64,000 nt of DNA from Bradyrhizobium sp. CCGB01 (lineage in GTDB: Bacteria > Pseudomonadota > Alphaproteobacteria > Rhizobiales > Xanthobacteraceae). Below, one piece after another: positions 1 to 64,000 of this stretch; the stretch's first letter is position 1; each line of letters starts with the position of its first letter. The DNA is taken from positions 7,440,001-7,504,000 of the forward strand of contig NZ_JANADK010000001.1 of assembly GCF_024199795.1 (NCBI RefSeq). The letters are read 5' to 3'. Below the pieces are notes generated by a model. It saw nothing but the letters and a program-made list of their open reading frames with translations. It was not told the DNA's origin and searched no databases. A program made the position numbers and the translations under genes.

Positions 1-383
1 TCGACGATCTCCTGGATCCGCGGCCGCATGTCCTCGACGCGGCGGGCGGTGAAGGCCTTCACGACGAGGCCGCGCAAGCGGGTGTGATCCGGCGGATCGG
101 CCTGCAGCATCCAGTGACTCATGCTGCGGAAGACCGGCTCGTCCATGATCTTCTCGCTGTAGCGGCGCTTGGAACGCTCGACAAAATCCTTGCCGAAGCG
201 CTTGTCGCGCATCACGAGACTGACGTCGGCGTGGCGGCTCGCGACGAACTGGCCGAACGGCGTCACATGGATCGGATCGATCGCGCGGAGCCGCTCATAA
301 TGCGGATAGGGATCGCGGATGAAGTCCGGCGACAGCGGGTTGAACAGCGGTCCGCCGCCGGCGCCTTGCACATGCTCGTTCAT
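1..383 (-). CDS. Cytochrome P450, N-terminal part (cut by window edge)
   Basis: Only the first 127 residues are inside the window; the gene runs off the left edge. They show the bacterial P450 N-terminal pattern DPYPHYERLRAIDP (about residues 25-38) and the C-helix segment ADPPDHTRLRGLV, whose His and Arg normally contact a haem propionate. The I-helix, ExxR and haem-Cys motifs lie outside, so substrate and subfamily cannot be judged. A soluble monooxygenase needing ferredoxin-type partners is the family norm. The ATG at 383 is 79 bases from a palindrome shared with the divergent TetR gene, which probably represses it. The call as a P450 is firm; function is unknown. Confidence 0.85.
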   Translation of the reverse strand, partial: MNEHVQGAGGGPLFNPLSPDFIRDPYPHYERLRAIDPIHVTPFGQFVASRHADVSLVMRDKRFGKDFVERSKRRYSEKIMDEPVFRSMSHWMLQADPPDHTRLRGLVVKAFTARRVEDMRPRIQEIV

Positions 384-462
384 GGTGACCTCCAATCGGG
401 TTGCCGCCTGAATCGAATACGCCGGGCAGCCCCCTTGCGCAGCGTAACCATCCCTGTTTTAT

Positions 463-490
463 CAACTCGATACATTGTTGTATCGAGTTG
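463..490. promoter_or_regulatory. Perfect 12-bp inverted repeat, probable TetR operator
   Basis: CAACTCGATACA, a 4-base spacer TTGT, then the exact reverse complement TGTATCGAGTTG. It lies between the divergent P450 (start 383) and TetR gene (start 513), ending 22 bases before the TetR ATG. Such a site is typical of autoregulated TetR repressors controlling a divergent neighbour. The palindrome is seen directly; the binding protein is inferred from position. Confidence 0.75.
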
Positions 491-512
491 CATTCTGCCC
501 TAAACTGCGCCG

Positions 513-1124
513 ATGTCAAGGCTGAGAACCAGGCCGACCAGGGACGACACGCGCGACAAGCTTTTCGAAGCGGCCGCGCGCGTGTTTGAGGCGGACGGCA
601 TCGGCGGCGCCAGCATCGAGGCGATCGCCGCCGCCGCAGGCTTCACCCGCGGCGCGTTCTATTCCAACTTCAAGAGCAAGGACGAACTGATCATCGCCAT
701 GCTCGAGGATCATGTCGAGCAGTCGATCCGGCGCAACATGGACATCCTCGCGCAGCACGACAATCTCGACGATTTCATCGCGGCGCTGAAGACGATGGAT
801 CGCAGCCGGCAGGACCCGCTGGGCCGCTCGCCGCTCCTGCACATGGAGATGATCCTGTTCGTCGCGCGCGCCGAGAAGCGCCGCCCGGAGCTCGCCAAGC
901 GGCTGCGCGCGCGGCGCAAGCTGGTCGCCGACATCGTCGAGGCCACGTTGAAGAGCAACGGCAGGAACGACACGCTGAACCCGCCGTGGATGGCCTCCGT
1001 CGTGCTCGCACTGGAAGACGGCTTTCGCCTGCACCGCCTGATCGATCCGGAGACCACGCCGGCCGACAGCTTCCTGCGCGCGATCACGGATTTGCGGCGC
1101 AGGACGGGATTGTCGTCGAACTAG
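513..1124 (+). CDS. TetR family transcriptional regulator
   Basis: A 203-residue one-domain repressor-like protein. Residues about 14-60 form the TetR helix-turn-helix (GASIEAIAAAAGFTRGAFYSNFKSKDELI), with the conserved recognition helix GFTRGAFYSNF. The rest is a helical ligand/dimer domain not specific enough to name an inducer. The ATG at 513 has no visible Shine-Dalgarno sequence and lies 22 bases after the palindrome, so the transcript may be short-leadered or leaderless. It probably represses itself and the divergent P450, with an inducer related to the P450 substrate (inference). Confidence 0.9.
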   Translation: MSRLRTRPTRDDTRDKLFEAAARVFEADGIGGASIEAIAAAAGFTRGAFYSNFKSKDELIIAMLEDHVEQSIRRNMDILAQHDNLDDFIAALKTMDRSRQDPLGRSPLLHMEMILFVARAEKRRPELAKRLRARRKLVADIVEATLKSNGRNDTLNPPWMASVVLALEDGFRLHRLIDPETTPADSFLRAITDLRRRTGLSSN

Positions 1125-1320
1125 CGTTCAAGACACCGACACCTCATCGCCCGCCCCCGCCGTGCATTCGCGAAAGGACGCGCCTGCCTGGAGCAGGATC
1201 AGACAAAGCAGAACCGCTTCAGGCAAGACGACGCGCCGTTGCAGCGCATAGAACGCACCCCGACCCGTTTCAAACACGGACGCCTGGTCTGGTTCGAGAG
1301 ACATCGGGAGGAGCCACGCG

Positions 1321-2280
1321 ATGATCGGGAACACCCCACTCATGCGCAACCCCTCGCACAACGGCCTGCCACCCATAACGAGCACACAGCCGGACGACTG
1401 TGCGACGTCGGCGCGGCGCGCCGCCGACGCGGAGATGGCGCGCGTGCTCAAGACCAGGCCGCTTCGCATGGCCTCGGATTGCGACAGCGGCACCATCGCC
1501 TATTGGAAGCACGAGCCGCTGCACGACGTGGTGGAGCCGATGGCCGATCACGTCATCATGACGTATCCCGCCGGCTCGCAGACGCTGGAGCGGCGCACGG
1601 GACGGACGGCCGCGATTTCGACGGCGCGTCCCGGCGTCGTGACGATCATTCCGGCCGGCTCGACGTCCCGATGGGACATTCACCGGCCCATGCATGTCAT
1701 CCAGCTCTATCTCCCGCAACGGACGCTGCTGCGCATCGCCGACGAGGCCAACACGGCAAGCTCCGACGACCTCCTGGAAAGAACCGGGGATCCCGACGCC
1801 ATCACGTCGAGCCTGCTCCTGAGCGCGGCCGACTCGCTCGACGGCAACGGCACGCTGGATGCGCTGTTCAGGCAGCAATTGACGGATCTTCTCGCCACGC
1901 GCCTGCTGGCCGCTCATGCAGGCGTGCCGGCTGCGCGACAGCCGACCATCGGCGGGCTAGCGCCATCGGTCTTGCGCCGCGCGATCGAACGCCTGCGTTC
2001 GGACGGCGATGCAGACGTCTCGCTCTCGGCGCTGGCGTCCGACGCCGGACTGTCCCGTTTTCATTTCTGCCGGTCGTTCAAGGAGAGCACCGGGCTTTCG
2101 CCGCATGCCTGGCTGCGGCAACACCGGCTCGAGCAGACCATGAACATGCTGCAAGAGAGCGACGAATCGGTCGCCTCGATCGCCGCCGTCCTCGGCTATT
2201 CCTCGCAAACCGCCTTCGCCGCGGCCTTCAAGAAGCTGACAGGCGAGACGCCGAGCGATTGGCGCAGGCGCGCACGTTAG
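1321..2280 (+). CDS. AraC family transcriptional regulator
   Basis: 319 residues. The C-terminal ~100 residues carry the double helix-turn-helix of AraC/XylS proteins: a first HTH in DVSLSALASDAGLSRFHFCRSF and a second around ESVASIAAVLGYSSQTAFAAAF, followed by the conserved TGETPSDWRR end. The N-terminal ~200 residues are the variable effector domain. Start chosen at the ATG preceded by GGGAGGAG about 8 bases upstream. The downstream co-oriented flavoprotein and MBL-fold genes are possible targets, but a 507-base gap separates them and no operator was identified. Confidence 0.9.
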   Translation: MIGNTPLMRNPSHNGLPPITSTQPDDCATSARRAADAEMARVLKTRPLRMASDCDSGTIAYWKHEPLHDVVEPMADHVIMTYPAGSQTLERRTGRTAAISTARPGVVTIIPAGSTSRWDIHRPMHVIQLYLPQRTLLRIADEANTASSDDLLERTGDPDAITSSLLLSAADSLDGNGTLDALFRQQLTDLLATRLLAAHAGVPAARQPTIGGLAPSVLRRAIERLRSDGDADVSLSALASDAGLSRFHFCRSFKESTGLSPHAWLRQHRLEQTMNMLQESDESVASIAAVLGYSSQTAFAAAFKKLTGETPSDWRRRAR

Positions 2281-2787
2281 CAGCAATCTCTCGACAGGGA
2301 CGGCAATCGCTCTGGGGCAATCGACAATCTGGTTCGCTAAACATCGCAACGTCACATCATGGGGACGGAGACAAACGATGGACTGGAAACGGCTTGCAAT
2401 TGCCCCCCGGCGGAAGGCCGTCTCGACGGCGCTCGTATACGGGCTCTCACTGACCGTGCGCTTCACCTCGCCGACAGCCGAGGAGGCGCCGCCACAGACC
2501 GCGCAAAACGCCAGCGCCTCGACATCGATCCTGCTTGATCGTGACTGGCCCAGGAAGCCCGTGATGCCGGCCGCGCTGCGTGGCTGGCCATTAGGCCCGC
2601 GAAGCTGCCAGGGAGGATGTGAAGGCCCCGCGCTGCTGTCCTCGCTGCCGAACTGCACCGCGCCGTAAGGGCACGGCACTCTCCTTTTCACCTCTTGCGC
2701 CATCATCGACCCTACGAGGCTCTGCTCGCATCGAGCGGCGGCGACGGCGCGCGCGTTCCAAACCAACCAAACCCAGGATTCGATTAC
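2281..2787. other. 507-base intergenic region without a convincing gene
   Basis: It lies between the AraC gene and the NDH-2-like gene. An open frame of 96 codons exists at 2378-2668 on the plus strand, but its composition (Pro/Ser/Arg-rich, no domain, no clear ribosome site) is that of chance frames in GC-rich DNA. It probably holds the promoter of the flavoprotein gene. No strong palindrome was seen. Confidence 0.5.
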
Positions 2788-3993
2788 ATGCGACTGCTCA
2801 TCATTGGCGCCGGCTTCGCCGGCATGTACGCCGCTCTCTCCGCTGCCCGCCTGCGCGACATCCAGGGCGCGACGCCGCAAGATCTGGAGATCTCGCTGGT
2901 CGCGCCGGAGCCGACGCTGGTCGTCCGCCCGCGGCTCTACGAGCCGAAGCCGGAAACCCTCACCGCCCCGCTGCTCGACGTGCTCGAGGCCATCGACGTC
3001 GACTACGTCCAGGGCAGCGCCGAGACCGTCAACACCGAAGCGCGAACGGTGCAGATCGCGGCTGCACAGGGCTTGAAGAAAACCCTGTCCTACGACCGTC
3101 TCGTCGTCGCCACCGGCAGCCGCCTGTTCCGTCCCAACATTCCCGGCCTTGCCGAGCACGCTTTCAGCGTCGACTCGCTCGACGACGCCATCGCGCTCGA
3201 CAAGCATCTGCACGGCCTCGCCGAGCGGCCGGCCGGCAACGGCCGCGATACGGTCGTCGTCGCCGGCGGCGGATTCACCGGCATCGAGGCGGCCACCGAG
3301 CTGCCCGCACGCCTGCACAAGATTTTCGGCAAGGACGCCGGCACGCGCGTGATCATCGTCGATCGCAACAGCGCGATCGCACCCGACATGGGCGAAGGCC
3401 CCCGCCCCTTGATCGAGGAGGCCTTGCGCAAGCTCGGCGTCGAGACCCGGCTCGGGGCCGGCGTTGCCTCGCTCGATAAATCCGGCGTTACGCTGTCGAC
3501 CGGCGAACACATCGAAACCGAGACGGTGGTGTGGGCGGCAGGCATTCGCGCCGCGCCATTGACAGCGCAGATCCCCGCCGAGCGCGACAATTTCGGCCGG
3601 CTGCTGGTGGACCGCGATCTGCGCGTGCCCGGTGTCGCCGGCGTCTTCGCCACCGGCGATGCCGCGCGGGCCGCATGCGACGACGACGGCAATTACGCGC
3701 TGATGTCGTGCCAACACGCCACGCGCATGGGCGCCTTTGCCGGCAACAATGCCGCCGCCGAACTCCTGCGCGTCCCGACCAGGCCGTATCACCAGAAGGC
3801 TTACGTCACCTGCCTCGATCTCGGCGAAGCCGGCGCGCTGTTCACGCGCGGCTGGGACCGCAAGGTCGAGATGGTCGGCGACGTCGCCAAGAAGACCAAG
3901 CAGGAGATCAACACCGTCTGGATCTACCCGCCCCGCGCCGAGCGCGCCGCAGCGCTCGCGTCAGCCGACCCGGAACGTGTGACGAGCCTCTAG
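2788..3993 (+). CDS. NDH-2-like FAD-dependent pyridine nucleotide oxidoreductase
   Basis: 401 residues with the two-dinucleotide-fold layout of type II NADH dehydrogenases: FAD-binding GAGFAG at 7-12, ATGSR at 108-112, NAD(P)-binding GGGFTG at 160-165, and the second FAD motif GVFATGDAA near 295-303. It likely passes electrons from NAD(P)H to a quinone or other acceptor at the membrane face. No obvious C-terminal membrane helix is visible, so it could be soluble with another acceptor. The MBL-fold hydrolase gene follows 92 bases later and may be co-transcribed. Confidence 0.82.
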   Translation: MRLLIIGAGFAGMYAALSAARLRDIQGATPQDLEISLVAPEPTLVVRPRLYEPKPETLTAPLLDVLEAIDVDYVQGSAETVNTEARTVQIAAAQGLKKTLSYDRLVVATGSRLFRPNIPGLAEHAFSVDSLDDAIALDKHLHGLAERPAGNGRDTVVVAGGGFTGIEAATELPARLHKIFGKDAGTRVIIVDRNSAIAPDMGEGPRPLIEEALRKLGVETRLGAGVASLDKSGVTLSTGEHIETETVVWAAGIRAAPLTAQIPAERDNFGRLLVDRDLRVPGVAGVFATGDAARAACDDDGNYALMSCQHATRMGAFAGNNAAAELLRVPTRPYHQKAYVTCLDLGEAGALFTRGWDRKVEMVGDVAKKTKQEINTVWIYPPRAERAAALASADPERVTSL

Positions 3994-4085
3994 CGGCACG
4001 AAAGGATGACGGCCGCGCTCTCCCGGCTGCGCGGCCGGCCCAACCAGAACAAGCCGGGAGCTCTGCCTTGAAACAGGAGACCAAC

Positions 4086-5003
4086 ATGAACCTGCACAAC
4101 ACCTCATACCAAGCGACATCGAAACCCGAAGAGCTGGTGCCGTCGCGCTACGCGCTGAAGGTCGGCGAGATCGATGTGCTGGTGGTCAGCGACGGCGTGC
4201 TGCCGCTGCCAACCACCATGCTGGCGCACAACGCCACGCCGGCCGACCGGGCGACCTGGCTGCACGACATGTTCCTGCCGCAGGACGCATTCGACTGGGC
4301 GCTCAATGCGGTCATGGTCCGCAGCGGCGGCAGGACCATCCTCATCGACGCCGGACTGGGATCAGACCCAGACCTGCACCTGCCGCGTGCTGGCCAGTTG
4401 ATCAAGCGTCTGGAGGCCGCCGGCATCGATCTTTCGTCCGTGACCGACCTGGTGCTGACCCACATGCACATGGACCATATCGGCGGGTTGCTCGTCGACG
4501 GCGTGAAGGAGCGGCTACGCCCGGACCTGCAGATCCACGTGGCGGCCGCCGAGGTCAAATTCTGGGAGGCGCCTGATTTCTCGCGCGTGGCCATGCCGCC
4601 GGGATTCCCGGACGCGCTTCGGGCGGCCGCCAAGCGGTTCGCGAAGGAGTACGGCGGTCAGCTGCGGCAGTTCGACGAGGAGCACGAGGTTGCGCCGGGC
4701 GTCATCGTCCGTCGCACCGGCGGCCACACCCCCGGACACAGCGTGGTTCGCGTCGCGTCAGGCGGCGAGGCGCTGACGTTCGCCGGCGACGCCGTGTTTG
4801 CGGTCGGGTTCGAACAGCCGGAGTGGCACAACGGCTTCGAGCACGACCCCGAGGAAGCCGCGCGCGTTCGTATCCGCCTGTTGCGACAGCTTGCCGAGAC
4901 CGGCGAGATGCTGGTGGCGACGCACCTGCCGTTCCCGTCGATCGGCCGGGTCGCAGCCGACGGCGACGCCTTCCGCTGGGTGCCGGCGTTCTGGGACTAC
5001 TGA
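4086..5003 (+). CDS. Metallo-beta-lactamase-fold hydrolase
   Basis: 305 residues with a full set of MBL metal ligands: THMHMDH at 125-131, GGHTPGH at 212-218, Asp235 in FAGD, and a later ATHLPFP. This two-metal layout matches the family containing N-acyl homoserine lactonases and methyl parathion hydrolase, but the substrate cannot be assigned. No signal peptide, so cytoplasmic. The ATG at 4086 follows an AAACAGGAG ribosome site. A strong intrinsic terminator follows directly. Confidence 0.85.
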   Translation: MNLHNTSYQATSKPEELVPSRYALKVGEIDVLVVSDGVLPLPTTMLAHNATPADRATWLHDMFLPQDAFDWALNAVMVRSGGRTILIDAGLGSDPDLHLPRAGQLIKRLEAAGIDLSSVTDLVLTHMHMDHIGGLLVDGVKERLRPDLQIHVAAAEVKFWEAPDFSRVAMPPGFPDALRAAAKRFAKEYGGQLRQFDEEHEVAPGVIVRRTGGHTPGHSVVRVASGGEALTFAGDAVFAVGFEQPEWHNGFEHDPEEAARVRIRLLRQLAETGEMLVATHLPFPSIGRVAADGDAFRWVPAFWDY

Positions 5004-5026
5004 TCGCTTGCTGAGTTAGGGCCAAG

Positions 5027-5071
5027 CCGGGGCGGGTGCTCATGACATCCATGAGTTCGCGCCCCGGTTTT
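5027..5071 (+). terminator. Rho-independent terminator after the MBL-fold gene
   Basis: An outer stem CCGGGGCG/CGCCCCGG (5027-5034 with 5060-5067) encloses a second stem CTCATG/CATGAG (5039-5044 with 5050-5055) and is followed at once by TTTT. It ends the plus-strand unit before the convergent MFS gene. Confidence 0.8.
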
Positions 5072-5179
5072 CATGCGTCGTGTCGCCCGGAAGCGATTAC
5101 GCTGACCGCGCACCCCGCCGAGACGCGACATGCTCAACGTTCTGCGAAAAGGGCGACGACGAATCGGCGCGTGCGGAAC

Positions 5180-6481
5180 CTATTCGGCGCCGGTTGCGGC
5201 CGGAAGCTTGTGCAGCCTGCCCGCCACCGCACGCACCTTGCCCGGCGCGGCCTGCCAGATCGAGAGCGCCGACAATCCGCTCACGAGGATCGCGATGCCG
5301 AAGGCGAGCGTGTAGTCGCCGGCGCGATCGTAGAGCAGGCCCGTCACCCAGGGACCGGCCGCGCCACCGGCAAGCGCCGCCAGCATGATCGTGCCGAAGA
5401 TGCTGCCCTGGTGCCTGCCCTGGAAGATCTCGAACACCACCGCGCCCATGATCGAGGTGAGGCCGTAGCCGAGCGCGCCTTGCGTGAACACCATGACATA
5501 GACCAGCCACAGCGACGGCTGGAATTTCAGCGCCATCAATGCCGCAAAGCAGATCGCAAAGCCTGCGCAGCTGATCGCCCACACCCATTCCCGCCCGATC
5601 CGGTCGGAGACGTGGCCGAGCAGGATCTGGCCGGGAATGCCGAGCAGGCTGACGATACCGAGCGCCCACACCGCGACAGCCGGGCTGAAGCCGATGTCGA
5701 GCAGGAATTTGGTCTGGTGCACCTGCACCGCGTACCAGATGTACAGGCCGCTGAAATAGCCGAGCGCGATCCACCAGAAGCGCGCGGTCGCGACCGCCCG
5801 CTTGAGCGTCCAGTCGGTGCCGACCCAGACGGGATCGACGATGTTTGAGACCGGCGTTGCCGCGCCCGCCGCCGGCGTGGCATCGCCGTCCGGCTGAAGG
5901 CCGATGTCTTCGGGGCGCTTGTGCAGGAACAGATTGATCGGCGCGAGCACGACGAGGATGAGCAGCCCCATCGCGGTACAGGCGGTGCGCCAGCCGGTCT
6001 GCTCGATCATGTGCTGCACCCACGGCAGCAGCGTCACCGAGCCGATGCCGACGCCGGCAAAGGCAATCCCGATGGCGAAGCCGCGCTTGCGGATGAACCA
6101 GTTCGGCAGGAACAGCGACTGGCCGGAATAACCGAGACACACCGAGCCGGCGCCGACCATGACGCCGATGGTCACGTAGAGATGCCAGGGTTGGCTGGTG
6201 AGTGGCGCGAGCAGCAGCCCGCCACCCATCAGCACGACACCGAGCTCCATCACCGCGCGCGGGCCGGCGCGATCCATCAGGCGGCCGATCAGCGGGCTGA
6301 CGATGCCGGAGACGACGAAGCCGAAGGAAAATGCCCCGGCGGTGACGCCACGCTCCCAGCCGAATTCGGAGATAATGGGAGGAAAGAACAGTGAGAAGGC
6401 GGTGCGCGCGTTGACGCCGATGGCCATGGTGACGAAGGTCACGGCGACCACGACCCAGCCGTAGAAGAACGGAAGTCGCAT
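5180..6481 (-). CDS. MFS transporter (monocarboxylate/oxalate-formate-type)
   Basis: 433 residues of mostly hydrophobic sequence compatible with 12 membrane helices. The opening FYGWVVVAVTF and the loop 2-3 motif GRLMDRAGPR are characteristic of the MCT/OFA-like branch of the major facilitator superfamily, whose members carry small organic acid anions. A second cytoplasmic loop RPEDIGLQPDGD lies near the middle. The substrate cannot be told from sequence. It is a single gene on its strand, convergent with the MBL-fold gene. Confidence 0.85.
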   Translation of the reverse strand: MRLPFFYGWVVVAVTFVTMAIGVNARTAFSLFFPPIISEFGWERGVTAGAFSFGFVVSGIVSPLIGRLMDRAGPRAVMELGVVLMGGGLLLAPLTSQPWHLYVTIGVMVGAGSVCLGYSGQSLFLPNWFIRKRGFAIGIAFAGVGIGSVTLLPWVQHMIEQTGWRTACTAMGLLILVVLAPINLFLHKRPEDIGLQPDGDATPAAGAATPVSNIVDPVWVGTDWTLKRAVATARFWWIALGYFSGLYIWYAVQVHQTKFLLDIGFSPAVAVWALGIVSLLGIPGQILLGHVSDRIGREWVWAISCAGFAICFAALMALKFQPSLWLVYVMVFTQGALGYGLTSIMGAVVFEIFQGRHQGSIFGTIMLAALAGGAAGPWVTGLLYDRAGDYTLAFGIAILVSGLSALSIWQAAPGKVRAVAGRLHKLPAATGAE

Positions 6482-6611
6482 GTTTCTGTTATTTCATCCC
6501 TGGACGATCCTAACGACCATCCGGGGCTGCCCGGGTCAAGCGATTTTCGCACATGCCCGCTTTGGCGCGTAACAATCGGAAATGAAAGAAGCGTGGCGGG
6601 CGGTTTGCGGC

Positions 6612-6655
6612 CATCCTTCGAGACGCCCGCTTTAGACGGGCTCCTCAGGATGAGG
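6612..6655 (-). repeat. Palindromic dispersed repeat, family A, reverse copy
   Basis: Starts CATCCTTCGAGACGCCCG and ends CTCCTCAGGATGAGG. It is the reverse complement of the family A consensus (CCTCATCCTGAGGAG...CTCGAAGGATG) and has an internal GC-rich stem (GCCCGC/GCGGGC-like). It is paired with a forward copy at 6699-6743. Intergenic between the MFS and c-di-GMP genes. Confidence 0.8.
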
Positions 6656-6698
6656 ACGGAGTGCGCGGCAACAGTTTCAACAGGCACATGCCGCTTGG

Positions 6699-6743
6699 CC
6701 TCATCCTGAGGAGACCGCGAAGCGGTCGTCTCGAAGGACGAGG
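6699..6743 (+). repeat. Palindromic dispersed repeat, family A, forward copy
   Basis: Starts CCTCATCCTGAGGAGACCGC, with an internal stem ACCGCGAAGCGGT, and ends CTCGAAGGACGAGG. With the copy at 6612-6655 it forms a head-to-head inverted pair about 43 bases apart, ending just beside the stop of the GGDEF-EAL gene. It may form a hairpin in the mRNA 3' end. Confidence 0.8.
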
Positions 6744-6750
6744 CGCGCGC

Positions 6751-9204
6751 TCAGGCTGCGTCGAGCTGCGAGGGCTGAACGGCAACGTCGAACGTGATCT
6801 GGTCGACCGGCTGCGGGCGTCCGAACAGATAGCCTTGTGCAAAGTTGACGCCGAGCGCCGTCAAACGCTCGAACTCCTCGGCCGTCTCGACGCCTTCGGC
6901 AGTGACCGACATATCCAGCCCGCGCGCGAGCGTCACGATCGAGGCGATGATCGCGGAGCTGCGCGGCTGATGCGCGAGGTTGCGGATGAAGGACTTGTCG
7001 ATCTTGATCTTGTCGAACGGGAATACTGTCAGATAGCTCAGCGAGGAATAGCCTGTGCCGAAATCGTCGAGCGCCAGCTCGATGCCGATGTGCTTCAGCC
7101 GCTCCATGAAGGCAAGGTTCTCGACGCCGCGCTCCAGCAGCACGGATTCGGTGATCTCGATCTCCAGCCGCTGCGGCGCCAGGCCTGAATCGCGCAGCGC
7201 CGCGCAGATCGTCTCGAACAGCTCGGCTTCCTTGAACTGGATCGGCGACAGGTTCACCGCAACGATGAGATCGGAGGGCCAGCAGGCTGCGTCCGCGCAG
7301 GCGCGCCGCAGCACGAATTCGCCGAGCGGCACGATCAGTCCGGTCTCCTCGGCCAGCGCGATGAACTGGTCCGGTGGGATCAGGCCGCGGCTCGGATGCC
7401 GCCAGCGCACCAGCGCCTCGAAGCCGCGACGACCACCGCCGGCGACATCCACAAAGGGCTGATAGTGCACCTCCAGCTGGCACTGCGCGATGGCGTCGCG
7501 CAGATCGCCCTCCAGCGTATTGCGAGCCTCGAGCTCGGCCGACATTGCCTCGTCGTAGATGGTGAAGCAGTTGCGGCCGGCCGATTTCGAGCGGTAGAGC
7601 GCCAGGTCCGCCTTCTTCAGCAGCTGCTCCTGGTCGCTGCCATGGTCCGGTGCGATCGCGATGCCGATGCTGGTGCCGATCTCGACACGATGGCCGGGCA
7701 GGAGGAACGGTTCGGCGACCAGCTTGGCGATCCGCGCGGCGAGCTCGGTCGCGCAGGCCCGCTGATCGTCGCATGCCTCCTGGATGATGGCGAACTCGTC
7801 GCCGCCGAGCCGCGCCAGCACGTCGGTGGCGCGCAGCGCAGATCGCAGCCGCAGCGCCACCTGGCGCAGCAGCACATCGCCCGCACCGTGGCCGAGCGAG
7901 TCGTTGACGTTCTTGAAGCGGTCGAGATCGAGCATCAGGATCGAGAACGGCAGGCCCCTCACGCTCAACTGGTTGTTCATCAGGTCGAGCCGGGTGAGGA
8001 AGAAGGCGCGATTCGGCAAGCCCGTCAGGATGTCGGTCTGGGCGAGCTCCAGCACCCGCCGGTTCGCCAGCGACAGCCGCCGCGAGTTGCGGCTTGCGAG
8101 CATGAGATAGGTTGCGAGCGACAGCGTCAGCAGCATGCCGACGATGATGACCGCGACCGCGCGGTCGTAGGCCGTCTCCAGCGAACCGCCGGCCGTCGGC
8201 ATGGCGCGCACCTGCCAGTCGGTATCCCCGATCTTGAGGTTGCCCGACCAGTGCAGCGTCCGGGCGACGTCCCGCATCGACTGCGGCGACGTCGCGGCCG
8301 ACGAATAATCCGGCAGCATTTGCTCAAGGCTGACGATCTGCCCCGTGAAGGGCGGATAGACGTTCACGCTGACCGCCGGGCTTGCGCCCGTGGTGACGCG
8401 GATGGACTGGAGCAGCAGCGGCAGGTCGAAGACGCCGACGACGAAGCCCGCCAGATTGCGCCGCCGGTCCGCGACCGTGTCGCGCGACGTCCCCTTGGCG
8501 TAGACGGGAATGGCGACGAGGACGTCGGGCAGCCGGCCGCCCTCCTTCGGCTCGTACAGGCGCGTGCGAATGGCGGCGACGCGGTCATTGTCGCGCGCGC
8601 GCTCGAGCACCGCGCGGCGCTCCGGGACGCTCGCGTAGTCCATGCCGTAGACCGAGGACGTCTTCGGCTGGGTCGAGTAGAACACCGGAAAATATTCATC
8701 GGCCTGCGGCGCGGTCGTGAAGCCCTCGCCCTGGAGCGACTTGATGCGATAGCCGGACACGCCGTCCGTGATCGCGGCGGCCTCGTATTCGGCGCGCTCC
8801 TTGCGGTTGACGCGCGGCAGCCAGGCGATGCGCAGCATGCCGGGATGACGTTCGAACAGCCGGGCACTGAAGGTCTCGAATTCGCTGCGGGTGATTTCCT
8901 CGTTGGTCGATTCGAACAGCGTGCGCAGCGCGACGAGCCTGGAGATGTACTCGCTCATGCCGTTCTGCATGACGATGGCTTCGGTTTCGGCCGCGTTGGC
9001 GAACTCGATCCTGGTGACGCGATCTTCCCATCGCGCCACGGCGGCAGCGCCCACGACCGAGAACAGAAGACCGACGCCGACTGCGACGAGCGCAGGGCGA
9101 TAGAGTCCGAGCAGCGGCGCGGCACGCCACCATCCGCTCCTACGCCCCCGATCCTGATCGTTCTGATCCCGACCGCCCATCTTGATCCGCAAGTCCCCTG
9201 TCAC
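6751..9204 (-). CDS. Membrane CHASE-GGDEF-EAL c-di-GMP turnover protein
   Basis: 817 residues. A membrane helix near residues 30-55 leads to a periplasmic CHASE-type sensor (about 85-260), then a second helix around 335-360. Next come a GGDEF domain with intact GGDEF near residue 467 and an EAL domain with FEALVRW near 595 and DDFGTGYSSL near 713. Both catalytic signatures are complete, so it may be bifunctional or switch direction on ligand binding. The GTG start at 9204 has AGGTGGG just upstream; an internal ATG at 9180 is less well placed. It is divergent from an exported periplasmic binding protein that could deliver a ligand to the CHASE domain (inference). Confidence 0.92.
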   Translation of the reverse strand: MTGDLRIKMGGRDQNDQDRGRRSGWWRAAPLLGLYRPALVAVGVGLLFSVVGAAAVARWEDRVTRIEFANAAETEAIVMQNGMSEYISRLVALRTLFESTNEEITRSEFETFSARLFERHPGMLRIAWLPRVNRKERAEYEAAAITDGVSGYRIKSLQGEGFTTAPQADEYFPVFYSTQPKTSSVYGMDYASVPERRAVLERARDNDRVAAIRTRLYEPKEGGRLPDVLVAIPVYAKGTSRDTVADRRRNLAGFVVGVFDLPLLLQSIRVTTGASPAVSVNVYPPFTGQIVSLEQMLPDYSSAATSPQSMRDVARTLHWSGNLKIGDTDWQVRAMPTAGGSLETAYDRAVAVIIVGMLLTLSLATYLMLASRNSRRLSLANRRVLELAQTDILTGLPNRAFFLTRLDLMNNQLSVRGLPFSILMLDLDRFKNVNDSLGHGAGDVLLRQVALRLRSALRATDVLARLGGDEFAIIQEACDDQRACATELAARIAKLVAEPFLLPGHRVEIGTSIGIAIAPDHGSDQEQLLKKADLALYRSKSAGRNCFTIYDEAMSAELEARNTLEGDLRDAIAQCQLEVHYQPFVDVAGGGRRGFEALVRWRHPSRGLIPPDQFIALAEETGLIVPLGEFVLRRACADAACWPSDLIVAVNLSPIQFKEAELFETICAALRDSGLAPQRLEIEITESVLLERGVENLAFMERLKHIGIELALDDFGTGYSSLSYLTVFPFDKIKIDKSFIRNLAHQPRSSAIIASIVTLARGLDMSVTAEGVETAEEFERLTALGVNFAQGYLFGRPQPVDQITFDVAVQPSQLDAA

Positions 9205-9464
9205 GGCAGCCCACCTCTGGTTGAGCCACCGTAACTGCTATCGGACAAGGACCGCGGTTAAGAACCGCACAATTTCGCAACCCGTGCGTTTCACATTGCG
9301 TGGCTTAGTTAACGATTGACCAGCAAGCAGGGCCCATTTTGCCAGCAACTTGCCGCTTTTCCCCGGAGTCTTACGGAGCACTGTTGCATCAAGGGTTAGC
9401 GAGCTGTTCAGGCCGGCCGGACTAGCGTTTCCGACAAATCTTCCCTTATCCGGCAAGCATCCTC

Positions 9465-10631
9465 ATGACACGACCGCGATCAGCGGCCCGCGCCGCCCTG
9501 GCCATCGCGCTACTCGCCGTGGTGAATTTCGCAGCGAAAGGCGACGAGGTCGGCGTCAGCGAGGATGCGATCCTGTTCGGCCAGGCCGCCGCGCTCGAGG
9601 GCCCCTCTTCCGCGCTGGGACAGCGGATGCGGCAAGGCATCGTCGCGGCCTTCACCGAGATCAACGCCAAGGGCGGCGTCCACGGCCGCAGGCTTCAGCT
9701 CATCAGCCGCGACGACGGCTACGATCCCGATCGCTCGGTGGCGCAGACGCTGCGGCTGATCGAGGACGACAAGGTGTTCGCGCTGATCGGCGCGGTGGGC
9801 ACACCGACCGCGATGGCGACCATACCGATCACGAGTGCGAGAAACGTTCCCTTCATCGGCCCGTTCAGCGGCGCCGAGTTCCTGCGCGACCTCGAACTGT
9901 CCAACGTCGTCAACATCCGCGCGAGCTACGACGCAGAGGCCGAGGCCTGGGTCAAGCACCTCACCGAGGATCGCCACTACACCCGCATCGGCATCTTCTA
10001 CCAGGACGATTCCTTCGGCCGCGACGGTCTTGCCGGCGTGAAGCGCGCGCTCGCCAGGCGCGGCCTCGAACTCGCCGCCGAAGGCACCTTCGAGCGCAAC
10101 ACCCGCGCGGTCGGCTCGGCCTGGCGCATGATCAAGCGCGCCGAGCCCGAAGCCATCGTGATGGTCGGGACCTACGGCCCCTGCGCTGAGTTCATCAAGC
10201 TCGCGCATCGCAGCGGCTTGCATCCGACCTTCGTCAACATCTCCTTTGTGGGCGCCAATGCGCTGGCGAGAGAGCTCGGTCCCGACGGCGAAGGCGTCAT
10301 CGTCTCGCAAGTCGTGCCGTTTCCCTGGGATCGCTCGCAAAAGCTCGTCGCCGACTACCAGGCGGCGCAGACGGCGTTCGACCCGACGCTGACACCGGAC
10401 TTCGTGTCGCTCGAAGGCTATCTCTCCGGCCGCCTCGCGGCCGCGGCGCTGGAACAGGCCGGGCCGCAGCCGACCCGCGCGAGCCTGCTGCGGGCCGTCA
10501 ACGATGTCGGTCGCTTCGACATCAGCGGCAACGTTGTCACCGTCGGCGTGCGCGCGATCGAGACGCAGCCGAAGGTGTTCTTGACGGTGATCCAGAAGGA
10601 CGGGACGTTCAGGGCGGTCGACCGCCTTTAG
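9465..10631 (+). CDS. Periplasmic Leu/Ile/Val-type ligand-binding protein (orphan)
   Basis: 388 residues with a cleavable signal peptide (residues 1-24) and the Peripla_BP_6 fold: ILFGQAAALEGPSSALGQRMRQG at the N-terminus, GAVGTPTAMATIPI in the hinge region, and FYQDDSFGRDGL in the second lobe. No permease or ATPase gene lies beside it. It either supplies a transporter encoded elsewhere or acts as a sensory binding protein. The divergent CHASE-GGDEF-EAL gene is the natural partner candidate. Its stop overlaps by four bases the stop of the convergent hydroxyacid dehydrogenase. Confidence 0.88.
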   Translation: MTRPRSAARAALAIALLAVVNFAAKGDEVGVSEDAILFGQAAALEGPSSALGQRMRQGIVAAFTEINAKGGVHGRRLQLISRDDGYDPDRSVAQTLRLIEDDKVFALIGAVGTPTAMATIPITSARNVPFIGPFSGAEFLRDLELSNVVNIRASYDAEAEAWVKHLTEDRHYTRIGIFYQDDSFGRDGLAGVKRALARRGLELAAEGTFERNTRAVGSAWRMIKRAEPEAIVMVGTYGPCAEFIKLAHRSGLHPTFVNISFVGANALARELGPDGEGVIVSQVVPFPWDRSQKLVADYQAAQTAFDPTLTPDFVSLEGYLSGRLAAAALEQAGPQPTRASLLRAVNDVGRFDISGNVVTVGVRAIETQPKVFLTVIQKDGTFRAVDRL

Positions 10632-11605
10632 GGCCGCCGCGTCCAGCGGTCGGCGTTGACGGCGCCTTGCGGCACCTCGCCTTTGACGATCGCCTCGACC
10701 TGCCGCACCGTTTCCAGCGACTGATATTCGATCGCCTGCGGCGTCAGCCCGCCGACATGCGGCGTGGCGATGACATTTGGCAGCCTTGCGAGCGCCGGGC
10801 TCGGCATCTGGTCGGGCGCGCGGCCGACATCCATCGCAGCACCTGCGATGCGGCCTTCGAGTAGAACCTTCGCAAGCGCGGCCTCGTCGACGAGGTTACC
10901 GCGCGAGAGGTTGATGAAGACGGCGTGCCGCTGCATGCGCGCCAGCGCGACCTCCCCGATCAGGTTCTCGGTCTGCTCGTTGGCGATCGCCAGGCAGACG
11001 ACATAGTCCGATGCGGCGAGGAGCTCGTTGAGAGAGACATGCCGGATCTCGCTGTCGCCGACGGTCGCGAAGGGATCGGCGACCAGCACCTCCATGCGCA
11101 TCACCTTGGCGATCTCGGCGAGGTAACGCCCGATGCTGCCATAGCCGATGATGCCGATGCGGCTGCCGGCGAGCTGGCGGCCCATCCGCGCCTCGACCTT
11201 GCGGCCGGCCTGGTAGTCCGCCGTCGCCCGCGACACGCCGCGGGAGAGATCGACCATGAAGCCGAGCGCGAGCTCGGCCACCGCCTGCACGAAGCCCGGA
11301 CCGGCGCGGGTCACCAGCACGCCGGCGTTCGAGGCCGCATCGACGTCGACATTGCGGATGTCGACGGCACAGCGGACGAAGGCACGCAGGCGCGGCAGTT
11401 GCGCGAAGATCTCGCCGCGGCCCTCGGTCATGCGGTCGGCGACTATGATGTCGGCATCATCAGCGGCGCGCACGAGGCCGGCGGCGTCCAGCGTATCATC
11501 GCTCTCGTGCAGGATGACATCGGCGGCCGCGCGCAGGCCATTCAGGCTGCGGTCGCCGTAGTAATTGCGGCGCATCTCCGGCGTATGGGCCAGCAGAACT
11601 TTCAC
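10628..11605 (-). CDS. D-2-hydroxyacid dehydrogenase family protein
   Basis: 325 residues with the NAD-binding GYGSIG at 154-159, the catalytic Arg of the NLSRG segment near 235 and TPHVGG with the catalytic His near 282. The usual DVFxxEP segment that carries the catalytic Glu reads DVGRAPDQMP, so the Glu is not where expected. The GTG start at 11605 is preferred: GAGGAG stands just upstream and the frame before it encodes the tail of the transporter gene in another frame. It is the third gene of a TRAP operon, so it likely oxidises or reduces the imported 2-hydroxy/2-keto acid. Confidence 0.85.
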   Translation of the reverse strand: MKVLLAHTPEMRRNYYGDRSLNGLRAAADVILHESDDTLDAAGLVRAADDADIIVADRMTEGRGEIFAQLPRLRAFVRCAVDIRNVDVDAASNAGVLVTRAGPGFVQAVAELALGFMVDLSRGVSRATADYQAGRKVEARMGRQLAGSRIGIIGYGSIGRYLAEIAKVMRMEVLVADPFATVGDSEIRHVSLNELLAASDYVVCLAIANEQTENLIGEVALARMQRHAVFINLSRGNLVDEAALAKVLLEGRIAGAAMDVGRAPDQMPSPALARLPNVIATPHVGGLTPQAIEYQSLETVRQVEAIVKGEVPQGAVNADRWTRRP

Positions 11606-11616
11606 GGCAACACTCC

Positions 11617-13491
11617 TCAATAGCCGAACGCGCGTGGCAGCGCGGTCGAGAGCCACGGCACGAAGGCGATGACGAGCAGGCAGAGGAACAACAGGCCGAG
11701 ATAGCCCATGATCGGCTTCACCGTCTGCTCGATCGGAACATTGCCGATCAGGCAGGCGCCATAGAGTCCGAGCCCGAGCGGCGGCGCGAACAGGCCGATG
11801 CCCATCGCGATGACCAGCACGACGCCGAAATGCAGGGGATCGACGCCGAGCTGCACGGCGACCGGCAGCAGCAAAGGCCCGAAGATGATGAGCGCGGCGG
11901 CGCCTTCCAGCACCGAGCCCATCACGATCAGCACGGCGATCGCGAGCAGGATGAACAGCGACACGCCCGAGGTCTTGGACAATCCCAGCATGAAATCGCC
12001 GACCGCATGCGGCACCTGCTGCAAGGTCAGCGTAAAGGCGAGCGACTGCGCCGCGGCGACGATGAACAGCACGAGCCCCGCGCGCGTCGCGGCCTGGACA
12101 AAACTGTGCGCCGCCGACTTGAAGCTGAGCTCCCGGAACACGACGCTGCCGACGACGAGCGCATAGGCCACGGCGAACGCCGAGATCTCGGTCGCGGTGG
12201 CAAAGCCGCTCTTGAAGCCGAAGAAGATCATGAAGATCAGGCCGAACGAGGCGATCGCGCCGCTCCACAGGCCCGACACCGGCATCTGCGGTTCGATATC
12301 CTCGGCTTCAGCCGGAGTCTTGCCGAAGATGATGGAGACGACGATCAGGACCAGCGCCATCAGCGCCGCCGGCAACAGCCCGGCGACGAACAGGCCGCCG
12401 ATCGACAGGTTCGCCACGAACCCCAGGATGATGAGGTTGATGCACGGCGGAATCGTTTCCGCCATCACCGCGGACGCGGCAAGCAGCGCCACGGCGCCGC
12501 CCGGGTTCTGCTTCGAGCGTCGCGCCGCCGGGATCAGCACGGAGCCGACCGCGGCGACATCGGCCATCTTGGAGCCCGAGATGCCCGAGAACAGCACCAT
12601 CGAGGCCACCATCACGACGTTCAACCCGCCGCGCATGCGGCCCACCGCGCGCTGCAACAGCTCGATCAGCCGCACCGACATGCCGTTGGCTTCCATGAGG
12701 TAGCCGACGAGGATGAAGAAGGGAATCGCGAGCAGCACGAAATTGTCGATGCCGCGCGCCATCTGCTGGGCGAAGATCACGCCGGGCAGCGCGCCCTCGA
12801 CCCAGATGAAGATCAGCGCGGCCAGCGCCAGCGCGAAACCGATCGGCAAGCCGCCGAACAAGGTCGCGAAGAAGCCGATCAGCATCAGCGTGCCAGCCGA
12901 GGGCACCGTAGACGGCGACAGATAATCCCAGGCGAGATAGAGGCCGGTCACGATCGCGACCGCAATGAGCCCCCTGACAATGTCAGGAAACGGCCGCGCG
13001 CAGAGCTGATCGATCGCGAACACCGTCATGAACAGCGCGCCGATGCCCATCGGGTAGAAGGTCAGCTCCAGCGGCAGGCCGGATCCCGTGGTCTGGCCTG
13101 CCGTCAAGGACCCAAGCTTGATCGCGTTGTAGGCGACATAGCCCGAGATCAGCACGACGAGCACGCTGCTGGCGGCATCGACCAGCGCGCGCAGCCGCAC
13201 CGGCAGCAGATCGCGGAAGAAGGACACGCCGACATTCTCGCCGCGCGCGAGCGCGCTCGCCGCGCCGAAGAAGGCCGAGCCGACCATCAGGCCCCGGGCG
13301 ACGTCGTCGGACCATTCGACCGGCGCATTGAAGAAGAAACGCAGCAGCACGGAGACGCAGACCACGACGAGATCGGCGGCCAGCAGAATGGCCGCGATCG
13401 CATCGCTGAGGCGAAGCAACAGGGTGATGCTCCCGTGGCGCTCGCCCGAGAGAGACACGGCGCCGGCCATCGCCAGCTCGGATTTGGCCAT
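11617..13491 (-). CDS. TRAP transporter fused small and large membrane subunits (DctQ-DctM)
   Basis: 624 residues. About 1-190 is a DctQ-like four-helix module (FFFNAPVEWSDDVARGLMV is typical) and about 195-624 is the DctM ion-coupled permease, with motifs such as ISGSKMADVAAVGS and APPLGLGLYGA. Fused QM proteins are an established TRAP variant. With the adjacent DctP it would import an organic acid using a sodium or proton gradient. The start is one base after the DctP stop and the dehydrogenase start follows 11 bases after its stop, indicating one operon. Confidence 0.92.
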   Translation of the reverse strand: MAKSELAMAGAVSLSGERHGSITLLLRLSDAIAAILLAADLVVVCVSVLLRFFFNAPVEWSDDVARGLMVGSAFFGAASALARGENVGVSFFRDLLPVRLRALVDAASSVLVVLISGYVAYNAIKLGSLTAGQTTGSGLPLELTFYPMGIGALFMTVFAIDQLCARPFPDIVRGLIAVAIVTGLYLAWDYLSPSTVPSAGTLMLIGFFATLFGGLPIGFALALAALIFIWVEGALPGVIFAQQMARGIDNFVLLAIPFFILVGYLMEANGMSVRLIELLQRAVGRMRGGLNVVMVASMVLFSGISGSKMADVAAVGSVLIPAARRSKQNPGGAVALLAASAVMAETIPPCINLIILGFVANLSIGGLFVAGLLPAALMALVLIVVSIIFGKTPAEAEDIEPQMPVSGLWSGAIASFGLIFMIFFGFKSGFATATEISAFAVAYALVVGSVVFRELSFKSAAHSFVQAATRAGLVLFIVAAAQSLAFTLTLQQVPHAVGDFMLGLSKTSGVSLFILLAIAVLIVMGSVLEGAAALIIFGPLLLPVAVQLGVDPLHFGVVLVIAMGIGLFAPPLGLGLYGACLIGNVPIEQTVKPIMGYLGLLFLCLLVIAFVPWLSTALPRAFGY

Positions 13492-13492
13492 A

Positions 13493-14524
13493 TCAGGCCT
13501 GCGTCGCGCGGATGACGTCGATGACGGCCTTGGATTCCGGCCGCGCCTTGATGAAGTTCTCGTGCTGCGGCGCGACGCGCTTCTTGAACGCTTCGCGGTC
13601 GCATTCGGCTACCGTGACGCCCTTCTCGGTCAAGGCCGCCAGCGCCTCCTTCTCGACCGCAAGCCCGTGGGCACGGGTGTCGACCGCGGCCTTCTTCGCG
13701 GCATCGAGGAAGCCCTCGCGCAGCTTCGGATCCATGCGGTTGTAGGTCATGTCGCTGAAGTAGATCGCGAGCGGCGAGAAATTGTGCTGCGTCAGCGCAT
13801 AGAATTTTGCCGTTTCGAAGAACTTGCTGGCGAGGATCGTCGGCGGATCGTGCTCAAGGCCATCAAGCACGCCGGCCTGCAGCGCCGTGTAGATCTCGCC
13901 GAACGCCAGCGGCGTCGCGGCGGCGCCCATCAGGCGCAGGCATTCCGTGATGACGGGATTTGGCAGCGTGCGGATCTTGAGGCCGGCGAGATCCTCCGGC
14001 GTCTTCACCGGCTTCTTCGCCAGCACGCTGCGTGAGCCGAAATTGTAGGCCCAGGCGATGATGCGGATGTTGCCGCCCTTGAGCAGCGCGTCCTCGATCG
14101 GCTTGGCGGCGCCGGCGTCGAACGCCTTGGTCTGCTGCGGGAAGCTCGAGAACAGGAAGCCGAGGTCGAAGGTACCGACCAGCGGCACCAGATTGGCCGA
14201 GATCGACGAGCCCGACACCATGAGGTCGATGACGCCGAGCTTCACCGAGTTGATGACGTCGATCTCCTGCCCGAGCTGGTTGTCGGGGAAGAAAGCAACC
14301 TCGACCTGCTCGCCAAGCCCGTTGCCCTTCAGGTTCTTGACGAGGTTGTCGTAGTAGACGCGGCCGTTGGCGTATTTGGGATCGTTCGGCAACGAGGAGG
14401 AGCATTTCAGCTTCAGCGTCGCAGCTTCCGCGCGGCCGATGATGGCGGGAGAGAGCACGAGGCCGGCGGTGACCGCCGTCGACGACTTGATGAAGGTGCG
14501 ACGGCTCACGGGCACGATGGTCAT
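13493..14524 (-). CDS. dctP: TRAP transporter substrate-binding protein (DctP family)
   Basis: 343 residues. The N-terminus SRRTFIKSS followed by a hydrophobic stretch and AEA is a twin-arginine-type signal, suggesting export in folded form. The mature part is a DctP-family binding protein; LAGLKIRTLPNPVITECLRLMGA contains the conserved Arg that binds the carboxylate of the ligand. The ATG at 14524 is preceded by GGGAGAG; an in-frame extension to 14758 lacks support. First gene of the TRAP operon with dctQM and the hydroxyacid dehydrogenase. Confidence 0.9.
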   Translation of the reverse strand: MTIVPVSRRTFIKSSTAVTAGLVLSPAIIGRAEAATLKLKCSSSLPNDPKYANGRVYYDNLVKNLKGNGLGEQVEVAFFPDNQLGQEIDVINSVKLGVIDLMVSGSSISANLVPLVGTFDLGFLFSSFPQQTKAFDAGAAKPIEDALLKGGNIRIIAWAYNFGSRSVLAKKPVKTPEDLAGLKIRTLPNPVITECLRLMGAAATPLAFGEIYTALQAGVLDGLEHDPPTILASKFFETAKFYALTQHNFSPLAIYFSDMTYNRMDPKLREGFLDAAKKAAVDTRAHGLAVEKEALAALTEKGVTVAECDREAFKKRVAPQHENFIKARPESKAVIDVIRATQA

Positions 14525-14951
14525 GGCGCGGTCTCTCCCCGAATATTCTTGTTTACGGCCGAGATCGCAGCCACGGCCTGTTGCGCGGACTGTATGGCCA
14601 AAGCGACGGGGCAGGCAAGGCTTGCCCCAGGACGTCGCAATGCGGCGTGTTGCGAATATTGACGGCATCCGCGCGCACCGAAACAAGCATGTTTTTGCGG
14701 GATTCTTGATGAGACCGGCCTGGAGCCCGATGTGCGCAAGGACACTTTTGCGCAGCATCAGCGATCAATCCAATTGGCGCATGGATCAATGCGCAATTCA
14801 CATGGATGCCACCAGAACGATGCCGCTGGGCTCCGGCAGACGCCCTGCCCCATTTTGCCGCGGCTTAGCGTGATCCAGTGCACAGACAGGCACGTGGCGG
14901 CGACCTAGAAAAGGTGACATCATCGCGCGCATTGCCGATGGAGGTGACACT
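14525..14951. other. 427-base divergent intergenic region
   Basis: It separates the TRAP operon (minus) from the caspase-like gene (plus) and must hold both promoters. I see no gene, long palindrome or repeat in it. GGAGGTGACACT directly before 14952 is the ribosome site of the caspase-like gene. Confidence 0.5.
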
Positions 14952-16436
14952 ATGCGCCGTCCAGCCTTTCGCAATTTGCTTCTTGCCTCCAGCCTTCTCG
15001 CGCTCACGCAATTGATGACGCCGACAGACGCCGCCGCCGAGGCGCGGCTCGCACTCGTGATCGGTCAGTCGGCCTATCGCACGGTGCCGGAGCTGCCCAA
15101 TGCCGCCAACGACGCCAAGGGCATGACGGAGCTGCTCGGCAATGCCGGCTTCACCGTCACCACGGCGGCCAATCTGGCGCAGAACGAGATGCGCGCGGCG
15201 ATCTCGGATTTCGCCGGCAAGGTCAGCGCCAGCGGCGCCGATACCGTCGCGCTGGTGTTCTATGCCGGCCACGGCCTCCAGATCGACGGCGAGAATTATC
15301 TGGTCCCGGTCGATCTCGATCCCAAGCGCGAGGCCGACATTCCGCTCCAGGGCGTGCGGCTGAACGATCTGCTCAACACGCTCGGCGCACTGCCGACAAA
15401 GGCGCGCATCTTCATGCTCGACGCCTGCCGCAACAATCCGTTCCCGGCGCTCAGCGGCGCCGGCCACGGGCTCGCGATCGTCGATACCAAGGCCGGCGCG
15501 CCCGGCTCGTTCATCTCCTATTCGACCTCGCCCGGCGCGGAAGCCGAGGATGGCAGCGGCATCGACAGCCCCTACACCACCGCGGCGCTGACCGTCGCCA
15601 AGCAGCCCAATTTGCCGATCGAGGAAGTGTTCAAGCGCATTCGCGTCGCGGTGGCGCAATCGACCGACGGGCGGCAGATCCCCTGGGAAAGCTCGTCGCT
15701 GACGACCGACTTCAGGTTCTTCGGCGGCGAGAGCAGCGGCGGTCAGCCTCCTCTTCCCGGCGCATCGTCAATGGCGCTGGCCAGCGGCACGCGCAGCGTC
15801 GAGGACTGGCGCAGGGATCTGCAGGGCAAGGACGCCAGGGCCGCCTATGAGCTCGTGATCACCGACGACACCGTGCCGGCGTATCAGGCCTATATCGAAT
15901 TATACGCTCAGGACGCCCGCACGCCGCGCCTGCGCACGGTGCTGGAGCGGCGGCGGCAGATGCTGGCGTGGGAGCGGGCCACCGCGATCAACACGCGCGC
16001 CGCGTTCGAGGCCTACCTCAACAATTGGGACAACAGCGACCTCGCCGCCACCGCGCGCAGGCTGCTGCTCCGCGTGCAGAACCGCAACTATGCGTTGCCC
16101 GTCACGGCTGCAGCGACCCCTGCCCCGATCGCCGTCGCAATGGCGCCGACCTGTCCGTGCTCGACGCCGTCGCCGCCGGCAACGCCGGTCAATCCGAGCG
16201 TCGCTCCGGTGATCAAGAAGCGCGTCGACGACACGCCGCCGAAGCGCAAGGTGGTCGAGACGCCGCCGAAGCGCCGGCCTGCGCCTCCGCCCGAGGAAGT
16301 GGTCTACGAACGCGCGCCGCCTTCAGGCCCACCGCCCGGCGCCGTGATGCAAGGCATCGGCATTGGTATCGGACTTGGCGTGGGAATGGGTGGCGGTCGC
16401 GGCGGCGATTATCGGAACGACCGCGGCCGGTACTGA
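14952..16436 (+). CDS. Exported caspase-like (peptidase C14) protein
   Basis: 494 residues. A signal peptide (1-29, ending AAAEA) precedes a caspase/metacaspase p20 domain: RLALVIGQSAY at the start, the catalytic His in YAGHG (His107) and catalytic Cys in DACRNNP (Cys159). After about residue 255 the protein continues with a helical region, then a Pro-rich stretch with repeats of TPPKRK type, and a glycine-rich end (GIGIGIGLG, GGGRGGDYR). The catalytic dyad is intact, so proteolysis after Arg/Lys or Asp in the periplasm is possible. A perfect ribosome site precedes the start. The target is unknown. Confidence 0.87.
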   Translation: MRRPAFRNLLLASSLLALTQLMTPTDAAAEARLALVIGQSAYRTVPELPNAANDAKGMTELLGNAGFTVTTAANLAQNEMRAAISDFAGKVSASGADTVALVFYAGHGLQIDGENYLVPVDLDPKREADIPLQGVRLNDLLNTLGALPTKARIFMLDACRNNPFPALSGAGHGLAIVDTKAGAPGSFISYSTSPGAEAEDGSGIDSPYTTAALTVAKQPNLPIEEVFKRIRVAVAQSTDGRQIPWESSSLTTDFRFFGGESSGGQPPLPGASSMALASGTRSVEDWRRDLQGKDARAAYELVITDDTVPAYQAYIELYAQDARTPRLRTVLERRRQMLAWERATAINTRAAFEAYLNNWDNSDLAATARRLLLRVQNRNYALPVTAAATPAPIAVAMAPTCPCSTPSPPATPVNPSVAPVIKKRVDDTPPKRKVVETPPKRRPAPPPEEVVYERAPPSGPPPGAVMQGIGIGIGLGVGMGGGRGGDYRNDRGRY

Positions 16437-16481
16437 GGCCATTTCGGCGAGCCGGAGGATAAAGGAGGATAAATATGTCCT

Positions 16482-16571
16482 CCGTCATTGCGAGGAGTTC
16501 TAGCGGCGAAGCAATCCAGGCTGTCTCCGCGGATGCATGTCCGGATTGCTTCGCTGCGCTCGCAATGACGG
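16482..16571. repeat. Palindromic dispersed repeat, family B
   Basis: Left arm CCGTCATTGCGAGGAG...GCGAAGCAATCC (16482-16517) and right arm GGATTGCTTCGCTGCGCTCG...CAATGACGG (16543-16571) are near reverse complements. This is a common intergenic palindrome of alphaproteobacterial genomes. It lies between the caspase-like and SulP genes and may act as a transcript end structure. Confidence 0.8.
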
Positions 16572-16663
16572 CGGATGCAGAGAAATTGCGTCTGTCGCTT
16601 CCCGGTACGGAAATGCTGTAGTCTGGTCGCCCGCCGCCAGGCTTTCCGGGGGACTTCTGATCA

Positions 16664-18331
16664 ATGCCGCACGACGCTCACGCCAGGCACACATGGCCGC
16701 TATTCCGCTCGCTCGCGTCGTATTCCCTGCCCGGCGACCTGATGGCCGGCCTGACGCTGGCGGCGATCGCCATTCCCGAACAGATGGCGACCGCGCGGCT
16801 CGGCGGCTTTGCGCCACAGATCGGCTTCTTCGCCTTCATGGCCGGCTCGCTCGGCTTCGCGCTGCTCGGCGGCAACCGCTTCCTGTCCTGCGGCTCCGAC
16901 TCCACGATCACGCCGATCTTCGCCGGCGGGCTCGCGGCGCTGGCCGCAGCCGGCTCGCCCGAATATCAGGGGCTTGCGATCGCACTGGCGCTGATGGTCG
17001 GCGCGATGATGCTGGCCGGCGGCGCGTTCCGCCTCGGCGGCATCGCCAACCTGTTGTCGGTGCCGGTCATGGTCGGATTCCTCGCCGGGATCTCCGTCCA
17101 CATCATCGTGTCGCAGCTGCCGGGCGTGCTCGGGCTTCAATCACCGAGCGGGCCGACGCTCGATCGCATCGGCGTGCTCGCCGGCCAGCTCGGCCACACC
17201 AATCCGTTTACGCTGTGCATCGGTCTCGGCGTGCTCGCCGTGGTCTTCATCTCCGAGAGGGTCAGTGCGAAGATCCCGGGCGCGCTGATCGGGCTCGTCG
17301 CCGCGACATTGGCCACAATCGCGCTCGGCCTCGAGAGCAAGGGTGTCAACGTCGTCGGCATGGTGCCGGGCACGTTGCCGCGGCCGACCCTGCCCGAGCT
17401 TGCGCCTGAGCAGTGGGTGCGCCTGGTGCCGCTCGCCTTCGTGATCACGGTCGTGGTGATGGTGCAGACCGCCGCGACGACGCGGTCGTTCCCGTCCGAT
17501 CCTGACAAGCCCGCCGATGTCGATCGCGATTTCCTCGGCGCCGGCGCCGGCAGCGTGCTGTCCGGCCTGTTCGGCGCGTTCCCGGTCAATGCCAGCCCGC
17601 CGCGGACGGGCATCGTCGCCGAGACCGGCGGACAGTCGCAGCTCGCGGGCCTTGCAGCAGCGGCAATCGTGCTGGCACTGCTCGCGTTCGGCACCGGATT
17701 GTTGCAGCACGTTCCAGACGCCGCGCTCGGCGGCATCCTGCTGTTCGTGGCACTGCGGATCATCCGCGTGAAGCAGATCGCCACGATCTACCGCCAGTCG
17801 CCGAGCGAATTCCTGCTGATCGTCGCGACCGCCGCGCTGATCATCGTGCTGCCGATCCAGCAGGGCGCGTTCCTCGGCATCGTGCTGTCGCTGCTGCACG
17901 GCATCTGGAGCATCACGCGCGCCAGGCTGGTCGAGTTTGAGCGCGTGCCGGGCACCACGATCTGGTGGCCGGCGCATCCGCACATCGCCGGCGAGCGCAT
18001 CAATGGCGTCGCCGTGATCGGGCTGCAGGCGCCGCTGTCCTTCCTCAACGCGCCCGGCTTTCGCAGCGACGTGGCGAAAGTGCTCGGCACGTCGACGCCG
18101 CAGCTGCTGGTGCTGGAGGCAAGCGGCATGGTCGAGATCGACTTCACCGCCGCGCAGATCCTGCTCGACGTCTTCAAGGTGTGCAGCGAACAGGGCGTCA
18201 CGGTCGCGCTGGCGCGGCTGGAATCGGCGCGCGCGCAGGACGCGTTCGAACGTTTCAGACTGTTCGACGCCCTGCCCCGCGAGCACGTCTTCCACAGCGT
18301 CGACGAGGCCGTGCGCAAGCTGGCGAAATAA
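16664..18331 (+). CDS. SulP family inorganic anion transporter with STAS domain
   Basis: 555 residues. The first ~410 form the SulP membrane domain (the opening LMAGLTLAAIAIPEQMATARLGG and FPVNASPPRTGIVAETGGQSQLAG are family hallmarks); about 440-545 is a cytoplasmic STAS domain (PLSFLNAPGFRSDV, VLEASGMVEIDFTAAQILLDV). Family members carry sulfate, bicarbonate or C4-dicarboxylates with protons or sodium; the sequence does not tell which. A single gene, with a GGGGGA ribosome site. Confidence 0.92.
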   Translation: MPHDAHARHTWPLFRSLASYSLPGDLMAGLTLAAIAIPEQMATARLGGFAPQIGFFAFMAGSLGFALLGGNRFLSCGSDSTITPIFAGGLAALAAAGSPEYQGLAIALALMVGAMMLAGGAFRLGGIANLLSVPVMVGFLAGISVHIIVSQLPGVLGLQSPSGPTLDRIGVLAGQLGHTNPFTLCIGLGVLAVVFISERVSAKIPGALIGLVAATLATIALGLESKGVNVVGMVPGTLPRPTLPELAPEQWVRLVPLAFVITVVVMVQTAATTRSFPSDPDKPADVDRDFLGAGAGSVLSGLFGAFPVNASPPRTGIVAETGGQSQLAGLAAAAIVLALLAFGTGLLQHVPDAALGGILLFVALRIIRVKQIATIYRQSPSEFLLIVATAALIIVLPIQQGAFLGIVLSLLHGIWSITRARLVEFERVPGTTIWWPAHPHIAGERINGVAVIGLQAPLSFLNAPGFRSDVAKVLGTSTPQLLVLEASGMVEIDFTAAQILLDVFKVCSEQGVTVALARLESARAQDAFERFRLFDALPREHVFHSVDEAVRKLAK

Positions 18332-18810
18332 CCACCGCCTTCAGTTCGCGGAGTAAGACCACGGCAGCGCGTCAAAGCTAGCACTTGATTTCCTGCTGCG
18401 ACCGGCGACAATGACGTCGCGCCAGCTTCCGGTACCGAACTTCACATAAGACGGGGAAAACCCGCTTGGCCGCGGCTATACCGTCGCTGCGCGGGAGGGA
18501 TCGTTATGACGGTAGGATTCAAGTCCTGGCTGCAGCGCCGACATGATCCAGGCCGCCGGTCGTATCGCCGTTACGATTGGGAGCGATGCGATCGCGCCGC
18601 TGCCTCGCGAAGAACGCACCCTGGTTCGCGGCGAACTCGCCACCCCAGCGCTGCCAGTGAAACACCACCGAATGATCATCGAGCCCATGCATTGCGTAGG
18701 CATCAACGCGCGCATGCGTTGAACCACGGAGGCGCAATGGACTGAAAGCACCCAAGCCGGCGCAAGACTGGCCGCAGAGCATCAACTCGGACACATCGAG
18801 GGAGGGATGC
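18332..18810. other. 479-base intergenic region, no confident gene
   Basis: It lies upstream of the sugar ABC operon and holds its promoter. Overlapping open frames on both strands (for example 18506-18745 plus and 18519-18690 minus) have no recognisable domain; one minus frame contains an unusual Trp/His/Phe-rich piece (HSVVFHWQRWGGEF) that might be a gene remnant. I cannot identify it. Confidence 0.4.
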
Positions 18811-20127
18811 ATGACGACAGTAACCCGACGTAACGTCCTCAAGGGCGGTACCGCGCTTGCAGGCGGCATGGCCGGAATCCTGGCGGTTGGTAGGGCGCCC
18901 GCGTATGCGCAAGCCGCCACGGTACACTGGCTACGCTGGACCGACTTCGTTCCGGCGTCAGATCAGCTGCTGCGTAACGAAATCGCCAAGGAGTGCGAGA
19001 AAGCGATCGGCATAAAGCTCAATATCGAGACCATCAACGCCAACGATATCCAAGCCCGCGTCACCTCGGCGATCCAGTCCGGGTCTGGCCCCGACATCGT
19101 CTGCGTCCTCAATAATTGGGGGCAACTTTACGGCGAAAGCGTCGTAGACGTCAGCGACATCGCTGAAGCACTCGGCAAGAGCCAGGGCGGCTTCTACGAA
19201 ACATCCCGCGCTGTCGCCAATGACGGCAAGAAATGGATTGGAGTGCCGTGGTGCATCGTCGGCCTGCAGATCGCGTACCGAAAGTCCTGGTTTGCCGAGA
19301 TCGGCTACGCGGACGGAAAATTTCCTCAGACGTGGGAAGAGTATCGCGAGGCCGGCAAGAAGCTGAAGGCGAAGGGACGACCCATCGGCCAAACGCTGGG
19401 TCACACCTTCGGCGATGCCCCCGCCTTCGCCTACCCCTATTTGTGGTCCTGGGGCGGCAAGGAGGTCGAGGCAGACGGCAAGACGGTTGTGCTGAACAGC
19501 CCGGCAACGGTCGAGTCGGTGAAGTTCATGGTAGCCTTCTGGAAGGATGCCCACGATGAAGGCGGGCTCGCCTGGGACGATTCCAACAACAACCGCGCTT
19601 TTCTGTCCGGGACATGCAGCGCCACGCTCAATGGCGCCTCGATCTACATCGAGACTCTGCGCAAGCCGGATACCTACAAGACGGAGGCCGCCGCGCCACT
19701 GAAGGACGACATCCTGCATGCCGCGCTGCCCAAGGGCCCCGGCGGACAGTTCAGTTATCACGTCCCGTTCTCGAACCTCCTGATGGGGTATTCCAAGAAC
19801 CAGGATGCGGCGAAGAAATTCCTTGGCTGGATTCACTCCAAGGACGTCTACGACAAGTGGTTCGTCTCCCAGAAGGGCTTCTCGGTCGGCCCGACCACGG
19901 ATTGGGAAAAGCACAAGCTCTGGGGCGACGACCCGATCATGCTGCCCTACAAGCAAGCCGCGCGCACAGGGCGCTTCGCTGGCTACGAGGGACCCTCTAC
20001 CCGCAGGGCAGCCGAGGTCGTGACCAAGTACGTCATCGTCGATATGTACGCAAAGGCCGTCCAAGGCATGCCCCCCGAGGATGCCGTGAAGTGGGCGGAA
20101 GCTGAGCTCAGGAAGGTCTACGTCTGA
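18811..20127 (+). CDS. ABC transporter sugar-type substrate-binding protein
   Basis: 438 residues of the family 1 extracellular solute-binding fold (maltose/glycerol-3-phosphate type). The N-terminus TRRNVLKGG with a hydrophobic stretch and AYAQA is a twin-arginine-type signal. GSGPDIVCVLNNWGQLY and QTWEEYREAGKKLKAKG are typical of the fold. GAGGGAGGG precedes the ATG. It starts a four-gene operon with two permeases and an ATPase, so it would bind a sugar, polyol or similar compound in the periplasm; the ligand is not determinable. Confidence 0.9.
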   Translation: MTTVTRRNVLKGGTALAGGMAGILAVGRAPAYAQAATVHWLRWTDFVPASDQLLRNEIAKECEKAIGIKLNIETINANDIQARVTSAIQSGSGPDIVCVLNNWGQLYGESVVDVSDIAEALGKSQGGFYETSRAVANDGKKWIGVPWCIVGLQIAYRKSWFAEIGYADGKFPQTWEEYREAGKKLKAKGRPIGQTLGHTFGDAPAFAYPYLWSWGGKEVEADGKTVVLNSPATVESVKFMVAFWKDAHDEGGLAWDDSNNNRAFLSGTCSATLNGASIYIETLRKPDTYKTEAAAPLKDDILHAALPKGPGGQFSYHVPFSNLLMGYSKNQDAAKKFLGWIHSKDVYDKWFVSQKGFSVGPTTDWEKHKLWGDDPIMLPYKQAARTGRFAGYEGPSTRRAAEVVTKYVIVDMYAKAVQGMPPEDAVKWAEAELRKVYV

Positions 20128-20192
20128 GGATAAAATGCCCCCCTCATATTTTTCGAGGGGTGGCGGAATCTTCCGGCCGACGAGGATCGAAC

Positions 20193-21128
20193 ATGGCGAT
20201 AAGCGCGGTTTCCGACACCACGCTCCGCGAGACGCCCCCTCCCCGGCGACAGCGTTTGCTCGAGGACGAGCGCTGGCTGGCGTTCGTGCTGTTGGTACCG
20301 ACCATCGTGCTGCTCGGCATGTTCATCGCCTATCCCTTCATGCGAGGGATACTGCTGTCGGTCACCAGCTCGCGCGTCGGTATTCCCGGCGACTTCGTCG
20401 GCCTCGCCAACTTCTACAAGATCTTCAATGACGGGATCTTTCGCACCGCCGTTTACAATACCTTCCTCTATACGGGCGTGACCACCGTCTTCAAGCTGGG
20501 ACTCGGGCTGTGGCTGGCCATGCTGCTCAACCGTAATTTCCGCGGCAAGGCTTTTACCCGTGCCTTCATCCTGCTGCCATTCATTATTCCGACCGTGCTC
20601 TCGACTTTCGCCTGGAAGTGGATGTTCGACCCGACGTTCAGCGTTCTCAATTGGCTCCTCTACCATCTCGGCTTGATCACGGGGCGGATCAATTGGCTGG
20701 GCGATCCGGACCTCGCGATGATCTCGATTATCATCGTCAACATCTGGCGCGGGGTGCCGTTCTTCGCCATCAGCTTGCTCGCCGGCCTGCAGACCATCAG
20801 TCCCGAACTCAACGAGGCCGCCGCCATCGACGGTGCCAAGCCGTGGCAGCGGTTCTGGCACATCACCTGGCCGCTGCTGTTGCCCGTGACCATGGTCGTG
20901 ATGCTGTTCTCGGTGATTCAGACGTTCGCCGATTTCCAGATTGTCTATGTGATGACGGGCGGCGGGCCGGCCAACGCAACGCACCTGTTCGCCACCTACG
21001 CCTATCAGATCGGCGTCGGCACAGGCCTCCTAAGCGAGGGCGCCGCCATCTCGCTCGCCATGTTTCCGGTCCTGTTTCTGGTCGTCGTCATGCAGCTTCT
21101 CTACATCCGCCGCGTGGAGGTTCGCTGA
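20193..21128 (+). CDS. ABC transporter permease (sugar type, first)
   Basis: 311 residues with about six membrane helices and the cytoplasmic EAA loop EAAAIDGAKPWQRFWHITWP that docks on the ATPase. This is the MalF/UgpA-type subunit. Start taken at the ATG at 20193, which has GAGGA about 8 bases upstream; an in-frame GTG at 20160 would add 11 residues but lacks a well-spaced site. The second permease starts three bases after its stop. Confidence 0.9.
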   Translation: MAISAVSDTTLRETPPPRRQRLLEDERWLAFVLLVPTIVLLGMFIAYPFMRGILLSVTSSRVGIPGDFVGLANFYKIFNDGIFRTAVYNTFLYTGVTTVFKLGLGLWLAMLLNRNFRGKAFTRAFILLPFIIPTVLSTFAWKWMFDPTFSVLNWLLYHLGLITGRINWLGDPDLAMISIIIVNIWRGVPFFAISLLAGLQTISPELNEAAAIDGAKPWQRFWHITWPLLLPVTMVVMLFSVIQTFADFQIVYVMTGGGPANATHLFATYAYQIGVGTGLLSEGAAISLAMFPVLFLVVVMQLLYIRRVEVR

Positions 21129-21131
21129 GCC

Positions 21132-21983
21132 ATGATCGAAGGCGCAAGGTGGCGAAAGTGGGTGTTCTTCTACGTCCCTATGACGTTGTTCCTGCTTTTC
21201 CTGCTGTTCCCGTTTTACTGGATGGTGATCACCTCGGTGCGGCCGGACGGCGAGCTTTACCGCCCCTGGAATTCGAGCAACTACAATCCGTTCTGGACCT
21301 GGAAACCGACCTGGGACCATGTCAGGTACCTGTTCGAGGAGACGCTGTTCGCATCGTGGCTGTGGAACACGACGTTCATCGCGCTCGCATCAACCGCCAT
21401 CTCGCTCGTGTGCGGTGTGTTCGCCGGCTATGCTCTGTCGCGGCTGAACTTTCCATTTGCCGGCAGCCTGGGCACCGCCATCTTCATTACCTATCTGGTG
21501 CCTCAGACGCTGCTGTTCATTCCGCTGGCAGAGATCATACGCAACTATCGGCTGGGTGACACGCCTTGGTCATTGATCCTGACCTATCCAACTTTTCTTA
21601 TTCCATTCTGCACCTGGATCATGATGGGCTACTTCAAGGCGGTACCCAAGGAGCTCGAGGAATGCGCGCGCATTGACGGCGCCTCGCGCTGGCAAGCGAT
21701 GCTCTACATCGTCATCCCGGTGGCGATCCCGGGCATCCTCTCGGCCGGCATCTTTGCTTTCACGCTGTCCTGGAATGAGTTCATCTATGCGCTCGTCTTC
21801 CTGTCCTCGCCAGAGCAGAAGACTGTGCCGGTCGGCGTCACATCGGAGCTGATCCGTGGCGATGTATTCTACTGGGGGCCGCTGATGGCTGGGGCCCTGC
21901 TTGGATCGATACCAGTCGCCATCGCATACTCGTTTTTCGTCGAGCACTACGTCGCGGGACTGACCGGATCGGTGAAGGGCTGA
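21132..21983 (+). CDS. ABC transporter permease (sugar type, second)
   Basis: 283 residues, MalG/UgpE-type. It opens with a membrane helix (VFFYVPMTLFLLFLLFPFYW) and carries the EAA loop EECARIDGASRWQAMLYIVIP near residue 180. With the preceding permease it forms the heteromeric channel. It is tightly linked to the upstream gene and followed after 75 bases by the ATPase. Confidence 0.92.
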   Translation: MIEGARWRKWVFFYVPMTLFLLFLLFPFYWMVITSVRPDGELYRPWNSSNYNPFWTWKPTWDHVRYLFEETLFASWLWNTTFIALASTAISLVCGVFAGYALSRLNFPFAGSLGTAIFITYLVPQTLLFIPLAEIIRNYRLGDTPWSLILTYPTFLIPFCTWIMMGYFKAVPKELEECARIDGASRWQAMLYIVIPVAIPGILSAGIFAFTLSWNEFIYALVFLSSPEQKTVPVGVTSELIRGDVFYWGPLMAGALLGSIPVAIAYSFFVEHYVAGLTGSVKG

Positions 21984-22058
21984 CAGCACCACGGTCAAGG
22001 GAATTCGAAAGCGCGCATGCAGACTGCGCATAGACCCTTGGGAGGCAGGTGGAAGCGA

Positions 22059-23150
22059 ATGGGCCAGGTCGTCCTCAAGGGGATCAACAAGTTCTTTGAC
22101 AACGTGCACGCTGTCAAAGACGTCAATCTTCAGATCCGCGACAAAGAGTTCATGGTGTTCGTCGGCCCCTCTGGCTGTGGCAAGACGACGACGCTCAGGA
22201 TGATCGCCGGGCTCGAAGCGATCAGTTCCGGCGATATCTCCATCGACGGCAACGTGGTCAATGAATTGGCGCCCATGGACCGCGACATCGCCATGGTGTT
22301 CCAGAATTATGCCTTGTACCCGCATATGACCGTGTACGACAACATGGCGTTCGGCCTGAAGATGCGCAAATTCGAGAAACCCGAGATTGACAAGCGCGTG
22401 GTGGAGGCAGCTGACGTGCTCGGCATTGGTGAATTGCTAACGCGCAGGCCACGCCAGCTCTCAGGCGGTCAGCGCCAGCGCGTGGCGTTAGGCCGTGCTA
22501 TCGTGCGCCACCCCCGCGTGTTCCTGTTCGACGAGCCGCTGTCGAACCTCGATGCCAAGCTGCGGGTGCAGATGCGCGTTGAGCTGAAAAAGCTACATCT
22601 GCGTCTCGGCACCACAGCCATTTACGTTACTCACGATCAGGTCGAGGCTATGACGCTGGGTGACCGGGTCGTCGTCATGAGAGACGGCGTGGTGCAGCAA
22701 GTGGGGGAGCCGCTCGAACTCTACAATCATCCCTCCAACAAGTTCGTCGCCGGCTTCATAGGCTCCCCAGCCATGAATTTCGCGGCCGTTACGGTGACCG
22801 AGGCGAACGGATCGCTGATTGCCGAGAACTCCGGCCTGCGCATCAAGCTGCCGGACGAGACCGCGCAGCGGCTGCGCGGCCGTATCGGGCGCAAGGTCAT
22901 GCTCGGCGTGCGGCCGGAGGACCTCACCGTGGCGGGTAGCGCTGATCTCGGCCACCCATGCTTCGATGCTGTGATTGAGGTGGTCGAGCAACTCGGCTCG
23001 GAAATCCTGCTCGATATGAAGGTCGGCGAGAGTATCATGGTGGCGAGCGTCGAGCCGACCGCGAGGGTGAGGGTGGGCGACAAGCTGCGCGTTGCCATGC
23101 GGCCTTCCCGGCTTCATGTTTTCGACGCGCAGACCGAGGCGGCCATCTGA
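22059..23150 (+). CDS. ABC transporter ATP-binding protein (UgpC/MalK type)
   Basis: 363 residues: Walker A GPSGCGKTT near 37-45, Q-loop region MVFQNYALYPHMTV, signature LSGGQRQRVALGRA near 135-148, Walker B VFLFDEPLSNLDAK, and a C-terminal TOBE regulatory domain from about 240. Start chosen at the ATG at 22059, which matches the family N-terminus (GQVVLKGINKFF); an in-frame ATG at 22017 would add 14 unconserved residues. Energises the two permeases of this operon. Confidence 0.93.
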   Translation: MGQVVLKGINKFFDNVHAVKDVNLQIRDKEFMVFVGPSGCGKTTTLRMIAGLEAISSGDISIDGNVVNELAPMDRDIAMVFQNYALYPHMTVYDNMAFGLKMRKFEKPEIDKRVVEAADVLGIGELLTRRPRQLSGGQRQRVALGRAIVRHPRVFLFDEPLSNLDAKLRVQMRVELKKLHLRLGTTAIYVTHDQVEAMTLGDRVVVMRDGVVQQVGEPLELYNHPSNKFVAGFIGSPAMNFAAVTVTEANGSLIAENSGLRIKLPDETAQRLRGRIGRKVMLGVRPEDLTVAGSADLGHPCFDAVIEVVEQLGSEILLDMKVGESIMVASVEPTARVRVGDKLRVAMRPSRLHVFDAQTEAAI

Positions 23151-23278
23151 CGCCAGCAGAGGATCAATTCCACCGGTGAGCGGGAATTCGCCTTCCTGTC
23201 ACCGGCTTCGATGACGCCCGGAGAGCGCGATGGCACTTGGCTCGTTGCCGGGCATACCGGATTTACGAGTACACGCCC

Positions 23279-23638
23279 CTAGGCCAGCGTGGGATGGTCC
23301 CGCTGCACGGTCTCACGGATCCAGCTGGCATGGATCGCCCGAAACAGGATCTGCGCGGTCTTGATGTCGTCCGCCCTCATGCAGAGATCGACGATGCGAT
23401 GGACGGCGGCGTCGCGCATCAATCCATCCGAGATCTTCATCGCGATTTCCATCGCCACCTTGGCCGCGCGCTCGTACCGCTCGCTTTCGCGCGTGTCGTT
23501 GCGCGCCGAACCTGCCGCGCTGACGGCTGCGGCGTCACAGATCGCGCGGATGCGCTCGGCGGCCTCGATGTCGCCGAGCGGGCCCTGAGGGGGCTCGTCC
23601 CAAACATCCGCCGGCTTCGGCCTCGCAAACCACTTCAT
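23279..23638 (-). CDS. Conserved-looking hypothetical protein, helical
   Basis: 119 residues, not recognised. It opens MKWFARPKPADVWDEPPQGP and is then mostly helix-forming and Glu/Ala/Arg-rich (AAERIRAICDAAAVSAAG, ERAAKVAMEIAMKISDG), with no signal peptide or membrane segment. Start taken at the ATG at 23638 after GGTGGGGGG; an in-frame ATG at 23662 is possible. Codon use looks coding. It is convergent with the sugar ABC operon. Confidence 0.6.
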   Translation of the reverse strand: MKWFARPKPADVWDEPPQGPLGDIEAAERIRAICDAAAVSAAGSARNDTRESERYERAAKVAMEIAMKISDGLMRDAAVHRIVDLCMRADDIKTAQILFRAIHASWIRETVQRDHPTLA

Positions 23639-23736
23639 CGTCCCCCCACCCGTGGTCTTCAAGACGCGCGCACAATATTGGACAAGATCGAGATCGGCGA
23701 TCCGGTTTTTTCCGCCATGCCTGGCTTGCCGCGCGC

Positions 23737-25059
23737 TCAGGACGTGCGCCTCGGCCCGATGGCCTCGAACTGCGCCTTCTGCTCGTCATTCAGCGTGGCG
23801 TAGAAATCCTCCAGCGCCGCGCGAACCGATTTGACGCCGTTCAGCATCACATCGAGCCGCTTGCGGATCGCGACCATGCGCGCCGGCGGCGTCATCACGT
23901 CGTTGGGCTGACAGGCCGCCTTGAGCGATGCGCTGACCTTGGCGCTGGTATCCTGGAGCACCTGCAGCGCAGCGCGCTGGGTGTCGTCGGGGTGAAGCCT
24001 CGCCTCGATGTCGGCGCCGGGCCAATCGAGTGCGGCAGATGCTCCGCAAGTCTGGACCAGCGATCCACCGGCATTGCTGGAAGCCGTCGCGCGGCGCTGA
24101 TCCTCGGCCAGCGCATTGAAGCGCGCCTTCTGCTCGTCGGTGAGCGAGCCATAGAATTTATCCAGTGCGGGCTGAACGAGATCGACGGCTTTCTCCATCG
24201 CCTCGACGCGCTGCTGCATCGCCGCGAGCCGACCGGGCGCCGTCGCCGCGACCTGCACCGGACAGGACGCGCGGATCAGCCCTGCGGCGTCGATCGAGGC
24301 ATTGCCGAGATCGTCGAGGCTTGCGCCTTGCGCGTCCGTCGGCTGCACGGCGGCTGCGATCTGGTCGATCGGCAGACCGACGATGTCGCGGCGGTCGCTG
24401 CCGCAGAGCTGATCGAGCGCGACGCCTCGCGCTTGCCGTCGTCCTTGCGAACGTTGCGGCAGATAGGCCGAGAGGCCGTCATAGCCATAGGGCCCGAAGA
24501 TGCCGGCATAGATGTCCGGATAGCCGTAGCCCCAGAAGCCGAGGCCGTCGCCCCAGATCGTGTAGTCGTAGAGGTCGTTATAGGCGAACGGCCAGAACAG
24601 CGGCCCGACCCAGCCGTAGCCGCCGCCCGTATGTTGCCACCATCCGCTGCTTGCGCCATGCCAGCCGGCGAGCGCGGCAGCGGCCGCGATCTGCGCCCGC
24701 ACCCCCGGATTGCTCATCAGCCGGCCGTTGCGGAAGGCGGCGGAGTGCGCGTTGAGGGCATTGCGGAAATGCGCGGGACGGACGCCGGCATTGCGGATCT
24801 GACCGAAGTTCGGGCCACCACGTCGGGCGCCGGCTGCGAACCGCCCGCCATGATGCCCGCCGCCATGCGCGTGTCCGAAGCCATGATGGCCAAAATGGCC
24901 ACCGCCGTGATGACCACCTCCGTGATGACCACCACCGCCGTGATGGCCACCGCCATGCCCGCCACCATGGCCGCCACCGTGCCCGCCCTTGCCCAGAGCC
25001 GTACCGGCCAGCATGCAGGCAAGCGCCATCACGGCAATTCCAACGATCGGTCGCAACAT
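23737..25059 (-). CDS. Exported His/Gly-rich protein with two Spy/LTXXQ-like modules
   Basis: 440 residues. A signal peptide (1-22) is followed by a His/Gly repeat region (about 23-75, units like GGHGGGHH), a middle stretch rich in Gly, Trp and Tyr (about 135-195), and two similar C-terminal helical modules of about 80 residues. Each module ends in an LTXXQ-type signature, FYGSLTDEQKARFNAL and FYATLNDEQKAQFEAIG. That motif defines the periplasmic Spy/CpxP chaperone and metal-stress family. The His-rich part could bind Zn, Ni or Cu. Start at the ATG at 25059 with GGGAGGATGCG upstream. Periplasmic metal or folding-stress function is inference. Confidence 0.8.
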   Translation of the reverse strand: MLRPIVGIAVMALACMLAGTALGKGGHGGGHGGGHGGGHHGGGGHHGGGHHGGGHFGHHGFGHAHGGGHHGGRFAAGARRGGPNFGQIRNAGVRPAHFRNALNAHSAAFRNGRLMSNPGVRAQIAAAAALAGWHGASSGWWQHTGGGYGWVGPLFWPFAYNDLYDYTIWGDGLGFWGYGYPDIYAGIFGPYGYDGLSAYLPQRSQGRRQARGVALDQLCGSDRRDIVGLPIDQIAAAVQPTDAQGASLDDLGNASIDAAGLIRASCPVQVAATAPGRLAAMQQRVEAMEKAVDLVQPALDKFYGSLTDEQKARFNALAEDQRRATASSNAGGSLVQTCGASAALDWPGADIEARLHPDDTQRAALQVLQDTSAKVSASLKAACQPNDVMTPPARMVAIRKRLDVMLNGVKSVRAALEDFYATLNDEQKAQFEAIGPRRTS

Positions 25060-25162
25060 CGCATCCTCCCGCAAAGCCGCGCCAATAAGGCATCGGAAAT
25101 TGTCGGGAATTGGAACCAGCCCGGCTGCCGAAAGTTCCGCAACCGCGACGCGGCAGGCCACG

Positions 25163-26587
25163 CTAGCCTTCCGGCACGATCTTGCCGGGATTGAAGATGT
25201 TGAGCGGATCGAGCGCTTTCTTCAGCGCCCGCATCGCGTCGAGCGCTTCGGGTCCGAGTTCCGCCTTGAGATATTTCTGCTTGCCCTGGCCGATGCCGTG
25301 CTCGCCGGTGCAGGTGCCGTCCATCGCCTGCGCGCGCTCGACCAGGCGATGCATGAACTCCTCGCCGCGCGCCATCTCGCCGGCATCGTTGGTGTCGCAG
25401 ACCAGCGAGCAGTGGAAATTGCCGTCGCCGACATGGCCGACGATCGGCGACAGCAAATTGAGGCGCTTGAGGTCTTCCTCGGTCTCGCTGACGCAATCGG
25501 CGAGCCGCGAGATCGGCACGCAGACGTCGGTTGCAACCACGCCGATGCTGTCGCCGGGCCGCAGCGCCTTCACCGACCAATAAGCATCGTGCCGCGCCTG
25601 CCACAGTTTCGTGCGATCCTCCGGCTTGGTGGTCCAGGAGAAGTCGCCGCCGCCACAGTCCTTGGCGATCTCACCGAAGGCCTTGGACTGCTCGCCGACC
25701 TCGACCTCGCTGCCGTGGAATTCCATCAGCAGCAGCGGCGTCTCCGGCAACGTCAGCTTCGAATAGGCGTTGCAGGCTTTCACCTGCGCGGCGTTGAGCA
25801 GTTCGATGCGCGCCACGGGAATGCCGGTCTGGATCGCCAGGATGACGGCCTGACAGGCCCCGTGCACGGTCTCGAACGACACCGCGCCGGCCGCGATCGT
25901 ATCGGGGATGCCGCGGAGGCGAATGGTCAGCTCGGAGATGATGCCGAGCGTGCCTTCGGCGCCGACGAACAGATGCGTCAGGTCGTAGCCGGCGGATGAT
26001 TTCTTGGCGCGCGTGCCTGTGGTGATGATCTCGCCGTCGCCGCGCACCACCTTCAGCGCCAGCACGCTGTCGCGCATGGTGCCGTAGCGCACCGCATTGG
26101 TGCCGGAGGCGCGGGTCGAGGCCATGCCGCCGAGCGAAGCATCCGCGCCGGGGTCGATCGGAAAGAACAGGCCCTGGTCGCGCAGATGCTCGTTCAGCGC
26201 CTTGCGGGTGACGCCGGGTTGGATCACGCAATCGAGGTCCTCGGCATGCACCGCGAGCACCTTGTTCATGTCGCGCAGGTCGATCGAGATGCCGCCGGCC
26301 GGCGCGTTGACCTGGCCCTCGAGCGAGGTGCCGGTGCCGAAGGGAATGACGGGGACGCCGTTTTTGGCGCAGATCCGCACCACGTCCTGGATGTCGGCGG
26401 TCTCCTGCGCCATCACCACGCCATCAGGCGGCTGGTTGACGATCCATGTGGTGGTATGGCCGTGCTGCTCGCGCACGGCCTGCGAGGTGATGAGGCGGTT
26501 GCCGAAGCGTGCGGCAAGCTGCTCCAGCGCGCTTGCGAGGGCTTTCGGCTCCGGCCGCGGCGGATTATTGGTGATGGTCGTACCCAC
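25163..26587 (-). CDS. FAD-linked 2-hydroxyacid oxidase/dehydrogenase (GlcD/D-LDH type)
   Basis: 474 residues. An FAD_binding_4 domain (about 45-230) shows PFGTGTSLEGQVNAP and GGMASTRASGTNAVRYGTMRD; the C-terminal FAD-oxidase domain has HVGDGNFH and GEHGIGQGKQKY, where the His residues serve substrate and metal binding. The family oxidises D-lactate, glycolate or D-2-hydroxyglutarate and passes electrons to the respiratory chain. GGGAGGA sits directly against an ATG at 26593, too close to serve it, but is well spaced for the GTG at 26587 two codons later, which I take as start. Divergent from the thioesterase gene. Confidence 0.9.
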   Translation of the reverse strand: MGTTITNNPPRPEPKALASALEQLAARFGNRLITSQAVREQHGHTTTWIVNQPPDGVVMAQETADIQDVVRICAKNGVPVIPFGTGTSLEGQVNAPAGGISIDLRDMNKVLAVHAEDLDCVIQPGVTRKALNEHLRDQGLFFPIDPGADASLGGMASTRASGTNAVRYGTMRDSVLALKVVRGDGEIITTGTRAKKSSAGYDLTHLFVGAEGTLGIISELTIRLRGIPDTIAAGAVSFETVHGACQAVILAIQTGIPVARIELLNAAQVKACNAYSKLTLPETPLLLMEFHGSEVEVGEQSKAFGEIAKDCGGGDFSWTTKPEDRTKLWQARHDAYWSVKALRPGDSIGVVATDVCVPISRLADCVSETEEDLKRLNLLSPIVGHVGDGNFHCSLVCDTNDAGEMARGEEFMHRLVERAQAMDGTCTGEHGIGQGKQKYLKAELGPEALDAMRALKKALDPLNIFNPGKIVPEG

Positions 26588-26671
26588 GGACATTCCTCCC
26601 GACAGAAGAACCGTGGCAAAGGACATCTCACCGGTCAAGTCAAGCGACCGGACGCATAGCAGGAAGGACAC

Positions 26672-27166
26672 ATGCCGGAGACCGCCGCTGCCGAACCGTT
26701 CCGCGCCTCGATCATGCAGATCGAGCCGCAATGGATCGACTATAACGGCCACCTCAACATGGCCTATTACAACGTGATGTTCGACCGCGCGATCGACCAG
26801 ATGTGGTTACAGCTCGGGATCGGGCCGGGCTACATGAAGGAGCGGGGCGGCTCGACCTTCACTGCCGAATGCCATGTGCGGTATTTGCGCGAAATCCACC
26901 TCGGCGATCCCGTGCAGGTGTCGGTCTGGCTGCTCGAAGCCGACGACAAGCGGCTGCACACGTTCCAGGAGTTGCGGCACGCGACCGAAGGCTGGCTATC
27001 GGCGACCTCGGAAAACATGTCGCTTCACATCGACATGGGATCGCGAAAGGTGGCGGCCTTTCCGCCGGATATCCGGCAGCGCATTGCGGCCGTCGTCGGG
27101 ACCCACAGCGCCGTGCCGCGGCCCGAGGGCATCGGCCGGAACGTGGCGATGCCCCCGAAGCGGTAG
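26672..27166 (+). CDS. Hot-dog fold acyl-CoA thioesterase family protein
   Basis: 164 residues of the 4-hydroxybenzoyl-CoA thioesterase-like hot-dog fold. WIDYNGHLNMAYYNVMFDRA (about 21-40) is the active-site helix region; Asp/Asn-Gly-His-x-Asn is characteristic. Members hydrolyse acyl-CoA esters; related proteins act on betainyl-CoA and similar substrates, but no carnitine gene is nearby to support that. Cytoplasmic, no signal. Divergent from the FAD oxidase gene, with 84 bases between starts. Confidence 0.85.
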   Translation: MPETAAAEPFRASIMQIEPQWIDYNGHLNMAYYNVMFDRAIDQMWLQLGIGPGYMKERGGSTFTAECHVRYLREIHLGDPVQVSVWLLEADDKRLHTFQELRHATEGWLSATSENMSLHIDMGSRKVAAFPPDIRQRIAAVVGTHSAVPRPEGIGRNVAMPPKR

Positions 27167-27185
27167 TGCATGATCCACTTCAACG

Positions 27186-27227
27186 CCTCATCCTGAGGAG
27201 CCCGCGAAGCGGGCGTCTCGAAGGATG
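27186..27227 (+). repeat. Palindromic dispersed repeat, family A, forward copy
   Basis: Best match to the family consensus in the window: CCTCATCCTGAGGAG, then the stem CCCGCGAAGCGGG, then CGTCTCGAAGGATG. It follows the thioesterase stop by 19 bases and is paired with a degenerate reverse copy at 27275-27311. Confidence 0.85.
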
Positions 27228-27274
27228 CAAGGCCACAGTCGGGCCTTCATGGTTCTCTAGGCGGTGCGAAGCAT

Positions 27275-27311
27275 CGTCCGGGAGACGCGCTTCGCGCTCC
27301 TCACCATGAGG
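27275..27311 (-). repeat. Palindromic dispersed repeat, family A, degenerate reverse copy
   Basis: Reverse complement begins CCTCATGGTGAGGAGCGCG and continues AAGCGCGTCTC, aligning with the family A consensus apart from a shorter stem. It ends about 10 bases from the DUF1328 gene stop and forms an inverted pair with 27186-27227. Confidence 0.7.
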
Positions 27312-27321
27312 GACTGATACG

Positions 27322-27495
27322 CTATACCCTGTTGCGGCCGCGGGCGAGGCCGACCACGGCCGAGACCAGGAACAGTACGACCGCGATGAAGAAGATGATC
27401 TTGGCGATCTCGATCGAGGCGCCGGCGATGCCGCCGAAGCCCAGAATGCCGGCGATCAGTGCGATAACCAGAAACGTCACAACCCAGCCTAGCAT
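27322..27495 (-). CDS. DUF1328 (YtjA-like) small membrane protein
   Basis: 57 residues with two membrane helices ([17 protein letters not shown] and [21 protein letters not shown]) and a basic end RGRNRV, the full DUF1328 architecture. The family is widespread and uncharacterised. Start at the ATG at 27495 with GAGGA upstream; a longer in-frame extension overlaps non-coding sequence. Divergent from uvrD. Confidence 0.88.
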
Positions 27496-27734
27496 GGTCA
27501 AATCCTCGTCTTGATGTCTGTTCTTGCGTCGGCGCGGCTGCCGCGCCACCTGCCCAGACAATCTCGACGCGGGAACGATGGTTCCGGCACGTAGAACGGT
27601 GAAATTCGCGCTTCTCGCTGGAACAAATCGGCCCGCCGCGCACGTGGAAAACCCCGCCCCGGCGCCCCATATAGGCACCAATCCCTGTTAAGAAGGCTCC
27701 CTCCCGCCACCCCGCGGTGCCAACGTGGGGCCAA

Positions 27735-30362
27735 ATGATTCGCATGACCGAGCCGAGCAAGATCACGTCCCAGAGCGTCCCCGACCACCAGCCCGCGGCC
27801 GGCGGCATCGCCGCGCGTGCGCGCGCCTCGGTGGGCCCGAAATATCTGTCGGGGCTCAATCCCGAGCAGCGCGAGGCCGTGGAGACGCTGGACGGCCCGG
27901 TTCTGGTGCTGGCCGGCGCCGGCACCGGCAAGACGCGTGTGCTGACCACGCGCATCGCCCACATCCTCAGCCAGGGTCGCGCCCGCCCCGCCGAGATCCT
28001 GTCGGTGACCTTCACCAACAAGGCCGCGCGCGAGATGAAGCACCGGCTCGGCCAGATGCTCGGCCACGCGGTCGAAGGCATGCCGTGGCTCGGCACCTTC
28101 CACTCCATCGGCGGCCGCATCCTGCGCACCCATGCCGAGCTGGCGCAGCTCAAGTCGAACTTCACCGTGCTCGACACCGATGATCAGGTTCGTCTGCTCA
28201 AGCAGCTGCTGCAGGCCGACAACATCGACGACAAGCGCTGGCCGGCGCGCATGCTGGCCGGCCTGATCGACGGCTGGAAGAACCGCGGCCTGACGCCCTC
28301 GCAGGTGCCGTCCGGCGAAGCCGCCGTCTTCGCCAACGGCAAGGGCGGCAAGCTCTATGCGAGCTACCAGGAGCGGCTGAAGATTTTGAACGCCGCCGAT
28401 TTCGGCGATCTGCTGCTGGAAGACATCCGCATCTTCCGCGAGCATCCGGATATCTTGCGGCAATACCAGCAGCGCTTCAAATTCATCCTGGTCGACGAAT
28501 ATCAGGACACCAACGTCGCGCAGTATCTGTGGCTGCGGCTGCTGTCGCAGGCGCCGGCCTCTCCGTCCTTCGCCTCTCCCCGCTTGCGGGGAGAGGCCGA
28601 CGCGCTCGGCAGCGCAATTGCGCGCCAGAGCGCGGCGGGTGAGGGGGACTCTCCAAGCACCGAGCTCGCCGAGACTCCCCCTCACCCCGACCCTCTCCCC
28701 GCAAGCGGGGCGAGGGAGCAGAAGGGTCCCACCAAAAACATCTGCTGCGTCGGCGACGACGACCAGTCGATCTATGGCTGGCGGGGCGCCGAGGTCGACA
28801 ACATCCTGCGCTTCGACCACGATTTTCCCGGCGCCAAGGTGATCCGCCTCGAGCGCAACTACCGTTCGACCGGCCACATCCTTGCCGCCGCCTCGCATCT
28901 GATCGCGCATAACGAAGGCCGGCTCGGCAAGACGCTGCGCACCGAGGACCATGACGGCGAGAAGGTCACGGTGACGGGCTCGTGGGATTCAGAAGAGGAA
29001 GCCCGCGGCATCGGCGAGGAGATCGAGCAGATCCAGCGCAAGGGCGAAAAGCTCAACGAGGTCGCGATCCTGGTGCGCGCGTCCTACCAGATGCGCGAGT
29101 TCGAAGACCGCTTCGTCACGCTCGGCCTGCCCTATCGCGTGATCGGCGGCCCGCGCTTCTACGAACGCGCCGAAATCCGCGACGCACTGGCTTATCTGCG
29201 CGTCATCAATTCGCCAGCCGACGACCTCGCCTTCGAGCGCATCGTCAACGTGCCCAAGCGCGGCCTTGGCGACGCCACCGTGCAGATGCTGCACGACCAC
29301 GCCCGCAAGCGCCGCATTCCGCTGTTCGAGGCGGCACGCGCGGTGGTCGAGACCGACGAGCTGAAGCCGAAGGCGCGCGGGTCCTTGCGCGACGTCGTCG
29401 CCCAGTTCGACCGCTGGCGCGCCCAGCGCGAGGTCACCGCGCACACGGACCTTGCCCAGATCGTGCTCGACGAGAGCGGCTATACCGAGATGTGGCAGAA
29501 GGACCGTTCGGCGGACGCCGCGGGCCGGCTGGAAAACCTCAAGGAGCTGGTGCGCTCGATGGAGGAGTTCGAGAACCTGCAAGGGTTTCTGGAGCACATC
29601 TCGCTGGTGATGGACCGCGATAGCGGGGCCGACGAGGACGCGGTATCGCTGATGACTCTGCACTCGGCCAAGGGGCTCGAATTCGACAACGTGTTCCTGC
29701 CCGGCTGGGAGGAAGGCCTGTTCCCGAGCCAGCGCACGCTGGACGAACAGGGCCGCGCGGGGCTGGAAGAAGAGCGCCGGCTCGGCCATGTCGGCCTGAC
29801 CAGGGCACGGCGCCGCGCGATGATCTATTTCGCGACCAACCGCCGGATCCATGGCACCTGGTCGACCACGATCCCGTCGCGCTTCCTCGACGAATTGCCG
29901 GCCGCCAATGTCGAGATCACGGAATCCAAGGGCGGCTCGGCCTGGGGCGGCACCGGCGGCTATGGCGCCTCGCGTTTCGACGACATGGAGGCGTTCGGCT
30001 CGACCTATTCGACGCCGGGCTGGCAGCGCGCCCAGGCCAACCGTAATCGTGGTGGCGGCCGCAGCGGCGGCGGCGACAGAAGCGGTGGTTTCGAGGAAGA
30101 AGGCTCGACATTCTCGTCTTCCTCATCATCCGGACCCGATTTCGGCAGCTTCTCCTCGCGCCGCCGCGGTCCGCTGACGATCGAGGGCGAGCTGGTCGCG
30201 AAATCCACCGGGACGACGTCAGAATTCTCACTCTCCGACCGGGTCTTCCACCAGAAATTCGGCTACGGCCGCGTCACCAAGATCGACGGCAACAAGCTCA
30301 CCATCGCCTTCGACAAGGCCGGCGAGAAGAAGGTCGTGGACAGCTTTGTGCAACGGGCCTGA
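27735..30362 (+). CDS. uvrD: UvrD/PcrA-type ATP-dependent DNA helicase with in-frame palindromic insert
   Basis: 875 residues, superfamily 1A 3'-5' helicase for nucleotide excision and mismatch repair. Walker A AGAGTGKT (about 60-67), motif II VDEYQDTN (253-260), motif III VGDDDQSIYGWRG (339-351), motif IV LERNYRS, motif V LMTLHSAKGLEFDNVF and motif VI GLTRARRR are all intact. Between motifs II and III a Ser/Pro/Ala-rich stretch (about 273-334) has no place in the family: E. coli UvrD joins these motifs with a short loop. It is encoded by a palindromic repeat (see 28572-28716). The C-terminus has a Gly/Ser-rich linker and a final PcrA-like domain (DRVFHQKFGYGRV). Start at the ATG at 27735; a GTG at 27717 is an alternative. 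Confidence 0.95.
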   Translation: MIRMTEPSKITSQSVPDHQPAAGGIAARARASVGPKYLSGLNPEQREAVETLDGPVLVLAGAGTGKTRVLTTRIAHILSQGRARPAEILSVTFTNKAAREMKHRLGQMLGHAVEGMPWLGTFHSIGGRILRTHAELAQLKSNFTVLDTDDQVRLLKQLLQADNIDDKRWPARMLAGLIDGWKNRGLTPSQVPSGEAAVFANGKGGKLYASYQERLKILNAADFGDLLLEDIRIFREHPDILRQYQQRFKFILVDEYQDTNVAQYLWLRLLSQAPASPSFASPRLRGEADALGSAIARQSAAGEGDSPSTELAETPPHPDPLPASGAREQKGPTKNICCVGDDDQSIYGWRGAEVDNILRFDHDFPGAKVIRLERNYRSTGHILAAASHLIAHNEGRLGKTLRTEDHDGEKVTVTGSWDSEEEARGIGEEIEQIQRKGEKLNEVAILVRASYQMREFEDRFVTLGLPYRVIGGPRFYERAEIRDALAYLRVINSPADDLAFERIVNVPKRGLGDATVQMLHDHARKRRIPLFEAARAVVETDELKPKARGSLRDVVAQFDRWRAQREVTAHTDLAQIVLDESGYTEMWQKDRSADAAGRLENLKELVRSMEEFENLQGFLEHISLVMDRDSGADEDAVSLMTLHSAKGLEFDNVFLPGWEEGLFPSQRTLDEQGRAGLEEERRLGHVGLTRARRRAMIYFATNRRIHGTWSTTIPSRFLDELPAANVEITESKGGSAWGGTGGYGASRFDDMEAFGSTYSTPGWQRAQANRNRGGGRSGGGDRSGGFEEEGSTFSSSSSSGPDFGSFSSRRRGPLTIEGELVAKSTGTTSEFSLSDRVFHQKFGYGRVTKIDGNKLTIAFDKAGEKKVVDSFVQRA
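28572..28716. repeat. Palindromic repeat (family D) inserted in frame in uvrD
   Basis: Left hairpin GCCTCTCCCCGC-TT-GCGGGGAGAGGC (28572-28597), 12-bp stem with no mismatch. Right hairpin CCCTCTCCCCGC-AA-GCGGGGCGAGGG (28691-28716), one mismatch. Between them GTGAGGGGGACTCT (around 28640-28653) is nearly complementary to AGACTCCCCCTCAC (around 28672-28685), giving a nested cruciform-like layout. Such elements are normally intergenic in this group; here all of it is read through in the helicase frame. Confidence 0.85.
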
Positions 30363-30370
30363 GGCCCGAT

Positions 30371-30658
30371 ATGGCTCAGTACGTTGCCATCATCGAGGAC
30401 GCGGACCCGGACGACGCCGTCAGCTTGTGGTTTCCCGACCTGCCCGGCTGCATTTCCGGCGGCGACGATCTCGACGAGGCCCTGGAGAGTGCGCCCGAGG
30501 CACTCGCGTTCTATGCGCAGGAGCTGATCGCGGACGGCCGCCAGCTTCCCCCGCCGCGGACGCTGGACCAGCTCAAGGCCGATCCTGAATTTGCCGACGA
30601 CCTCAGCAAACACACGGTCGCCCTGATCGAATGGCCTCCCCTCGCCGACACCGAGTGA
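30371..30658 (+). CDS. HicB-like antitoxin-family protein, orphan
   Basis: 95 residues. Residues 1-50 follow the HicB partial RNase H fold: YVAIIEDADPDDAVSLWFPDLPGCISGGDDLDEALESAPEAL, where FPDLPGC.S.GD..DEAL is the family signature. The remainder is a short helical tail without an obvious ribbon- or helix-turn-helix. No HicA toxin gene (about 60 residues, dsRNA-binding fold) lies on either side. It starts 8 bases after the uvrD stop, so it is probably translated from the same transcript. Confidence 0.8.
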   Translation: MAQYVAIIEDADPDDAVSLWFPDLPGCISGGDDLDEALESAPEALAFYAQELIADGRQLPPPRTLDQLKADPEFADDLSKHTVALIEWPPLADTE

Positions 30659-30746
30659 GGACTGTTCGCCGCACTGGCCGACCGTTCGACGGTTCTGGTC
30701 CGAACAGCCCTTGACCACCGCGAACTTCCCCGTATCAGATGCACCC

Positions 30747-31163
30747 ATGGTCCGGGGCTCCATCACACTGATCTTGCTGGCATTGGGGATGCCGTCGCTT
30801 GCGGCGGCGGAGACCATGAGCTTTGGCGATTCGATCGGGCTGCTGGCCAAGAGCTGCGGTGCGGAAATCGTCGCCAATTGCCGCGGCGTCAACCCGGACT
30901 CGACCCGCCTGAAGGAGTGCCTGTCGCGCAACCGCGACGTGCTCTCCCAGCAATGCGCGAGCGACTATCTCGGCGCCTTCGACGCCATCCAGAAGCGCGT
31001 CGCCGCGCGCGTCACGGTGGCGAATGCCTGTCAGCGCGAGATCGTCAAGGTCTGCGGCGGCTCGACCAAGGAGACCAGCAAGTCGATTCCCTGCCTGGTC
31101 TCGACGCCCAAGGGCATCAGCAACAACTGCCTGAAGGCCGTCGACGACGCGGGGTATCGCTGA
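30747..31163 (+). CDS. Secreted Cys-rich repeat protein
   Basis: 138 residues. After a signal peptide (1-19, ending AAA) come about eight cysteines spaced as in the cysteine-rich repeat family: CGAEIVANCRGV, LKECLSRN, QQCASDYL, ACQREIVKVCGG, IPCLVS, NNCLKAV. The spacing suggests disulfide-linked helical hairpins in the periplasm. Function unknown. Start at the ATG at 30747 fits the signal peptide. Its stop TGA overlaps the ATG of the OmpA-like gene (ATGA), so the two are translationally coupled. Confidence 0.75.
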   Translation: MVRGSITLILLALGMPSLAAAETMSFGDSIGLLAKSCGAEIVANCRGVNPDSTRLKECLSRNRDVLSQQCASDYLGAFDAIQKRVAARVTVANACQREIVKVCGGSTKETSKSIPCLVSTPKGISNNCLKAVDDAGYR

Positions 31164-31819
31164 TGCGCGTGTCCAGAATTGCCGTCACGCTCAGCCTGGC
31201 CCTGCTCGCGAGCGCAGCAAGCGCGCAGACGGCGGCGCCGACCCGCGACGACATCGTCGGCAAGCTCAACCATTTCGAGCAGGCCGCCGAGGTCGATCTT
31301 CCCGCGCTCAAGCAGCAGGTGATGGAGCGTGCCAAGGCCAGGATCAAGAACGATCCCGGTCCGGTGAACCGGCCGCTCATCGCGCCTGACCTGGCCAACC
31401 TGCCCGCCTTCAACGCGCAAATCCAGTTCGACGCCGACACGCCGATCATCCAGCCCGCCTCCTACCAGACCGTCGGCCGCATCGCGGACGCGCTGGTTCA
31501 TTCGTCGCTGCTGCCCTACACCTTCCTGATCGTCGGCCATGTCGAATCAAATTCGAAGACGCGCGAGGCCAACGCGATCCTGAGCCAGCGCCGCGCCGAC
31601 GCGATCCGCGACGTGCTGGTGAACACGTTCAAGATCTCGACCAAGCGGCTGCATCCGATCGGCCTCGGCGAGGAGCAGTTTCTCGACCGGGCCAAGCCGA
31701 CCTCGGCCGCCAACGGCCAACTGCAAATCCTGACCTACGCAAAGCTGCCGGAGGAGGCGCCCGCGCATCCGGCCGCGGCGCCTGCACCTGCGGCGAAAAA
31801 GCCCGCCAAGAAGCGCTGA
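31163..31819 (+). CDS. OmpA-family peptidoglycan-binding-like exported protein
   Basis: 218 residues: signal peptide (1-22, ending ASAQ), a helical N-terminal part, then an OmpA-like C-terminal domain from about residue 90 (IQFDADTPIIQPASYQTVGRIADAL, then RRADAIRDVLVNTFKISTKRLHPIGLGEE). The basic Ala/Pro/Lys tail (AAKKPAKKR) follows. The usual NxxLSxxRA peptidoglycan motif reads NAILSQRRA, so wall binding is likely. It starts inside the stop codon of the Cys-rich protein gene. Confidence 0.8.
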   Translation: MRVSRIAVTLSLALLASAASAQTAAPTRDDIVGKLNHFEQAAEVDLPALKQQVMERAKARIKNDPGPVNRPLIAPDLANLPAFNAQIQFDADTPIIQPASYQTVGRIADALVHSSLLPYTFLIVGHVESNSKTREANAILSQRRADAIRDVLVNTFKISTKRLHPIGLGEEQFLDRAKPTSAANGQLQILTYAKLPEEAPAHPAAAPAPAAKKPAKKR

Positions 31820-31972
31820 GCGGGAGCGCTTCGGCAGCCGGCGGAACCCCTTGAAGTCCTGACCGTTTTGCAACCTGTCGGAAGCGCAACAGCCATGCTT
31901 TGCGCGACACGCGGGCCGGTTTGTGCACTGCCCTATCAGGTGCTATAGCCTGTTCTCGCCCTTCCCGACCCC

Positions 31973-32509
31973 ATGCTGCACGAGACCGAGATGGCCAGTT
32001 ATTTTCAACGCCAACTGGCCGACTACGTCGAATATCATCGCGATCCCTGGAACTGCGCGATGCACGTGGTCGGTATCCTCCTGCTCTTCACCGGCGCCGT
32101 GCTGCCGCTGACCCTCGTGCATTTCCCCGTCTTCGGGATCGAGGTGAGCCTGGCGGTGATTCTGGCCCTGCCGGTGCTGGCGTACTGGCTGATGCTGGAC
32201 GCCGGGGTCGGGCTCGGCATCCTCGCCGCGATGATCGTGCTGCTTTCGGTCGCAACCGCGATCGGCAATCAGGTCTCGATCGTCATGATGTGGTCGATTT
32301 TTGCGGTGCTGATCGGCATTGGCGTCGCGGCGCAGATCGTGGGCCACAAGGTTTTCGAGGAACGGCAGCCGTCGATGGTCGACCACCCCACGCATTTCCT
32401 GCTTGGACCGATGTTTGTCATGGCGAAATTATTCATTGCATTGGGCTTCCGTCGCGACCTTGCCGCGATTCTGGCGCCTCTTCCGACCAATTCCCTTTCA
32501 ACCCGATAG
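31973..32509 (+). CDS. Mpo1-like (DUF962) membrane protein
   Basis: 178 residues with several membrane helices. Conserved family pieces are YHRDPWNCAMHVVG near 21-34 and GHKVFEERQPSMVDHPTHFLLGPMFV near 124-149; their histidines are the presumed metal ligands. In yeast, Mpo1 is an Fe(II) dioxygenase in alpha-oxidation of 2-hydroxy fatty acids, so this protein may shorten or oxidise a hydroxy-fatty acyl chain (family inference). A second ATG at 31991 is a possible start. The HpnA-like gene follows 29 bases later. Confidence 0.85.
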   Translation: MLHETEMASYFQRQLADYVEYHRDPWNCAMHVVGILLLFTGAVLPLTLVHFPVFGIEVSLAVILALPVLAYWLMLDAGVGLGILAAMIVLLSVATAIGNQVSIVMMWSIFAVLIGIGVAAQIVGHKVFEERQPSMVDHPTHFLLGPMFVMAKLFIALGFRRDLAAILAPLPTNSLSTR

Positions 32510-32538
32510 CTCTAGAAGCGAAACAGCAAACCTTCTGC

Positions 32539-33570
32539 ATGGCTCTCGTACTGGTTACCGGTGGCAGCGGCTTCATCGGACATCATCTCGTAGAAGCGCT
32601 CCGCGCCCGTGGGCAGCGGGTGCGGGTTCTCGATGTTCGTCCGCCGGCCGCGGCGAACGCCGACGTTGAACATGTGCACGGTTCGGTGCTCGACGCCGCC
32701 GCCGTCGATGCGGCGGTCGCGGGCGTCGATCAGGTCTATCACCTCGCCGGCCTGCCCGGCATGTGGGTCGCCAACAAGCAGGACTTCCACGACGTCAATT
32801 GCCGCGGCACCGAGGTCGTGCTCGCAGCCGCGATGAAGCGCGGCGTGTCGCGCTTCCTGCACTGCTCGACGGAATCGATCCTGTTCCGCTATTCCAACCT
32901 CAATGGCGTTGCCGCCGAAGAGGCGCTGCAGCCGGCCGATGCTATGCCCGGCGCCTATACGCGCTCGAAGTCACTCGCCGAGCATCACGCCGCGAAGGCC
33001 GCGGCCGCGGGCTTCCCGCTCGTGATCGGCACGCCGACCATGCCGATCGGCGCAGCCGACCACAATCTGACGCCGCCGACGGCGATGCTCTGGTACTTCC
33101 TCCAGAAGAAGGTGCAGCCGCATCTCAACTTCCTGGTCAACCTCGTCGACGTGCGCGATGTCGCGATGGGCCTCGTGCTGACCATGGAGCGCGGCCGCCT
33201 CGGCCAGCGCTACATCCTCGGCGGCGATTGCGTTCCGCTCGGCAACATCCTGCGGATGATGTCGGCAATGAGCGGCCGCCGCCAGTTCCCGGTCGTCGTG
33301 CCCGGCAAGATCGCCGAGCTGTCCGCGATCATGCTCGAATCCATCTCCGATCGCATCACGCGCCGGCCGCCCAACGGCACCGCCGAGGGTGTGCGCATCG
33401 CACTGGCCGCAAGCGACCTCTCGATCGGCAAGGCGCGCACCGAGCTCGGCTACTCGCCGCGCCCGATCGAACCCGTGCTGCGTGAAACCATCACCCATCT
33501 GCTCGCCCGCAATGGCCAGCAGCCCTCCGGCGCCATCAAGCATCACGCGCTCTCCTCGCGCGCGGGCTAA
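32539..33570 (+). CDS. NAD-dependent epimerase/dehydratase, HpnA-like
   Basis: 343 residues, extended short-chain dehydrogenase. NAD-binding GGSGFIG at 8-14; catalytic YTRSK with Tyr140 and Lys144; NLVDVRDVAMG and RYILGGDCVPLGNIL follow the layout of the hopanoid-associated sugar epimerase HpnA. Substrate could be a sugar nucleotide or an isoprenoid/steroid-type alcohol. It lies between a Mpo1-like gene and an isoprenylcysteine-methyltransferase-like gene with gaps of 29 and 27 bases, suggesting one lipid-related operon. Confidence 0.82.
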   Translation: MALVLVTGGSGFIGHHLVEALRARGQRVRVLDVRPPAAANADVEHVHGSVLDAAAVDAAVAGVDQVYHLAGLPGMWVANKQDFHDVNCRGTEVVLAAAMKRGVSRFLHCSTESILFRYSNLNGVAAEEALQPADAMPGAYTRSKSLAEHHAAKAAAAGFPLVIGTPTMPIGAADHNLTPPTAMLWYFLQKKVQPHLNFLVNLVDVRDVAMGLVLTMERGRLGQRYILGGDCVPLGNILRMMSAMSGRRQFPVVVPGKIAELSAIMLESISDRITRRPPNGTAEGVRIALAASDLSIGKARTELGYSPRPIEPVLRETITHLLARNGQQPSGAIKHHALSSRAG

Positions 33571-33597
33571 GGCCGCCGCCTAACGCAAAGAACCTTC

Positions 33598-34224
33598 ATG
33601 TCCTTCGATTTCAGCAAGCTTCTCTCCGTGGCCTGGGGTGGCTGGACCACGACCTGGCCGACCGAACTTCTGGCCCTGATCTGGGTCGCCTTTCTCGCCA
33701 GCTGGGTCGGCGCCTCGTTCTGGCAGGGACGGACGCAGAAGCAGGTCATGACGCTGGAGTCGCAGCAATATCGCCTGCCGATCCTGGTCGGCGGCATCCT
33801 GTACACGCCTTTTATTGCGGAGATCCTGGGCTTGAAGCCCCTCTGGGTGCTCGGCAACACCGGCATCGCCATCGCCGCGCTGCTCTCGGTCGCCGGCATC
33901 GCCTTCGCCTGGTGGGGCCGGCTGCATCTCGGAAAATTCTGGTCCAACACCATCACCCACAAGGAAGACCATCGCGTCATCGATACCGGACCCTACGGTT
34001 TCGTGCGGCACCCGATCTACACCGGGTTGATCTTCGGCATGCTGGTGACCGGCGTTGCGATCGGCCTGGTGACGACGATCCTCGGCGCCATCCTGATCTC
34101 GCTCGGCATGTGGCAGAAGGGCCGGATGGAAGAGGTGTTCCTGTCCAAGGAGCTCGGCGAAGACGCCTACGGCGCCTATTGCCGCCGGGTGCCGATGATC
34201 ATTCCGTTTTTGTCGCCGCGCTGA
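33598..34224 (+). CDS. Isoprenylcysteine carboxyl methyltransferase-family membrane protein
   Basis: 208 residues with about five membrane helices. The C-terminal half has the ICMT/PEMT signature GPYGFVRHPIYTGLI (RHP at 137-139) and a late acidic piece EEVFLSKELGEDAYGAYCRRV, which together form the S-adenosylmethionine site. In bacteria without prenylated proteins such enzymes methylate lipids or small isoprenoids. Last gene of the presumed three-gene operon. Confidence 0.85.
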   Translation: MSFDFSKLLSVAWGGWTTTWPTELLALIWVAFLASWVGASFWQGRTQKQVMTLESQQYRLPILVGGILYTPFIAEILGLKPLWVLGNTGIAIAALLSVAGIAFAWWGRLHLGKFWSNTITHKEDHRVIDTGPYGFVRHPIYTGLIFGMLVTGVAIGLVTTILGAILISLGMWQKGRMEEVFLSKELGEDAYGAYCRRVPMIIPFLSPR

Positions 34225-34439
34225 AGCGTCCCGAAGGCGCAGTCCCTGCCGTCCGCTTTCTCTGCACGACGTTACTGCTAGTGTGGGACTTGCGCTCGAT
34301 CCAAGCGCTTGCTTGTCATCCAAGCAAGCGACAATACGAAATATCTCGCCGGACGAGAGCAGATCTGCGAGGGCATCCGCCTAGCCGGGGTGCCAGAGGA
34401 GCGATGTCCGTAAACTGACAACACTGCGGAGAGCCTATC

Positions 34440-34817
34440 ATGCAGTTGTCAAAGGTCGCTGCGTTGGCGCTTGTTGCTAGCTGTCCAAGCCTACTGTCCG
34501 TATCTCGGGCGGGGGCCGCTTCTGAATGCTCAATCTCAGGGACACTAGCGGATTGGGGCGAGAACTCGACGGCCGACATTGACCTCACGTCCGGTGGAAG
34601 TTGCCAATTTCCGATCAAGATGCGCGGCACCTTGAGTAGCGCGGACATCTCTCAAAAGCCGTCACACGGCAAGCTGAAAAGGCTCAACCTGTCTACGTTC
34701 GAGTACAAGACGAAGGCCAAATATAAGGGGAGCGATACTTTTGCCGTCAGAGCAACGGGTCAGGGCCCGACGGCTTCCGGCACGTCGGTAATCACTGTGC
34801 ACGCGACGATCAAATAG
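34440..34817 (+). CDS. Small secreted protein with Ig/cadherin-like repeat
   Basis: 125 residues: signal peptide (1-26), then about 100 residues. The second half reads ISQKPSHGKLKRLNLSTFEYKTKAKYKGSDTFAVRATG, the pattern of a bacterial Ig-like/cadherin-type module (P.HG.........Y.....Y.G.D.F....). Two cysteines may form a disulfide. GGAGAG precedes the ATG. Function unknown. It opens a gene-poor patch. Confidence 0.7.
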   Translation: MQLSKVAALALVASCPSLLSVSRAGAASECSISGTLADWGENSTADIDLTSGGSCQFPIKMRGTLSSADISQKPSHGKLKRLNLSTFEYKTKAKYKGSDTFAVRATGQGPTASGTSVITVHATIK

Positions 34818-34896
34818 CGTTCCGCGCATCGATCGCGTGGTGAACGCGTAAGCGACAGCCACGCGATGTCTCGCGCCAATGGCAACACAATGAGAA

Positions 34897-34923
34897 GGGA
34901 CCATCGGAGCGACCGATGGTCCC
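34897..34923. other. Perfect 11-bp hairpin
   Basis: GGGACCATCGG, loop AGCGA, CCGATGGTCCC. It lies 80 bases after the secreted-protein gene. No T-run follows, so it is not a canonical terminator, but it could stabilise the transcript end or be a protein-binding site. Confidence 0.7.
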
Positions 34924-35025
34924 AAACGCTTCAAAGGTTCTTCGTTAGCAAAAGCTTTGCTGTGTCTTGCCAAGTTTGGCTGCGAGCAGACTTGGCGGGC
35001 TGCCTGCAGGGTTGATGCTCGCTTT

Positions 35026-35085
35026 ACGCTGGCCTTCTGGACCCTGGCCTCTTTGACGCTGGCCTTACGGACACTGGTCCCGTCG
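35026..35085. repeat. Degenerate tandem repeat, period 30
   Basis: Two adjacent 30-base units, both starting ACGCTGGCCTT (35026 and 35056) and agreeing at most later positions. A remnant of a repetitive coding or structural element. Confidence 0.6.
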
Positions 35086-35334
35086 GACACTGGTTGCCAT
35101 CGGCTCTGGTCAGGTCGGCGCTCGTCGCTCTCGGCGCTGGATGGTGCGAGAAACCGGCTCGATCAACCAATGCCAATTGAACTGCCACCCCAACAAATAG
35201 TCCAGGTCTTGTTGTCTGTTCCTCTCGAAGAAGTTTGGGTTAGCGAGGCTGCCAATTCCCGCATCGTTGGATGAACGACAACCGGCAGTCCGCCGACCGG
35301 ATTGCGAATGGCGCAGGTCCTCGCGCTGGACCAG

Positions 35335-35541
35335 TCAGCGCGAGTTTTGCTTTTTCGGGGATCGCGCCCTCCTGGCGGGTTTTGTCACTGCAATGTCAGC
35401 GGCGGCAGGGCTTGCAACTGACGCCGCGAGAATTTCGTATTGAGCATGCATCCAATGGACTTCCGCCTTTCCGTCGGGTTGACCATCGGCGACCCAGAGG
35501 TGGTAGGCGCGCTCGCGAATTGCCTCTTCCAGATTTGGCAT
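35335..35541 (-). CDS. DUF2934 domain small protein
   Basis: 68 residues. The start IRERAYHLWVADGQPDGKAEVHW is the DUF2934 signature (IRxRAYxLWExxGxPxGxxxxHW). A basic Lys/Arg-rich tail (KPARRARSPKKQNSR) follows. The family is uncharacterised and common in Rhizobiales. AAGGAAAA precedes the ATG at 35541; an in-frame ATG further upstream at 35580 is less likely. Confidence 0.85.
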   Translation of the reverse strand: MPNLEEAIRERAYHLWVADGQPDGKAEVHWMHAQYEILAASVASPAAADIAVTKPARRARSPKKQNSR

Positions 35542-35821
35542 GGGATTTTCCTTGCGAATGATCCGCCCGGCCCCGGCCAAAAGACTTGCTCTCGTAGGGT
35601 TAATGAAATCTTAACGGGGAAGCGGAAAGCCAAGCGTCGCGCGGGTACGACAAAACGGCGGTCGGCGCTGCGAGAAATCTCGGCAGCCCTCGTGGAGGCC
35701 GGTCGCAACGAACGGTAATCCGCATGCGGCTACCGGCATCAAGCTCATGCTTACAGAAAGGCGACGGGACCGTGCACTCGCCGCCTCTTTGGGAGGCGCG
35801 GGGGCCGCACAGCGAAACTAG

Positions 35822-36028
35822 TCAGTCGATTGGCGCGAGCCGTTCGTGCCACTGCGCCGCAAGGTTTTTGATCTGCTCGAAATTCAGGATCGCCGGTTCA
35901 CCCTCGCGGACGATTGTCGTCCGCTTGCGTTCCTTGGGTAGCAACGCCATCGCGCGCGATACTGCCGCGTGCAGTTTCATCGAGCCGTGATTTGTCAGGG
36001 TAACGAGCTCTTCCGGGTCAAGGGCCAT
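35822..36028 (-). CDS. Small hypothetical protein
   Basis: 68 residues, not recognised. It is predicted soluble and largely helical (MALDPEELVTLTNHGSMKL, then AVSRAMALLPKERKRTTIVRE, then a helix ending WHERL). Ribosome site weak. Codon use is compatible with coding. Neighbours are other small lineage-specific genes, so no context helps. Confidence 0.5.
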   Translation of the reverse strand: MALDPEELVTLTNHGSMKLHAAVSRAMALLPKERKRTTIVREGEPAILNFEQIKNLAAQWHERLAPID

Positions 36029-36347
36029 GGGTCCACGCCTACGCTACCGGCTGGCCCGCAAGCCAGCACACGCGCCCCGAGTGCCCAATTCTCCAGATAT
36101 CCCAACATGGTTAATAGTTCGTTATCGTCTGGCTCTGTCATTGGAATTTGGCGCGCGCGGGTAACGCAGCGTGTTGTCCCGTAAGGAAAATGAGCCTCTC
36201 AGGCTGCACCGGCCCCTCTTTGGGCCGAACCCCATCCCGCCCGATTTCAAATGCTGAATGCGTTGGCTCCCGCCAGGCTCACAGCAGGGTGAGTTCGCCC
36301 GCTCCGCGCCTGCCCGCGCACCAGTGAGCCATTGCAGTCGCAATTGG
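36029..36347. other. 319-base intergenic region, nothing recognised
   Basis: Between two minus-strand small genes. It is of mixed composition with a relatively AT-rich piece near 36100-36125 that could hold the promoter of the 68-residue gene. No repeat, palindrome or gene stands out. Confidence 0.4.
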
Positions 36348-36872
36348 TCAGGCTACCGCTGCCAACGTGCCATCGGCATGCGGGCTTGCGCAAAGCAGAC
36401 GCTTGCGAATGGCCTCTTCAACGAGCGCGAGCGCTTCCTTGGCTTGTCGCGCTTGAGCTTCCGCAACTTGGGCGCGAAGCTCCACGGCCGTCAGCTTGTC
36501 CTTCTGAGCTTCAATGCAGCACTGGGCTTGCTCCAGCGCTCGGCAAGCATCCTGCAACTTACGTTCGGTGGTGACGGTGAGTTCACGCTGCGCCCGCTCC
36601 GCGGCTTCCGCTCGCACTTCGGCCAGCCGCAATCTTTCTAAGGCGCTCGTGCAAAGTGATTGGGCACGAGCTTCGGTCTCGCGGGCGTGCTTCTCCATAT
36701 CGCGGAAGACATCGGCCGCTTGATATACCAGATCGAGAGCTGTTGCTCCCTTGTCTGGTGCCAGCGGTGAGGGAAAGCTCAGGACGCCCTCATCCCCTCC
36801 AACTGGCGCTCTGGAACCACGCTGCGCCATGCCGATCAAGCTCATCGCGAACACACATACGAGCAGTATCAT
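36348..36872 (-). CDS. Membrane-anchored coiled-coil hypothetical protein
   Basis: 174 residues. An N-terminal hydrophobic segment (ILLVCVFAMSLIGMA) would serve as anchor or signal, followed by about 110 residues of continuous heptad-like helix rich in Ala, Glu, Arg and Gln (ERLRLAEVRAEAAERAQREL, ALEQAQCCIEAQKDKL). No ribosome site stands before the ATG at 36872, so an internal start is possible. Function unknown; resembles spacer or scaffold proteins only in composition. Confidence 0.6.
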   Translation of the reverse strand: MILLVCVFAMSLIGMAQRGSRAPVGGDEGVLSFPSPLAPDKGATALDLVYQAADVFRDMEKHARETEARAQSLCTSALERLRLAEVRAEAAERAQRELTVTTERKLQDACRALEQAQCCIEAQKDKLTAVELRAQVAEAQARQAKEALALVEEAIRKRLLCASPHADGTLAAVA

Positions 36873-37383
36873 GAGTAGGTATGGTTAACGGATGGTTAAA
36901 CAGTTGCATGCTTGGAGATGTCGCGACTGCGCGCGGCGGGCAAGGCATGCAAAATCAGTCAGCAATGTCCATACCTAGCGGAGGAACAGGGGCTCGCGCC
37001 AAAAGCGCTTTCGGCTCCATAAGCGTTCTTCTGCCCGATCGCCGCCGACGGGCGATAGCCGGGACCGCGCATCCTTCGAGGCCTCTGCTTCGCTCCGGCG
37101 CCTCAGGATGACGGAGATGGGTTGGCGCGCTTGGACCAGTCCGCCACGAACAGCCCTCGCACCTCCATGCAAATTTGATCGGCTGCCATTCCAAGGGAAT
37201 AGACGTCCATCGCGTTCCCAGGCGGTTGACCTTTTTACCGCCAACCAGTTGGATGCGCGCGCAACGAGGCACGACGACTAGACATCGTGGATCTGGAGAG
37301 GTCGACGATCAGGCCTGAGCCCGCGCGGGGCTTTGGGCGATCCGGTGTTGGACTGTGCCTTAAGGGTTCGACAGGGGCTTCTC
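36873..37383. other. 511-base intergenic region with one dispersed repeat
   Basis: It holds a family A repeat (37070-37112) and a small hairpin GGCGGT/ACCGCC around 37222-37243. No gene recognised; minus frames crossing it run through the repeat and are chance. The promoter of the PQQ-type gene should lie at the right end. Confidence 0.45.
37070..37112 (-). repeat. Palindromic dispersed repeat, family A, single reverse copy
   Basis: CATCCTTCGAGGCCTCTGC...GGCGCCTCAGGATGACGG. It matches the reverse family A consensus at both ends but with a different stem (GGCxxCTGCTTCGCTCCGGCGCC). Unlike the other two loci it has no inverted partner nearby. Confidence 0.7.
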
Positions 37384-38688
37384 ATGACTTTTTCCAGCAT
37401 CTTCGCGCAATTCGTTGCGCTCCTCGGCGGCATCGCGCTGCAATGGCGGAAGCTCTCGGGCACCGTGCCCGCGCCGGCCTGGGGCCAGACGCCCGCCATT
37501 CCCGAGGCGAAACCACAAGGCGCCATCCCGACCCTGAAGATGCCGACGGCGCGCGGCTGGAGCGAGGGGCAGAAGCCGACGGTCGCCTCCGGGCTCAAGG
37601 TCAATGCGTTCGCGGCCGGGCTCGACCATCCGCGCTGGATCGAGGTGCTGCCGAATGGCGACGTGCTGATCGCGGAGGCGACGCAGATCGCCGGCGCGCC
37701 GAGATCGGTGTTTCACTATGCGATGCAGGCGACGATGCGGCGCGCCGCGGCGCTCGGCGTGTCCGCCAACCGCATCACGCTGCTGCGCGACAAGGACGGC
37801 GACGGCGTCGCGGAGCATCGCGGCGCGTTCATGGAAAACCTCAGCCAGCCGTTCGGCATGGCGCTGGTCGGCGACACCTTCTATGTCGGCAACACCGACG
37901 GCGTGATGGCCTTCCCCTATGTCGCGAACGCCGACCGCATCACCGCGCCAGGCAAGCGGCTCACGACGTTCAAGCCGAGCGGCCACTGGACCCGCAGTCT
38001 TCTGGCAAGCCAGGACGGCAAGAAGCTGTATGCCGGCGTCGGCTCGCTCAGCAACATCGCCGAGATGGGCATGGAGGTCGAAGAAGGCCGCGCCGCGGTC
38101 TACGAGCTCGATCTCACCGCCGGCACGCATCGCATTTTCGGTGCCGGACTGCGCAACCCGGTTGGCCTTGCCTGGGAGCCAACCACGAACGTGCTCTGGA
38201 CCGTCGTCAACGAGCGCGACGGCCTCGGCGACGAGACGCCGCCGGACTATCTCACCTCGGTGCGCGACGGCGGCTTCTATGGCTGGCCCTATTGCTACTG
38301 GGGCAAGACGGTGGACGACCGCGTGCCGCAGGATCCGGCGATGGTCGCCAAGGCGATTCAACCGGACTACGCGCTGGGCGGCCATACCGCCTCGCTCGGC
38401 CTGTGCTGGATGCCGGCAGGGACCCTGCCCGGCTTCGGGGACGGCATGGTGATCGGCCAGCACGGCTCGTGGAACCGCAGCAAGCTGTCCGGCTACAAGC
38501 TGGTGTTCATTCCGTTCGAGAACGGCCGCCCGTCCGGCCCCGGTCGCGACATCCTGTCGGGCTTCCTGTCCCCGGACGAGAAGGAATCCTACGGCCGTCC
38601 GGTCGGCGTCGTGATCGGCCCCGACAAGAAGTCGCTGCTGATGGCAGACGACGTCGGCAACGTGATCTGGCGCGTCACGGGCGCGTAA
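37384..38688 (+). CDS. PQQ-dependent sugar dehydrogenase-like (sorbosone dehydrogenase family)
   Basis: 434 residues. An N-terminal hydrophobic stretch (SIFAQFVALLGGIALQW) may anchor or export it. The rest is a six-bladed beta-propeller of the soluble glucose/sorbosone dehydrogenase family: LDHPRWIEVLPNGDVLIAEA, LSQPFGMALVGDTFYVGNTDGV, GAGLRNPVGLAWEPTTNVLW, and late GQHGSWNRSKLSGYKL, a family motif. It would oxidise a sugar or aldose in the periplasm with PQQ and a c-type cytochrome. Single gene, convergent with the aspartate-dehydrogenase-like gene. Confidence 0.85.
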   Translation: MTFSSIFAQFVALLGGIALQWRKLSGTVPAPAWGQTPAIPEAKPQGAIPTLKMPTARGWSEGQKPTVASGLKVNAFAAGLDHPRWIEVLPNGDVLIAEATQIAGAPRSVFHYAMQATMRRAAALGVSANRITLLRDKDGDGVAEHRGAFMENLSQPFGMALVGDTFYVGNTDGVMAFPYVANADRITAPGKRLTTFKPSGHWTRSLLASQDGKKLYAGVGSLSNIAEMGMEVEEGRAAVYELDLTAGTHRIFGAGLRNPVGLAWEPTTNVLWTVVNERDGLGDETPPDYLTSVRDGGFYGWPYCYWGKTVDDRVPQDPAMVAKAIQPDYALGGHTASLGLCWMPAGTLPGFGDGMVIGQHGSWNRSKLSGYKLVFIPFENGRPSGPGRDILSGFLSPDEKESYGRPVGVVIGPDKKSLLMADDVGNVIWRVTGA

Positions 38689-38691
38689 AAA

Positions 38692-39516
38692 TTACGTCCC
38701 GACACACAACGTGGCGCGCTGCTTGCGCAGCAGCGCGATCACGGACAGCGCGGTGATCATGCCGGTCTTGGGATTTTCGGACGGGACGTTCTCGATGCCC
38801 ATCGAGAACCGCGCGGAATCAGCCTCGACCTCGATGCGATGAACGTTGCGCGTCACGGTGGGATCGGCCCAGACCTGCATCTGGGTGCGATCCGGCCCGA
38901 TGCCCGCCAGCGACAGCGCAACCGCGACATTGACGTTGGCGGGAAAACCCTTCGCCGCTTCGCGCGCAGATCCTTCGAACAGCTTGAGCGGCTCGCGCAG
39001 ATTATCGATGTCGATGTTGTTCTCGACGATGAACGGCGCGCCCTTCAAGCCGTCGATCGGCTTGCGCGTGACCATCTTCACCGAATGAATAGTGCCCACG
39101 GCGGCGGCGTTGACGGCATCGAGCCCGATCAGCGCGCCGGTTGGAACGATGATGCGGCCGCCATTGGCGCGCGCGAGATCGACGAGATCGAAATTATCGA
39201 GCAGCCCGCCGACGCTGACGACGACCGCGGCCTTGCCGCGCTTCACCGCGGGCTCGACGATCGAACGCAGATGATTGCTCGGCGCGCATTCGACCACGAT
39301 GTCGGCGGCGTCGCCGAGCTGGTCGATCGGCATGATCTGCGGCGGACGGCGCAGACCGCTGATGAACGCCTGATGCTTGGCGAGATCGCGCACCGCGACG
39401 GCCGATAGCGTCAACCCCTCGATGCCCTGATCGAGGGCGGTTGCGATCTTGGTGCCGATCGAGCCGAGGCCTGCGATGGCAACCCGCAATTCGTTCGAAG
39501 CTTTCTGTCCAGTCAT
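38692..39516 (-). CDS. Aspartate dehydrogenase-like (NadX/DUF108 family) oxidoreductase
   Basis: 274 residues. NAD-binding GLGSIGTKIA near 17-26; the central VVSVGGLLDNFDLVDLARANGGRI and PTGALIGLDAVNAAAVG match the L-aspartate dehydrogenase family, and the C-terminal domain has NVNVAVALSLAGIGPDRTQ. Members convert L-aspartate with NAD(P)+ to iminoaspartate or act on related amino acids. GGTGGGA precedes the ATG at 39516; the longer upstream frame lacks support. It sits behind a LysR gene on the same strand, divergent from a tartrate-type module. Confidence 0.82.
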   Translation of the reverse strand: MTGQKASNELRVAIAGLGSIGTKIATALDQGIEGLTLSAVAVRDLAKHQAFISGLRRPPQIMPIDQLGDAADIVVECAPSNHLRSIVEPAVKRGKAAVVVSVGGLLDNFDLVDLARANGGRIIVPTGALIGLDAVNAAAVGTIHSVKMVTRKPIDGLKGAPFIVENNIDIDNLREPLKLFEGSAREAAKGFPANVNVAVALSLAGIGPDRTQMQVWADPTVTRNVHRIEVEADSARFSMGIENVPSENPKTGMITALSVIALLRKQRATLCVGT

Positions 39517-39554
39517 CGCGTCCCACCTTCTCGCCAGGCCAATGTCATAACCGC

Positions 39555-40472
39555 TCACGCCTCCCGCGCATAGCTGCGCAGGCGCGCCTCCAGCACCGCC
39601 AGCATGGCATCGCGGGCCGGATCGCGCGAGCCGCGCAACCATGCCGCCGCGAGCGGCAGCCGGCCGACCGGACCGCTCTGCTTCGGCCGGAGCGGCACGA
39701 AGCGCACGCCCGTCACCGCCACCCGCGTGGTCCAGCGCGGCACGATGGCAACGCCGAGCTTGGTTGCGACCAGGTTGATGATGGTCTGCTTTTCGTCGGC
39801 GACCTGCACGATGCGCGGAGTCAGCCCGGCCTGCTCGAACAGCTTGATCGTGAGGTCGTGGCTGTGCGGCCGCGAGCGGCGGTCTGGCACCAGCATCGCC
39901 TCGTCGGCGATCTGCGCCAGCGTGATCGACTTGCGTTCCGCCAGCGCGTGCCGCTGCGGGAACGCGACGATGGCGGTCTCCTGGAGCAGGTCGCGGAATT
40001 CGAGCCGCTTGTCCGGCTGAACCGGCGGGCGGACGAAGGCGAGATCGAGCGCGCCGGTGAGGATCCTCGGCAGCAGCCGGACGGTCTTGTCCTCCAGCAG
40101 CTGCACCGCGATATCGGGATGCTTGTCGCGGAAATCGCGCAGCAGTGGCGGCAGAAGTCCGGCCGCCGCGCTGTCGATGGCGCCGACCCGGAGCCGTCGC
40201 GCGGCCCCCGCACGCGAGCGGTTGCGCAGATTACTCTCGACGGCCTCGACCTTGGCGAGGATCGCGCGTGCATCGCGTAATAGCGCCGTGCCGTCGTCCG
40301 TGAGTGACACCGCCCGCGTCGTCCGCGCGAACAACCGCGTGCCCAGATCCTCCTCCAACAGCCTGATCTGCCGGCCGAGCGCCGAGGGCAGCATCTGGAG
40401 CTGCTGCGCCGCATGCCCGAAATGCAGCTGCTCGGCCGCCGCCACGAAGCATCGGAGCTGATGCAATTCCAT
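39555..40472 (-). CDS. LysR family transcriptional regulator
   Basis: 305 residues: winged HTH 1-60 (MELHQLRCFVAAAEQLHFGHAAQQL, LLEEDLGTRLFARTTRAVSLTDDG) and a periplasmic-binding-type effector domain from about 90. Divergent from the MFS carrier and tartrate dehydrogenase genes, over an AT-rich T-N11-A type dyad at 40503-40523, so it most likely activates them in response to the imported acid. Confidence 0.92.
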   Translation of the reverse strand: MELHQLRCFVAAAEQLHFGHAAQQLQMLPSALGRQIRLLEEDLGTRLFARTTRAVSLTDDGTALLRDARAILAKVEAVESNLRNRSRAGAARRLRVGAIDSAAAGLLPPLLRDFRDKHPDIAVQLLEDKTVRLLPRILTGALDLAFVRPPVQPDKRLEFRDLLQETAIVAFPQRHALAERKSITLAQIADEAMLVPDRRSRPHSHDLTIKLFEQAGLTPRIVQVADEKQTIINLVATKLGVAIVPRWTTRVAVTGVRFVPLRPKQSGPVGRLPLAAAWLRGSRDPARDAMLAVLEARLRSYAREA

Positions 40473-40502
40473 TCAAGGTCCTTTCGTCTCGACCCGCGAG
40501 GA

Positions 40503-40523
40503 TTATATCATTTTTTTGTATAA
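40503..40523. promoter_or_regulatory. Candidate LysR binding dyad
   Basis: TTATA-N11-TATAA, an exact 5-base inverted repeat with the T-N11-A geometry of LysR boxes, in an AT-rich stretch (spacer containing a run of T) 31 bases upstream of the LysR start and 78 before the MFS start. Assignment is by geometry and position. Confidence 0.55.
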
Positions 40524-40600
40524 ACCAGCGCCAATTGAGTATGCCTGCTGCCCCCGCCTAGGCTCGCTGCCGGCGTGGACCTCCGGGGTCCGCCGACACA

Positions 40601-41926
40601 ATGAAACCGAATTTCAGGGAGGCCAGGGTGGCGAGCGAGATTCAGACGCGCGTGCTGCGCAAGATCACCTGGCGCATCGTTCCCTTCATCATGCTGCTGT
40701 ACTTCGTGGCCTTCATCGACCGCGTCAACATCGGGTTCGCCTCGCTGACGATGAACAAGGACATCGGCCTCTCTCCCGCGGTCTACGGTTTCGGCGCCGG
40801 CATCTTCTTCTGGGGCTATTTCCTGTTCGAGGTGCCCTCCAACATCATCCTGCACAAGATCGGCGCGCGGATCTGGATCGCGCGGGTGATGATCACCTGG
40901 GGCCTCGTGTCGGCGGCGATGGCGTTCGTGCAGGGCGCGACGAGTTTCTACATCCTGCGCTTCCTGCTCGGTGTCGCCGAAGCCGGCTTCTTCCCCGGTA
41001 TCATCCTCTATCTCTCCTACTGGTTCCCGGCACGCCAGCGCGCCGCGGTGACCGCGCTGTTCATGGCGGCGGCGCCGCTCTCGACCGTGCTGGGCTCGCC
41101 GATCTCGGGCGCGCTGCTGGAGATGGACGGCCTGTTCGGCTTCAAGGGCTGGCAGTGGCTGTTCGTGCTGGAGGCGCTGCCGGCCGTGCTGCTCGGCTTC
41201 GTCGTGCTGGGCTTCCTGACCGACCGCCCCGAGAAGGCGAAATGGCTCGCGGACGACGAGCGCCGCTGGCTGGTCGAGACCATGAACGTGGAGACCACCA
41301 GCAAGGCTGCGACCGCGAGCCACAGCATCTGGCGCGGGCTCGCCGATCCGCGGGTGCTGGCACTGTCGCTGATCTATTTCGGCACCTCGGCCGGCCTCTA
41401 CACGCTCGGGGTCTGGGCGCCGCAGATCATCAAGCAGTTCGGTCTGTCCTCGCTCCAGGTCGGCTTCCTCAACGCACTGCCGGCAACCGCCGCCGTCGTC
41501 GCCATGATCCTGTGGGCGCGACATTCGGACCGGACCGGCGAGCGCACCTGGCATGTCGTGTGGGCCTGCCTGATCGCCGCAGCAGGCCTCGCCTATGCCG
41601 GCCTCGCGGCCGGTGTCGTCGCCGTGCTGGTCGCGCTGGCGCTGGTCAATATCGGCATCTCCTCGGCAAAGCCGCCGCTGTGGAGCATGCCGACGCTGTT
41701 CCTGTCAGGCCCCGCGGCCGCAGCCGGCATCGCCACCATCAACTCGATCGGCAATCTCGGCGGCTTCGTCGGGCCCGCCATGATCGGCTGGATCAAGGAC
41801 CAGACCGGCAGCTTCGTCGGCGGTTTGTATTTCGTCAGCGGGCTGCTCGTTCTCTCCGCGGTCCTGACCCTGCTATTGTCGCGCGCGCAGACCGCGCCCG
41901 TCGAACCCGTCCCGCAATCCCACTGA
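40601..41926 (+). CDS. MFS transporter, anion:cation symporter family (tartrate-type)
   Basis: 441 residues, 12 helices. PFIMLLYFVAFIDRVNIGFASLTMNKDIGLSP and GYFLFEVPSNIILHKIGAR are diagnostic of the ACS family (phthalate, tartrate, glucarate carriers). The following gene encodes a tartrate dehydrogenase, so tartrate or D-malate is the likely cargo. ATG at 40601 preferred; an in-frame GTG at 40628 is possible. Confidence 0.9.
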   Translation: MKPNFREARVASEIQTRVLRKITWRIVPFIMLLYFVAFIDRVNIGFASLTMNKDIGLSPAVYGFGAGIFFWGYFLFEVPSNIILHKIGARIWIARVMITWGLVSAAMAFVQGATSFYILRFLLGVAEAGFFPGIILYLSYWFPARQRAAVTALFMAAAPLSTVLGSPISGALLEMDGLFGFKGWQWLFVLEALPAVLLGFVVLGFLTDRPEKAKWLADDERRWLVETMNVETTSKAATASHSIWRGLADPRVLALSLIYFGTSAGLYTLGVWAPQIIKQFGLSSLQVGFLNALPATAAVVAMILWARHSDRTGERTWHVVWACLIAAAGLAYAGLAAGVVAVLVALALVNIGISSAKPPLWSMPTLFLSGPAAAAGIATINSIGNLGGFVGPAMIGWIKDQTGSFVGGLYFVSGLLVLSAVLTLLLSRAQTAPVEPVPQSH

Positions 41927-41947
41927 CATCCCAAACGGAGCATCTTC

Positions 41948-43021
41948 ATGCGCACTCACTCGATCGCAGCCATTCCCGCCGACGGCATCGGCCCCGAGGT
42001 CATCTCGGCCGGCGTTCGCGTGCTGGAGGCTCTCGCAAAGCGCAGCGGCGACCTCGCCTTCAGCGTCAAGACCTTCGACTGGGGCTCGGACTATTACAAG
42101 AAGCACGGCGTCATGATGCCGGCCGACGGACTTGCCGAGCTCAAGAAGTTCGACGCGATCTATTTCGGCGCGGTCGGCGCGCCTGATGTGCCCGACCACA
42201 TCACGCTGTGGGGCCTGCGCCTGCCGATCTGCCAGGGCTTTGACCAATACGCCAATGTGCGACCGACCAAGATTTTGCCCGGCGTCGCCTCGCCGCTGCG
42301 CAATGTCGGCGTCGGCGATCTCGACTGGGTGATCGTGCGCGAGAACTCGGAAGGCGAATATGCCGGCATGGGCGGCCGCGCCCACAAGGGCCTGCCGGAA
42401 GAGGTCGGCACGGAAGTCGCGGTGTTCACCCGCGTCGGCGTGACGCGGATCATGCGTTACGCGTTCCAGCTCGCGCAGTCGCGTCCGCGCAAGCTGCTGA
42501 CGGTCGTGACCAAGTCGAACGCGCAACGCCATGGCATGGTGATGTGGGACGAGATCGCCGCCGAAGTCGCCGGCGAGTTCCCCGACGTCACCTGGGACAA
42601 GATGCTGGTCGACGCCATGACGGTGCGCATGACGCTGCATCCGAAGAGCCTCGACACCATCGTCGCGACCAACCTTCACGCCGATATCCTGTCCGACCTC
42701 GCCGGCGCGCTCGCCGGCAGCCTCGGCGTGGCGCCGACCGGCAACATCGATCCGCAGCGCCGCTTCCCCTCGATGTTCGAGCCGATCCACGGTTCGGCCT
42801 TCGACATCACCGGCAAGGGCATCGCCAATCCCGTCGCGACGTTCTGGACCGGCGCGCAGATGCTCGAGCATCTCGGCGAGAAGGACGCAGCCGTGCGGCT
42901 GATGGCGGCGGTCGAGCGCGTCTGCGCGGCCGGCGTGCTGACGCCCGACGTCGGCGGCAAGGCGACGACGAAGGAAGTCACCGACGCGGTGATCGACGCC
43001 ATCCACGGCTCGAACGTCTAG
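41948..43021 (+). CDS. ttuC: Tartrate dehydrogenase/decarboxylase
   Basis: 357 residues of the isocitrate/isopropylmalate dehydrogenase family. IPADGIGPEVI at the start, the substrate-binding YANVRPTKILPG with an Arg, VIVRENSEGEYAG (Glu and Tyr of the active site), NLHADILSDLAGALAGSLG (metal-binding Asp) and FEPIHGSAFDITGKGIANP (NAD site). The sequence GLRLPICQGFDQYANVRP is that of TtuC tartrate dehydrogenases, which also act on D-malate. It follows the MFS gene by 21 bases as part of the LysR-regulated module. Confidence 0.93.
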   Translation: MRTHSIAAIPADGIGPEVISAGVRVLEALAKRSGDLAFSVKTFDWGSDYYKKHGVMMPADGLAELKKFDAIYFGAVGAPDVPDHITLWGLRLPICQGFDQYANVRPTKILPGVASPLRNVGVGDLDWVIVRENSEGEYAGMGGRAHKGLPEEVGTEVAVFTRVGVTRIMRYAFQLAQSRPRKLLTVVTKSNAQRHGMVMWDEIAAEVAGEFPDVTWDKMLVDAMTVRMTLHPKSLDTIVATNLHADILSDLAGALAGSLGVAPTGNIDPQRRFPSMFEPIHGSAFDITGKGIANPVATFWTGAQMLEHLGEKDAAVRLMAAVERVCAAGVLTPDVGGKATTKEVTDAVIDAIHGSNV

Positions 43022-43108
43022 CAGGCTCTGGAGAGCAGGCGTCGGAGGGGCATTCGACGCGGGACCGGGGGCTTGACGCAGCGAGCGTCGAGCCCGCCGG
43101 CCAGGACG

Positions 43109-43963
43109 TCACTGCACGCCTCGGCGGGCGAACTCGTCGCCGACCTTGGCCTCGATGAGCCTTGCGGCCGAGACGTCCCGATCGCCGCCCGCTTTGTCAC
43201 CCTGCCTGAGTTTGGCCAGTCCGCGTCCATAAAGCGCGCCTGCCTGGCCCGGTGCCAGGCGCAACGCCGAATCGTAGTCGTCAATGGCCGCGGCCAGTTG
43301 ACCCATCTTCAGGCGGATCAGCGCACGTGAGTCGTATGCCGCGGCATCGTTCGGTCCCGACTTGATCGCCCTGTCGCAGTCGTCGAGCCCCGCCTGCAGA
43401 TCACCGGTGACCGCCCGGGTCCAGCAGCGTCCGCTCCATGCCAGCGTCAAATCCGGATCGAGGCGGATCGCCTCGTCGAAATCCCGCGCGGCCCGATCGT
43501 ACTGGTTCAATTTCAGGTGGGCCACCGCGCGGTTGGCGAAAGCGCCGGCATAGCCGGGTTTGAGCTTGATTGCCTCATCGAAAGCCTTAATCGCGTCGTC
43601 ATAGGCTCCTTTCCTCAAATAGGCCACGCCGCGATTATTCACCGGCTTGACGTAACCTGACGCAAGCTCGATCGCGCGATCGAAATCGGCGATCGCACGG
43701 TCGTACTCCGCTGCCGCGCTATAAGCGTTGCCACGATTGTTGTAGGCCACAGCCAGCGCGTCCGCCCTGATATCACCCGAATTGATGAGCGCCGCACAGC
43801 CGGCGATCCGGACCTGGGCCGGGACGCGGTCCGCACCATTGCACTGCTCAATGTTCTTGAGGCGGCCGCTTTTCTGCGGCTCCTGCGCGGCCACCGGTGA
43901 ACCGAGCAACAGCAAGACGAGAACAGGCGCGACGCTATCGACGATGGCGGCCCTCATGGTCAT
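43109..43963 (-). CDS. Periplasmic TPR repeat protein
   Basis: 284 residues: signal peptide (ending near PVAAQ) and about five to six tetratricopeptide repeats covering residues 70-265 (YNNRGNAYSAAAEYDRAIADFDRAIEL, FANRAVAHLKLNQYDRAARDFDEAI and similar). TPR arrays bind partner peptides; here the partner is unknown. Two ATGs (43963, 43957) both fit the signal peptide. It is 89 bases from the downstream FecR gene stop, on the same strand, so the two may be co-transcribed. Confidence 0.85.
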   Translation of the reverse strand: MTMRAAIVDSVAPVLVLLLLGSPVAAQEPQKSGRLKNIEQCNGADRVPAQVRIAGCAALINSGDIRADALAVAYNNRGNAYSAAAEYDRAIADFDRAIELASGYVKPVNNRGVAYLRKGAYDDAIKAFDEAIKLKPGYAGAFANRAVAHLKLNQYDRAARDFDEAIRLDPDLTLAWSGRCWTRAVTGDLQAGLDDCDRAIKSGPNDAAAYDSRALIRLKMGQLAAAIDDYDSALRLAPGQAGALYGRGLAKLRQGDKAGGDRDVSAARLIEAKVGDEFARRGVQ

Positions 43964-44052
43964 GTCCGTGTCAAGCCTCGCTGATGGGCGAACACCGCCC
44001 TGGATGCTTCGCATGCCGCGACAGGGACAAGATGCCCGCCTTGAAGATCGCT

Positions 44053-44700
44053 TCAGCAGCCTCGGCAGATCTTCATCCTGGGACCGGTCTCCTGGGGCTG
44101 CCGCGCCGTGGTGGTGCCGTTCTTCTTGAGCAATTTGCTCTTGCCCTCTTCGATGAGCGTCGAAAACTTGACCCCGCCGTCATCCGAAATTTCGATGTGC
44201 GGCGTGGTGCCCCGGATTCCCATCGTTGCAACGGGCGTATCGACCTTCATGTCGCCGGTCTTCGCGACCTGGCCGGCAACGAATGTGGCCGTTCCCTTGG
44301 TCAGATTGAAAAACGAGGAGTTGGACTTTCCAGCCGGCTCATACACGTACTCGTCCAAAGTCATACGCGCGTTGCTCGACAGGTTGAACGACGAGCCATC
44401 GATGAAGTTGATGCTGACGCGGCTGTCCGTCTCGGTTCGCACCACGTCGCGCAGATACACGACATCGCCGGCCTTGGTTTGAGCGGCCTGATCGGGAAGG
44501 TTCGCCTGGACGACGACCGCACCGTCGTGCTCGATCGTGACCGACCCCGTGACGGCCACGACCTTTCCGATCGGCTTTGGCGCAACATCCCGAAGGACGG
44601 GCTTTAGCGGATCGACTTGAGCCTGCGCCGGCGCCGCAAGTCCACTCGCGATAACCCAGGCAAAACCAGCCACCAAGGCTGTAATCGTGTGGCTGCACAT
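44053..44700 (-). CDS. Exported FecR-domain protein
   Basis: 215 residues: signal peptide (1-27, ending PAQA), then a FecR domain (about 45-180): KVVAVTGSVTIEHDGAVVV, GDVVYLRDVVRTETDSRVSINFIDGSSFNLSSNARMTLDEYVYEP, KGTATFVAGQVAKTGDMKVDTPVATMGIRGT. This subtype, with the DTPVATMGIRGTTPHIEI core, is not the sigma-factor regulator FecR but a periplasmic module found next to large repeat adhesins. The C-terminus is Cys-containing (MKICRGC). Start at the ATG at 44700. Divergent from the FecR/VCBS/RTX giant. Confidence 0.85.
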   Translation of the reverse strand: MCSHTITALVAGFAWVIASGLAAPAQAQVDPLKPVLRDVAPKPIGKVVAVTGSVTIEHDGAVVVQANLPDQAAQTKAGDVVYLRDVVRTETDSRVSINFIDGSSFNLSSNARMTLDEYVYEPAGKSNSSFFNLTKGTATFVAGQVAKTGDMKVDTPVATMGIRGTTPHIEISDDGGVKFSTLIEEGKSKLLKKNGTTTARQPQETGPRMKICRGC

Positions 44701-45155
44701 GACCCGCCCTTTCCGAGAAGATCCTGCCGAGAAGATCCTGTTCGCGTGCCCGCTTGCCGGGCTTTGGAAGTCCCGGCCAGGCTCGCACGTCATGCACCGC
44801 GAATATCTACCACCCGGATCGGTCCTGTGGACCAGCTCTCCAGAGGGAGTACCTCCTTTTTGCCATTGATCTTGGCGCCAAGCCGTTTGCCTCGCTACCG
44901 AAAGTGAGCCACTTTTTCGCACCGCTTAGTCGTCAACAGTTCCGAGAGACAAGCTGCTCGTGTCGAGTACGCGGCATCTCGCGTGACCTGGTCAATCTTC
45001 CGTACCCATAGAGATGGGGGATTTAGTCAAACGTTTTCGGCGTGCAAGCCTGGGATGCCAGCGCCATTGTTTGCCCCAGTGGCGTAGGCAAAACCGAGAA
45101 GAAGACCGCGGCACCGCGCCAAGCCCGAATAATTCGGCATGCAAGGCCAAAGTCA
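44701..45155. other. 455-base divergent intergenic region
   Basis: It separates the FecR gene from the RTX gene and must carry both promoters. The stretch is more AT-rich than flanking genes in places (44880-45020). An in-frame GTG at 45042 could extend the RTX protein by 38 residues, but codon third positions there look non-coding. No palindrome found. Confidence 0.45.
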
Positions 45156-48100
45156 ATGTTCATCGCTTCGGGCGTTGCCCCCCATGGAGCTATTGCGACT
45201 CTGCCTCTCCAGATCATCGGCATGGTTCGGACAGCGTTTGGTCACGCGACTCTCACGCGTGACGGCGGCGCGGCGACTCGGGTCAGCGTTGGCGACCTTG
45301 TCTGTCGCGGTGACGTAATCGAGACCGCTGCGGATGCGCAGATCGGAATTCGGCTTCTCGACGACACCGTATTCAACGTCTCCAGCTGCGCTCGCATCGA
45401 GCTGCGCGAATTCACCTGCGATTCCGACGGCGCTTCGCGTTCGACCGTGCTCGCAGTCGCCAGCGGAAATTTTGCTTTCGCGGCCGGCCGGCTGACAAAC
45501 AGCGGCACCCTGACGATCGACACCCCCATGGGAAGCGTTCGCAGCCGTTCCCATGCGAGCGGGTTCGGCATCCTGACGATCGCGGCGTTGACCTTCTCGA
45601 TGATGAAGGACGCACAAGCCGCAGACCCGGACACCACGTTTCTGGACGATGACAGGATCACCTACAAGGACCTGCAGCACGGCGCCTTCGAGCTCATCAC
45701 CAAGGAGGCGGTCCCGCGACACATCATCGTGGATGATCCCGGCGAGACCATCGTCCTGCACCGGATCGGCTCCTCGGTCAGCATGAACCAGGTTGCCAAC
45801 AGCGCTGCTCGAATGGAGGAGTTGCAGGCGGCTCAACAGGACGTGCTCGCCAATCTCACGCGAGGCGCAACAGGATCGAGCACGCCACCTTTCGCCGACT
45901 CGCTTCCGCTGGAGCACATCAATTTCACGTTCGAAGACAGAATTGTGCCGTTGGGCTCGTCTACGCCAGAGCCGGTGTTCGTAACCCCACTCATCGTACG
46001 GCCGCCGCCGACACTGGGCGTATCGGCCGGGCCGGTCGAGATCGACACGATCACGTTCGACGAGTTCACCGCGACCACCGGCACCTTCGCCGCCAGCAGC
46101 GCGTTCAATGCCACATTGACCTATGGTATTAGCGGCGGGACGGTCGGCAACACGGTCCTGAATGGACGGACATACGATGTTTCGGAGGCCGGACCGTATG
46201 GCACCCTCTATCTCAACAGCACATCCGGCGCCTACGCATTCGTTCCGAACAGCGCTGCAATCAATGCCCTGCAGTCGCCGACGAGCACGAGCTTCGTCAT
46301 CACGGTCTCGGACGGCGGGCTCTCGGCGAGTCAGACCTTCACCATCGCCATCAACGGCGTCAACGACACCGCCGCGATCTCAGGCAATGCCAGCGGCGGG
46401 GTGGTGGAGGCGGGCGGCACCGCCAATGCGGCGCCCGGCACACCAACCGCAACCGGCACGCTCACAGACACGGACGTCGACAACCCGCCCAACACCTTCA
46501 CGGCCATCAGTTCGCTGACCAAGAGCACGGGCGGCTACGGCAGTTTCACGATGACTGCCAACGGCGTGTGGACTTACATCCTCGACGATCACAATAGCAC
46601 GGTGCAGGCCCTTCGCGTCGGCGACACCCTGACCGATACCCTGACGGTGACCACGATCGACGGCACCCCGCAAGTCGTGACGATCACGATCCAAGGCAGC
46701 AACGACGCCGCCGTCATCTCCGGCACCTCGACCGGTTCAGTCGTCGAGGCAAGCGGTGCTTCGCCCGGCACGCCGATCGCGGCGGGCAAACTTGTCGCCA
46801 CGGATGTCGACGACCCCTCCAGCACCTTCGTGGCTGTCGGCGCGCCGACGGCAAGCGCGCATGGCTATGGCTGTTTCACGATCACCGCGGCCGGCGAGTG
46901 GACCTATGCACTCGACAATGCCAACGCCGCGGTTCAGGCGCTCAACAAGGCCGACACGCTGACCGACTGCTTCACGGTCACCACGACCGACGGCACGGCA
47001 CAGGTTGTGACGATCACCATCAACGGCAGCAACGATGCTGCCGTCATTTGCGGAACGACGACCGGCTGGGTGCTCGAGGCCGGATGTGTGGCCAATGGAA
47101 AGCCTGGCAAGCCGACTGCGACCGGCACGTTGACCGATGCAGATCCCGATGATCCGCCCAACACCTTCACCCCGGTGAGCACGCCAAAGACGAGCGCGGG
47201 CGGCTTCGGGACCTTCACGATGACAGCGCTGGGCACGTGGACCTACACGCTCGACAACAACAACAGCGCAGTGCAAGCCCTCAATGACTGCGATACCCGG
47301 ACCGATCATTTCACCGTGACGACGCTCGACGGCACGCCGCAGGTGGTGACAATCACGATCAAGGGCATGAATGACGCCGCCATCATTTCCGGAACCACGA
47401 CGGGCTCGGTGCTCGAAGCCGGCGGCATCTCGTCCGGGATCCCGTGCGCGACCGGCAAGCTCGCCGATACCGACGTCGACAATCCGGCGAACACCTTCAC
47501 AGCGGTGACCTCGTGCACTGCAAGCGACGGCGGCTACGGCACCTTCACCATGACCGCGTCCGGCGTATGGACCTATGTGCTCGACAACAACAACTGCGTG
47601 GTGGACGCGCTCGACATCGGCGATACGCTCACCGATCACTTCACGGTGACGACCATCGACGGCACCGCCCAAGAGGTGACGATCTGCATCCGTGGCGCCA
47701 GTGAAGCCGACCCCAACGACTTCGACAATCTGGCAACAGGAGCAACCGTCGTCTGCGATCCCCCGTTTGTCTACGGCACGCCGGGGGATGACTGTATCGC
47801 CGGCGGCGGCAATTTTCCCCAAACGGTCTACGGAGGTGCCGGTGACGACACCCTCAACGGCACCGGCGTGAACGACACCATCTTTGGCGGATCGGGCAAC
47901 GATGCGATCAAGGGCAACAACGGGGATGACATCATCTACGGCGGCTCCGGACGAGACAATATCGACGGCTGCAACGGGTGCGACACCATCATCGGCGGGC
48001 TCGGTTCGGACAGGCTCACGGGCGGCAATGGCGATGACAACTTCGTGTATCTGTCGACGGCAGATTCCCGTGCAGACCGGTTCGATACGATCACTGATTT

Positions 48101-49178
48101 CAAATCAGGAGCCGACAAGATCGATTTGACGGCCATCGGAGCGCTCGGATTCCTGATCCTGGCATTGACCTCGACAAGCACATTCGTGCCGGCCCACACC
48201 ATCGCCTGGATTTACGACGGCTCGGCCAATGAAACCGTCGTCTATGTCAATCCGACGGATCGAACGCTCCATATCGGCGATTCCGGCCTGCTGGAAGTTC
48301 ATCTCCAGGGTGTCGCGACCATCGATTCGTCTGATTTCATCGTGGACCAAACCGCCGCGCTGGCCCCGGCTGTGAGCGACACCATCGGCCCGACCGCAGC
48401 CATGCAAGGTGACACGGCCGTCGCTGCGATCAGTACGTCCGAGGTCTCCGCCGACACGACGGACGGCAACAGTCCGCCCTCCTCCAGCGGAGGCTCAACC
48501 GCTCCATCGGTGGATGTCAGCCATCACCTCGATGCCGCTCAGGATCGGAGCAGTGTGAGCGAGGCAACCACCTCTTCCACCTCGGGCCAGGCTGCCACGC
48601 CATCCACCCTCTCGGATCCGGCAACCGTTTCGCCGTCGATGGACTCCTTCAGATTTGTGTTCGAACAGACCGCGACCAGCGAGAGCACCCATTCGAGCGG
48701 AACTGGCGCGGGCGGCATGCCGCAGGAAAGTCATCCCGTGCCGGATGTCGCCCCCACCATGGTGAGCGCTGCCGATACCGGAAATGCGGTTGATGCCGCC
48801 CCAGAGATCGCCCTCGAAAACGGCGACGGCGCGCGTTCGAGTCCTCCTCAGACCAACGAACACCGTCACGCTTCGACCGGGGAGCCAAGCAGGCCTCATT
48901 CTCAATTTCATTCTGCGGCTGATGACGCACACGGACACTGGCAGGAAAATCCGCACGGGCTGGGCCATTCCTTCCACTTCCTGAATCCGGCGATCGAGAG
49001 ATCGGGCATCGCATTCGAGAACGATGTCCCAGCGCCGCTCGACCATCACGAACGCGCGGCAAAAGCCGACGGACATGGCGACGCCGCGGCGGCCGCCGAG
49101 CTTTCGCACCTGCACCATGGCGCTCACGTCGTCGACGGTTCAGTCGGATCTCATGTGCATCACGACCTCATCGTGTGA
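45156..49178 (+). CDS. Giant FecR/VCBS/RTX surface protein, cysteine-enriched
   Basis: 1340 residues. Order: a FecR-like domain (about 20-150); a short hydrophobic stretch GFGILTIAALTF; a cadherin/VCBS-type module (about 290-400); four VCBS repeats of 110-113 residues, starting at nucleotides 46362, 46701, 47031 and 47370; RTX calcium-binding nonapeptides (GGAGDDTLNG, GGSGNDAIKG, GGNGDDNFVY) near 47830-48050; a serralysin-like C-terminal beta-roll part; and a Ser/Thr- then His-rich tail. No Sec signal, so type I secretion by a C-terminal signal is expected. At least 16 Cys occur, abnormal for RTX proteins. Start uncertain (ATG 45156 or GTG 45042). Likely an adhesin or biofilm protein. Confidence 0.85.
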   Translation: MFIASGVAPHGAIATLPLQIIGMVRTAFGHATLTRDGGAATRVSVGDLVCRGDVIETAADAQIGIRLLDDTVFNVSSCARIELREFTCDSDGASRSTVLAVASGNFAFAAGRLTNSGTLTIDTPMGSVRSRSHASGFGILTIAALTFSMMKDAQAADPDTTFLDDDRITYKDLQHGAFELITKEAVPRHIIVDDPGETIVLHRIGSSVSMNQVANSAARMEELQAAQQDVLANLTRGATGSSTPPFADSLPLEHINFTFEDRIVPLGSSTPEPVFVTPLIVRPPPTLGVSAGPVEIDTITFDEFTATTGTFAASSAFNATLTYGISGGTVGNTVLNGRTYDVSEAGPYGTLYLNSTSGAYAFVPNSAAINALQSPTSTSFVITVSDGGLSASQTFTIAINGVNDTAAISGNASGGVVEAGGTANAAPGTPTATGTLTDTDVDNPPNTFTAISSLTKSTGGYGSFTMTANGVWTYILDDHNSTVQALRVGDTLTDTLTVTTIDGTPQVVTITIQGSNDAAVISGTSTGSVVEASGASPGTPIAAGKLVATDVDDPSSTFVAVGAPTASAHGYGCFTITAAGEWTYALDNANAAVQALNKADTLTDCFTVTTTDGTAQVVTITINGSNDAAVICGTTTGWVLEAGCVANGKPGKPTATGTLTDADPDDPPNTFTPVSTPKTSAGGFGTFTMTALGTWTYTLDNNNSAVQALNDCDTRTDHFTVTTLDGTPQVVTITIKGMNDAAIISGTTTGSVLEAGGISSGIPCATGKLADTDVDNPANTFTAVTSCTASDGGYGTFTMTASGVWTYVLDNNNCVVDALDIGDTLTDHFTVTTIDGTAQEVTICIRGASEADPNDFDNLATGATVVCDPPFVYGTPGDDCIAGGGNFPQTVYGGAGDDTLNGTGVNDTIFGGSGNDAIKGNNGDDIIYGGSGRDNIDGCNGCDTIIGGLGSDRLTGGNGDDNFVYLSTADSRADRFDTITDFKSGADKIDLTAIGALGFLILALTSTSTFVPAHTIAWIYDGSANETVVYVNPTDRTLHIGDSGLLEVHLQGVATIDSSDFIVDQTAALAPAVSDTIGPTAAMQGDTAVAAISTSEVSADTTDGNSPPSSSGGSTAPSVDVSHHLDAAQDRSSVSEATTSSTSGQAATPSTLSDPATVSPSMDSFRFVFEQTATSESTHSSGTGAGGMPQESHPVPDVAPTMVSAADTGNAVDAAPEIALENGDGARSSPPQTNEHRHASTGEPSRPHSQFHSAADDAHGHWQENPHGLGHSFHFLNPAIERSGIAFENDVPAPLDHHERAAKADGHGDAAAAAELSHLHHGAHVVDGSVGSHVHHDLIV

Positions 49179-49290
49179 CCCTGGCCTGCTGACGATGCCG
49201 GCAACTTATCGCGGCATGTTCGCGTGAGACTCGCTCCGCAAGCCGGAGAGAGAACGCACTTCCTGGTTTCCGATCAGACCGGTCCCGGAC

Positions 49291-50232
49291 CTACCGCCGG
49301 CTCGGCGTTGTCGGCGTCGCCATCGCGGCCGTCGGCTCCGGCGGCGTCAGATGGCGCGGGACGATGATGGACTGGCCGGGTGTGAGGGTCGCGTTCTCCG
49401 CCAGCGAGTTGCTCTGCGCGAGCGTCCACAACGGCACGCGGCGGGCTGCAGCGATACTCGCCATGGTATCGCCCGCGCGCACCGGGACCCGCACCCCGCT
49501 GTCCCACAATTCCACCAGCGTATCCGCCGGCACGAGATAGCGCAGCGGCACGGCATCAGCCTGGCCCTGCGCAGGGATACGCGGCAGCTGCGTCACCATC
49601 TCGACGATCTGGCGATGAATGTCGTCCGACTTCTCGATGTTGATGTGGCTGACCCGCGAGTTCTCCTTGAGGTCGTAGCTCGCATAATGGCCGCGATAGC
49701 CGGGCACGGCCACGACGTCGCCGCCGCCGAGCACGCTGTCGGACAGGAAGATGTTGATGAAGCGCTCGACATTGAGCGGCACGTCGCCGGTCGCATGCGC
49801 GGGGTCGATGGCGATGACGAGGCTGATCGGAATGTTCTCCTTGGCCGCCATCTCGGAGATTACGATCGAGCACAGCCCGCCCATGGAATGGCCGATCAGC
49901 ACGATCGGCGCCGGCGTCTCCTTGTAACTGGAGATGACGCGGCCGCCGATGAACCGGCACAGGGTGAACTCATAGACGTCGGCCGCGAAGCCGGCCTGCG
50001 TCAGCTTCTCGCCGAGCCGGTCCATGCCGGTCGAGAAGATCGGCCCCATGGCGCCCCGGAACAGGTAGACCTTCGGCGGCGGCAGCGGCTCCACGGGCGG
50101 AGCGGGAGGCGGCGGCGCGGCGGTCGCGACCGCAGGGCGCTTGGACTTGGCCGGAGAGGCAACAGCCGTACCGGTGCCGAGGGCAAGCAGCGCGACCGCT
50201 GCGAGCACGACTAGCCGCCTCAAATCCATCAT
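49291..50232 (-). CDS. Periplasmic alpha/beta hydrolase-like protein with C-terminal LysM
   Basis: 313 residues: signal peptide (1-26), Pro-rich linker (PPPPAPPVEPLPPP), an alpha/beta hydrolase-like domain (about 52-220) with nucleophile elbow GHSMGG, a candidate acid in AIDPAH and a His in SHINIEK, then a LysM domain (VRAGDTMASIAAARRVPLWTLAQSN ... LTPGQSIIVP, about 255-300). LysM binds N-acetylglucosamine of peptidoglycan, so a wall-associated esterase is plausible. Two adjacent ATGs at 50232/50229. It has a paralogue without LysM at 58207-58926. Confidence 0.78.
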   Translation of the reverse strand: MMDLRRLVVLAAVALLALGTGTAVASPAKSKRPAVATAAPPPPAPPVEPLPPPKVYLFRGAMGPIFSTGMDRLGEKLTQAGFAADVYEFTLCRFIGGRVISSYKETPAPIVLIGHSMGGLCSIVISEMAAKENIPISLVIAIDPAHATGDVPLNVERFINIFLSDSVLGGGDVVAVPGYRGHYASYDLKENSRVSHINIEKSDDIHRQIVEMVTQLPRIPAQGQADAVPLRYLVPADTLVELWDSGVRVPVRAGDTMASIAAARRVPLWTLAQSNSLAENATLTPGQSIIVPRHLTPPEPTAAMATPTTPSRR

Positions 50233-50359
50233 CAATCCAGCCGTCCCACACGCGAGGCAAGGGCCTCCCCCAAACCGGCTTAGTGACGACCGATTTGGCG
50301 GATTTTGGGGCGCCGAGGGCCGTCCGGACCGCACCAGGCGGCCGGACTCCTATGGGACT

Positions 50360-51175
50360 TCAGTATTTTGCGACGACGGGCGTGCCCCAGTCGAACTTGT
50401 AGTTCAGACCTGCCTTCACGATGTTGCCGCGAGTCGAGAAATTGTAGGTCGCGAAATCGGCCCCAACGGGATTGGTCTGCGGGCCGGTGATCGTGCGGCT
50501 GCCGAGATCGTAGTAGAGGTACTCGCCTTTCACGCTCCAGTTGCGGGCGAAGGCCCATTCCGCGCCGGCACCGACCGTCCATCCGAAACGCAGGTCCGAG
50601 GCGCTTGCGGTGAACTGGCGCCCGAGCCCCGGCACAGCGAAGAATTCGTTGATGTTAGCTGTGTCCTTGACGTTGGCATAGGCGAGACCGCCGGTCACGA
50701 ACAGCAGCAACCGCTGCGACACAATTCCACCGAGACGGCCGCGCACGGTCCCGAAGAAATCAATCTTCTCGCTCGCGCTGGTTCGAACAAGGGGACCGAT
50801 TGCCGGCAGATCGACATTGCGGGAGTCGTTGATGTCGGCGAAATCGAAATCTGCCTCGATGCCGACCAAGCCGCGACCAAACTGGTAATTCCAGCCAACC
50901 TGTCCGCCGACGAGATAGCCTTCCGGCCGCAATCCACCGACGGCAAAGGGGACGGCGCCAGGCTGCGAGATCGTGATCAGAGGGGAGCCGGAAACGGCGA
51001 CGTCGCTGGAATTGTTCCAAGCATAGCCGCCGTTCACACCGATGTAGAAGCCGCTCCAATTGTAGCCGGGATCGACAACTGCGGGACGTGCCTTGTAGGC
51101 AAGATCGGCGGCCGAAGCAGCCACCGGTCCGAGAGCGAGGAACAGGGTGGCCGCGATGATCTTCTTCATGTTCAT
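50360..51175 (-). CDS. Outer-membrane beta-barrel protein (Omp25/RopB-like)
   Basis: 271 residues: signal peptide (1-22), then AADLAYKARPAVVDPGYNWSGFYIGVNGGYAW, the characteristic opening of rhizobial porin-like surface proteins, followed by eight or so amphipathic beta strands with Gly/aromatic pattern, ending in KFDWGTPVVAKY. C-terminal Tyr takes the place of the usual Phe of the assembly signal. Abundant outer-membrane structural protein in this group. Confidence 0.9.
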   Translation of the reverse strand: MNMKKIIAATLFLALGPVAASAADLAYKARPAVVDPGYNWSGFYIGVNGGYAWNNSSDVAVSGSPLITISQPGAVPFAVGGLRPEGYLVGGQVGWNYQFGRGLVGIEADFDFADINDSRNVDLPAIGPLVRTSASEKIDFFGTVRGRLGGIVSQRLLLFVTGGLAYANVKDTANINEFFAVPGLGRQFTASASDLRFGWTVGAGAEWAFARNWSVKGEYLYYDLGSRTITGPQTNPVGADFATYNFSTRGNIVKAGLNYKFDWGTPVVAKY

Positions 51176-51394
51176 TTCCAGTCCATCGCGTCCGACGGCC
51201 GGACGCGCGATTCTAAAATTCTGCAGAATTGGCGATATCCTAGGCGGCCAGGCCGCATTTGGCTGTCACCTGAAAGACACAACCTTGGCGTGAGGGCTGG
51301 GACAATTCCGACGATACTGAGCGCGTCGCGACGCTCACAGCCTGCCCTTGAGCCGGCTGCGATGCGCGGTCTGTAGCAACACCGCAGCCTTGCC

Positions 51395-51859
51395 CTAAAG
51401 CGGCAGGATCCGGTTCAGCAGATCAAGCAAGGTGCGCTGCTCGGCCTCGCTGAGCGGGACGAGCATCTTCTTGTTGTACGGCTCCGTCAGCCTTGCCGCC
51501 TCTTGAATGAGCTTTGCGCCCTTTGGCGTGAGCACGAGCTCGACGGCGCGGCGATCCGCCTTCGAGCGGTTGCGCTTGATGAAACCCGATGATTCCAGCT
51601 CGTTCAGGATCTTGATCAGGTTGGGCAGGCGCAACCGCAGCAGGCTTGCAAGGCTGCTCGGCGGAACGCCGGGATTGTCGCGGATGACGGCGAAGATCGC
51701 ATAGGTCGCGGGCGTCACGCCCAATGCGGCGAACTCTTCGTAAAAGCCCTCGAAGAATTTCAGCTGCGCCAGCCGCAGCATGAAGCCCGGCGTGCGCTGG
51801 AGCGCCTGCAAATTCAACGATTTCTCCGGCGGCTGGCCGGGCTTCCCTGCGGGTCTCAC
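51395..51859 (-). CDS. MarR family transcriptional regulator
   Basis: 154 residues with a winged helix: VTPATYAIFAVIRDNPGVPPSSLASLLRLRLPNLIKILNELESSGFIKRNRSKADRRAVELVLTPKG is the full MarR pattern including the DRR wing. Divergent from the binding-protein/P450 pair over an AT-rich dyad (51917-51939). MarR proteins of this context often respond to aromatic acids or their CoA esters. Confidence 0.9.
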   Translation of the reverse strand: MRPAGKPGQPPEKSLNLQALQRTPGFMLRLAQLKFFEGFYEEFAALGVTPATYAIFAVIRDNPGVPPSSLASLLRLRLPNLIKILNELESSGFIKRNRSKADRRAVELVLTPKGAKLIQEAARLTEPYNKKMLVPLSEAEQRTLLDLLNRILPL

Positions 51860-51916
51860 GGGCTCATGTTCCTCGAACCGCGGCGGCCAGACATCCGCCG
51901 AATTGACTCTCCCGAA

Positions 51917-51939
51917 AATAGATATAAAATATAACTATT
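51917..51939. promoter_or_regulatory. Probable MarR operator, 10-bp dyad
   Basis: AATAGATATA-AAA-TATAACTATT: inverted 10-mers with one mismatched pair, in the 117-base gap between divergent marR (start 51859) and the binding-protein gene (start 51977). A- and T-rich, so it may overlap a promoter -10. Confidence 0.65.
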
Positions 51940-51976
51940 ATTTAGCGGCACCAAGACCGCCCACGGGAGGGAGACA

Positions 51977-53185
51977 ATGAACAGCAAATTCCTGCATAAA
52001 TTGTGCATTTCGGCCCTGATGCTGGCCGCAGCGCCGGCATTCGCCCAGGATGCGGTGAAGATCGGCATCCTGAACGACCAGTCGGGCCCGTTCGCCAGCT
52101 ATCAAGGCGTCGGCTCGGTCGTCGCGGCAAAAATGGCGGTCGAAGACTATGGCGGAAAGGCCGCGGGCAAGCCCGTCGAGGTTGTCGCGGCGGATCACCA
52201 GAACAAGACGGACATCGGGATCGGCATCGCGCGGCGCTGGTACGAGAACGACGGCGTCGACGCGATCTTCGACATTCCGAACTCGTCGATCGCGCTTGCC
52301 GTGGCCGGCATGAGCGCCGAGAAGAACAAGGCCTTCGTCGGATCGGGCGCCGGCACGGTGCTGCTGACCGGCGAGAAGTGCACGCCGAACACCGTGCACT
52401 GGACCTACGACACCTATGCCTACGGTCGCGGCCTCGGCAAGGCGATCGTGCAGCAGGGCGGCAAGAAGTGGTTCTTCATCACCGCCGACTACGCCTTCGG
52501 ACACGATCTGGAAAAGCAGGCCGCGGAGGCCGTCAAGGCATCCGGCGGCGAGGTGCTCGGCAGCGTGCGGCATCCGCTGGGAACGGCCGACTACGCTTCC
52601 TTCCTGCTTCAGGCGCAGGCTTCGGGCGCCAACGTCGTCGGCTTCGCCAATGCCGGCGACGACACCATCACCTCGATGAAGCAAGCCGCCGAGTTCGGCC
52701 TGACCAAGGACCACAAGCTGGTCGGATTGATCCTGGGAATGAACGGCCTGCCCGCGCTCGGACTTAAATTTGCGCAGGGCGCGCAGATCATGAACCCGTT
52801 CTATTGGGATCTGAACGACGGCACGCGCGCTTTCGCCAAACGCTTCGCCGAGCGCATTCCGTCGAAGGCCTATCCGAACGACATGCAGGCCGGCGTCTAT
52901 GCCTCGGTCATTCACTATCTCAAGGCGGTCGACAAGGTCGGCGGCGCCAAGGACGGCAAGGCCGTCGTCGCCGCGATGAAGGAGATGCCCACCGACGATG
53001 CGCTGTTCGGCAAAGGCTATATCCGCAAGGACGGACGCAAGATCCATCCGCTCTACCTGCTCCAGGTCAAGGCCCCCGAGGAGTCGAATTCGGCCTGGGA
53101 TCTGCTGAAGGTCGTCGCCACGATCAAGGGCGAGGACGCGTTCCGCTCCGAGAGCGAAGGCCACTGCCCGCTGACCAAGCAATAG
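51977..53185 (+). CDS. ABC-type periplasmic binding protein (branched-chain/aromatic acid type)
   Basis: 402 residues: signal peptide (ending AFAQ), Peripla_BP_6 fold with VKIGILNDQSGPFASYQGVGSVVAAKMAVED and FITADYAFGHDLEKQAAEAV. No permease nearby. In Rhodopseudomonas relatives many such proteins bind aromatic acids, and this one is followed 16 bases later by a CYP199-like P450, so a benzoate-like ligand is plausible. Part of the MarR-divergent operon. Confidence 0.9.
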   Translation: MNSKFLHKLCISALMLAAAPAFAQDAVKIGILNDQSGPFASYQGVGSVVAAKMAVEDYGGKAAGKPVEVVAADHQNKTDIGIGIARRWYENDGVDAIFDIPNSSIALAVAGMSAEKNKAFVGSGAGTVLLTGEKCTPNTVHWTYDTYAYGRGLGKAIVQQGGKKWFFITADYAFGHDLEKQAAEAVKASGGEVLGSVRHPLGTADYASFLLQAQASGANVVGFANAGDDTITSMKQAAEFGLTKDHKLVGLILGMNGLPALGLKFAQGAQIMNPFYWDLNDGTRAFAKRFAERIPSKAYPNDMQAGVYASVIHYLKAVDKVGGAKDGKAVVAAMKEMPTDDALFGKGYIRKDGRKIHPLYLLQVKAPEESNSAWDLLKVVATIKGEDAFRSESEGHCPLTKQ

Positions 53186-53201
53186 CGGCCGGGAGCTGAC
53201 C

Positions 53202-54380
53202 ATGAGCGGCATTGCATCCAGTCCGGTCGACCCGTTTGCGCCCGACTTCCTGATCGACCCCTATCCCGCCTATCAGGCGCTAAGGGCGCTCGGGCCCGCG
53301 TTCGCACTGGAGCGCTACGGCGTGTGGGCGATGGCGGGCTATGCCGAGGTCGAGCCGGCGCTGAAGGACTGGAAGACCTTCATCAGCGGCGAAGGCGTCG
53401 GGCTGCACGGGATGAACCCGGCGCTTCCGAAGCCGCTGACGCTGCAGATCGATCCGCCCGATCACGACAAGGGCCGGCGGGTTCTCGGCCGTACGCTGTC
53501 TCCGGGCGTCGCAAGGAAGCTGCGCGAGACGTTTCAGCAGGAGGCGGAGAGGAAGGTCACCGAGCTGATCGACAAAGGCACGTTCGATGCCGTGACCGAT
53601 CTTGCGGAAGCCTATCCGATGAAGGTGTTTCCGGATGCGATCGGCATCCGGCCGGACGGCCGCGAGAAGCTGCTGGCCTGGAGCACGTTCGTGTTCGACA
53701 GCTTTGGTCCGGAGAACGAGATGCTTGCGGCTTCGCGGAAGGAAGGTCTCGCGGCGCAAAGCTGGATCATGGAATGTTGCGCCCGCGACGCCTTACGCCC
53801 TGACAGCCTCGGCATGATGATCTACCAGGCGGCCGACGACGGCGAGATCAGCGAGCACGAAGCAACGCATCTGGTGCGGCCGTTCCTCACCGCGGGGATC
53901 GACACCACCGTCAATGGCATCGGCAACACGCTGCTGGCGCTCGCCACGCACCCGGATGAATACCGCAAGCTGCACCACAAGCCGGAGCTGGCGCGCAACG
54001 CTTTCGAGGAAGGCCTGCGCTACGATTCCCCGGTGCAGACGTTCTTTCGCACCACCTCGCGCGACGTCGAGATCGGCGGCGGCGTGATCCCCGCGCACCG
54101 CAAGGTGCTGCTGTTCATGGCCTCCGCCAACCGCGATCCGGCGCGGTGGGACGGACCCGATCGCTTCGACGTCGAGCGGCTCGCGACCGGCCATGTCGGC
54201 TTCGGCGCCGGCATTCACGCCTGCGTCGGCCAGATGATCGCGCGTCTGGAAGGCGAATTGATCTTCAGCGAGCTCGCAAGGCGCGTGAAGACCATCGAGC
54301 TCACGGCAGAGCCGAAACGCAGGCTCAACAATTCCCTGCGCGGGCTGGAGAGCATGCCGGTTCGTGTCACCGCCGCCTGA
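53202..54380 (+). CDS. Cytochrome P450, CYP199-like
   Basis: 392 residues. I-helix AGIDTT at 231-236, ExxR at 270-273, haem-Cys motif FGAGIHACVG with Cys341. The segments LAEAYPMKVFPDAIGI, RNAFEEGLRYDSPVQTFFRT and SLRGLESMPVRVT closely match, from memory, CYP199A enzymes of Rhodopseudomonas palustris, which O-demethylate 4-methoxybenzoate and oxidise other para-substituted benzoates. No ferredoxin or reductase gene adjoins, so electrons must come from elsewhere. Co-transcribed with the binding protein. Confidence 0.92.
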   Translation: MSGIASSPVDPFAPDFLIDPYPAYQALRALGPAFALERYGVWAMAGYAEVEPALKDWKTFISGEGVGLHGMNPALPKPLTLQIDPPDHDKGRRVLGRTLSPGVARKLRETFQQEAERKVTELIDKGTFDAVTDLAEAYPMKVFPDAIGIRPDGREKLLAWSTFVFDSFGPENEMLAASRKEGLAAQSWIMECCARDALRPDSLGMMIYQAADDGEISEHEATHLVRPFLTAGIDTTVNGIGNTLLALATHPDEYRKLHHKPELARNAFEEGLRYDSPVQTFFRTTSRDVEIGGGVIPAHRKVLLFMASANRDPARWDGPDRFDVERLATGHVGFGAGIHACVGQMIARLEGELIFSELARRVKTIELTAEPKRRLNNSLRGLESMPVRVTAA

Positions 54381-54407
54381 CGGCATCGCATGTGACGTTG
54401 CGGTCGG

Positions 54408-55034
54408 TCAGTTCCGGTGCTTGAGCCGGTCGCGGTGCGCGGCCTGCTTGGCGCGGTTGCCGCAGATCGCCATGCTGCACCATCGCCGCGCACGCCTGCG
54501 GGTATGGTCCACGAACACCATCGTGCAGCTATGGCCCTCGCACGCCTTCACGTTCGAGAAGTCTTCCTCGCAGACGAATTTCGCCATCGCTTCGCCGACC
54601 GGCAGCAGCAGTGATTCCGGCGATCGCCAGCGCCGCGTCGTGCGCAGCGCGAGGCCATGATTGTCATCGTGAAGCCGGGCTTCGATCCGGCCGAAAACCT
54701 CGTCGCGCGCCAGGAGGCTGTTGAGCGGATCGAGCTCGCCTAACACCTCCGCACCGAGTGGCCGGCCGGCATGGCCGCGGACGAACGTCCTGAACCACTC
54801 GCGCAAGGCCCTCGCCTGTTCGGCGACCGCGTCCAGCTCGCCCGGCTTTGCGCGCGTGCTCAGCATCTCCAGTTCTTCCGCGGGGACGAGCCTGGCCTGC
54901 GCCAGCCAGTCGACCAGGCCATCGCCGTCGTTGATCCAGTCGACGGGCACATCGACCGGCGTCGCGATCGAGTTCAGGAAATCGAGACCGCGCGAGTCGG
55001 CGATGAACATGGCGGGCGGTCTGTTGTTTGACAT
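54408..55034 (-). CDS. CGNR zinc finger regulator (ABATE domain)
   Basis: 208 residues. N-terminal ABATE-type domain (about 1-130) with LDFLNSIATP; C-terminal CGNR zinc finger with ACEGHSC and RRWCSMAICGNRAKQAAHR, giving the Cys ligands and the CGNR motif. The family is thought to be transcriptional regulators sensing stress or small molecules. It is divergent from an alpha/beta hydrolase operon; three related half-sites lie between them. Confidence 0.9.
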   Translation of the reverse strand: MSNNRPPAMFIADSRGLDFLNSIATPVDVPVDWINDGDGLVDWLAQARLVPAEELEMLSTRAKPGELDAVAEQARALREWFRTFVRGHAGRPLGAEVLGELDPLNSLLARDEVFGRIEARLHDDNHGLALRTTRRWRSPESLLLPVGEAMAKFVCEEDFSNVKACEGHSCTMVFVDHTRRRARRWCSMAICGNRAKQAAHRDRLKHRN

Positions 55035-55069
55035 GCGTCGCTTCTCTGCCGGGCGGGAAGATCGGATCT

Positions 55070-55143
55070 GTAACCCGTTAAATGCGTCTTGACAAGTTAC
55101 TCATCGGGCTAATAACCCTCAACTCAGCTATTTAACAGGTTAC
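55070..55143. promoter_or_regulatory. Divergent control region with paired inverted operator sites
   Basis: GTAACCCGTTAAAT at 55070-55083 and its inverted near-copy at 55130-55143 (reverse complement GTAACCTGTTAAAT) differ at one base. A third related site GTAACTTGTCAA lies between them on the minus strand (55089-55100). A possible promoter TTGACA (55089-55094), 15-base spacer, TAATAA (55110-55115) sits inside. Suggests cooperative binding of the CGNR regulator. Confidence 0.6.
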
Positions 55144-55159
55144 TATCCAGGAGGCGAAG

Positions 55160-55855
55160 ATGGCCAAGGCGGAGATGACTGTGATCCTGGCCCATGGCGC
55201 TTGGGCCGATGGATCGAGCTGGGCGCGCGTCATCACGGCGCTCAAGGCCGACGGCATCAAGGCGCAAGCGGCTCCGCTTTCGCTGACCTCGCTTGCGGAC
55301 GATGTCGCCGCCCTCAACCGGAGCCTGGACCGCACCGAAGGTCCGGTGGTGCTGGCGGGACATGCCTATGCCGGCGCGGTGATCGCATTGGCACGCCCCG
55401 CACGCGTGAAGGCGCTGGTGTATGTCGCAGCGCTGGCACCTGACGAAGGCGAGAAGGTCGCGGACGTGTTCTATCGTCTCGCCCCGCATCCGCAGGCGCC
55501 GAAGCTTGCGCCTGACGACAACGGCCTGATCTGGCTGCCTGAAGACGCCTTCGCGACCGCCTTCGCGCAAAACGCGTCCGCGGAAGATCACACCGTGCTC
55601 GCCGCCGTGCAGCGGCCGATCTCGGTCGACTGCATCACGATCCCTGGCGGGCGTCCGCTCTGGAAGGACGTGCCGAGCTGGTACCTGCTCGCGGAGCAGG
55701 ACCGCATGATCGTGCCGGAGATGCAGCGCTTCATGGCCGAGCGCATGAAGGCGCAGATCCGTACCCACGCCGTCGATCACACGCCGAGCGTCACCGCGCC
55801 CGCTTTCGTCGCCGAGATCATCCGCGACGCGGTTCGTTCCGTGCGCAGCAACTAG
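55160..55855 (+). CDS. Alpha/beta hydrolase-fold protein with Ala in place of nucleophile Ser
   Basis: 231 residues, first gene after the CGNR control region. Family features: ILAHGAWADGSSW with the oxyanion HG, and the LTSLADDVAALNR segment of small esterase-like hydrolases. The nucleophile elbow reads GHAYAG instead of GHSYGG, so the serine is Ala; Glu/Asp in EQDRMIVP and His in DHTPSV remain. Either hydrolysis is lost, or a different chemistry or a ligand-binding role applies. GGAGGCG precedes the ATG. Confidence 0.85.
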   Translation: MAKAEMTVILAHGAWADGSSWARVITALKADGIKAQAAPLSLTSLADDVAALNRSLDRTEGPVVLAGHAYAGAVIALARPARVKALVYVAALAPDEGEKVADVFYRLAPHPQAPKLAPDDNGLIWLPEDAFATAFAQNASAEDHTVLAAVQRPISVDCITIPGGRPLWKDVPSWYLLAEQDRMIVPEMQRFMAERMKAQIRTHAVDHTPSVTAPAFVAEIIRDAVRSVRSN

Positions 55856-55888
55856 CGCTTCATCCCCCATCGAAAAACGGAGAACGAC

Positions 55889-56749
55889 ATGACCACCACC
55901 CGATATCGCACGGCAGACGTCGACGGCTTCAAAATTTTCTATCGCGAGGCCGGACCTTCGGGCGCGCCGAAGCTGCTGCTGCTGCACGGCTTCCCGAGCG
56001 CCGGTCACATGTTCCGCGACCTGATCCCGTTGCTCGCTGACAAGTACCACATCGTCGCGCCCGACCTTCCCGGCTTCGGTCAGTCCGACATGCCGCCGCG
56101 CAAGGACTTCATCTACAATTTCGACAACATCGCGCATGTGATCGAGCGTTTCACCGAAGTGATCGGCTTCGACCGGTTCGCAATCTACGTGTTCGATTAT
56201 GGCGCGCCGACGGGCTTTCGGCTGGCGCTCAGCCATCCCGAACGGATCACGGCCATCATCTCGCAGAACGGCAACGCCTATGAGGACGGCCTCAGCGACG
56301 GCTGGACCCCGATCAAGGCGTATTGGCAGGATCCCTCGCCGGCGAACCGCGACGCGCTGCGCGCCTTCCTCACGCCGGAGACGACGCGCTGGCAGTACAC
56401 GCACGGCGTTCCAGATCCGGCCATGGTGTCGCCGGACGGCCAGAACCTCGACAATTTTTACCTGGCGCGTCCGGGCTCGGACGACGTGCAGCTCGACCTG
56501 TTTGGCGACTACAAGAGCAACGTTGCGCTCTATCCGCTATTCCAGAGCTACTTCCGCACGCGCAAGCCGCCGTTCCTGGCGGTGTGGGGCAAGAACGACC
56601 CGTTCTTCATCCCGCCCGGCGCCGAAGCCTTCAAGCGCGACAATCCCAACGCCGAGGTGCAGTTCTTCGACACCGGCCACTTCGCGCTGGAAACGCATGC
56701 GCGCGAGATCGCGGACAGCATCCGCGATTTCCTCGGCCGGCTGCGCTAG
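55889..56749 (+). CDS. Alpha/beta hydrolase, epoxide hydrolase/haloalkane dehalogenase type
   Basis: 286 residues. HGFPSAG (oxyanion), DLPGFGQSD, and an aspartate nucleophile in VFDYGAPTG (about residue 109), the hallmark of dehalogenases and epoxide hydrolases rather than serine esterases. Late His in DTGHFALETH completes the triad. Likely opens epoxides or removes halogens from a small molecule. GGAG ribosome site before the ATG; second gene of the operon. Confidence 0.88.
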   Translation: MTTTRYRTADVDGFKIFYREAGPSGAPKLLLLHGFPSAGHMFRDLIPLLADKYHIVAPDLPGFGQSDMPPRKDFIYNFDNIAHVIERFTEVIGFDRFAIYVFDYGAPTGFRLALSHPERITAIISQNGNAYEDGLSDGWTPIKAYWQDPSPANRDALRAFLTPETTRWQYTHGVPDPAMVSPDGQNLDNFYLARPGSDDVQLDLFGDYKSNVALYPLFQSYFRTRKPPFLAVWGKNDPFFIPPGAEAFKRDNPNAEVQFFDTGHFALETHAREIADSIRDFLGRLR

Positions 56750-56764
56750 CGCGAGGATTTCATC

Positions 56765-57535
56765 ATGTCGCCATCCGTCGCCATCGTGACAGGCGCAAGC
56801 TCCGGGATCGGCCGGGCTGCCGCACTACGGCTCGCGCAGGACTTCGGCGCGGTCGTCGTCGCTGCACGCAGCGCGGACCAGCTGGAAGCGGCCGGACGCG
56901 AGATCAAGGCGGCCGGCGCCGAGCCGCTGCAGCTCGATCTCGACCTGGCGGCTCCGGCTTCGGCCGACACGCTCGTGAGCCGGACGCTGGATCGCTTTGG
57001 CCGCATCGATGCCCTCGTCAATGTCGCCGGCGCTGTTCCCGGGCTCGATGTGTTTGAAATGACCGATGCGCAGTGGGACGCCGGCATGGCGCTGAAATTC
57101 CACGGCGCGCGGCGTTTGACGATCCGTGCCTGGGACGCGCTCAGGCAAGCCGGAGGACGTGTCGTGTTCATGTCCGGCAATGCGGCGGTGATTCCGAAGC
57201 CGGGAGCCGCGGCCGTCGGCGCCATCAATGCCGCAATCGAAGCCATGGCGAAGGCGTTCGCGGAACGCGGCATCGCCGACGGGGTTCAGGTCAACAGCGT
57301 CTCGCCCGGCGCGATCATGACCGGCCGCCGCCTGTCCATGATCGAGAAGGCCGCGGCGTCCCGCAACATCTCGCTCGACGAAGCAAAACGACAGGCGCTC
57401 AATCAAGCCGGCATTGTCAGGTTCGGCGAAGCCCGGGAAATCGCCGAGCTCATCGCATTCGCGGTCTCGCCGCGGGCGCGCTGGATGACCGGCACGGTGC
57501 TGCGCATGGACGGCGGTGAGGTGAAATCGACGTGA
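56765..57535 (+). CDS. Short-chain dehydrogenase-like protein lacking YxxxK
   Basis: 256 residues with intact cofactor motif TGASSGIG (9-16) and NVAG (near 86), ending in the usual GTVLRMDGG. The catalytic YxxxK is absent: the aligned stretch after MSGNAAVIPKPGAAA reads VGAIN. So NAD(P) binding is expected but standard carbonyl/alcohol chemistry is not. Start 15 bases after the preceding stop; the next gene starts 13 bases after its stop. Confidence 0.85.
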   Translation: MSPSVAIVTGASSGIGRAAALRLAQDFGAVVVAARSADQLEAAGREIKAAGAEPLQLDLDLAAPASADTLVSRTLDRFGRIDALVNVAGAVPGLDVFEMTDAQWDAGMALKFHGARRLTIRAWDALRQAGGRVVFMSGNAAVIPKPGAAAVGAINAAIEAMAKAFAERGIADGVQVNSVSPGAIMTGRRLSMIEKAAASRNISLDEAKRQALNQAGIVRFGEAREIAELIAFAVSPRARWMTGTVLRMDGGEVKST

Positions 57536-57548
57536 TGGAGCAGCCGAC

Positions 57549-58139
57549 ATGGCACATGCGAGACGGACTCCGGAACGATTGAGCGCATTTTCGGACGGCG
57601 TGTTCGCCGTCCTGATCACGGTGCTGGTGCTCGAGCTTCGCCCGCCCGAAAGCCCGACCTTCGCGGCGCTGCTGGCGTTGTGGCCGACCTGGCTCTCCTA
57701 TGCCGTCAGCTACGTTTTCATCGCGATCGTCTGGGCCAATCACCATCATCTGATGCGCTATGCGAGCGAAACGACGCCGCGGCTGATGTGGTTCAATTTT
57801 GCCCATCTGTTCTCGGTGTCGCTGCTGCCGCTCTCCACCGCCTGGATGGCGGTGAGCGAGCTCGCGGCGCAGCCGGTCGCTTTCTACGCCGCAGTGTTCT
57901 TCCTGGTGAACGCGACCTATGTCGCGCTGCTCTGGGACCTCGTCGGGCGTGCGCCGGCGGGCGAGGTCCAGCCACGGGAGCGCAGGATCATGCGCACCCG
58001 CTCGATCGTCACGCTCGCGACCTTCGCGATCGCAGCCGGCGTGGCTTTGAGATTCCCCGTGGCCGGACTTGCGATGTGCTGCTGCTGCCTGATCGTCTAT
58101 CTGAAGCCGGAAGCGCCGGGTGGCGAGGACGAGGCATAA
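57549..58139 (+). CDS. TMEM175 family (DUF1211) potassium-channel-like protein
   Basis: 196 residues. ERLSAFSDGVFAVLIT near 9-24 is the family signature (RxxxFSDGVFAxxxT), followed by about five more helices. Bacterial TMEM175 proteins are small tetrameric K+-selective channels. A Cys-rich last helix (GLAMCCCCLIVY) is unusual. Last gene of the CGNR-divergent operon. Confidence 0.88.
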   Translation: MAHARRTPERLSAFSDGVFAVLITVLVLELRPPESPTFAALLALWPTWLSYAVSYVFIAIVWANHHHLMRYASETTPRLMWFNFAHLFSVSLLPLSTAWMAVSELAAQPVAFYAAVFFLVNATYVALLWDLVGRAPAGEVQPRERRIMRTRSIVTLATFAIAAGVALRFPVAGLAMCCCCLIVYLKPEAPGGEDEA

Positions 58140-58206
58140 AGCAATGCCGCCGTCGAGCTGCAGGTCGACGGCGGCACAGACGAGATCTCGAGCTAATGTG
58201 CCGACT

Positions 58207-58926
58207 TCAGTTCCGTGCCGGCGCCGTTGCGGCTGCCGAGCGTGCCGGACGCGGTGCGCGCGGTTCGGCAACCGGAGCGGCCGGGGCGCGCGAGCGCATG
58301 ATCGCGGCGTCGATCTCGGCGATGACCCTGCGCTGGATCGCCTCGTTCTTGTCGATCGAGATGTGGCCGACGCCGGTGCCGCGGACGTCGACATTGTCGA
58401 GCTTGCCACGCAGGCCAGCCGCGGCCCGCACCGGCTCGCCGGGACCATCGCCGATATAGATGTTGATGTAGCGCTCGGCGCCGGTCGACAGCCTGGTCTT
58501 GAACACGGAATCGAGGCCGATCGCGAGCTTCACGGGCACGCCGAGCTGGTTGAGCTTGGCGATCATATCCGGCAGCGCGGTCGCGCCCGAGGAATGGCCG
58601 ACCAGGACGATGGTCTTGATTCGGCCGGCCTTGTAGGCGGTCGCGGCTTCATCGGCGAGCGAGGACCAGGACACGAAGTTGGCGACGGTCACCGGGATGC
58701 CCTGGGCCTGGAGCCGGGAGCCGATCGTGTCGAGCCCGAGCGAGAAGATGTTGAGCACGCCGCGGAGCAGGTAGACATGCGTGGTCTGGGCGGCAGCCTG
58801 ACTCGGGGCCGCCTTGGCGGTGGTCGGGTTGATGGCAACAGCTGACAGCAGGAGCAGGCAGATCGCCCACACGCGGATGGCGGACAACTGGCTGGCGCCG
58901 GCGGTGTGACGGCCGTTCGGTCTCAT
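58207..58926 (-). CDS. Periplasmic alpha/beta hydrolase-like protein (paralogue of 49291-50232)
   Basis: 239 residues: signal-anchor at the N-terminus, then HVYLLRGVLNIFSLGLDTIGSRL, IVLVGHSSGATAL, AIGLDSVF and GVGHISIDKNEAIQRRVI. Each aligns with the LysM-bearing protein at 49291-50232 (KVYLFRGAMGPIFSTGMDRLG, IVLIGHSMGG, IAIDPAH, SHINIEK), so they are paralogues; this one has no LysM but an Ala/Pro/Arg tail. The Ser elbow is present. ATG at 58926 with AGGGAAA upstream. Confidence 0.75.
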   Translation of the reverse strand: MRPNGRHTAGASQLSAIRVWAICLLLLSAVAINPTTAKAAPSQAAAQTTHVYLLRGVLNIFSLGLDTIGSRLQAQGIPVTVANFVSWSSLADEAATAYKAGRIKTIVLVGHSSGATALPDMIAKLNQLGVPVKLAIGLDSVFKTRLSTGAERYINIYIGDGPGEPVRAAAGLRGKLDNVDVRGTGVGHISIDKNEAIQRRVIAEIDAAIMRSRAPAAPVAEPRAPRPARSAAATAPARN

Positions 58927-59211
58927 CGGTCTTTTCCCTGGGGACAATACGCTTTGCGATCGGCCGGAATCGTAGCCACGCCCTGCTCGCAGACGCAACA
59001 AAGAGGCGCGTGAGTGGCAATCTTAGCCACAGCCCGTGACCATCGCGCAACACTTGCCTGAAACCGGCCACCGAAGCGCCTGTTTTGAGACCATTTTTCT
59101 CCCGGCAATTGCGGCCGGGCAAGAGCATTCCTATTTCAGGGCTCCGCTGACCTCCTCCCGGGACGGTTCCAGCCCCCTCCCCAGCCTTTGCCCCTCAGAC
59201 TTGCGGCCATC

Positions 59212-60131
<920 letters not shown>

Positions 60132-60135
<4 letters not shown>

Positions 60136-60893
60136 ATCACCGCGCCATCCGCGCCATCTATCTGTTCGAAATGGCGCGCACCTGGCGCACGGTGCTGCAA
60201 AGCATCGTCTCGCCCGTCGTCTCGACCTCGCTCTATTTCGTGGTGTTCGGCGCCGCGATCGGCTCGCGCATCAGCGAGGTCGAGGGCGTCAGCTACGGCA
60301 CCTTCATCGTGCCGGGCCTGATCATGCTCTCGGTGCTGACGCAGAGCATCGCCAACGCCTCGTTCGGCATCTACTTCCCCAAATTCACAGGCACGATCTA
60401 CGAGATCCTGTCGGCGCCGATCTCCTATTTCGAGATCGTGCTCGGCTATGTCGGCGCCGCCGCGACCAAGTCGATCATCCTCGGCCTGATCATTCTCGCC
60501 ACCGCCGGCCTGTTCGTGCCGCTGCACATCCATCATCCGGTCTGGATGCTGGCCTTCCTGGTGCTGACGGCGGTGACGTTCAGCCTGTTCGGCTTCATCA
60601 TCGGCATCTGGGCCGACGGCTTCGAAAAGCTCCAGATGATCCCGATGCTCGTGGTGACGCCGCTGACCTTCCTCGGCGGCAGCTTCTATTCCATCGACAT
60701 GCTGCCGCCCACCTGGCGCACGGTGGCGCTGCTCAACCCGGTCGTCTATCTGATCTCGGGCTTCCGCTGGAGCTTCTACGAGATCGCGGATGTCAGCGTG
60801 TCCGTCAGCATCGGCATGACGACCGCGTTCCTGGTGATCTGCCTCGCCATCATCTGGTGGATTTTCCGGACGGGTTACCGGTTGAAGAACTGA
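60132..60893 (+). CDS. ABC-2 type permease (YadH-like)
   Basis: 253 residues, six helices, with the ABC2_membrane domain ([42 protein letters not shown]). Overlaps the ATPase gene by four bases, so translationally coupled. Exports an unknown substrate, possibly a drug or envelope lipid. Confidence 0.92.
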
Positions 60894-60895
60894 TT

Positions 60896-60996
60896 GTCAT
60901 TCCGGGGCGTGCGAAGCACGAACCCGGAATCCATTCATCCAGTGGCTCTGCCGCACGATGGATTCCGGGCTCGCGCTCCGCGCGCCCCGGAATGAC
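60896..60996. repeat. Palindromic dispersed repeat, family C
   Basis: GTCATTCCGGGGCGTGCGAAGCAC...CCGGAATCC on the left and GGATTCCGGGCTCGCGCTCCGCG...GCCCCGGAATGAC on the right: near-perfect inverted arms of about 37 bases around a 25-base loop. It directly follows the exporter operon and is convergent with the glycine-zipper gene, so it may serve as a bidirectional transcript end. Confidence 0.8.
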
Positions 60997-61004
60997 GACG
61001 GTGC

Positions 61005-61328
61005 TTACCGATAGCAATGGAAGCGGTGATAGCCGTCATAGTAGCCGCGGCAGCGGTAGTGGCGATGATGCGGAATGCCGAACACGCCCTCGACCGCCCC
61101 CACGGCGCCACCAACACCGGCGCCGACCGCGCCACCAACCACGCCGCCCACAGGGCCGGCGATCCGGTTGCCTTCATAGGAGCCTTCCTGGGCGCCGCGC
61201 ACGATGCCCTGGGCGTGGCCGGCTTGCGGCAGCGACAACAACGCGAGCAGGATGGCAGCGGCTGCGAACAGCAGACGGATTGGCAGACCAGCCGGCAATT
61301 GCGCGGCGGCGATACGGGCTTTGTTCAT
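61005..61328 (-). CDS. Exported glycine-zipper small protein
   Basis: 107 residues: signal peptide (ending GHAQG), a Gly/Ala/Val zipper (IAGPVGGVVGGAVGAGVGGAVGA) and a His/Tyr/Arg-rich end (HHRHYRCRGYYDGYHRFHCYR). Glycine zippers insert or pack in membranes; such proteins are common in Bradyrhizobium and unstudied. ATG at 61328 preferred (GGGACCGAAG upstream). Confidence 0.75.
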   Translation of the reverse strand: MNKARIAAAQLPAGLPIRLLFAAAAILLALLSLPQAGHAQGIVRGAQEGSYEGNRIAGPVGGVVGGAVGAGVGGAVGAVEGVFGIPHHRHYRCRGYYDGYHRFHCYR

Positions 61329-61642
61329 CTTCGGTCCCAAGGGAATTAAAGGGGGCAAGGCGGCGAAAGCCGCCTGTCGGGGTGGCCACGATCAACGCCC
61401 GAAGCGGCCGAATGGTTGCGCCTTTATGACGAATTGTCGGCGTTGTGAACGCTCGGCACGCTCGCGAAAATGTCAGCGCCGCCGCCAGCCACGTGGCACA
61501 AAGCGGCCTTGCTTACGCCCGGCATCGCGTTAACGATGGGCCGCCAGGCCGCTGGAACGAAAGCCGGATTGCAGACATATTGCACGCCGGGGGACGGAGA
61601 GCCGCAGCGCCTGGCGTGAACAGGCCGGAGGCCAGAACTCAA

Positions 61643-62440
61643 ATGCGTTTTCAGATGCGTTCATTTTTTATCGCTTTCACCTCCCTGATGCTTTTGAGCG
61701 CGGGCACCGCGCAGGCCAAGGTCGAGATCACCGTCGACAAGGACAATCAGCAGATGACCGTCGCGGTCGACGGCGTCGCGCGCTATCGCTGGCCGGTGTC
61801 GACGGGCATTCCCTCGCGTGAAACGCCGAACGGCGCATTCCGCGCCTTCCGCATGGAAGAGGATCACTACTCCAAGGAATTCGACGACGCGCCGATGCCG
61901 CATGCGATCTTCTTCACCAAGGTCGGGCACGCCATCCACGGCACCGACTCGGTCGGCCGGCTCGGCTCGCCCGCGTCGCATGGCTGCGTGCGGCTGTCGC
62001 GTCAGAATGCGACGACGCTCTACGCGCTGGTGCAGCAACAGGGCGTGCTCAACACCACGGTGACGCTGACCGGCTCGGCCCAGGTGGCTCTGGCCCGCAA
62101 TCCGCGCGGCCGCAACCCCACAGCAGTGGCCCGCGCTCCGCAGCCTGCCGAAGAGCAATACGCCACGTCAGGCGATCCCGTGAATCTGGCGCCGCCGGCG
62201 CAGCCCGCCCGCCGCTACATGCCACAGGACGACAACTACATCTATCCGGCCGACGGCAGCGACACCGGCGCGCGCTATCCGGCGCCGCGCCCCTCCACCC
62301 GGCCGCTCTATGACGCGCAGGTCTATCAGCAGCAGCAGCCGCGCTCCTATTACGACCAGGGCGCTGGCCAGCAGGGCTACTATTATCAGCCGCAGCCCCG
62401 GCAGGTTTATCAGCCGCGCGGCTATTACTACCAGAACTGA
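61643..62440 (+). CDS. L,D-transpeptidase (YkuD) with Tyr/Gln-rich tail
   Basis: 265 residues: signal peptide (ending TAQA), catalytic domain about 22-145 with HAIHGTDSVGRLGSPASHGCVRLS (catalytic His and Cys), then about 115 residues of low complexity rich in Pro, Tyr, Gln and Arg (YQQQQPRSYYDQ, YYYQPQPRQVYQPRGYYYQN). The enzyme forms 3-3 peptidoglycan cross-links or attaches proteins to the wall. ATG at 61643 has GAGG upstream. Confidence 0.9.
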   Translation: MRFQMRSFFIAFTSLMLLSAGTAQAKVEITVDKDNQQMTVAVDGVARYRWPVSTGIPSRETPNGAFRAFRMEEDHYSKEFDDAPMPHAIFFTKVGHAIHGTDSVGRLGSPASHGCVRLSRQNATTLYALVQQQGVLNTTVTLTGSAQVALARNPRGRNPTAVARAPQPAEEQYATSGDPVNLAPPAQPARRYMPQDDNYIYPADGSDTGARYPAPRPSTRPLYDAQVYQQQQPRSYYDQGAGQQGYYYQPQPRQVYQPRGYYYQN

Positions 62441-62486
62441 CGCTATTCGAACGCAGCGTTGCCGCGTTCGACGACGAAGGGCGCGG

Positions 62487-62531
62487 CCGACCGGCTCTCA
62501 AAATCTCGGGCCCGGTCGGGGCTTCGTTTTT
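62487..62531 (+). terminator. Probable rho-independent terminator after the L,D-transpeptidase
   Basis: CCGACCGG (62487-62494) pairs with CCGGTCGG (62512-62519); a short GGGGCTTCG then leads to TTTTT (62527-62531). The spacing between stem and T-run is longer than ideal, so an alternative stem GGGCCCGGTCGGGGC may be used. Confidence 0.5.
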
Positions 62532-62598
62532 GCGACGTTGCCGACAAGCCGGCAAAGTGCTCGACTACCAAGCACTGCCCCTTGCCCAGCGTGCCGCC

Positions 62599-63582
62599 AT
62601 GCCCTCACATATCTCAACGATCTTGACTGTGATCCTCGTTTCGATGGCGGGAGAGGCTATGGCCTTCGATCTCGAGGCGCATCGCGGCGGCCGCGCGCTG
62701 CTGCCGGAGAACACCCTGCCGGCCTTCGCCAATGCGCTGTCGATGGGCGTGGACACGCTGGAGCTCGACGTCGGCGTGACCGCGGATGGCGAAGTCGTGG
62801 TGTCGCATGAGCGCGGGCTCAATCCCGATCTCGCGCGGAGATCCGACGGGACCTATGTCACGCCGCCCGGCACGCCCTTCGTAAAACTGCGGCTCGACGA
62901 GGTCAGATCCTATGACGTCGGCCAGATCCGTCCCGACAGCTCTTATGCGAAGCAATTCCCCGATCAGCGGGCCGTTCCGGGGACACGCATTCCCACCCTG
63001 AGCGAGTTGTTCGCGCTGGTGCGAAAGTCCGGCAACACTCGCGTGCGTTTCAACATCGAAACCAAGATCGATCCGAACCATCCGGACGAATCCCTCGATC
63101 CGCAAGCTTTCGTCACCAAGGTGCTCGGACTGATCGACACTGAAAAGTTTTCCGACCGCGTCATGATCCAGTCGTTCGACTGGCGAACCCTGCTGCTCGT
63201 CCGGCAACAGGCGCCCAACATCCCGACGGTCTACCTGACGCTCCAGCGCGGCTCAGGCCAGACGGTGGCGCTCGACAAGGCTACCAACTGGACGGCGGGC
63301 TTCAATCCTGCCGATCACGGCGGCTCGCTACCGCGGACGATCAAGGCTGCGGGCGGCGCGGTCTGGTCGCCCTATTTCGGCGATGTGACCGGAGCGCTCA
63401 TCTCGGAGGCGCACGCACTCGGACTGCGCGTCGTGGTGTGGACGGTCAACAAGCGTGAGGACATGACACGCATGATCGAGCTCGGCGTCGACGGTATCAT
63501 CTCGGACAGGCCGGATTTGTTGAGAGACATCGCGGGCGAGAAGGGAATTGCGCTGCCGGCGGGGACGCCGGTGGCGCCGTAG
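62599..63582 (+). CDS. Exported glycerophosphodiester phosphodiesterase
   Basis: 327 residues: signal peptide (ending AMA), then EAHRGGRALLPENTLPAF (His-Arg and Glu), TLELDVGVTADGEVVVSHE (metal-binding Glu, Asp and catalytic His), NIETKID, and SFDWRTLLLVRQ: the full GDPD family core. Hydrolyses deacylated phospholipids to glycerol-3-phosphate and an alcohol in the periplasm. ATG at 62599 fits the signal peptide. Confidence 0.92.
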   Translation: MPSHISTILTVILVSMAGEAMAFDLEAHRGGRALLPENTLPAFANALSMGVDTLELDVGVTADGEVVVSHERGLNPDLARRSDGTYVTPPGTPFVKLRLDEVRSYDVGQIRPDSSYAKQFPDQRAVPGTRIPTLSELFALVRKSGNTRVRFNIETKIDPNHPDESLDPQAFVTKVLGLIDTEKFSDRVMIQSFDWRTLLLVRQQAPNIPTVYLTLQRGSGQTVALDKATNWTAGFNPADHGGSLPRTIKAAGGAVWSPYFGDVTGALISEAHALGLRVVVWTVNKREDMTRMIELGVDGIISDRPDLLRDIAGEKGIALPAGTPVAP

Positions 63583-63594
63583 AATCCCCCTTGC

Positions 63595-63677
63595 AGCCTG
63601 GATGGAGCGCAGCGAAATCCGGGAGCAGTGTCCGCCGCGCGAAGGCACCCCGGATTGCGCTGCGCTCCATCCGGGCT
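63595..63677. repeat. Palindromic dispersed repeat, family E
   Basis: Arms of 29 bases (63595-63623 and 63649-63677; starting AGCCTGGATGGAGCGCAGCG) are reverse complements with two mismatches around a 25-base loop. A common rhizobial intergenic palindrome. Lies between the phosphodiesterase and the convergent last gene. Confidence 0.85.
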
Positions 63678-63691
63678 ACGAAGAATCGTTC

Positions 63692-64000
63692 CTACTCCCC
63701 GTCGCGCAGACGCCGGTACAGCGCGCCCAGAATGTTGGAGTAGTCGTCGGTCCAGACCCGCACCCGGTCGTCGGCTTCGGTCTGCTCCCATGACTTGGAG
63801 GCGGCGAGCCGGCCGATGTCGGCGTCTTCGCGCGCGGAGATGACGACGTCGGTCGAGAAGATGTAGTCGCTGTCGCGCCCGGAATCCTCGTTGAAGACCC
63901 AGCTCTTCAAATCATTGGCGTCGGCGATGCCGACCACGACGGTCTCGAGATCGAGGTGCCGGTTGGAGACGTGCATCACCACGGCGCCGTGCGGAGCCAG
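63692..64000 (-). CDS. C-terminus of spermidine synthase-like protein (cut by window edge)
   Basis: 103 residues visible, open to the window end without a start: LAPHGAVVMHVSNRHLDLETVV, then SWVFNEDSGRDSDYIFSTDVVISARED and WTDDYSNILGALYRRL. HVSNRxLDL and the final WTDDYSN are the end of the spermine/spermidine synthase methyltransferase-like fold, as in fused MFS/spermidine-synthase-like proteins. The aminopropyltransferase core lies outside the window. Confidence 0.7.
   Translation of the reverse strand: MAPHGAVVMHVSNRHLDLETVVVGIADANDLKSWVFNEDSGRDSDYIFSTDVVISAREDADIGRLAASKSWEQTEADDRVRVWTDDYSNILGALYRRLRDGE

Follow-up and report, generated by a model that had tools for sequence, protein, structure and literature searches.

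Repeats of several dispersed families occupy one in-frame loop of the UvrD-type helicase gene in Bradyrhizobium

In Bradyrhizobium, a loop within the gene for a UvrD-type helicase is filled by dispersed repeats of unrelated families that are read in frame, and the occupant changes between close relatives while the flanking gene stays in place. The reading preferred here, at a probability of roughly 0.6, is that the loop is a permissive site at which REP-like repeats recurrently land and are exchanged, filtered for an open and acidic frame. Repeats would reach the loop through the mechanism that normally disperses them, or through an exchange with copies elsewhere or with other alleles; an insertion that put the gene out of frame, introduced a stop or contributed a basic segment would be lost; the surviving segment may act chiefly as a disordered, acidic spacer; and a new repeat would later displace the old occupant.

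The helicase gene and its repeat element

The window, i.e. the whole 64,000-nucleotide (64-kb) stretch analysed, belongs to genome G000 and carries the following features:

27735..30362, plus strand: uvrD/pcrA-type helicase gene, 875 aa from ATG (MIRMTEPS...), start as in homologues
28494..28514, plus strand: DEYQDTN, read from the sequence; columns 252-258, invariant in 38 aligned sequences
28548..28724, plus strand: segment absent from E. coli UvrD, about 59 residues by the alignment
28572..28716, plus strand: repeat element of family A, 145 bases, in frame in the helicase gene
28572..28597, unstranded: left terminal palindrome with perfect 12-bp arms (28572-28583 and 28586-28597)
28597..28638, unstranded: central inverted repeat, 21-nt arms, 81% complementary
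28637..28687, unstranded: inner inverted repeat, 17-nt arms (28637-28653 and 28671-28687), 94% complementary
28692..28715, unstranded: right terminal palindrome, one mismatch
28752..28775, plus strand: GDDDQSIY, where the next helicase motif begins; columns 338-345, invariant in 38 aligned sequences

The open frame runs from 27717 to 30362, the listed ORF beginning at a GTG at 27717. Its product matched the Pfam families UvrD-helicase (3.8e-84) and UvrD_C (7e-68). The top NCBIfam match was pcrA, with 753 bits against a cut-off of 911, and the product scored 684 bits against the curated NCBI UvrD cut-off of 1144, so that the PcrA and UvrD cut-offs were both missed. DEYQDTN, which we take to be helicase motif II, and the motif that the first-pass annotation had called III (GDDDQSIY) were both present. 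Near the UvrD C-terminus, a Gly/Ser/Arg-rich stretch (30045-30165 in the window) forms a second variable part whose length differs by species. An antisense open frame of 484 aa (27498-28952, minus strand) passes through the element and probably arises as a side effect of the GC-rich, palindromic sequence.

The first-pass annotation had described a 145-base element with a perfect 12-bp hairpin at one end and an 11/12 hairpin at the other, and both were found, at 28572-28597 and 28692-28715, respectively. In addition, the element as a whole forms a long inverted repeat, with 24-nt end arms that are 96% complementary. When the product was aligned to E. coli UvrD (3lfu, 2is1), its residues 269 and 329 paired with the adjacent chain residues 237 and 238, giving an insert of about 59 residues, in line with the 55-60 that reading through the element in frame had been said to add. 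The short loop attributed to other UvrD/PcrA proteins was likewise seen, both in this alignment and at the loci of relatives. Two other identities of the insert were rejected: a conserved UvrD domain, as no Pfam match covers it and loops are short elsewhere, and a known RNA family, as the Rfam search gave nothing near the gathering score over the element.

The 24-nt palindrome occurred at 48 sites (up to 2 mismatches) in the 9.3-Mb genome, against 0 for the reversed control pattern. The region 28551-28733 had at least 60 matching stretches in the genome (counting both strands at E <= 0.001, with 40 of the 119 candidates scored), and its RNA fold was predicted at -123.5 kcal/mol (z = -7.1 against shuffles). 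These three results place the repeat nature of the element beyond chance, and the related copies returned by both the pattern and the similarity search bear out the proposed in-frame capture of a dispersed palindromic repeat. The terminal palindrome of family A opens with CCTCTCCCCGC; CCTC is given as a variant of the CGTC tag in the accessible text of PMC3733652. Elsewhere in the window, family F repeats lie at 6612-6748 and 27186-27234, and a family B repeat at 60896-60997. As far as sequence can tell, the element is a repeat insertion read in frame in a conserved gene, missing in distant orthologues and present also outside the gene.

Occupants of the loop across genomes

The uvrD flank was found in 192 of the 195 Bradyrhizobium genomes of the genus search, and loops were read in 153 of these 192, best matches first, 151 of which were parsed. 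The other two were G015, incompletely covered but B-type, and G027 (L151), with a broken frame in an A element. The G027 loop, from a single-contig genome, was the only one read with a frame break, either a sequencing error or a real break. Of the 160 loci fetched, 158 parsed with an open frame; the named loci and the numbered genomes partly overlap (e.g. L245/L420 and L248/L423).

Repeat classes were assigned by letter patterns (VIPGRVEDANPES...HPGMT for B, SPRLRGE...PHPDPLP for A, SLPGLTRQSI...RRPGDD for C), three loops being assigned by eye and the label A being least sure for L450 and L452. Family B was present in 72 loops, A in 54, C in 18, D in one (its only member in the genus sample) and A plus B in one, with no recognised repeat in five. 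Repeats of four unrelated families were thus present in 146 of the 151 loops. All 151 were distinct, with lengths of 54-96 residues, the five repeat-less ones included. Among A-type loops, internal and end modules occurred in all four pairings (7, 10, 3 and 2 of 54), the remainder being classed as 'other'. The initial picture of one insertion of one element has to be replaced by one of several unrelated families replacing one another in the loop. The idea of a single insertion inherited throughout the genus was rejected, since the families are unrelated and well-supported Bradyrhizobium branches require 21 or more changes of type.

In a search of 60 relatives, the full-length match was obtained in the genus. 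In all 24 genomes from other families of the order, the two halves of the helicase meet at the loop without such an insert. Conservation of the 60 residues in distant UvrD proteins and confinement of the element to uvrD had both been named beforehand as findings that would speak against capture; the former is contradicted by these 24 genomes and the latter by the related copies elsewhere in the genome. In 40 further genomes of the same family, mostly of different genera, 38 loops were obtained, 20 of them with a recognised repeat (families A-F), 11 of 20-27 residues and 7 long without a class. Outside the family, 57 named loci comprised 44 loops of 20-29 residues, one of 32 and 12 of at least 39.

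Three loops apparently contain two elements in tandem (L210, E plus D; L221, E plus F; L178, A plus B). Long repeat-like loops were also seen in Mesorhizobium, Tianweitania, Aurantimonas and Ensifer (L256, L263, L266, L269, L288, L304); among these genera, the Ensifer loop alone was shown to be dispersed, with at least 88 matches of the Ensifer sp. BR816 repeat in its own genome.

Dispersal of the families and insertion into genes

Family matches were counted at E <= 0.001 on both strands with up to 40 candidates scored per genome, and all counts are hence lower bounds. Family B had at least 65 matches in G000, 73 in G117, 62 in G119, 63 in G169 and 15 in G234, and family C at least 7, 24, 35, 16 and 43 in the same genomes, respectively. 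Family F had at least 72 in G000, 32 in G234 and 58 in G310, and the D-plus-E loop at least 102 in G000, 87 in G169 and 37 in G276. In loop DNA, B reads CGTCATTCCGGGG...CCCGGAATGACG and C begins CGTCATTGCCGGGCTTGACCCGGCAAT, with CGTC at the ends of both. Families B and C therefore have the end tag and the many dispersed copies of CGTC-tagged REPs (PMC3733652), the tag being judged by eye.

Insertion of these repeats into genes was rare. Apart from uvrD, 29 A places were examined in G000, and a single one lay between clearly coding stretches (L002, G000:C1:9086124-9086259, minus strand). It sits in the linker that connects the two ATPase domains of an ABC protein of the oligopeptide type, most similar to YejF though below the YejF cut-off. 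This linker was parsed at 24 of 30 Bradyrhizobium loci, with A in 6, a further repeat, G (VMAGLDPAIH...RVKPGGDE), in 11 and none in 7. Because the same capture is seen in this ABC-transporter ATPase linker, the suggestion that repeats have a more general route into proteins holds beyond uvrD. Among 60 B and C loci from five genomes, the clear in-gene cases were the uvrD copies, with five weak others. This scarcity counts against the landing-site reading, as tolerance alone predicts commoner in-gene insertions.

Repeat density points the same way. From the three other repeat places in the window, and with intergenic DNA assumed to make up 10-15%, a 60-base target would by rough estimate be filled in a few per cent of species, against the 97% observed. 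Since occupancy at uvrD lies so far above repeat density, these sequence counts argue for selection, retention or targeting beyond simple tolerance.

Targeting could take the form of a hot spot, the machinery that disperses the repeats favouring the DNA of the loop as its target. Several families did hit the same codon neighbourhood, B and C share CGTC ends, the place was retained in B-to-C swaps, and genes with the Y1-transposase domain PF01797 were matched in 4 of the 6 genomes searched. Yet the ends of A, D and F differ, the distance from SQAP to the repeat varies, the second, unrelated protein linker behaves likewise, and PF01797 was absent from the other 2 of the 6 genomes. On balance, a sequence-specific hot spot seems improbable.

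Turnover of the loop and its kinship

In a uvrD tree built without the loop (96 rows), at least 40 type changes were needed, or 34 with weak branches collapsed (shuffled mean 47.7). The 64 Bradyrhizobium rows alone gave 26 changes against a shuffled-label mean of 28.1, and 21 against 23.3 with weak branches collapsed. A 507-base tree of 187 rows gave 76 changes against a shuffled mean of 93.3. Within Bradyrhizobium, repeat type is without phylogenetic signal. Nine of 13 pairs with less than 4% flank divergence differed in type, although pairs share rows and random labels would differ in about 64%. In the 44 main-clade rows, no linkage between type and flank was detected in any of eight distance bins (lowest shuffle share 0.08), and same-type pairs were no closer in the two 100-base stretches beside the loop. 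Loop divergence and flank divergence were uncorrelated in A, B and C. Hitchhiking of the type with flanking DNA was accordingly rejected for want of linkage in distance bins or close pairs, as was loop divergence tracking flank divergence.

Sister loci show such exchange. L087 (A) and L089 (B) match exactly over the 100 bases that precede the swapped segment and the 50 that follow it. At L240 (B) and L246 (C), a B-to-C swap has left the final 18 bases of the loop identical; at L217 (C) and L243 (F), the linkers beside a C/F swap remain similar. All three are exchanges of the loop alone.

The same data bear on allele exchange, by which a small set of long-standing loop versions (A, B and C) would pass between strains and species through homologous recombination, most changes of type being imports. 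Same-type loops of the main clade have common linkers (C tail ENDD..NEK.HV, B tails TEHAVGAP.ATPHV), a pattern of shared non-repeat linkers that favours allele exchange over fresh insertion and so counts against the landing-site reading. Proteins source-labelled B. japonicum (P0007, P0025, P0105) hold A, C and B, and the four module pairings of the A loops fit exchange as well. Speaking against imports are a type unlinked even to the 100 bases beside the loop, sister pairs that differ by the loop only, in-place swaps that retain the recipient linkers (L240/L246, L217/L243), and the same families lying behind other linkers in other clades and genera. Allele exchange as the main process is given a little under an even chance.

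Constraint, reading frame and charge

The loop dN/dS was 0.77 for A (47 rows), 0.70 for B (38 rows) and 0.67 for C (18 rows), whereas the flanks gave 0.05-0.06; a set of 21 dispersed A copies, translated in the uvrD frame, had 1.09 and 4 stops. Compared with the flanks and with these dispersed copies, the loop segment is therefore weakly constrained but read through. The open frames and the loop values lend indirect support to a segment that would persist in the mature protein. Assembly errors or a dying gene are refuted as a general explanation. The broken frame within the A element of the single-contig genome G027 fits such decay, and equally tells against the landing-site reading, but 158 of 160 loci were open, flank dN/dS was low and G000 contained no second close uvrD copy (next match, 33% identity); the chance that artefact or decay underlies the pattern is close to nil.

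The A loop of the window has four stop-free frames, the used one with a net charge of -3 and the other three with +6 to +8. In 22 dispersed B copies, another frame was open in 16 and the used frame in 10. That the used frame is simply the sole open one was rejected, for A by its four stop-free frames and for B by copies that are often open otherwise. Across the 151 loops, the used frame had a median net charge of -4 (range -9 to +1), against +6 for the other stop-free frames; in 113 of the 136 loops that offered an alternative, it was the most acidic of the stop-free frames. The same held for 24 of 26 and 26 of 30 loops in the family samples, and for 10 of 12 outside the family, where the median was +0.5. 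In 400 control stretches from the remaining uvrD, the coding frame had a median of 0 and other open frames +6, the coding frame being the most acidic in 170 of 393. With other frames at +6 in this control, the charge effect is partly a property of GC-rich DNA, which weakens the landing-site reading; the remaining effect looks like a filter for an acidic frame.

Median fold z-scores were -7.4 for A, -6.4 for B, -4.4 for C and -6.3 for F, and close to 0 in the ten repeat-less loops sampled; z was below -3 in 14/14 A, 13/14 B and 12/14 C loops, and in none of those ten. Predicted pairs had changed on both sides in 8 of 37 cases in A (23 rows) and in 1 of 33 in C (17 rows). Such both-sided changes can be explained by the exchange of whole modules, without selection on RNA.

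Selection might instead keep a long, acidic, flexible loop (or an mRNA hairpin), or its diversity, with repeats as mere raw material. The absence of any short loop among Bradyrhizobium, even where no repeat was recognised, fits this explanation, as do the acidic frame in all 151, the strong hairpins of the sampled loops with their both-sided changes in A, and the rarity of in-gene repeats elsewhere. Related genera nevertheless have loops of 20 residues (10 of 38 in the family sample), a dN/dS of about 0.7 indicates weak sequence constraint, and the hairpin is lacking in repeat-less loops and its both-sided changes nearly so in C. As the leading cause, selection of this kind is rather doubtful. 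A variant in which selection keeps the long acidic segment or its diversity while repeats are swapped through it repeatedly, as cassettes that leave the flanking gene undisturbed, with the linkers of a few other proteins, the YejF-like ABC ATPase for one, behaving likewise, is judged unlikely. For the landing-site reading, we infer the mechanism of exchange, the charge filter and the spacer role from the patterns above.

Relation to known repeats and significance

In-frame palindromes had been regarded as mainly a Rickettsia phenomenon. The Rickettsia cases stand: according to the accessible text of PMC2229807, which cites Ogata 2000, RPEs are stem-loop repeats of 100-150 bp found in intergenic regions and in frame in conserved proteins, and the gmk product with an RPE insert is translated and active. 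The restriction does not, as such insertions extend well beyond Rickettsia: the available part of PMC3733652 describes short palindromic REPs inside ORFs, many of which are DNA repair genes, with UvrD/REP helicase as one example, and reports that X. campestris and X. oryzae carry different REPs at nearly the same position within recB. The repeats described here resemble those intragenic GTAG/CGTC REPs in being short palindromic repeats within reading frames. They differ, as far as that text goes, in that a single site has been refilled by six or more families in the genus and its wider family, with turnover between close relatives and with flanks unlinked. From RPEs, as presented in PMC2229807, they differ in their hosts and in the many unrelated families at one site.

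For B. japonicum USDA 110, Br-REP1 and Br-REP2 are placed in intergenic regions and 3'-UTRs in the main text of PMC5082802, which contains none of the words uvrD, helicase, in frame or inserted; its printed Br-REP2 consensus resembles, by eye, the second half of family B (ATTCCGGGTTCG...CCGGAATGA). In the portion of PMC8266576 consulted, REPs of the TnpAREP/RAYT system are recognised by TnpAREP, with the GTAG tag and a cognate transposase as hallmarks, and by analogy this route may be possible for the dispersal of the palindromic repeats here. The available text of PMC12306157 makes no mention of Bradyrhizobium, UvrD or intragenic copies. No report of multi-family turnover was found in the literature searched, mostly outside subscription papers and supplementary files. 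REPs in genes, UvrD included, are already in print, and the turnover of the loop is the new part.

If true, the finding would turn repeats inside genes into a measurable process, followed at one orthologous site in about 150 species, with several families and over short time scales. It would make testable whether repeats contribute neutral spacers or useful segments to proteins, by what means REP-like families lacking a clear transposase are moved, and which frames of GC-rich repeats are tolerated in a protein. It is also a warning that, in these bacteria, loop sequences of a core repair gene are uninformative on kinship.
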